IMG/VR virus record: IMGVR_UViG_3300037069_003784
Coordinates: 1-20,203 of that record
Source: a virus
DNA: 20,203 nt
Direction: 5' to 3' (one strand)
The notes beneath the pieces are model-generated. The model made no database searches and had not been told where the DNA came from. It worked only from the letters and a program-made list of their open reading frames with translations. Positions 1-20,203 of the stretch are shown piece by piece (the stretch's first letter is position 1; each line of letters starts with the position of its first letter). The translations under genes were made by a program, and so were the position numbers.

Positions 1-27
1 AGAAAGGAGGGTTCGGGGGGCGCACGC

Positions 28-58
28 GGGCACTATTCGGGGAATTAACTGCCCTTTT
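28..58 (+). terminator. Terminator-like hairpin before the first gene
   Basis: GGGCA at 28-32 pairs with TGCCC at 50-54, and inner ATT (35-37) can pair with AAT (43-45). Four T follow, and they also form the first bases of the TTTTGACAC motif. The stem is short and interrupted, so termination is uncertain. It may end an upstream transcript lying outside the window. Confidence 0.3.
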
Positions 59-63
59 GACAC
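56..63 (+). promoter_or_regulatory. TTTGACAY start-proximal motif, copy 1
   Basis: TTTGACAC begins 19 nt upstream of the GTG chosen as start of the first gene. A TTG inside the motif would extend the reading frame by six codons. It is not chosen as start, because in other copies that TTG is out of frame or runs into a stop. Confidence 0.5.
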
Positions 64-74
64 TTTCGCGGGTC

Positions 75-452
75 GTGCAAAACATCAGCTTCGCCCTCAC
101 CACTGAACAGGTGCGTTACGGATTCGCGACGGGCGAGATTCTGAAGGACGTCACCAGGCGAATCGGTTGGCTGAATTTGCGGGAAGGCATGAAGCTTCGG
201 GCCTGCGTGAAGTGCATGGGATTGAAAAAGGGGCAAAAACCGGAAGTGCTCGGCACAATTGCCGTGGTCTCGGTCCGTCGGGAGCCGCTTCTGGTGATCA
301 CCCCCGACGAGGTGAAGCGCGAAGGCTTCCCGGGCAAATCTCCCAAGTGGTTCATCAAACTCTTCGCCCGCACTCACAAAGATCCACGCACGAAGGCACC
401 GGCCCGTCCGTCGACCGTCGTCACGCGGATCGAATTCCGATATGTTCGGTGA
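75..452 (+). CDS. ASCH-domain-like phage protein
   Basis: This 125-residue protein has features I associate with small ASCH-fold proteins of phages. They are a VTRRIGWLNLREG segment near residues 28-40 (ASCH proteins typically carry a [KT]xTRR strand-loop), a central IAVVSVRREPL strand, and an EGFPG..P.WF..LF helix near residues 80-97. ASCH domains resemble PUA domains and are proposed to bind RNA or modified nucleosides; the specific role here is unknown. GTG at 75 is chosen because it sits 19 nt from the start of TTTGACAC, as in other genes here, and the conserved-looking region begins directly after it (VQNISFAL). The 3' end overlaps the small terminase gene by 11 nt, which puts it at the head of the packaging operon. 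Confidence 0.7.
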   Translation: MQNISFALTTEQVRYGFATGEILKDVTRRIGWLNLREGMKLRACVKCMGLKKGQKPEVLGTIAVVSVRREPLLVITPDEVKREGFPGKSPKWFIKLFARTHKDPRTKAPARPSTVVTRIEFRYVR

Positions 453-1227
453 GGGAACGGGAGAGCTACCCTTAGGTGGGGTGCCGGGGAGCGGGGAAAA
501 GCCTGCGGCTCCGGCGGCTCGCGGCTTCTACGCGCAAAAGCAGGAAGCCTACTGCGACGTCTACAGCGCGAGCCTCAAGACCATCAAGAATTGGATCGCC
601 GAGGGGAAGGAATCCGGAAAACTTCCCCCGCTCGACTCGCCGGCCGACATGCCCGGCTGGTGGACGCTCGTCCATCCCAAGCGCTCCGTCCCTGCCCGCA
701 TCCTCGGCGCCGCTCAGGAAGCGCGCCTCGCCGCCAAAAAATCCGCCCCGCCCTCCGGGCAACCCAACACGCCCCCTCTTCCCCCGTCGCCGCCGCGCGA
801 ACCCTCCACGCACGCCGTCGGCTACGCCGCCTCGTTGAATCGCCTGCGACAAGCCGAGGCCGACACCTTCGCCGACTTCGAAGCCGCGCAAGCCATCCGC
901 AACGACGAAGGCAACAAAGACCTCGCCGCCATCGAGCAGGCCCGCCGCATCTGGCAGGAAACCGCCGAACAACTCCGTACGCAGGAAGCGCAAGCCTCCA
1001 AGGTCCTCGAGAAATCCGGCGAGCTCCTTCCCAGCGGCGAAGTCCGCTCCCAGCTCATGCAACTGCACGGCCCGATCGTCTCCGGCCTGCGCTCCCTTTA
1101 TCTCCGCATCCTGACGAAGGCCGGCAACATCCCGCTCGCCGAGGCGAAGCAGCATTTCGAAACGGAAATCAACCGCATGCTCCGCGAGCTCATCAGCAGC
1201 GAGTTTGCGCCTGCCGCCGATGCTTGA
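442..1227 (+). CDS. Terminase small subunit (Nu1-like), putative
   Basis: This 261-residue protein directly precedes and overlaps the large terminase, the usual place of the DNA-recognition subunit. Residues about 28-55 (YAQKQEAYCDVYSASLKTIK, then NWIAEGK) look like a winged-helix/helix-turn-helix segment of the kind that binds cos/pac sites. A Pro/Ala-rich linker follows near residues 98-125. A long charged helical region (about 130-195) is probably a coiled coil for oligomerisation, and the C-terminal helix could contact the large subunit. The start is ATG 442, inside the preceding gene; an in-frame GTG at 481 is the alternative. The assignment depends on position and the N-terminal DNA-binding pattern, since small terminases diverge strongly. 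Confidence 0.7.
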   Translation: MFGEGTGELPLGGVPGSGEKPAAPAARGFYAQKQEAYCDVYSASLKTIKNWIAEGKESGKLPPLDSPADMPGWWTLVHPKRSVPARILGAAQEARLAAKKSAPPSGQPNTPPLPPSPPREPSTHAVGYAASLNRLRQAEADTFADFEAAQAIRNDEGNKDLAAIEQARRIWQETAEQLRTQEAQASKVLEKSGELLPSGEVRSQLMQLHGPIVSGLRSLYLRILTKAGNIPLAEAKQHFETEINRMLRELISSEFAPAADA

Positions 1228-3385
1228 TGTCCGCCCATTCCTCGTTGCCTGCCTCGCCGGCATCTACGCCCCACGCACCGCCCTAAACGCCTGGCAGTGG
1301 GGCCAGCACAACATCCGCCTCGGCAGCAAAGAATCCATCGACTTCGAAGGCGAGTGGGACAGCGAATTCACCGCCTACGTCCGCATCGTCATGGAATTCG
1401 TCACCGGCGATTTCGGCGAAGACGTCGAGTTCCTCCCTGGCTTCGAGGACGTCGAATGGCGCGAGATGATCGTCCAGAAATCCAGCCAACTCGGCTTCAC
1501 CCTGGCCTACCTCATCATCGTCGCCTACTGGATCGCCGAGATTCGCCAGAACTGCGCCTTCTGCATCGATAACATCACCGAGGCCCGGCGTATCAGCATC
1601 GCCCGCCTCCAGCCGATGCTCAACACCTGCAAGGCCACCAAAGCCAAGCTCGAGGAAGCCGAGGACGAACAAAGCAACCTCACCCTCTATCTCCTCGCCT
1701 GCGTCGTCTACATGATGGGCTCTTACGGTAAGGGCACCTGGCGCAACAAATCGCTCAGCCTTTGCATTCAGGACGAAGGCGACGCCTACAAATACGACGA
1801 CGAGTTACACCCCTTCGATGCCGCCAAAAACCGCCTCAAAGCCGTCAGCGGAGGCCGCCACATCTTCGGCGGCGCGCCCGAGACCGAGGAACATCTCACC
1901 GCCAAGCTCGAGAAAACCGGCACCCAGCACCGCCTCTTCCTTCCGTGCCCACACTGCGGCCACTACCAGCGCCTCGTCTGGGATAACATGCGATTCTCCC
2001 ATTGCCGCGACACCACCGGCGAATGGGACCTCGAGCGCGTCCGCCGCGAGACCTTTTACGAGTGCGAATTCTCGCTCTGCCACAAGCCAATTTACGAAGA
2101 CAAGCACATGCCGGAAATGCTCCGGCGCCGCAAATGGCGCCAGACCAATAAGAAGCCATTCCCGCGCCGGCTCAGTATTCAAATCAGCGACCTTTACTCC
2201 CCATTCACCGAGGCCAACTGGGGAGAAATCGCCGTCGAATTCATCGGCGCCCAGGGCAACCCCGCGCTCCTCGCCAGTTGGAAGAAAAACCGCATGGGCG
2301 AAGCAAGCGCCCTGCAAAGCGACTCCCGCACCCCCGATAACATCGACAAGCTCCGCGGGTGGACACCGCCCGGCGAAGAGCCGCCCGAGCCTGGTCAACC
2401 TTACCGGCACAACTACTTGCGCGGCACCATCCCCGTCGAGCCGTGCCTCGTCGCCGTCCTCGCCGACGTGCAAAAGGAAGTCAAGAAATGGGTCAAGGTC
2501 GGCTATCTGCCAGACGGCGAAATCTACGTCATCGACTGGGGGCAATGCCTCTCCTTCGAAGAGTTATCCATGATCGCCGAGGACCCGGTTCCCGTCGGCG
2601 TGATTCCCATTCGCAACGGCAAGACGCGCTGGGAAGCCGAGGACGAATGGGACGGCCCCACGGTCACCGCCACCGTAGGCCTCATCGATGAAGGCTACGC
2701 CGAGCTCCTCGCCGACACCCGCGCCTTCTGTCAGCACACCATCCTCTCCGGCGCCTCCTGCTCCTTCTTCCCTTCTCGCGGCCGCGGCGGCATCACCGTC
2801 CGCTACACCGTCCAGGAATCCGAGACCGAGGCCCTCGGCGAGGCCCTCCGCGTCTACCATTTCTCGGACAACGATTTCAAAAAGTCCCTCTACATCGCCC
2901 GCATCGCCCGCCGCGTGAAACCCGTCAAAGGCATCGAACCTGGTCCGCGCCTCCACATGCCCTCGCATCTCGACCGCGATTTCAAAGCCGAGCTCTGCTC
3001 CGAAAAGCTGTCGCAGAAAAAAGAAGACGGCATGACCCGCGAAGAGTGGATAAAAACCGCCGGCACCCCGAACGATTGGGGCGACGCGCTCAAAAACGCC
3101 CTCGTCCTCTGGCACGTCATGTGGATGGAATTCCGCGACTGGACACCCAGTTTCGAGAAGGAAAAACCCGCCGCATCAAAGGAGCCGGAAAACACCATTC
3201 CGGAAACGTCCAATCCGTCCCACGCCAAGGTGCTGCAATACCTCGCCAACGCCGGAGGCCAAGTGACCGTCCAGCAATTCGATGAGGATCACGACCCCAT
3301 CGGCCCGCGATTGCGCACCGCCATGTATCTCGAGGGCCTCGTCGAAGACGTCCGCGAAAAGGTTTGGATCAGAGGATGGTTCTGA
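1220..3385 (+). CDS. Terminase large subunit, lambda GpA family
   Basis: This 721-residue packaging motor pumps DNA into the prohead and cuts genome ends. Residue numbers are from ATG 1220, which overlaps the small terminase by 8 nt; a TTG at 1205 is rejected. The N-terminal ATPase shows the GpA-type P-loop QKSSQLGFT near 86-94, followed by the family pattern ending in RLQPML. Other motifs are a Walker-B-like CIQDEGDAY (182-190), a coupling segment GGAPET (217-222) and a Cys cluster CPHC (243-246). The nuclease half has an Asp in VLADVQ (416), LIDEG (490) and NDWGDA (619, 622), consistent with an RNase H-fold metal site. A C-terminal extension (about 670-721, HAKVLQYLANAGGQVTVQQF onward) resembles a small winged helix. 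GpA terminases usually make cohesive ends; no cos site was identified. Confidence 0.95.
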   Translation: MLDVRPFLVACLAGIYAPRTALNAWQWGQHNIRLGSKESIDFEGEWDSEFTAYVRIVMEFVTGDFGEDVEFLPGFEDVEWREMIVQKSSQLGFTLAYLIIVAYWIAEIRQNCAFCIDNITEARRISIARLQPMLNTCKATKAKLEEAEDEQSNLTLYLLACVVYMMGSYGKGTWRNKSLSLCIQDEGDAYKYDDELHPFDAAKNRLKAVSGGRHIFGGAPETEEHLTAKLEKTGTQHRLFLPCPHCGHYQRLVWDNMRFSHCRDTTGEWDLERVRRETFYECEFSLCHKPIYEDKHMPEMLRRRKWRQTNKKPFPRRLSIQISDLYSPFTEANWGEIAVEFIGAQGNPALLASWKKNRMGEASALQSDSRTPDNIDKLRGWTPPGEEPPEPGQPYRHNYLRGTIPVEPCLVAVLADVQKEVKKWVKVGYLPDGEIYVIDWGQCLSFEELSMIAEDPVPVGVIPIRNGKTRWEAEDEWDGPTVTATVGLIDEGYAELLADTRAFCQHTILSGASCSFFPSRGRGGITVRYTVQESETEALGEALRVYHFSDNDFKKSLYIARIARRVKPVKGIEPGPRLHMPSHLDRDFKAELCSEKLSQKKEDGMTREEWIKTAGTPNDWGDALKNALVLWHVMWMEFRDWTPSFEKEKPAASKEPENTIPETSNPSHAKVLQYLANAGGQVTVQQFDEDHDPIGPRLRTAMYLEGLVEDVREKVWIRGWF

Positions 3386-3388
3386 GCG

Positions 3389-3415
3389 GGTCTACGGGAA
3401 TCCCCATAGACCTTT
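3389..3415 (+). terminator. Hairpin between terminase and gpW-slot gene
   Basis: GGTCTA (3389-3394) pairs with TAGACC (3407-3412). After one C/A mismatch GGG pairs with CCC, closing a 4-nt loop. Only three T follow and they belong to TTTGACAC. It may be a weak terminator, a processing site, or a structure working with the motif. Confidence 0.4.
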
Positions 3416-3420
3416 GACAC
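3413..3420 (+). promoter_or_regulatory. TTTGACAY start-proximal motif, copy 2
   Basis: TTTGACAC begins 20 nt before ATG 3433 and abuts the 3' arm of the hairpin at 3389-3412. The TTG within it is out of frame with the gene, so it is not a start codon. Confidence 0.5.
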
Positions 3421-3432
3421 TTCCGCCCCGCA

Positions 3433-3747
3433 ATGGCGGATTCCGACAAATACGAAGCTTTCCTCACCTTCCTGCGGAGGGCCTACAAGACCGGCCTCAA
3501 ATCGCAGACGGACATCGAGGCCATGGCCCTCGACGCCGCCTTGAAGATGGTCGACGGCACCACCCTCCTTGAAATCACCTTCGAAGGCGGCGGCAACTCC
3601 CGCTCCGTCGTCAGTTGCGACCCGAGCGTGGTCTCCCTGGCCTGTGAGGATTTCCTCAAGGAAATCGACCCCGCCAATCAGTGCGTCGCCAACGCCGACC
3701 CCCGCGTCCGTTACCTGGACATGTCCGGAGGCCACATCGAACCATGA
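3433..3747 (+). CDS. Small head protein in gpW (head-tail joining) position
   Basis: This 104-residue acidic protein lies between the large terminase and the portal, where lambda encodes gpW. Residues about 27-58 (DIEAMALDAALKMVDG, then LLEITFEGGG) give a helix followed by a beta hairpin, and a helix follows near 65-80. That order recalls the alpha-beta-alpha arrangement of gpW, but the protein is longer and no diagnostic residue was recognised. Its TGA overlaps the portal ATG (ATGA), implying translational coupling. Function is inferred from position; a head-tail adaptor is the most economical guess. Confidence 0.55.
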   Translation: MADSDKYEAFLTFLRRAYKTGLKSQTDIEAMALDAALKMVDGTTLLEITFEGGGNSRSVVSCDPSVVSLACEDFLKEIDPANQCVANADPRVRYLDMSGGHIEP

Positions 3748-5438
3748 GCCGCAAGCGCGCCAAACGGTCCGGCGATTCCGGAGCCAACAACACCATCATC
3801 GCCGACACGCCCCACATCTCCACCGGCGGCGGCGGTTCCATCTTCGCCGGCGCGAATTTCTCCACCCGCCGCGGCTACATCTACGTCCCGACCATCGAGA
3901 CCAAGCGCGAGCTCGATTCCTATTCGCACCGCGAGCTCCTTCGCCGCGCCCGTTGGCTCCGCCGCAATACCGGCTTCACCCGCCGATGCATCCACGGCAT
4001 CGCAAACATGGTCGGCTCCATGTCCCCCCGCGCACTCACCGGTGACAAGGAATGGAACAAAGCCGCCGAGACTCTCTTCGAACAGCGCGCCGGCTCCGCC
4101 CTCACCTTCGACAAGACCGGCCGTTTCAACGTCTACAACTACCAGCCGCTCGTCACCCGCACCCGCCTCGGCGACGGCGACATCCTCTCCGTCCTCACCG
4201 AGACCGATAACAATTCCGGCGGCGCCATGGTCATGACTTACGAGGCGCACCAGATCCGCGACCTCCGCGGCGACACCGCCGACTCCCAGCGCCGCGCCGG
4301 CATCATCTCGAATCCCTTGGGTCGCCCCGTCGCCGTCAACATCCTGGCCGATCCGTTGACCATGGACAGCGTGCAAATCCCCGTCTCCGATTGCGTGCTC
4401 AATGCCGACTACGAAAGCTTCGGCTGGCAGCGTGGCGTCACCGCCCTCCATTGCGCCATCAATCATCTCCTCGACTCCACGGAAATCATCTCCGACGTCA
4501 AGCTCGCCATCAAAGGCTCGAGCCGCGTCGGTTACTGGGAGTTTACCCCGGAAGGCAAAACGCGCAGCACCCCCGGCCTCAAGGATCAGGCCATGCCGCG
4601 TCGCCCCGGCACTCGCGGCGGCCCGGAAGTCGCCAAGACTGCCCACGGCAACGAAGTCCTCCTCGAGGACGCCTGGCGCGGCGGCAAAATCCCCTCCCTC
4701 GACCCCGGCAAGGAAATCCGCCAACTCCTCGACGAACGCCCGCACCCGAACAGCATGGCCCTCCTCGAGTGGCTCAACCGCGATATCGCCGCCGGCCTCG
4801 ACATGTCGAGCGACGTCCTCTGGAACATCGCCAAACTCGGCGGTGCCAGCGTCCGTTACGTCCTCGCCGATGCCCAGACGACCATTGAGCGGCATCAGCA
4901 AATCCTCGTCGACCAATTTCTCACCCGCTTTTGGGTCTACTTCATCGCCAAGGAAATGAAGGCCGGACGCCTTCGCAAATGTCAGGACCCGACCTGGTGG
5001 GCGGTCGGCTGGCAACCGCCCGCCAAGCTCACCGTCGACATCGCCCGCGATGGCAAGCTCAGCATCGATCTTCACCGCGTCGGCATGCTCACTATCAAGC
5101 GCTGGTATGGACTGCAGGGCCTCGACGACGAGACCGAGGATCAAACCCACGTCGAGACCTACGCCCGCCGGCTCGCCATGTGCATCGACGTTCAGAAGGA
5201 GTGGAACGCCAAAGGCTACCCCATCAAGATCGACCCGGAAAAAGTCTTCCCCACGACCATCCCCGGCGTGCACCCACCGATCGGCAACGACAACACCGAC
5301 ATCTCCGCCGACATCTCCGCCGACATCTCCGCCGACGGCTCCTCCGACGGAGGCGGCAACTCCAACCTCAACACCGCCGAACGTTTCTCCTACATCGAAA
5401 ACACCCTCGAGGAACTGAAACAAAAATTCGCGGCGTAG
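3744..5438 (+). CDS. Portal protein, lambda gpB family
   Basis: This 564-residue protein would form the dodecameric ring at one capsid vertex through which DNA passes and to which the terminase and tail dock. The length is close to lambda gpB (533). The N-terminal RELLRRARWLRRNTGFTRRC followed by IHGIANMVG is typical of phage_portal_2 proteins (arginine-rich helix, then the GxV..m..P entry). A central GDGDILSVLTE strand and a C-terminal helical crown also fit. ATG 3744 overlaps the preceding stop; a GGAGG at 3727-3731 lies upstream at a longer than usual spacing. The poorly conserved C-terminus carries a threefold ISAD repeat and ends in a short charged helix (YIENTLEELKQKF), which may be a coiled-coil contact. 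Confidence 0.93.
   Translation: MSRKRAKRSGDSGANNTIIADTPHISTGGGGSIFAGANFSTRRGYIYVPTIETKRELDSYSHRELLRRARWLRRNTGFTRRCIHGIANMVGSMSPRALTGDKEWNKAAETLFEQRAGSALTFDKTGRFNVYNYQPLVTRTRLGDGDILSVLTETDNNSGGAMVMTYEAHQIRDLRGDTADSQRRAGIISNPLGRPVAVNILADPLTMDSVQIPVSDCVLNADYESFGWQRGVTALHCAINHLLDSTEIISDVKLAIKGSSRVGYWEFTPEGKTRSTPGLKDQAMPRRPGTRGGPEVAKTAHGNEVLLEDAWRGGKIPSLDPGKEIRQLLDERPHPNSMALLEWLNRDIAAGLDMSSDVLWNIAKLGGASVRYVLADAQTTIERHQQILVDQFLTRFWVYFIAKEMKAGRLRKCQDPTWWAVGWQPPAKLTVDIARDGKLSIDLHRVGMLTIKRWYGLQGLDDETEDQTHVETYARRLAMCIDVQKEWNAKGYPIKIDPEKVFPTTIPGVHPPIGNDNTDISADISADISADGSSDGGGNSNLNTAERFSYIENTLEELKQKFAA
5298..5333 (+). repeat. Tandem 12-bp repeat in portal gene
   Basis: Three perfect copies of GACATCTCCGCC encode (D)ISA repeats in the Ser/Asp/Gly-rich tail of the portal protein. 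The pattern suggests slipped-strand expansion in a disordered linker. Confidence 0.9.
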
Positions 5439-5458
5439 GATGGAACCGGTTCCATCCT
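5437..5458. repeat. 22-bp perfect palindrome at the portal stop codon
   Basis: Each half is AGGATGGAACC and its reverse complement, with no spacer, so the portal TAG is included in the left arm. It could fold as an RNA hairpin with a tight loop or bind a dimeric protein. No T-run follows, so it is not a typical intrinsic terminator. Confidence 0.8.
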
Positions 5459-5470
5459 CGGATAGCGCGG

Positions 5471-5503
5471 CTCTCAACCCTCAACTCTCAACTCTCAACT
5501 TTC
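5471..5503 (+). repeat. (CTCAACT)n heptad array 1
   Basis: GCGGCTCTCAACC followed by three further CTCAACT-type heptads, ending 8 nt before GTG 5511. It fills the place where a ribosome binding site would be expected. Confidence 0.9.
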
Positions 5504-5510
5504 TCCCGCC

Positions 5511-6365
5511 GTGAAATACGCCCGCATCCTCTCCGCGTTCTACTTCCAGCCCTGGAATATGATCGTCGAAAAGCACCGCAGCATGGGCCAAATCCTACAA
5601 CAACACGTCCGCGGCGAATTGCAGGCCGAACCCATGCCCCGCTTCCGCGCCGCCGTCGAGCCGGGCGTCGTCGGCCCCGTCGATGACGACGGCACACCCC
5701 TCGTCCCGCAAATGGAAATCATCGGCAACATCGCCATCATCCCCGTGCAAGGCGTCCTCGGCCGTCACCTCGATTTTCTCGACCTCTGGTGCGGTGGCTG
5801 CGACTACGATCACGTCTGCGAGATGGCCGAGCTTGCCGACGCCAACCCCTTCGTCGCCAAGATCCTTTTCAATATCTCTTCCCCCGGCGGTAGCGCCACT
5901 GGCAACCCCGAGGCCGCCGCTCGCATCGCGGCGCTCGATAAACCGACCATCGCCTACGGTGACGAAATGATTGGCTCCGCCGCCTACTGGCTCGCCTCCC
6001 AGTGCGACGCCATCTTCGTTGCACCGAGCATGCAAATCGGCAGCATCGGCAGCTATCTCGCCGCCATCGACACCAGCCGCGAATTTGAGATGCAAGGCTG
6101 GAAGCTCATGCTCTTCCGCAGTGGCGACCTCAAAGGCTCGCAAGTCGACGGCCACGAGTGGACGCAAAAGGAAATCGATTACTTCCAGCAACAGGTTTCC
6201 TACGTCGGCAACATGTTCAAGCAAGGCGTCCTCTCCAACCGTCCGCAGATCGCCGCCGAAGACATGCAAGGCCAAGGTTTCTTCGGCGCGCAAGCCGTCG
6301 ACAAAGGCCTCGCCGACGGCGTGTGCGACGACATCTGCACCCTCCTGGCCGCTCTGCAGGTATAG
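5511..6365 (+). CDS. Head maturation protease, S49 (SppA/ClpP-like) family
   Basis: This 284-residue serine protease presumably processes scaffold and/or capsid proteins inside the prohead, like lambda gpC. The S49 hallmarks are clear: the SSPGG oxyanion loop (123-127), the nucleophile Ser156 in GDEMIGSAAYW, the GSIGSY segment (177-182), and general-base Lys208 in SGDLKGS. The Ser-Lys distance of 52 residues equals that of bacterial single-domain SppA (Ser147/Lys199 in Bacillus). The first about 40 residues precede the protease fold. GTG 5511 directly follows heptad array 1; an in-frame ATG at 5559 is an alternative. The C-terminus ends with the protease domain, so any scaffold must be separate, and the next gene is the candidate. 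Confidence 0.93.
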   Translation: MKYARILSAFYFQPWNMIVEKHRSMGQILQQHVRGELQAEPMPRFRAAVEPGVVGPVDDDGTPLVPQMEIIGNIAIIPVQGVLGRHLDFLDLWCGGCDYDHVCEMAELADANPFVAKILFNISSPGGSATGNPEAAARIAALDKPTIAYGDEMIGSAAYWLASQCDAIFVAPSMQIGSIGSYLAAIDTSREFEMQGWKLMLFRSGDLKGSQVDGHEWTQKEIDYFQQQVSYVGNMFKQGVLSNRPQIAAEDMQGQGFFGAQAVDKGLADGVCDDICTLLAALQV

Positions 6366-6395
6366 GGGCGTCGTACCGCGAGGAGACGAGGGTGC

Positions 6396-6403
6396 TTTGA
6401 CAT
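6396..6403 (+). promoter_or_regulatory. TTTGACAY start-proximal motif, copy 3
   Basis: TTTGACATCCGAGCG lies 37 nt before the ATG of the next gene, further than in other copies. The first 11 bases match the copy upstream of the capsid gene. Confidence 0.45.
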
Positions 6404-6432
6404 CCGAGCGAACCGACACCCGCTCGAACATC

Positions 6433-7065
6433 ATGAACACTCGCCGCACTTCCCGTCCCCTGACTCTCGTCCTCATCGGCATCGCTGCTTTGTCGGCGAT
6501 GTGCTTCGCCGTTCCGGCTCACGCCGAAGGCACCTCCGCGCCGCCCGCTCCCGCGCCGGCCGCCACTGCTCCCGCGGCTCCGTCCGCGCCCGAGCAGCAA
6601 CCCGGCGACACCACTCCTCCAGTCACCGCCCCGAAGAAAAAGGACGAGGAAGAAACCGCCGCCGGCGGCAATAACACCCAACCGGCGCCCCGCGCCGGCC
6701 TCGGCACCCGCGTCTCCGCCGTGCTCAGCACCCTCCGAGGTCAAGGTGCCGTCGTCTCCCAACTGGCCGACCGTGACCGCATCATCACCGACCTGCGCTC
6801 GCAGCTCGCCAAAGCGACCGGCTCCGTCACCTCCCTCACCACCGAGCGTGACACTCTCCGCAACGAGCTCAACCAGATCGAGTCCGCCATGCGCACCCTC
6901 GAGGGCGAACGCCGCGACGTCGCCGAAACCGTCGCATCCCTTGGCTTCGATCCCAAGAAGCTCCCCGCGCAAAACTCCGGCGATGCCCCCGAAAAGAAGG
7001 CCCACGAAGTCTCCTCCGAGGAAGCCAATCTCGCCGCCCTCAACAAGGCTTTCGGCAGCAACTAA
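6433..7065 (+). CDS. Secreted-like coiled-coil protein in the scaffold slot
   Basis: This 210-residue protein begins with a clear signal-peptide pattern: RR near the start, a hydrophobic stretch LVLIGIAALSAMCFAV, and an AHA|E cleavage-like site near residue 31. A Pro/Ala-rich, then Lys/Glu-rich linker follows (about 33-80). A heptad-patterned helix runs from about 100 to 165 (LADRDRIITDLRSQL, then LTTERDTLRNELNQIESAM), and the C-terminus is charged. Between protease and major capsid genes one expects an alpha-helical scaffold, and the coiled coil fits that. A signal peptide does not. An in-frame GTG at 6721 could give a 114-residue form without it, like the nested scaffold of lambda. A moron envelope protein is the other reading. 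Confidence 0.6.
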   Translation: MNTRRTSRPLTLVLIGIAALSAMCFAVPAHAEGTSAPPAPAPAATAPAAPSAPEQQPGDTTPPVTAPKKKDEEETAAGGNNTQPAPRAGLGTRVSAVLSTLRGQGAVVSQLADRDRIITDLRSQLAKATGSVTSLTTERDTLRNELNQIESAMRTLEGERRDVAETVASLGFDPKKLPAQNSGDAPEKKAHEVSSEEANLAALNKAFGSN

Positions 7066-7073
7066 CACGCCCC

Positions 7074-7081
7074 TTTGACAT
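7074..7081 (+). promoter_or_regulatory. TTTGACAY start-proximal motif, copy 4
   Basis: TTTGACATCCGCGAACGCC is followed at 19 nt by ATT rather than ATG, with a stop five codons on. The capsid ATG lies 67 nt downstream of the motif start, so this leader is longer than those of the other motif-bearing genes. Confidence 0.45.
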
Positions 7082-7140
7082 CCGCGAACGCCATTAGGCC
7101 TTCGCTCTAACCACTCGCAAACCCCAAAGCACCCATTTCC

Positions 7141-8052
7141 ATGATCACGATTCTCGATATCAAAAAGCGCGAGCAGAGCCTCGCCTATGACCTCGTTGAG
7201 GAAAACGTCAAGCTCAACCCCGAGTTCCTGCAAATCCCCGCCGACACCATCGCCGGCACGGATATGCGCCTCACTGTCCGCACCGATCTTCCTTCCGTCC
7301 TCTTCAGTAACCTCAACGAGGGCGTCCTCGAGAGCGACGACAAGACCATCACCCGTCTTTTCCAGACCGCTTTCCTCGACCAGCTTTGCACCGTCGACGT
7401 CCGCCTCCTCGCCGCCGGCGGTCCCGCCGCGGCCAAGGTGCTCACCGAACGGCAAGCCGGCTACGTCGAAGCGGCTATCCGCACTTCGTGCAAGCAGTTC
7501 TGGTATGGCACGCAGAACGATTCCAAGGGCTTCGTCGGTATGATCGCCCAGATGATCAACGACGGTGAACACGTCATCGACGCGGGCGGCACCACCGCCG
7601 GGGAAAAGAGTTCCATCTTCATGGTCGCCCGTGGCCGCGGCAAGTGCGAGTGGCTCCTCGGCAATGCGCGCACCCTCACCTTTCAGGACTGGATGCGCCA
7701 GACGATCACCCGCAACTTGGGCAACCAGTCCGCCAGCATGGATGCCATGACGTCGTGGATGCACTTCAATCCGGGCTGCCGTCTCGGCAACCGCAACGCC
7801 CTCCTGCGCATCAAGAATCTCACCACGCAGGTCGGCAATACGGCAAACTACGACCTACTCACCCAGGCCTATCAGCAGATGACCGACGACCTAGGCATGG
7901 TGCCCGACGCCCTCTTCATGACCGCCCGTTCGCAGCGTCAGTTGCGCGATTCGGTCAAGACCGACCTCAATCCGAATCCGCCCCTCCCGACGGAGTGGAA
8001 CAACATCCCGTTCTACATCTCGAGTAACATCGCCACCGGCGAAACCATCTAG
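7141..8052 (+). CDS. Major capsid protein, HK97-fold (probable)
   Basis: This 303-residue protein follows the protease and scaffold slot and has the make-up of an HK97-type capsid subunit. An N-terminal region sets up an extended arm and E-loop-like part (residues 1-60). A helix-rich segment follows near 65-125 (FLDQLCTVDV, AAIRTSCKQFWYGTQ), then the recurring phage-capsid phrase NDSKGFVGMIAQ, a spine-like QAYQQMTDDLGMVPDALFMT, and a closing beta segment NIPFYISSNI. A similar GF.G...M / P..l.....  layout is common in capsid proteins of about 300 residues. The MITILDI start is in frame with no SD sequence. It should be the most abundant virion protein. No protease cleavage site could be defined. 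Confidence 0.85.
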   Translation: MITILDIKKREQSLAYDLVEENVKLNPEFLQIPADTIAGTDMRLTVRTDLPSVLFSNLNEGVLESDDKTITRLFQTAFLDQLCTVDVRLLAAGGPAAAKVLTERQAGYVEAAIRTSCKQFWYGTQNDSKGFVGMIAQMINDGEHVIDAGGTTAGEKSSIFMVARGRGKCEWLLGNARTLTFQDWMRQTITRNLGNQSASMDAMTSWMHFNPGCRLGNRNALLRIKNLTTQVGNTANYDLLTQAYQQMTDDLGMVPDALFMTARSQRQLRDSVKTDLNPNPPLPTEWNNIPFYISSNIATGETI

Positions 8053-8112
8053 TTAGCGCTACGCCCGTCCGACTCGGACCTATCAACTCTCAACCCTCAA
8101 CTCTCAACTAAT
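8051..8112 (+). repeat. 62-bp duplicated leader element, copy A
   Basis: Matches 10028-10089 at 60 of 62 positions. It starts AGTTAGCGCT, contains a GTCCG-ACT-CGGAC hairpin at about 8068-8080, and ends in heptads TCAACTC (array 2, about 8082-8109). It begins within the capsid gene's stop and ends 10 nt before ATG 8122. Confidence 0.9.
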
Positions 8113-8121
8113 CTCCCGCTT

Positions 8122-8526
8122 ATGACTCAGCGCAAAATTATCGACGTGGCTCTTCTGTTGAGCCTCGTCATGCCCGCCGCCGGAGCGAATGCCTCCAGCA
8201 CCTCCCTCCGCGTCGGCAGCGGCCCGCACCTCGAAATCTTCGAGGGCCGTATCCAGATCCCGGCCACCCCGAGCCTGGTCGACGCCAAGACCATCACCCT
8301 CACTGTCCAGCACAGTGATGACGACGGCGCCAACGACGCCTACGCCGACATCCCGGAAATCGCCCCGCTCATCGTCACCGGTGCCGGCGGAGTCGGTGCC
8401 GCCGCCGGTGAGCGCGACTTCCGGTTCCCGTCCTCGACGAAAAACTACGTCCGCCTCCACGCGGCCGTCCTCGCCGCCGGCGGTGACAATACCGCCATCA
8501 CGGCGACCTTCGTCCCCCTGGCCTAA
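8122..8526 (+). CDS. Capsid decoration/cement candidate
   Basis: This 134-residue, beta-rich, Ala/Gly/Asp-rich protein is encoded directly after the major capsid gene, a usual place for head-stabilising proteins. The N-terminus has a short hydrophobic run (VALLLSLVMPAAGANASS). It looks like a signal peptide but lacks a strong positive N-region. The layout (start helix, then AGANASSTSLRVGSG, then LTVQHSDDDG, and a final AVLAAGGDNTAITATFVPL strand) recalls small Bbp16-type capsid cement proteins, where the early segment is part of the folded protein. That family link is from memory and moderate at best. The gene is followed by a strong terminator, which closes the head module. Confidence 0.6.
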   Translation: MTQRKIIDVALLLSLVMPAAGANASSTSLRVGSGPHLEIFEGRIQIPATPSLVDAKTITLTVQHSDDDGANDAYADIPEIAPLIVTGAGGVGAAAGERDFRFPSSTKNYVRLHAAVLAAGGDNTAITATFVPLA

Positions 8527-8552
8527 CCCTGCTTTCCGTTTAGGTTCCGGTG

Positions 8553-8596
8553 CGCCCCTGTCGTGTCTAGGCATCACGGCAGGGGCGTTTTTCTTT
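8553..8596 (+). terminator. Strong intrinsic terminator after the head module
   Basis: CGCCCCTGTCGTG (8553-8565) pairs with CACGGCAGGGGCG (8575-8587) in a 13-bp stem with one G.T wobble and a 9-nt loop. TTTTTCTTT follows. This is the best terminator in the window, and the next gene starts only 4 nt beyond it. Confidence 0.93.
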
Positions 8597-8599
8597 GTC

Positions 8600-8929
8600 A
8601 TGAATCAAGGCCAGATATTAGCCGCCCGCTCCCGAGCTCAAGGCTTGCTCGAAACTCTCTTCCCCGCGGACGTCACCATTCCCGGCTACGCCGTCGGCAC
8701 CCTCCGTTGCGCCGGCGGCACCCTCAAACAAACCGGCGCCCGCCTCGTCGGCGGCGGCCAGATCGTCGATTGCGACCTCGTCTTCCGCATCCGCACCGCC
8801 CTCTTGAGCGCGCAACCCGCCATCGGCAAGCGCCTCACCTTCGGCGGCCAAGACTGGCGCATCGTCCAAGTCACCACCCCGCAAACCGACGTCGCCTACG
8901 TCGTCTATTGCGACAACCCGAACAAATGA
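8600..8929 (+). CDS. Neck/head-completion protein candidate
   Basis: This 109-residue protein is encoded between capsid and tail genes. It has an N-terminal helix (QILAARSRAQGLLETL) and then beta strands, including LTFGGQDWRIVQVTTP and a final AYVVYCDNPNK. Small alpha/beta proteins of this kind at this place are commonly head-closure or FII-like joining proteins, but no family was recognised. ATG 8600 is just past the T-run of the terminator at 8553-8596, leaving no room for a ribosome binding site on a fresh transcript; expression would need read-through. The stop overlaps the following start (ATGA). Confidence 0.55.
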   Translation: MNQGQILAARSRAQGLLETLFPADVTIPGYAVGTLRCAGGTLKQTGARLVGGGQIVDCDLVFRIRTALLSAQPAIGKRLTFGGQDWRIVQVTTPQTDVAYVVYCDNPNK

Positions 8930-9093
8930 GCGATACGCCTCCAATACCTCCTATTCGTCCCATTATTCCTATTGATCGCATCGAAAGCCACGGTGGCATC
9001 GACATAGCGGAGTTGGACGAAATCATCGAGCGGCAACGCCAACAGGCCCGTCGGCTCTCAACTCTCAACCCTCAACCCTCAACTTCCCGATGA
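8926..9093 (+). CDS. Small Pro/Ile-rich protein with repeat-encoded C-terminus
   Basis: A 55-residue reading frame starts at an ATGA overlap with the preceding gene and stops in an ATGA overlap with the next one, which favours a translated gene. The N-terminus is PPIPPIRPIIPIDRI and a helix IAELDEIIERQRQQARR follows. The last dozen residues (LSTLNPQPSTSR) are encoded by the heptad array at 9055-9086, so the repeat has become coding sequence. Function unknown; a small neck or tail-assembly factor is possible from position. Confidence 0.55.
   Translation: MSDTPPIPPIRPIIPIDRIESHGGIDIAELDEIIERQRQQARRLSTLNPQPSTSR
9055..9086 (+). repeat. (CTCAACT)n heptad array 3, coding
   Basis: Four heptads (CTCAACT, CTCAACC, CTCAACC, CTCAACT) preceded by CGGCT, ending 4 nt before ATG 9090. 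It doubles as the 3' coding end of the 55-residue gene. Confidence 0.88.
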
Positions 9094-9560
9094 ACCCTTG
9101 GCGCGTAGCCGAAGAGTTCCGCCTCGCCTTCGCCGGCGACGCTGACTTTGCCTCCGCCAGCGCCGCCCTGGTGAACGGCCAGACCGGCGCGAACGCCACC
9201 TTCCCGCAAGTCAGCTTCTCCGCCACGGTCAAGCCGCTCGGCAGGTCCGCACAAATCGGCATCGCTGACGTCACCATCACCGTCGAGACCCAGGCGCAAG
9301 ACGACACCACCCACGACACCAGCGGCGAGCTTCACGACAAAATTGTCTCCCTCGTCTGTCAGAAATACCTCGGCTCTGGCTCCCCTGACGACCTCGCCGC
9401 CGCGCAGATCCGCGCCCAAGTCGCCGCCACGATCACCGGCCGCGGCTACCTCGAGGTCGACCCTCGTATCACCCCCATGGGCTCCGACCCCGGCCTCGTC
9501 GGCGAACGCTTCAAAACCGACATCATGCTCCGCTGCGGAGTCTGTTTCCCCGCTACCTGA
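9090..9560 (+). CDS. Tail terminator / neck protein candidate
   Basis: This 156-residue protein has an N-terminal helix (PWRVAEEFRLAFAG), a central beta region with IADVTITVETQAQDD, and a helix ELHDKIVSLVCQKYLG. It ends in strands VDPRITPMG...FKTDIMLRCGV. This fold order (helix, strands, helix, then final strands reporting on measured quantities) resembles tail-terminator or gpU/gpZ-like proteins that cap the tail tube and join it to the head. The position between neck and tube candidates agrees. No signature motif was found, so the name is provisional. Confidence 0.5.
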   Translation: MNPWRVAEEFRLAFAGDADFASASAALVNGQTGANATFPQVSFSATVKPLGRSAQIGIADVTITVETQAQDDTTHDTSGELHDKIVSLVCQKYLGSGSPDDLAAAQIRAQVAATITGRGYLEVDPRITPMGSDPGLVGERFKTDIMLRCGVCFPAT

Positions 9561-9582
9561 CCCGTCGGGCAAACCCGCCGCG

Positions 9583-9608
9583 GCTATCCACTCTCCACGA
9601 TCAACTAT
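9583..9608 (+). repeat. Degenerate heptad array 4
   Basis: CTATCCACTCTCCACGATC then AACT preserves the GCGGCT lead-in and the 7-nt phasing with several substitutions. It is directly followed by the TTTGACAT motif. Confidence 0.6.
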
Positions 9609-9610
9609 TT

Positions 9611-9618
9611 TTTGACAT
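9611..9618 (+). promoter_or_regulatory. TTTGACAY start-proximal motif, copy 5
   Basis: TTTGACAT begins 19 nt before ATG 9630. The TTG in this copy is followed by ACA TAA, so it cannot be the translation start. This argues against TTG starts in the other copies. Confidence 0.55.
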
Positions 9619-9629
9619 AACCCGCCATC

Positions 9630-10025
9630 ATGCTGACCCGAGCGTTCATCCTTTCCTACCGCGGCTCCGACGCCCTGAACTACACCTTCAACGTCAACGC
9701 GGCCGGCGAGACCCTGCTCTCCGAAGTGGTCACCGCTGGCGCCAACCCGGAATCCATCGCCCTAGTGATGTCCGTCGCCAACATCAAGTGGCTCTACCTG
9801 GTCAGCGATCAGGACATCGTCCTCAAAACGAACGACGCCAACGCCCCGGCCAACGTCTTCACCCTCAAGGCCAATGTCCCCTTCGTTTGGACTGCCGGCG
9901 GCCCTGCTCTCCGTGATACCGCCGGCACCGCCGTCGCCACCGACATCACCAGCCTCAAGGCCATCAACGCCGGTGAAGTCGACGCCAACCTCGAAGGCCG
10001 CATCGGCTACGATCCGACTCCGTAA
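9630..10025 (+). CDS. Beta-rich virion protein, tail tube region
   Basis: This 131-residue protein consists almost wholly of predicted beta strands (FILSYRGSDALNYTFNVNAA, WLYLVSDQDIVLKTND, NVFTLKANVPFVWTAGG) and ends AGEVDANLEGRIGYDPTP. The pattern of a fluorescent-like sandwich with D..vtLktn and then Wt.gg is seen in small phage virion proteins I cannot name. It lies between the tail-terminator and tube candidates. It could be a tube or tube-decorating subunit, or a capsid accessory. It has the TTTGACAT leader, not an SD sequence. Confidence 0.55.
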   Translation: MLTRAFILSYRGSDALNYTFNVNAAGETLLSEVVTAGANPESIALVMSVANIKWLYLVSDQDIVLKTNDANAPANVFTLKANVPFVWTAGGPALRDTAGTAVATDITSLKAINAGEVDANLEGRIGYDPTP

Positions 10026-10027
10026 TC

Positions 10028-10089
10028 AGTTAGCGCTCCGCCCGTCCGGCTCGGACCTATCAACTCTCAACCCTCAACTCTCAACTAAT
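10028..10089 (+). repeat. 62-bp duplicated leader element, copy B
   Basis: Differs from 8051-8112 at two positions, one of them in the loop of the GTCCG-nCT-CGGAC hairpin. Its heptads (array 5, about 10059-10086) end 9 nt before ATG 10095. Confidence 0.9.
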
Positions 10090-10094
10090 TCCAT

Positions 10095-10427
10095 ATGGCT
10101 TTCCCCGCTGGCGTCTTCTTCGGCATCGCTTCTCACAACGGTGCCTACATCCAAAAGGTCACCAAGGCCAAAAAGGCCGATCGTAAAGACCTCCTCGACT
10201 CGCAAGGCGAAATCGGTGTCATGCACTGGCACAAATCCCGGACCGAGTTCACCGTCGAGGGCAGTGGCACCCCCACCGTCTCCGACGTCGGCGTCGGCAG
10301 CTCCGGCCTCACCGGTCTCGTCGGCGGCGTCCAGGGCATCGACGAATTCACCACCGAAGAGGGCAACGAAAACTACGGTTCCTTCAAGTACTCCGGCATC
10401 CACGCCCCGGCCGCCGTCGCCGGCTAA
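10095..10427 (+). CDS. Tail tube protein candidate
   Basis: This 110-residue protein begins MAFPAGVFFGIASHNGAYIQ. A K-rich hairpin follows (KVTKAKKADRKDLLDSQGE), then TEFTVEGSGTP and a final strand KYSGIHAP. The order of a strand naming the gene's start, a hairpin loop, an EFTVEG strand and then a G-rich loop resembles compact tube-forming proteins of siphophages, which stack as hexamers around the tape measure. The location upstream of the chaperone genes supports this. The neighbour at 9630-10025 is the competing tube candidate. Its leader is nearly identical to that of the capsid accessory gene, which could match expression of two high-copy proteins. Confidence 0.5.
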   Translation: MAFPAGVFFGIASHNGAYIQKVTKAKKADRKDLLDSQGEIGVMHWHKSRTEFTVEGSGTPTVSDVGVGSSGLTGLVGGVQGIDEFTTEEGNENYGSFKYSGIHAPAAVAG

Positions 10428-10471
10428 TCTCCACGGCGGGGCCGTCAAAATGAGAGGTAAGAGGGTCCACT

Positions 10472-10503
10472 ACTCTCAACTCTCAACTATAAACTTTCAA
10501 CTA
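10472..10503 (+). repeat. (CTCAACT)n heptad array 6
   Basis: ACTCTCAACTCTCAACTATA continues with AACTTTCAACT and ends 6 nt before ATG 10509. The 7-nt phase is kept although individual letters vary. Confidence 0.85.
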
Positions 10504-10508
10504 ATCCG

Positions 10509-10988
10509 ATGAAAGGCGGCGAAGCCCTCACCACCGTCTCAGCCGTCAATCCGGCGAATATCGTCGCGCCCGACCTCTTCCTCGCGCTCGCCCTCCTCAC
10601 CATCGGCATCGCCCGCGACCCACACGCCAATGGCGGCGACGTCGTCGAGTTCGTCGAGGAAGTCCGCGGCCAGAAAACCCGCAACTTCGTCTTCGTCTTC
10701 GACCCGAAAGGCACCGACGGCGTCGACACCGCCACGTGGATCAAGCGTTGGTCCGACGAGGACTGGCTCACGGCCAACAAATCGCACCCCTTCGCCGGCT
10801 TCAAGGCTATGGCTGCCACCTACGGCAACTTCGCCGTCTGGATGAAAGAGCACGACCCCGTCCTCGTCTTCCGTAACTCCCTCGGTGGCAACCTCGACTC
10901 CGGTCGCCGCGAACGCGTCGCCTACGTCCCCTCGCGCCTCATGGGCACCGACCAGGGCCGCCGCATCCTCCAGGGCGCCGGTCTATGA
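10509..10988 (+). CDS. Conserved-looking tail-module protein, unknown function
   Basis: This 159-residue protein has a Pro-containing start (NPANIVAPDLFLALALLTIG) and a strand pair NFVFVFDPKGTDG. A helical, Trp-bearing region follows (WIKRWSDEDW; FAVWMKEHDP), and the C-terminus is basic (GRRERVAYVPSRLMGTDQGR). It has no recognisable motif. It sits between the tube candidate and the chaperones and has the same codon preference as the structural genes, so it is probably a genuine virion or assembly protein. It shares an ATGA junction with the next, compositionally different gene. Confidence 0.5.
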   Translation: MKGGEALTTVSAVNPANIVAPDLFLALALLTIGIARDPHANGGDVVEFVEEVRGQKTRNFVFVFDPKGTDGVDTATWIKRWSDEDWLTANKSHPFAGFKAMAATYGNFAVWMKEHDPVLVFRNSLGGNLDSGRRERVAYVPSRLMGTDQGRRILQGAGL

Positions 10989-11272
10989 TGCTCATGAAGT
11001 CCAACCTCTATTTCGGCGTTCCACCGGCGCCGAAGATGCCTGTCATTCCCGGCTTCTCCATCGTTGCCTGTCACGATGATTGGCTTTTTGCCCGACAGGG
11101 AAAAAAGCTCTTCTACGTCGAGATTATAGATCGTACGACACAGGTATTTTCTCGCGGCGTGGATGGTCTCGTGAATGGCGTCAAACATCACATCCGCCGT
11201 TCTTATCGCCTCTTTCCTCGCGATCCGGACGGCGCCATTCGCACCGACAAGGCCATCACGATTCCAGTGTGA
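10985..11272 (+). CDS. Small atypical-composition gene (possible moron)
   Basis: This 95-residue protein has short hydrophobic strands (NLYFGVPPAPKMPVIPGFS; WLFARQGKKLFYVEII) and a basic C-terminal half (HHIRRSYRLFPRDPDG). Base use has fewer C/G third positions than its neighbours, with T- and A-ending codons such as ATT ATA GAT CGT, suggesting later acquisition. Its start overlaps the previous stop (ATGATG; 10985 or 10988). Unlike the two other candidate morons it has no octamer array behind it. Function unknown. Confidence 0.6.
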   Translation: MMLMKSNLYFGVPPAPKMPVIPGFSIVACHDDWLFARQGKKLFYVEIIDRTTQVFSRGVDGLVNGVKHHIRRSYRLFPRDPDGAIRTDKAITIPV

Positions 11273-11293
11273 TGTTCTGAGCAGCTTGTGCGG

Positions 11294-11324
11294 CTCTCAA
11301 CTCTCAACTAGCAACTCTCAACTT
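11294..11324 (+). repeat. (CTCAACT)n heptad array 7
   Basis: GCGGCTCTCAACTCTCAACT, then AGCAACTCTCAACTTC, ending 5 nt before ATG 11329. Confidence 0.88.
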
Positions 11325-11328
11325 CCTC

Positions 11329-11802
11329 ATGGACCCTCTCACCGACAGCCAGCGCGAAGCCCTCCGCACCGAGGCCATGCTCCACCCGGCGCCCGACCTT
11401 CCCTCGCTCAAGACGCGCCCCTTCAACGACACCGTCCTTGCTCTCTGCAAAGAAGCTGGCTTGACCCTCTTCACCCTCGAGGCCTTCGACGGCGACGTCA
11501 CCGGCAAGGAAGACATGGTCGCCCGCGCCAGCGCCCTCGGTGTTGCCGAGCTCAACCGGCAATGCCTCTGCCTCCTCTTCATCGTCGGCTGTCCTGACGT
11601 CAAGGGCATGCTCAAAGCCGTCCGCAGTCCCAGCTTCTACGACCAGGTGATCGAGTGGTCGCTCGACCTGCCCAGCGATCCCGACCGCATGGCCAACATC
11701 TTCGGCGAATGGCAGCGCTACATGCTCCACACCGCCGCCTCGCTGGTCAAGGTGCTCCCCAAGGATAACGACACCGGCCCGACACCGCCCCCAAACTCCT
11801 AG
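11329..11802 (+). CDS. Tail assembly chaperone, short form (gpG analogue)
   Basis: This 157-residue acidic, mostly helical protein lies two genes before the tape measure, where lambda encodes G and G-T. Such chaperones coat the tape measure and recruit tube subunits. No family motif was recognised, but the gene ends at CCG CCC CCA AAC TCC TAG, with a slippery CCCAAAC in the correct phase (C CCA AAC). The -1 frame beyond it stays open for 77 codons. The protein's last residues (DTGPTPPPNS) form a Pro-rich linker, as expected where a fusion begins. The short form is normally the more abundant product. Confidence 0.8.
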   Translation: MDPLTDSQREALRTEAMLHPAPDLPSLKTRPFNDTVLALCKEAGLTLFTLEAFDGDVTGKEDMVARASALGVAELNRQCLCLLFIVGCPDVKGMLKAVRSPSFYDQVIEWSLDLPSDPDRMANIFGEWQRYMLHTAASLVKVLPKDNDTGPTPPPNS

Positions 11803-11833
11803 CGCCGGGCGCGCTGGCCTCGCGCGTCCCGGC
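11790..11833 (+). promoter_or_regulatory. Programmed -1 ribosomal frameshift signal
   Basis: The canonical X XXY YYZ heptamer C CCA AAC is at 11790-11796 in the zero frame. After a 7-nt spacer, GCCGGGCGCGC (11804-11814) pairs with GCGCG plus CCCGGC (11822-11826, 11828-11833). This 11-bp GC stem has one bulged T and a 7-nt loop. Heptamer, spacer length and stem strength all fit known -1 frameshift sites. Confidence 0.85.
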
Positions 11834-12029
11834 CCTCTGCGAAAAGCTCAACATGACCCGGGACGAAGTCCTGTTCGAGCTCTACGGCCCTCAGGCCCTC
11901 CAATACACCCACGTCATGCTCTACGCCGCCGACGAGTGGACCGTCCCCCTCGACCGCAGCGTGAAAGAACAAGCCCGCTCCCTCCTCTCCGAGAGTAACG
12001 GCGATTCTGACACCCTGCTTTCGCTGTAG
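11796..12029 (+). CDS. Tail assembly chaperone extension (T part of G-T), -1 frame
   Basis: The -1 frame is open from the slippery site to TAG 12027 and gives 77 residues. The fusion with the gene at 11329 would be about 233 residues. The extension runs LLAPGALASRVPALCEKLNM, then a charged helical part (RDEVLFELYGPQALQYTH) and an acidic end (SESNGDSDTLLSL). Internal ATG 11853 could start a 58-residue product, but it has no SD sequence or repeat leader, so frameshifting is preferred. In lambda the T domain binds the tube protein while G binds the tape measure. Stretches of coding character in this gap are otherwise unexplained. Confidence 0.8.
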   Translation, partial: LLAPGALASRVPALCEKLNMTRDEVLFELYGPQALQYTHVMLYAADEWTVPLDRSVKEQARSLLSESNGDSDTLLSL

Positions 12030-12038
12030 GGAAATCGG

Positions 12039-12071
12039 CTCTCAACTATCCACTCTCAACTATCAACTTTT
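12039..12071 (+). repeat. (CTCAACT)n heptad array 8
   Basis: CGGCTCTCAACTATCCACTC, then TCAACTATCAACTTT, ending 7 nt before ATG 12078 after a short pyrimidine run. Confidence 0.85.
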
Positions 12072-12077
12072 TCCCCC

Positions 12078-12647
12078 ATGCGCTGCACCATCCGCCTCGA
12101 CACCTCCGGCATCCGCGCCGGCCTGCAAAAAAAGCGCGAGGCCGCGATCGTCGTCTTGAAATCCGAGATGGAACGCATCGCCGAACAGGCCCTCAACAAG
12201 CGCTACTGGGATTTGCAAAACGCCGGCCCGCAGGACAGCGGCCAAATCCACGGCCGCCTCAACAAGCTCAACAGCCTCTTCGTCCCCGTCGCCCTGCAGC
12301 ACAAGCGCCGCGAACGCTGGCCCGACATCGCCGCCATTTACGACGCCATGGTCCGGCGCCATCAGCAGAGCTACATGGGCACCCGCAAGTTTTGGGTCGA
12401 CGAAATCAAACTCGACGACTTCCGCACCCGCATCCTCCAGCGCTTGATGCGCAACGGCCTCGCCCGCGGCACCTGGACCATCGTCATCCAGACCGACCGC
12501 AACCACTACGTCACCGTCACCGTCCAGAAAGTCGGCCGCGCCACTGCCATGGACAAAAAAGCCGGCCAGCAACTCGCCGTCATGATGCAACAAATGTTCG
12601 CCGAACGCCAAAGCACCATCCTCTACCAGATCCTAAACACCCACTGA
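12078..12647 (+). CDS. Basic tail-region protein, unknown function
   Basis: This 189-residue basic protein (many Lys/Arg) starts with a strand MRCTIRLDTSGIRAG. It continues with helices (KSEMERIAEQALNKRYWDLQ), a linker with DSGQIHGRLNKLNSLF, and a helix-strand part (FRTRILQRLMRNGLARGTWT then VIQTDRNHYVTVTVQ). The last helix is AGQQLAVMMQQMFAERQ. Nothing diagnostic was recognised. Position between chaperones and tape measure suggests a tail-assembly role, yet most siphophages have no gene there. Codon use is the same as the neighbouring structural genes, so it is not a recent insertion. Confidence 0.5.
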   Translation: MRCTIRLDTSGIRAGLQKKREAAIVVLKSEMERIAEQALNKRYWDLQNAGPQDSGQIHGRLNKLNSLFVPVALQHKRRERWPDIAAIYDAMVRRHQQSYMGTRKFWVDEIKLDDFRTRILQRLMRNGLARGTWTIVIQTDRNHYVTVTVQKVGRATAMDKKAGQQLAVMMQQMFAERQSTILYQILNTH

Positions 12648-12658
12648 ACCAAGCAGCT

Positions 12659-12880
12659 ATGACGATCACGCGTTCCGATATTCCGCAGATCCGGCTTTGC
12701 TATAGGATCGCGAAGACAGCATGGCGACTTAATCTCGCAGAGGCCTCCTTTTGGCGAATCGCAGGTAACTTAGAAATGGCTCGTGAATCCCGGCGGTGCG
12801 CAACGAATGCGCGCCGACGCTGGCGAAAAATGGCTATAGCTCGAAAGGCGCTTTGGAAGGCTGAAACAGCTAACGTCTAA
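12659..12880 (+). CDS. Small basic moron-like gene
   Basis: This 73-residue, very basic and Trp/Ala-rich protein (MTITRSDIPQIRLCYRIAKT; RRCATNARRRWRKMAIARKA) is encoded 11 nt after the previous stop, directly before the tape measure. Its codons (ATA, CGA, TTA, GGT) differ from the C-rich preference of its neighbours. It is followed at once by the octamer array at 12888-12917. The helical, positively charged make-up is compatible with nucleic-acid binding, but no domain was recognised. Gene status rests on the unbroken frame and composition shift; a non-coding insert is possible. Confidence 0.5.
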   Translation: MTITRSDIPQIRLCYRIAKTAWRLNLAEASFWRIAGNLEMARESRRCATNARRRWRKMAIARKALWKAETANV

Positions 12881-12887
12881 TATGCTC

Positions 12888-12917
12888 CTCTGCGTCTCTG
12901 CGTCTCTGCGTTTTAAA
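12888..12917 (+). repeat. (CTCTGCGT)3-TTTTAAA octamer array A
   Basis: Three perfect copies of CTCTGCGT, then TTTAAA, lie between the small basic gene and the tape measure leader. The same structure recurs at 16303-16331. Confidence 0.92.
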
Positions 12918-12927
12918 TTCCCCAGCC

Positions 12928-12935
12928 TTTGACAT
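12928..12935 (+). promoter_or_regulatory. TTTGACAY start-proximal motif, copy 6
   Basis: TTTGACATCCGCGAGCGGCA ends at ATG 12948, with the motif starting 20 nt before it. The following CCGCGAnCG matches the copy upstream of the capsid gene. Confidence 0.55.
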
Positions 12936-12947
12936 CCGCGAGCGGCA

Positions 12948-14903
12948 ATGTCCGACGAAACGGCCGAGGGAAGTCTAGAGGTTGATATTCAGCAGTTCCT
13001 CGAGGCCCTCGACAGCCTCGAGGAACGGCTCGCCGACTTGCAGGCCGATTTTGAGAAAGCCGCCCCGGAAATCAGCGGTCAACTCGACACCGTCGAGGCC
13101 TCGGCGACCAAGGCTTCCCGGGCCATGGATTTCCTCCGGGCCACCGGTTCCCGGGTCAGTTCCATCTTCGCCCAGGCCGCCCCGCACATCCGCAACTTCG
13201 CTCATGTGCTCATCGAGGTTTCCCACTTCGCCGGCCTCATCCCGAGCAGCCTCGGCTTCGTTGGTACCGCCCTGGCCAGCCTGACCGGCAAAATCTCCCC
13301 GCTCGGCCCCAAGATGGTCGCCGCCGTCAACCAATGGCTCCCCGGCATCAAGCAAGGCCTGCGGATGATTTCCATTACCGACTTCGCCGTCCAGGCTTTG
13401 CAAGGCCGCCTTGGCATCCTCGGCGCCGCCTTCGGCTTCGTCGCCGGCCGCGCCCTCACCGGTCGCACCGCCATGTCCGCCTTCGGCGCGGCCACCGCCT
13501 ACGTCGTCTCCACCGCCGTCGCCGCCGGCCGCGCTCTCACCGGCCTCATCCGCGGCCTCACTGGCATGATCGTCAGCAGCCTCGGCTCCATCGGCACGGT
13601 GATCAACATGGCCCTCCCCGAGTTCCTCCCGCTCATCACTCTCGTCGGCCTCCTCGCCGCCGCCTTCGCCCTGCTCAAGAAAGCCGTCCACGAGGCCTCC
13701 GATATCGAGACGACCACCGAGGCCTATGCCGACCTCACGAACAACGCCGAACAAGCCAAGCAAGCCGTCGAGGAACTCATCAGCCTTTCCAATCATGGCC
13801 CGTTCGAAAAGGGCCAGCTTCTCGACGCGGGCAAGCAATTGCTCACCCTCAAATTCAGCGCGCAGGAACTCGTCCCGCTCCTCAAGGATGCCGGCGACGC
13901 CAGCGCCCGGATGAACAAGCCGCTCGGTGACATGGTCGGCATCTTCGGCAAGATCAAGGGCGGCCAGTTTGCCGACGCCTTCAAGGGCCTCCACGGCTTC
14001 GGCATCTCCCAAGCGGACCTCGAGGGAAGGGGCCTCACCTTCGACCGCAACCATCAGTTCAAGGGCAGCGCCGATCAGGCCATGACCGCCGTCCGCGCCG
14101 TCATCCAGGATAAATTCGGCGGCGCGGCCGACGCTCTCTCCCACACTTGGAGCCATCTTTGGAGCTCGCTCTCCACCATGGTCATCCAGAACTTCCGCGC
14201 CATCGGCGGCCCGGTTCTGGCGCAAATCAAGCCCATCCTCGAGCAGATTGTCGGCGCCTACGGCCAGACCCTCCCCATCGCCCAGCGCATCGGCAGCATC
14301 ATCGGTACGGGTATCGGTTACGTCCGCAGTTTCCTCGGTTACATCGTCGACGGCGCCCGTGCCATCGGCGCGCAACTCATGCCCATCCTGCAGCCCTTCA
14401 TCGGCCAGTTCCGGGCCATCGGCGGCGAGATGGCCGCGATCTTCCAGCAAATCGCCGGGCTGGCCGGCGGCGTCCTCGCCAAGGCCTTCCGCCTCCTCGC
14501 TCCCGTCATGGCCGGCGCCCTCATGCTCGGTCTCAATCTCCTCAAGCAAATGCTCGAGGTGGTCAACAAGATGCTCGCTGGCCTGCTAAGGGTGATCACC
14601 GAGCTCAACCGTTTCCTCGGCATAAAGCCGGTCGCTTTCCAGGGCATGCCTGGCGCCGAAGATCCGGCCCGCAAGCCGCGTCCCGATGCCGTGGCCGATG
14701 ACGCCACCGCCTCGCGTCCGGTCGTCGGCCGCATGCGCGAGCTCGCCGGCGGCGGCGTCTTCCACCTCAACGCCGGCGGCGGCGGCGTCGACCCGAACCT
14801 CGAGGAAAACCGCCGGCAAACCCGCCTCCTCGAGCAACTCGTGCGCAACACCTCCGGGAACGCCCCGCAGAAGGGTGGCCCTCCCATGCCTGTCAGCTTA
14901 TGA
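12948..14903 (+). CDS. Tape measure protein
   Basis: This 651-residue protein sets tail length and leaves the tube during infection. It is the longest tail gene before the distal module. An amphipathic N-terminal coiled coil covers about 12-65 (QQFLEALDSLEERLADLQAD). It is followed by Gly/Ala-rich hydrophobic stretches (about 85-115, 145-195, 225-245 with LVGLLAAAFALL) of the membrane-penetrating kind. A typical tape-measure core runs about 250-400 (TTTEAYADLTNNAEQAKQ, then DAGKQLLTLKFSAQE and LGDMVGIFGKIKGGQFADAF). At roughly 0.15 nm per residue the tail would be near 98 nm. The C-terminus is Gly/Pro rich. TGA overlaps the next ATG (ATGA). Confidence 0.92.
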   Translation: MSDETAEGSLEVDIQQFLEALDSLEERLADLQADFEKAAPEISGQLDTVEASATKASRAMDFLRATGSRVSSIFAQAAPHIRNFAHVLIEVSHFAGLIPSSLGFVGTALASLTGKISPLGPKMVAAVNQWLPGIKQGLRMISITDFAVQALQGRLGILGAAFGFVAGRALTGRTAMSAFGAATAYVVSTAVAAGRALTGLIRGLTGMIVSSLGSIGTVINMALPEFLPLITLVGLLAAAFALLKKAVHEASDIETTTEAYADLTNNAEQAKQAVEELISLSNHGPFEKGQLLDAGKQLLTLKFSAQELVPLLKDAGDASARMNKPLGDMVGIFGKIKGGQFADAFKGLHGFGISQADLEGRGLTFDRNHQFKGSADQAMTAVRAVIQDKFGGAADALSHTWSHLWSSLSTMVIQNFRAIGGPVLAQIKPILEQIVGAYGQTLPIAQRIGSIIGTGIGYVRSFLGYIVDGARAIGAQLMPILQPFIGQFRAIGGEMAAIFQQIAGLAGGVLAKAFRLLAPVMAGALMLGLNLLKQMLEVVNKMLAGLLRVITELNRFLGIKPVAFQGMPGAEDPARKPRPDAVADDATASRPVVGRMRELAGGGVFHLNAGGGGVDPNLEENRRQTRLLEQLVRNTSGNAPQKGGPPMPVSL

Positions 14904-15610
14904 GCGCTAATTTTGATCCCTTCATGGCGTGGGAAGGCGTGCAAGGCTCCGTCGACAAGAACGGCCTCGAAAACGTCAACGTCAGCTACTACGTCCCAAC
15001 CCTCGCTCAGGCGCGTTATTTCATCGCCGCCGATGTCATCAATTCCCTCGGCCTCGCCGTCATGCGGCGCACCTATTCGCAGGAATGGGGCAACGGCCGT
15101 TTGATCGATCTTGGCGCCGATGGCGCCTACAAGATCACGTGGGGCCTCGAGGGCATGACCAATCCGCAGGACGGCGAAAACGGCGTCCAGTTCTCCGCCG
15201 ACGCCACCCTCGCCGAAGACAAGCCGGAGGCCCATCCCGACCTGCAGTCGTTGATGGATAAGTACGACGGCAGCATCGACGACACCGGCAAACTCACCTT
15301 CGCTCCGACCATCACCGTCAACGGCAACGACATCAAAAATCCGCTCTACGGCTGGTCGAAGTGGCGCAGTGCCGGAGTCACCTGGACGAAGACCTATCTC
15401 ACCCTCGCGCCCTCGAGCTCGGTCACCTACATGCTCAACAAGATCGATCAACCGCCCGTCGGCCCGAACGGTTATCTCCCGCAGTTGCCCGGCAAGCGCA
15501 ACTGGCTCAAGACCGTCGGCAAGCCCGACTGGCGCGGCAACATCTGGAAAGTCACCGAGTCATGGGAAATGAGCGGCGACGGCGGCTGGAACGAAGACGT
15601 CTACCGCTAA
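14900..15610 (+). CDS. Distal tail protein, unknown family
   Basis: This 236-residue protein is coupled to the tape measure by a 4-nt overlap. It has a beta-rich, Trp- and Asp-rich make-up (KITWGLEGMTNPQDGENGVQ; GWSKWRSAGVTWTKTYLTL) and ends in a strand-helix IWKVTESWEMSGDGGWNEDV. At this place lambda has minor tail gene M and Dit-like proteins follow tape measures in other siphophages, so a distal tail hub or adaptor is plausible. No matching family was recognised. The next structural gene is separated from it by a methyltransferase that appears inserted. Confidence 0.6.
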   Translation: MSANFDPFMAWEGVQGSVDKNGLENVNVSYYVPTLAQARYFIAADVINSLGLAVMRRTYSQEWGNGRLIDLGADGAYKITWGLEGMTNPQDGENGVQFSADATLAEDKPEAHPDLQSLMDKYDGSIDDTGKLTFAPTITVNGNDIKNPLYGWSKWRSAGVTWTKTYLTLAPSSSVTYMLNKIDQPPVGPNGYLPQLPGKRNWLKTVGKPDWRGNIWKVTESWEMSGDGGWNEDVYR

Positions 15611-15638
15611 TTACGATGCGGTAGTGGCTACTTTGAAA

Positions 15639-16286
15639 ATGGATACTAAAAGCAAACAGGAACCTCGGGTGTTGGACGCTTGCTGTGGGTCGCGTATGTT
15701 TTGGTTCGACCGCGCTGATACACGGTCGGTGTTTGTGGATAAGCGCAGGGAAAAGCACACACTTCCGGACGTATCTAGCGCGGGCGGAAGCCGTGAGTTG
15801 ATCGTCAATCCCGACATGCTCGCTGATTTCACGGCGCTTCCATTTGAGGATGCCAGATTCGCGCTCGTGGTATTCGATCCGCCTCATTTGGTCGGAGCGG
15901 GCAAGAACGGATGGCTTGCAAAGAAATATGGCGTGATTGAAGGTGACTGGCGAGACCAACTGCGCAGGGGATTCGCTGAGTGCTTCCGTGTGCTGAAACC
16001 AGACGGAACTCTCGTGTTTAAGTGGAACGAGGAGCGGATTCCCGTTTCGCAGGTGCTAGCGCTCACGCCGGAAAAGCCATTGTTTGGGAACAGATGCGGA
16101 AAGACGGCGAAGTCCCATTGGATCGTCTTCTTGAAAGAATCAGATGCGAGGGACCCGAATAGAAACTGTGCTACATGCGGAAAGCCGGAGAGCGAGCACA
16201 CACAAGCGCGTGGGTATGCGTGCCCTGATTCGTGGCCATTTGATGGAAGCAAGACATGGGTGCCACCGCATGAAACTTCAAAATAG
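15639..16286 (+). CDS. Class I SAM-dependent methyltransferase with C-terminal Cys cluster (moron)
   Basis: This 215-residue protein shows motif I as VLDACCGSRMFWFDR. An acidic turn HTLPD is consistent with ribose binding, and FDPPHL is the catalytic DPP[YH]-type loop (about residue 80). A GTLVFKWNEE strand follows. A family of small phage and prophage methyltransferases with the same LD.CCG.RMFWFD and VFDPPHL phrases is known to me; its substrate is not established. After about residue 165 a Cys cluster (NCATCGKPESEH, then CPDSW) may bind zinc. The start is ATG 15639; in-frame GTG 15624 is an alternative. Codon use is less C/G-biased than neighbours, and the octamer array at 16303 follows. 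Both support lateral insertion into the tail operon. Confidence 0.85.
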   Translation: MDTKSKQEPRVLDACCGSRMFWFDRADTRSVFVDKRREKHTLPDVSSAGGSRELIVNPDMLADFTALPFEDARFALVVFDPPHLVGAGKNGWLAKKYGVIEGDWRDQLRRGFAECFRVLKPDGTLVFKWNEERIPVSQVLALTPEKPLFGNRCGKTAKSHWIVFLKESDARDPNRNCATCGKPESEHTQARGYACPDSWPFDGSKTWVPPHETSK

Positions 16287-16302
16287 CGCACTCCCGGAAA
16301 TC

Positions 16303-16331
16303 CTCTGCGTCTCTGCGCCTCTGCGTTTTAA
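16303..16331 (+). repeat. (CTCTGCGT)3-TTTTAAA octamer array B
   Basis: CTCTGCGT, CTCTGCGC, CTCTGCGT and then TTTAAAAA lie between the methyltransferase and the next tail gene, whose ATG is at 16335. This matches the array at 12888 in unit, copy number and A/T end. Confidence 0.92.
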
Positions 16332-16334
16332 AAA

Positions 16335-16934
16335 ATGAGCACGGAAGATATTCGCGCCAAGCTCAACGAGCCGTTCAATCCCGCCAAGCACAACGCCCTG
16401 GTTGACCTCGCTGCGCGCAACACCTGGTCCGGCGGCGCCAATGTCCGCATCAGCAAGGGGCCCCACGGTTCCACCGTCGCTTTCGATTCCGTCGACGGCA
16501 CCGCCAGCGCCCCCTTCTTCCGTGCCACCGTCAAGCGCGTCGGTGATCACTTCGAAATTCGTTTTGCTCAAGGCCGCATCGGCGGCGTTGAGCCGACCAT
16601 CGACGGCGTCGCCGTTTCCAAAAAAGGCAAGGACGGCAAGCAACCCGCGCTCATCGTCACGGATGCCGACTTCGACCCCGATACCGGCGTCGCCAACATC
16701 TATTTCCAATGCACGGTGCAACCGGAGACGTTCCAAATCATCAGCGTCACCCCCATCGCCGCGCCGGCCAAACCCGCCAAACAAAAGCTCATCGCCAACA
16801 AGCTCGCCGGCTTCCTGCTCCGCACCGGAAATTCCGTCCGCTACGATCGCCAGCTTTTCAGCAACGTCGGCTTCTACGCCGCCAACCGCGAGCCCAGCGG
16901 CTTCTTCGACCCGCTCTGGTCCTGGCAGCCATGA
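16335..16934 (+). CDS. Distal tail/baseplate protein, unknown family
   Basis: This 199-residue protein has an N-terminal helix (EDIRAKLNEPFNPAKHNALV) and a long beta region (NVRISKGPHGSTVAFDSVDG; HFEIRFAQGRIGGVEPTIDG). A Lys-rich linker PAKPAKQKLIANK follows, and the final segment is aromatic (FFDPLWSWQP). It has no recognisable domain. Position after a tape measure and before two large terminal genes fits a distal tail or baseplate component. It couples to the next gene by an ATGA overlap and uses the C-rich codons of the structural genes. Confidence 0.6.
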   Translation: MSTEDIRAKLNEPFNPAKHNALVDLAARNTWSGGANVRISKGPHGSTVAFDSVDGTASAPFFRATVKRVGDHFEIRFAQGRIGGVEPTIDGVAVSKKGKDGKQPALIVTDADFDPDTGVANIYFQCTVQPETFQIISVTPIAAPAKPAKQKLIANKLAGFLLRTGNSVRYDRQLFSNVGFYAANREPSGFFDPLWSWQP

Positions 16935-17968
16935 GCCAACTGGATCACCTCAAGCTCGGCGATTACGGCGAAGATTTGGACGGAAAACCCTTCTTTTCCG
17001 ACTCGATTTTCCAACACGACAACAAGCTCGGTGTCGGCGGGGCCATGGCTCAGGAAGAGCTCCTCGCCGAAATCCGCCGCAACCGCCTCTTCGTGCCGCC
17101 CGAGCCCGACGGCGTCGGCACCTCCACGCACAAGTGGAAGATCCGCTACTCCCGCGTCGCCTCCTCCGATCCGCACCCCACCGGCATCGACACCGCCCGG
17201 CTCTGGCGTATCTACGTCGGCTCCGGCTGCGTGAATGACGAAATCGCCTGCATCCAGTATCTCCGCACCGGCGACCCTCGCGGCTGGCAGATGCCCGCCA
17301 ACTACGGCCCCTTCCAGTCGCTCGCCCGGCTCTACGGCAAAGACTACCCCTTCGTCGACCGCCCGCTCTACGAGACCAGCAATCCGCCCCACGTCCTCCT
17401 CACCGCTCCCGACACCGGTGAGCAGGACCTCGGCGGCTTCGTCGCCCTCTCGCCCCTGCAGCGCCCTCCGTTCTTCCGCACCGCCGCCATGTGGGAGCTC
17501 AACCTCTATCGCGCCGCCGTGCTGGTCAACCAGGCCCCCTTTCGCAGCGACCCCGCCTCCCTCAATCTCGCCATCGGCGGAGCCCAACCGATCCGCTGGC
17601 GCATCCAGGCCGGCAAGGTCCCTGCCCAAGTCTCCGGCGCCGGCGTCAGTGCCACCAGCTACGCCCTCCTCGCCCGGCTCTACCTCACCCGCAAACCCGG
17701 TCACCCGGAATCCGATCGCCTCTACATCGAGCAGCTTTGTTTCTGGCCGCTCTTCAGTCGCAGCGCCATCAACCAATCCCTCCTCGACCTCGCCGGAGCC
17801 GTCGCTCAAACCGCCGCCGGCACCGACCTCGCTGTCCTCGGCCTCGGCGTCGGCGGCCTCATCCTCGGCGAAGGCCTCATCGGCATCGAGGAAGGCCTAA
17901 CCAACCTCCTTCTTTCCCAGCTAGACGACATCGCCGCGAGTACGAGCTCCGTCGAGTTCTGGAACTAA
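16931..17968 (+). CDS. Large distal tail protein, unknown family
   Basis: This 345-residue protein has aromatic and Pro-rich beta segments (HKWKIRYSRVASSDPHP; WRIYVGSGCVNDEIAC; RGWQMPANYGPFQS), like those of cell-surface or carbohydrate-binding virion proteins. The C-terminal 60 residues are strongly hydrophobic and Gly-rich (AVAQTAAGTDLAVLGLGVGG, then LILGEGLIGIEEG). They may oligomerise or contact a membrane. The middle part contains an Arg/Ser-rich region (LARLYLTRKPGHPESDRLYI). No function can be named. The ATG overlaps the preceding stop. The gap that follows has a heptad array and a TTTGACAT motif. Confidence 0.6.
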   Translation: MSQLDHLKLGDYGEDLDGKPFFSDSIFQHDNKLGVGGAMAQEELLAEIRRNRLFVPPEPDGVGTSTHKWKIRYSRVASSDPHPTGIDTARLWRIYVGSGCVNDEIACIQYLRTGDPRGWQMPANYGPFQSLARLYGKDYPFVDRPLYETSNPPHVLLTAPDTGEQDLGGFVALSPLQRPPFFRTAAMWELNLYRAAVLVNQAPFRSDPASLNLAIGGAQPIRWRIQAGKVPAQVSGAGVSATSYALLARLYLTRKPGHPESDRLYIEQLCFWPLFSRSAINQSLLDLAGAVAQTAAGTDLAVLGLGVGGLILGEGLIGIEEGLTNLLLSQLDDIAASTSSVEFWN

Positions 17969-17989
17969 TTTCCGCAGTCGAGAGCGCGG

Positions 17990-18014
17990 CTCTCAACTAT
18001 CAACTCTCAACTTT
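17990..18014 (+). repeat. (CTCAACT)n heptad array 9
   Basis: GCGGCTCTCAACTATCAACT then CTCAACTTT, followed 5 nt later by TTTGACAT. This and the site at 9583-9618 are the only gaps with both elements. Confidence 0.88.
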
Positions 18015-18015
18015 C

Positions 18016-18037
18016 CGCGTTTGACATCGCAAACGCG
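18016..18037 (+). promoter_or_regulatory. Hairpin containing TTTGACAT, copy 7
   Basis: CGCGTTTG (18016-18023) pairs perfectly with CAAACGCG (18030-18037) around ACATCG. The TTTGACAT motif (18020-18027) spans the 5' arm and loop, and the stem ends 1 nt before GTG 18039. The motif starts 19 nt before that GTG. Confidence 0.6.
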
Positions 18038-18038
18038 C

Positions 18039-18227
18039 GTGGCCGCGCCCTCGCCTTCCTTCATCGTCTCCAATCCTCCCGCCCTCAACGCCACCCGGAG
18101 GAAATGGCCCTTCAACGTCCTCCCGTTCCAGGCGCAATGGCTCCTCGATTTCGGCGGCCTGCAAAACGGCAACAAGCCCGTCACCACCGAGCAAAACCCG
18201 CCGAACCAATTCCGTCACGAGGACTGA
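18039..18227 (+). CDS. Small protein upstream of the terminal tail gene
   Basis: This 62-residue protein starts at a GTG (VAAPSPSFIVSNPPALNATR) and continues RRKWPFNVLPFQAQWLLDFG to a polar end NQFRHED. An in-frame TTG at 18021 lies inside the TTTGACAT motif and is rejected as start. The short helical stretch WPFNVLPFQAQWLLDF is aromatic and could bind a partner. No family was recognised. Leader features (heptads plus motif) and codon use support a translated gene; it may be a chaperone or small component for the large gene downstream. Confidence 0.5.
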   Translation: MAAPSPSFIVSNPPALNATRRKWPFNVLPFQAQWLLDFGGLQNGNKPVTTEQNPPNQFRHED

Positions 18228-18247
18228 CCCCCGCCTCCTGGCTGCGG

Positions 18248-18280
18248 CTCTCAACTCTCAACTTTCAACTCTCAACTTTT
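18248..18280 (+). repeat. (CTCAACT)n heptad array 10
   Basis: GCGGCTCTCAACTCTCAACT then TTCAACTCTCAACTTTT, ending 8 nt before GTG 18288. Confidence 0.9.
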
Positions 18281-18287
18281 CGCCCCG

Positions 18288-20203
18288 GTGCTTTCCCTCG
18301 ACCTCTTCTACGACCGCCAGCTCAACCGCTACCTGGCCAGCCTGAACAGCGACGGCAACGCCGTCCTCCCCGACTTCCCGCAAAACGACACGGTTCGGCT
18401 CAACATTCACAACTGCAAGCGCAACGTCGACACCCGCAGTTCGATCTACAGCGAGCAGCCGTGGACCTTCACCGGCATCCGCGCCAGCCTTTCGCTGGTC
18501 ATCGACGGCGCCCCCGATAGCGGCTACTTCGCCCTCCAGGTTGGCGACCAGACCACCGGCAACATTGCCTGGCCCGCGGCCTTCGCCGATGCCGCGGCCA
18601 TCGAGACTTTCAAAAACAGCGTCCTCACCGCGCTTAAGAATCTCTCCACTGTCGGCGCGGACGCCATTGTCCGCAGCGATCCGCCCAACACCCCGGCCAA
18701 CTTCCTCTATTTCACCTGGACGGACCCGAACAACGAGACCGCGATTGCCGTGGTCAACAACGCCCTCGCCCCGATTTGCACGCCTGACGTCAAGCTGCAG
18801 CGCGGCAAGCCCGGCTATCAGCAACTCGTCCGTCTCATCACCGCACCCGTGGTCATGGTCGACACCTTCGCTTTCGAAGATGCCGCGCAACCCGTCCTCT
18901 CCAACGTCCGCGTCGGTGCCGCCGGTAAAAACGCCATCCAGCGCATCGTCTTGCCGGACGAAGAGGGCAGCCTCGAAATCACCTATTCCGGTACGCCCAC
19001 GGACCTCATCGCCAGCCCTGGCACGGCCGCCTCGGACATCGCCACCGCGCTCAACGCCATCGTCGCCGATGGTGGCACCAACCCGAGTTTCAGCGTCACC
19101 CAGGTGGCGACCAACACCTACGACATCGAGTTCATCGGTCCGCTCGCCGCCGCGCCCCAGACGCTCCTCACCGCGCAAGTCATCCCTGCCGTTCCGCCGC
19201 TCGTCGCCGTCGGCGACCTGGCCCTCACCAGCCCGCGTTTCGAGCGCGTCCTCAACGGCGCCAAAAACGTCAAGCTGCAGTTCGAGCTCGTCATCACCGA
19301 CACCGCCGGCGAATCGAAAATCATTCGCGAAATCAATTTCGTCAACGCCGCCACGGACCCCACGACCGAGGCCGCCCTCGAGGAACAGGAAGCCGTCCTC
19401 ATCAAGGAAGTCCCCGTCATCGTCGATAACTCGACCCTCGAACCGTTCGCCACCGTCGCCCGCGGCTTGACCTACGTCCCGGCCGTCGCCGTGGCCGCGA
19501 TGCAGCCGCAATCGATCGAACACGACCTTGGCAACATCAACCCCATCGTCGTCGGTCAATACCTGCAGCAGGTCGACCCGCCGCAATGGCGCCGGCTCAA
19601 CGAGCCGGAGTTCACCTATTTCTCGACCGACACCAATCACGTCACCATCGAAGTCACCGAGGCCATCACCGCCGACGGCGGCCCTTACGATAAGAGCCGT
19701 TTCAAGTTCCTCATTCAGGACCCGGATGCCGTCACCCAGCTCTTCGGCACGCTCAAGACCACGTGGGACAACGTCCTGCAAAGCCTGCCCGCCGGCCAGA
19801 CCCTCACTGCCAAGCTGGCCTCCATCGATGCGGCCCTCGGCATCATCGACGGCGCTCTCCAGGTTGCCGCCGGTAACATCGTCGGCACCATTTCCGCCAG
19901 TCATCTCGACATCGACGGCATCGGCAAATTGCTGCAGGGCAGTCAGACCTTCCTGACCACCCTGCAGAATCTCATCACCAACGGCACGATCATCAATAAC
20001 ATCGGCGCCGCGCTCTACAGTTCGTCGACCTTCATCTCCACGCTGGTCAACCTCATCTCCTCCAATGGCGACATCATCACCGCCATCGTCAACGAGGTGC
20101 TGGCCAACAACAGTTTCCTCACCACCCTCCGGCAGCAAATCATCAACGTGCTCGAGGATGGCACGAACGCCCTGACCAACGTCCTCCCCTACATCCTCCC
20201 CGC
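18288..20203 (+). CDS. Large distal tail protein, partial (continues past window)
   Basis: The frame is open for at least 638 codons from GTG 18288 to the window end, with no stop and C/G-rich third positions like its neighbours. The start follows heptad array 10. The N-terminal third is beta-rich (LSLVIDGAPDSGYFALQVGD; FLYFTWTDPNNETAIAVVNN). Residues about 228-292 (LEITYSGTP, then ATALNAI, then YDIEFIGPLA) resemble a small repeated beta domain seen in fibres and surface proteins. After about residue 490 the sequence becomes Ile/Leu/Asn-rich in short repeats (LIQDPDAVTQLF; LTTLQNLITNGTIINNIGAA), as in trimeric fibre shafts. A receptor-binding or central tail fibre protein is the likeliest role. 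Only its 5' part is seen. Confidence 0.8.
   Translation, partial: MLSLDLFYDRQLNRYLASLNSDGNAVLPDFPQNDTVRLNIHNCKRNVDTRSSIYSEQPWTFTGIRASLSLVIDGAPDSGYFALQVGDQTTGNIAWPAAFADAAAIETFKNSVLTALKNLSTVGADAIVRSDPPNTPANFLYFTWTDPNNETAIAVVNNALAPICTPDVKLQRGKPGYQQLVRLITAPVVMVDTFAFEDAAQPVLSNVRVGAAGKNAIQRIVLPDEEGSLEITYSGTPTDLIASPGTAASDIATALNAIVADGGTNPSFSVTQVATNTYDIEFIGPLAAAPQTLLTAQVIPAVPPLVAVGDLALTSPRFERVLNGAKNVKLQFELVITDTAGESKIIREINFVNAATDPTTEAALEEQEAVLIKEVPVIVDNSTLEPFATVARGLTYVPAVAVAAMQPQSIEHDLGNINPIVVGQYLQQVDPPQWRRLNEPEFTYFSTDTNHVTIEVTEAITADGGPYDKSRFKFLIQDPDAVTQLFGTLKTTWDNVLQSLPAGQTLTAKLASIDAALGIIDGALQVAAGNIVGTISASHLDIDGIGKLLQGSQTFLTTLQNLITNGTIINNIGAALYSSSTFISTLVNLISSNGDIITAIVNEVLANNSFLTTLRQQIINVLEDGTNALTNVLPYILP

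Follow-up and report, generated by a model that had tools for sequence, protein, structure and literature searches.

A 20,203-base virus contig, analysed here over its whole length (the window), carries its genes in head-to-tail order: terminase, portal, major capsid protein (Pfam GP7) and then the tape measure gene (12948–14903, plus strand; best hit 9e-10 among PHROGs tape measure families). Upstream of that gene, an open reading frame on the same strand, G (11329–11802, 157 aa, with gene-like codon usage), ends in CCC CCA AAC TCC TAG, and its end is overlapped by a −1 frame that stays open from 11769 to a TAG at 12027–12029. Does this arrangement represent two neighbouring genes, or do some ribosomes change frame at the end of G to make a second, longer protein, as in the tail assembly chaperones of lambda?

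We analysed the junction for the elements of a frameshift signal. The heptamer CCCAAAC (11790–11796) is in phase with G, being read as C CCA AAC, and is followed by a 7-nt spacer (11797–11803), which holds the zero-frame stop TAG (11800–11802), and by a GC-rich hairpin (11804–11833). RNA folding returned exactly the 11-bp stem that an earlier, sequence-only reading of this DNA had described (11804–11814 paired with 11822–11826 and 11828–11833, with a bulge at 11827 and a 7-nt loop; about −24 to −25 kcal/mol). The heptamer at the end of G and the 77 codons that remain open past the slip (T, 11796–12029, the C-terminal part of a predicted GT protein of 233 aa) were likewise as that reading had them. 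The hairpin is the candidate stimulator. Only 0.6–0.9% of same-size segments within 700–800 nt fold as stably; against dinucleotide shuffles it stands out modestly (z-score −1.3 to −2.3), which is to be expected of DNA with 62% GC. Nowhere else in the window, on either strand, does a long upstream frame have an in-phase heptamer close to its stop together with a long −1 frame. By chance, an in-phase heptamer would fall within the 10-codon overlap in 0.6% of cases (codon shuffles), and the CCA of the slip site is the sole CCA among the 14 proline codons of G. The junction thus has three features of the XXXYYYZ class: the in-phase heptamer, a downstream structure within 5–9 nt and, as described below, conservation across divergent homologues.

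These features, together with the relatives considered below, very probably reflect a programmed −1 ribosomal frameshift that makes G and GT tail assembly chaperones in a lambda-like layout. We infer the slippage itself, and the binding partners of G and T, as follows. The majority of ribosomes would stop at the TAG at 11800, having read G, and release the 157-aa protein. A minority would stall at the hairpin 7 nt downstream of the heptamer, whereupon the tRNAs on CCA and AAC could re-pair with CCC and AAA, and the slipped ribosomes would read on in the −1 frame (PPN-LLAP...) to produce the 233-aa GT. The lambda system suggests by analogy that G would coat the tape measure protein, the presumed client of both products, and that the T domain of GT would recruit the tail tube subunit.

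Window G as a single query gave no match in the phages, viral_contigs and genome_contigs collections or in 388 Verrucomicrobiota genomes, and homologues surfaced only via terminase relatives and alignment building. The terminase relatives gave Akkermansia-type phage contigs and one further contig, L033; a four-member profile (A5) detected copies, either split or fused, in genomes of Verrucomicrobiota, and larger alignments added copies from viral contigs and genomes (two alignments, A11 and A12, were dropped, with G and T fragments badly mixed in them). HMM searches place the G+T protein, including G parts homologous to that of the window, in other phages and in prophages of Verrucomicrobiota; the copies fall into ten clusters at 70% identity. 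Judging by these relatives, the host of the window phage is probably a member of the Verrucomicrobiota. The count leaves out a copy in genome G306 (L093/L149), in which no G is recognisable beside T, and four heptamer candidates of similar layout for which homology was not established. The latter, in phages found via their terminase, have a −1 frame of 53–130 codons at AAAAAAC or GGGAAAC directly before a stop, at about the position of the tail chaperones (L018:10282, L035:19536, L036:8668 and L063:8184). They are likely to represent additional frameshift pairs, from other families, that annotation has passed over.

Every paired split copy is split by −1, none by +1, and carries an XXXAAAN heptamer in phase where the two frames meet, so that the heptamer and the −1 frame, whose conservation the sequence-only reading had proposed as a check, are both intact in the split homologues. 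The automatic overlap rule failed to pick up four junctions (L092, L131, L144 and L166); those of L092 and L131, read by hand, have AAAAAAG. CCCAAAC, which the sequence-only reading had called less usual than the GGGAAAG of lambda, is not unusual in this group, as it recurs in three clusters besides that of the window (G186, G070 and L110–L116). AAAAAAC is found in the Akkermansia group and at two G150 loci, GGGAAAG in G126, and AAAAAAG in the L091/L126–L139 group. One member of this last, close-knit cluster, L139, has GGGAAAG with a small indel instead, so slipperiness was retained there despite the altered letters. The type represented by L150, L151 and L169, with AAAAAAA 23 codons before the stop, is a less certain member. 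The heptamer block is otherwise constant in its letters inside clusters, while flanking synonymous sites vary.

The runs of six A residues in AAAAAAC and AAAAAAG are sequences on which a polymerase could slip, and would suit an origin of the fusion in transcriptional rather than ribosomal slippage. However, CCCAAAC, in the window and in three other clusters, and GGGAAAG have A runs of no more than three, and strong hairpins stand at the spacing expected for ribosomes, which makes transcriptional slippage extremely improbable. In most relatives the hairpin starts 6–9 nt downstream of the heptamer, and fewer than 2% of neighbouring segments fold as well as the best of these hairpins; the junctions of L091 and L096 have ordinary folding energies, so the hairpin is not consistently extreme.

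As evidence that T is a coding sequence, the openness of its frame is weak, because 40% of the off-frames inside the genes of this phage also stay open for 77 codons. Past the slip site, the coding signal in codon usage and GC3 passes to the −1 frame (a codon-usage score of 0.316 per codon and a GC3 of 0.84), and only 0.9% of off-frame segments score higher than T. In the relatives T is under purifying selection in the −1 frame, as judged from sequence comparison: pairwise dN/dS was ~0.15–0.16 for L047 against L002 and L047 against L104, and ~0.33–0.35 for the pairs L091/L092 and L106/L090. Two other pairs were uninformative, L107/L105 being saturated and L002/L104 having too few changes.

T could also be a small independent gene initiated at the in-frame ATG at 11853, and the GenBank record of the Akkermansia phage Moulinsart (ON453896.1) lists homologous G and T parts (10632–11090 and 11120–11332) as two unlinked hypothetical proteins. 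The alignment of T, however, starts right after the slip site, 18–19 codons upstream of 11853, the first start codon in the window, and in L090 the first ATG, GTG or TTG comes 40 codons into T. Independent initiation therefore cannot yield the conserved T domain, and the start at 11853, which the sequence-only reading had named as a possible refutation, does not serve as one. Two separate genes would also have no need of an in-phase heptamer, which is universal in the split copies, and 11853 is not preceded by the CTCAACT array that stands before many genes of this phage. We consider separate genes very improbable. The Moulinsart junction itself resembles that of the window, with a heptamer followed by TAG and a hairpin spacing of about 6 nt, and differs in having AAAAAAC as the heptamer.

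Further evidence that G and T form one protein comes from copies in which they share a frame. L033:9596–10273 is a single uninterrupted ORF of 225 aa, whose C-terminal half is homologous to T. In a BLASTP comparison with the conceptual GT of the window, the alignment spans the slip junction (window VKVLPKDNDTGPTP-PPN|LLAP... against VKERPRKSSLEDDPEPPEVVEP... in L033; E = 2e-7 for that comparison). A second one-frame fusion is found in G236 (L087, reverse strand, 1498–2136). Neither fused gene has an in-phase heptamer near the junction at which slippage could give a short G, and a short G is therefore not obvious in those phages. We tentatively suggest, at somewhat less than an even chance, that the copies form a new chaperone family of Verrucomicrobiota phages and prophages in which the L033 and G236 lineages dropped the frameshift and make only full-length GT.

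We compared the surroundings of the pair and its fold with those of known tail chaperones. The hallmark of a tail chaperone locus is a −1 frameshift placed immediately before the tape measure gene. The tape measure gene adjoins T directly in L088, L089, L110, L126 and L150; among those scanned, L088, L110, L126 and L150 match PHROGs tape measure families, and L088, L126 and L150 are above the cut-off for Pfam TMP_3. In the window, one gene with no function assigned (12078–12647, plus strand, 189 aa) lies between T and the tape measure gene, and genes of ~225 and ~275 aa take the same place in L033 and L096. On the other side, a plus-strand gene upstream of G (10509–10988) resembles, by eye, proteins that precede G in L089, L092 and L087. 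Searches of 12 family members against Pfam, PHROGs and NCBIfam gave no family match beyond stray ones to single members, and the G and T proteins had no match among PDB sequences. Known tail chaperones of different phages often share little sequence similarity (PMC5009743). AlphaFold gave a poor model for window G (pLDDT 58) and a fair one for the G of a relative (pLDDT 76), in which a beta-hairpin is followed by helices. Fold searches against the PDB and a viral library returned nothing significant, and several of the weak, non-significant hits from the viral library carry the name of tail assembly chaperone, including GT of phage N15.

The lack of a sequence or significant fold match, and the extra gene that parts T from the tape measure gene in the window, could mean that the frameshift is real and serves another role in tail or head assembly. 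Given that T adjoins the tape measure gene in five relatives, that the layout is the hallmark one, and that named chaperones appear among the weak structural matches, we regard such a role as unlikely. On layout and mechanism, and not on membership in a sequence family, the pair is likely to be tail assembly chaperones. The lambda-type G/GT assignment of the sequence-only reading thus holds for the frameshift, the layout and the tape measure neighbour, and does not extend to a match with a known chaperone family.

The mechanism is a known, textbook one. In lambda, gpG binds the tape measure and the T domain the tube protein, at a G to GT ratio of about 30:1 (PMC5009743). The window shares with lambda G/GT a short zero-frame protein and a rare −1 fusion, here predicted, at an XXXYYYZ site near the end of the first frame, upstream of the tape measure gene. 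It differs in its heptamer (CCCAAAC instead of GGGAAAG), in a T part of 77 aa, in the extra gene between T and the tape measure gene and in having no sequence match to any known chaperone family. A tail chaperone pair joined by recoding is also found in the HK97-like cluster, where frameshifting of two fs-genes was measured at 6% and 7% (PMC3711429); that cluster belongs, as far as tested, to another sequence family. In the open literature searched, we found no phage case of CCCAAAC frameshifting.

The window also contains repeats. Tandem CTCAACT-type repeats occur at nine places (5474–5500, 8090–8109, 9072–9084, 10067–10086, 10473–10488, 11294–11323, 12049–12068, 17990–18012 and 18248–18277), always on the coding strand and ending 5–20 nt upstream of possible start codons; no obvious Shine–Dalgarno sequence was seen by eye at the gene starts behind them. 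Two of the copies (8051–8112 and 10028–10089) are 97% identical over 62 nt. A search of 388 Verrucomicrobiota genomes found the motif in 14; some, such as G100, have dispersed copies, and others have it in long arrays. The arrays may serve as a signal for translation, or may be mobile repeats of intergenic DNA. Another repeat, CTCTGCGTCTCTGCG...TTTTAAA, is found at 12878–12917, ahead of the start of the tape measure gene (12948), and at 16301–16332, just before an ATG at 16335.

The new elements here are the family, with its occurrence across Verrucomicrobiota phages and prophages, the reassignment of the Moulinsart proteins and the two natural fusions that lack the frameshift. Phages of a little-studied phylum thereby gain a recoded gene family that the curated libraries searched do not contain, and the annotation of a cultured Akkermansia phage is put right. 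The heptamers also form a natural series in which X varies (CCC, AAA and GGG) and AAA is constant. The two members without a frameshift make the need for a ratio of short to long chaperone directly testable: if these lineages do make only full-length GT, the G:GT ratio held essential in lambda would be dispensable in them, or met otherwise.
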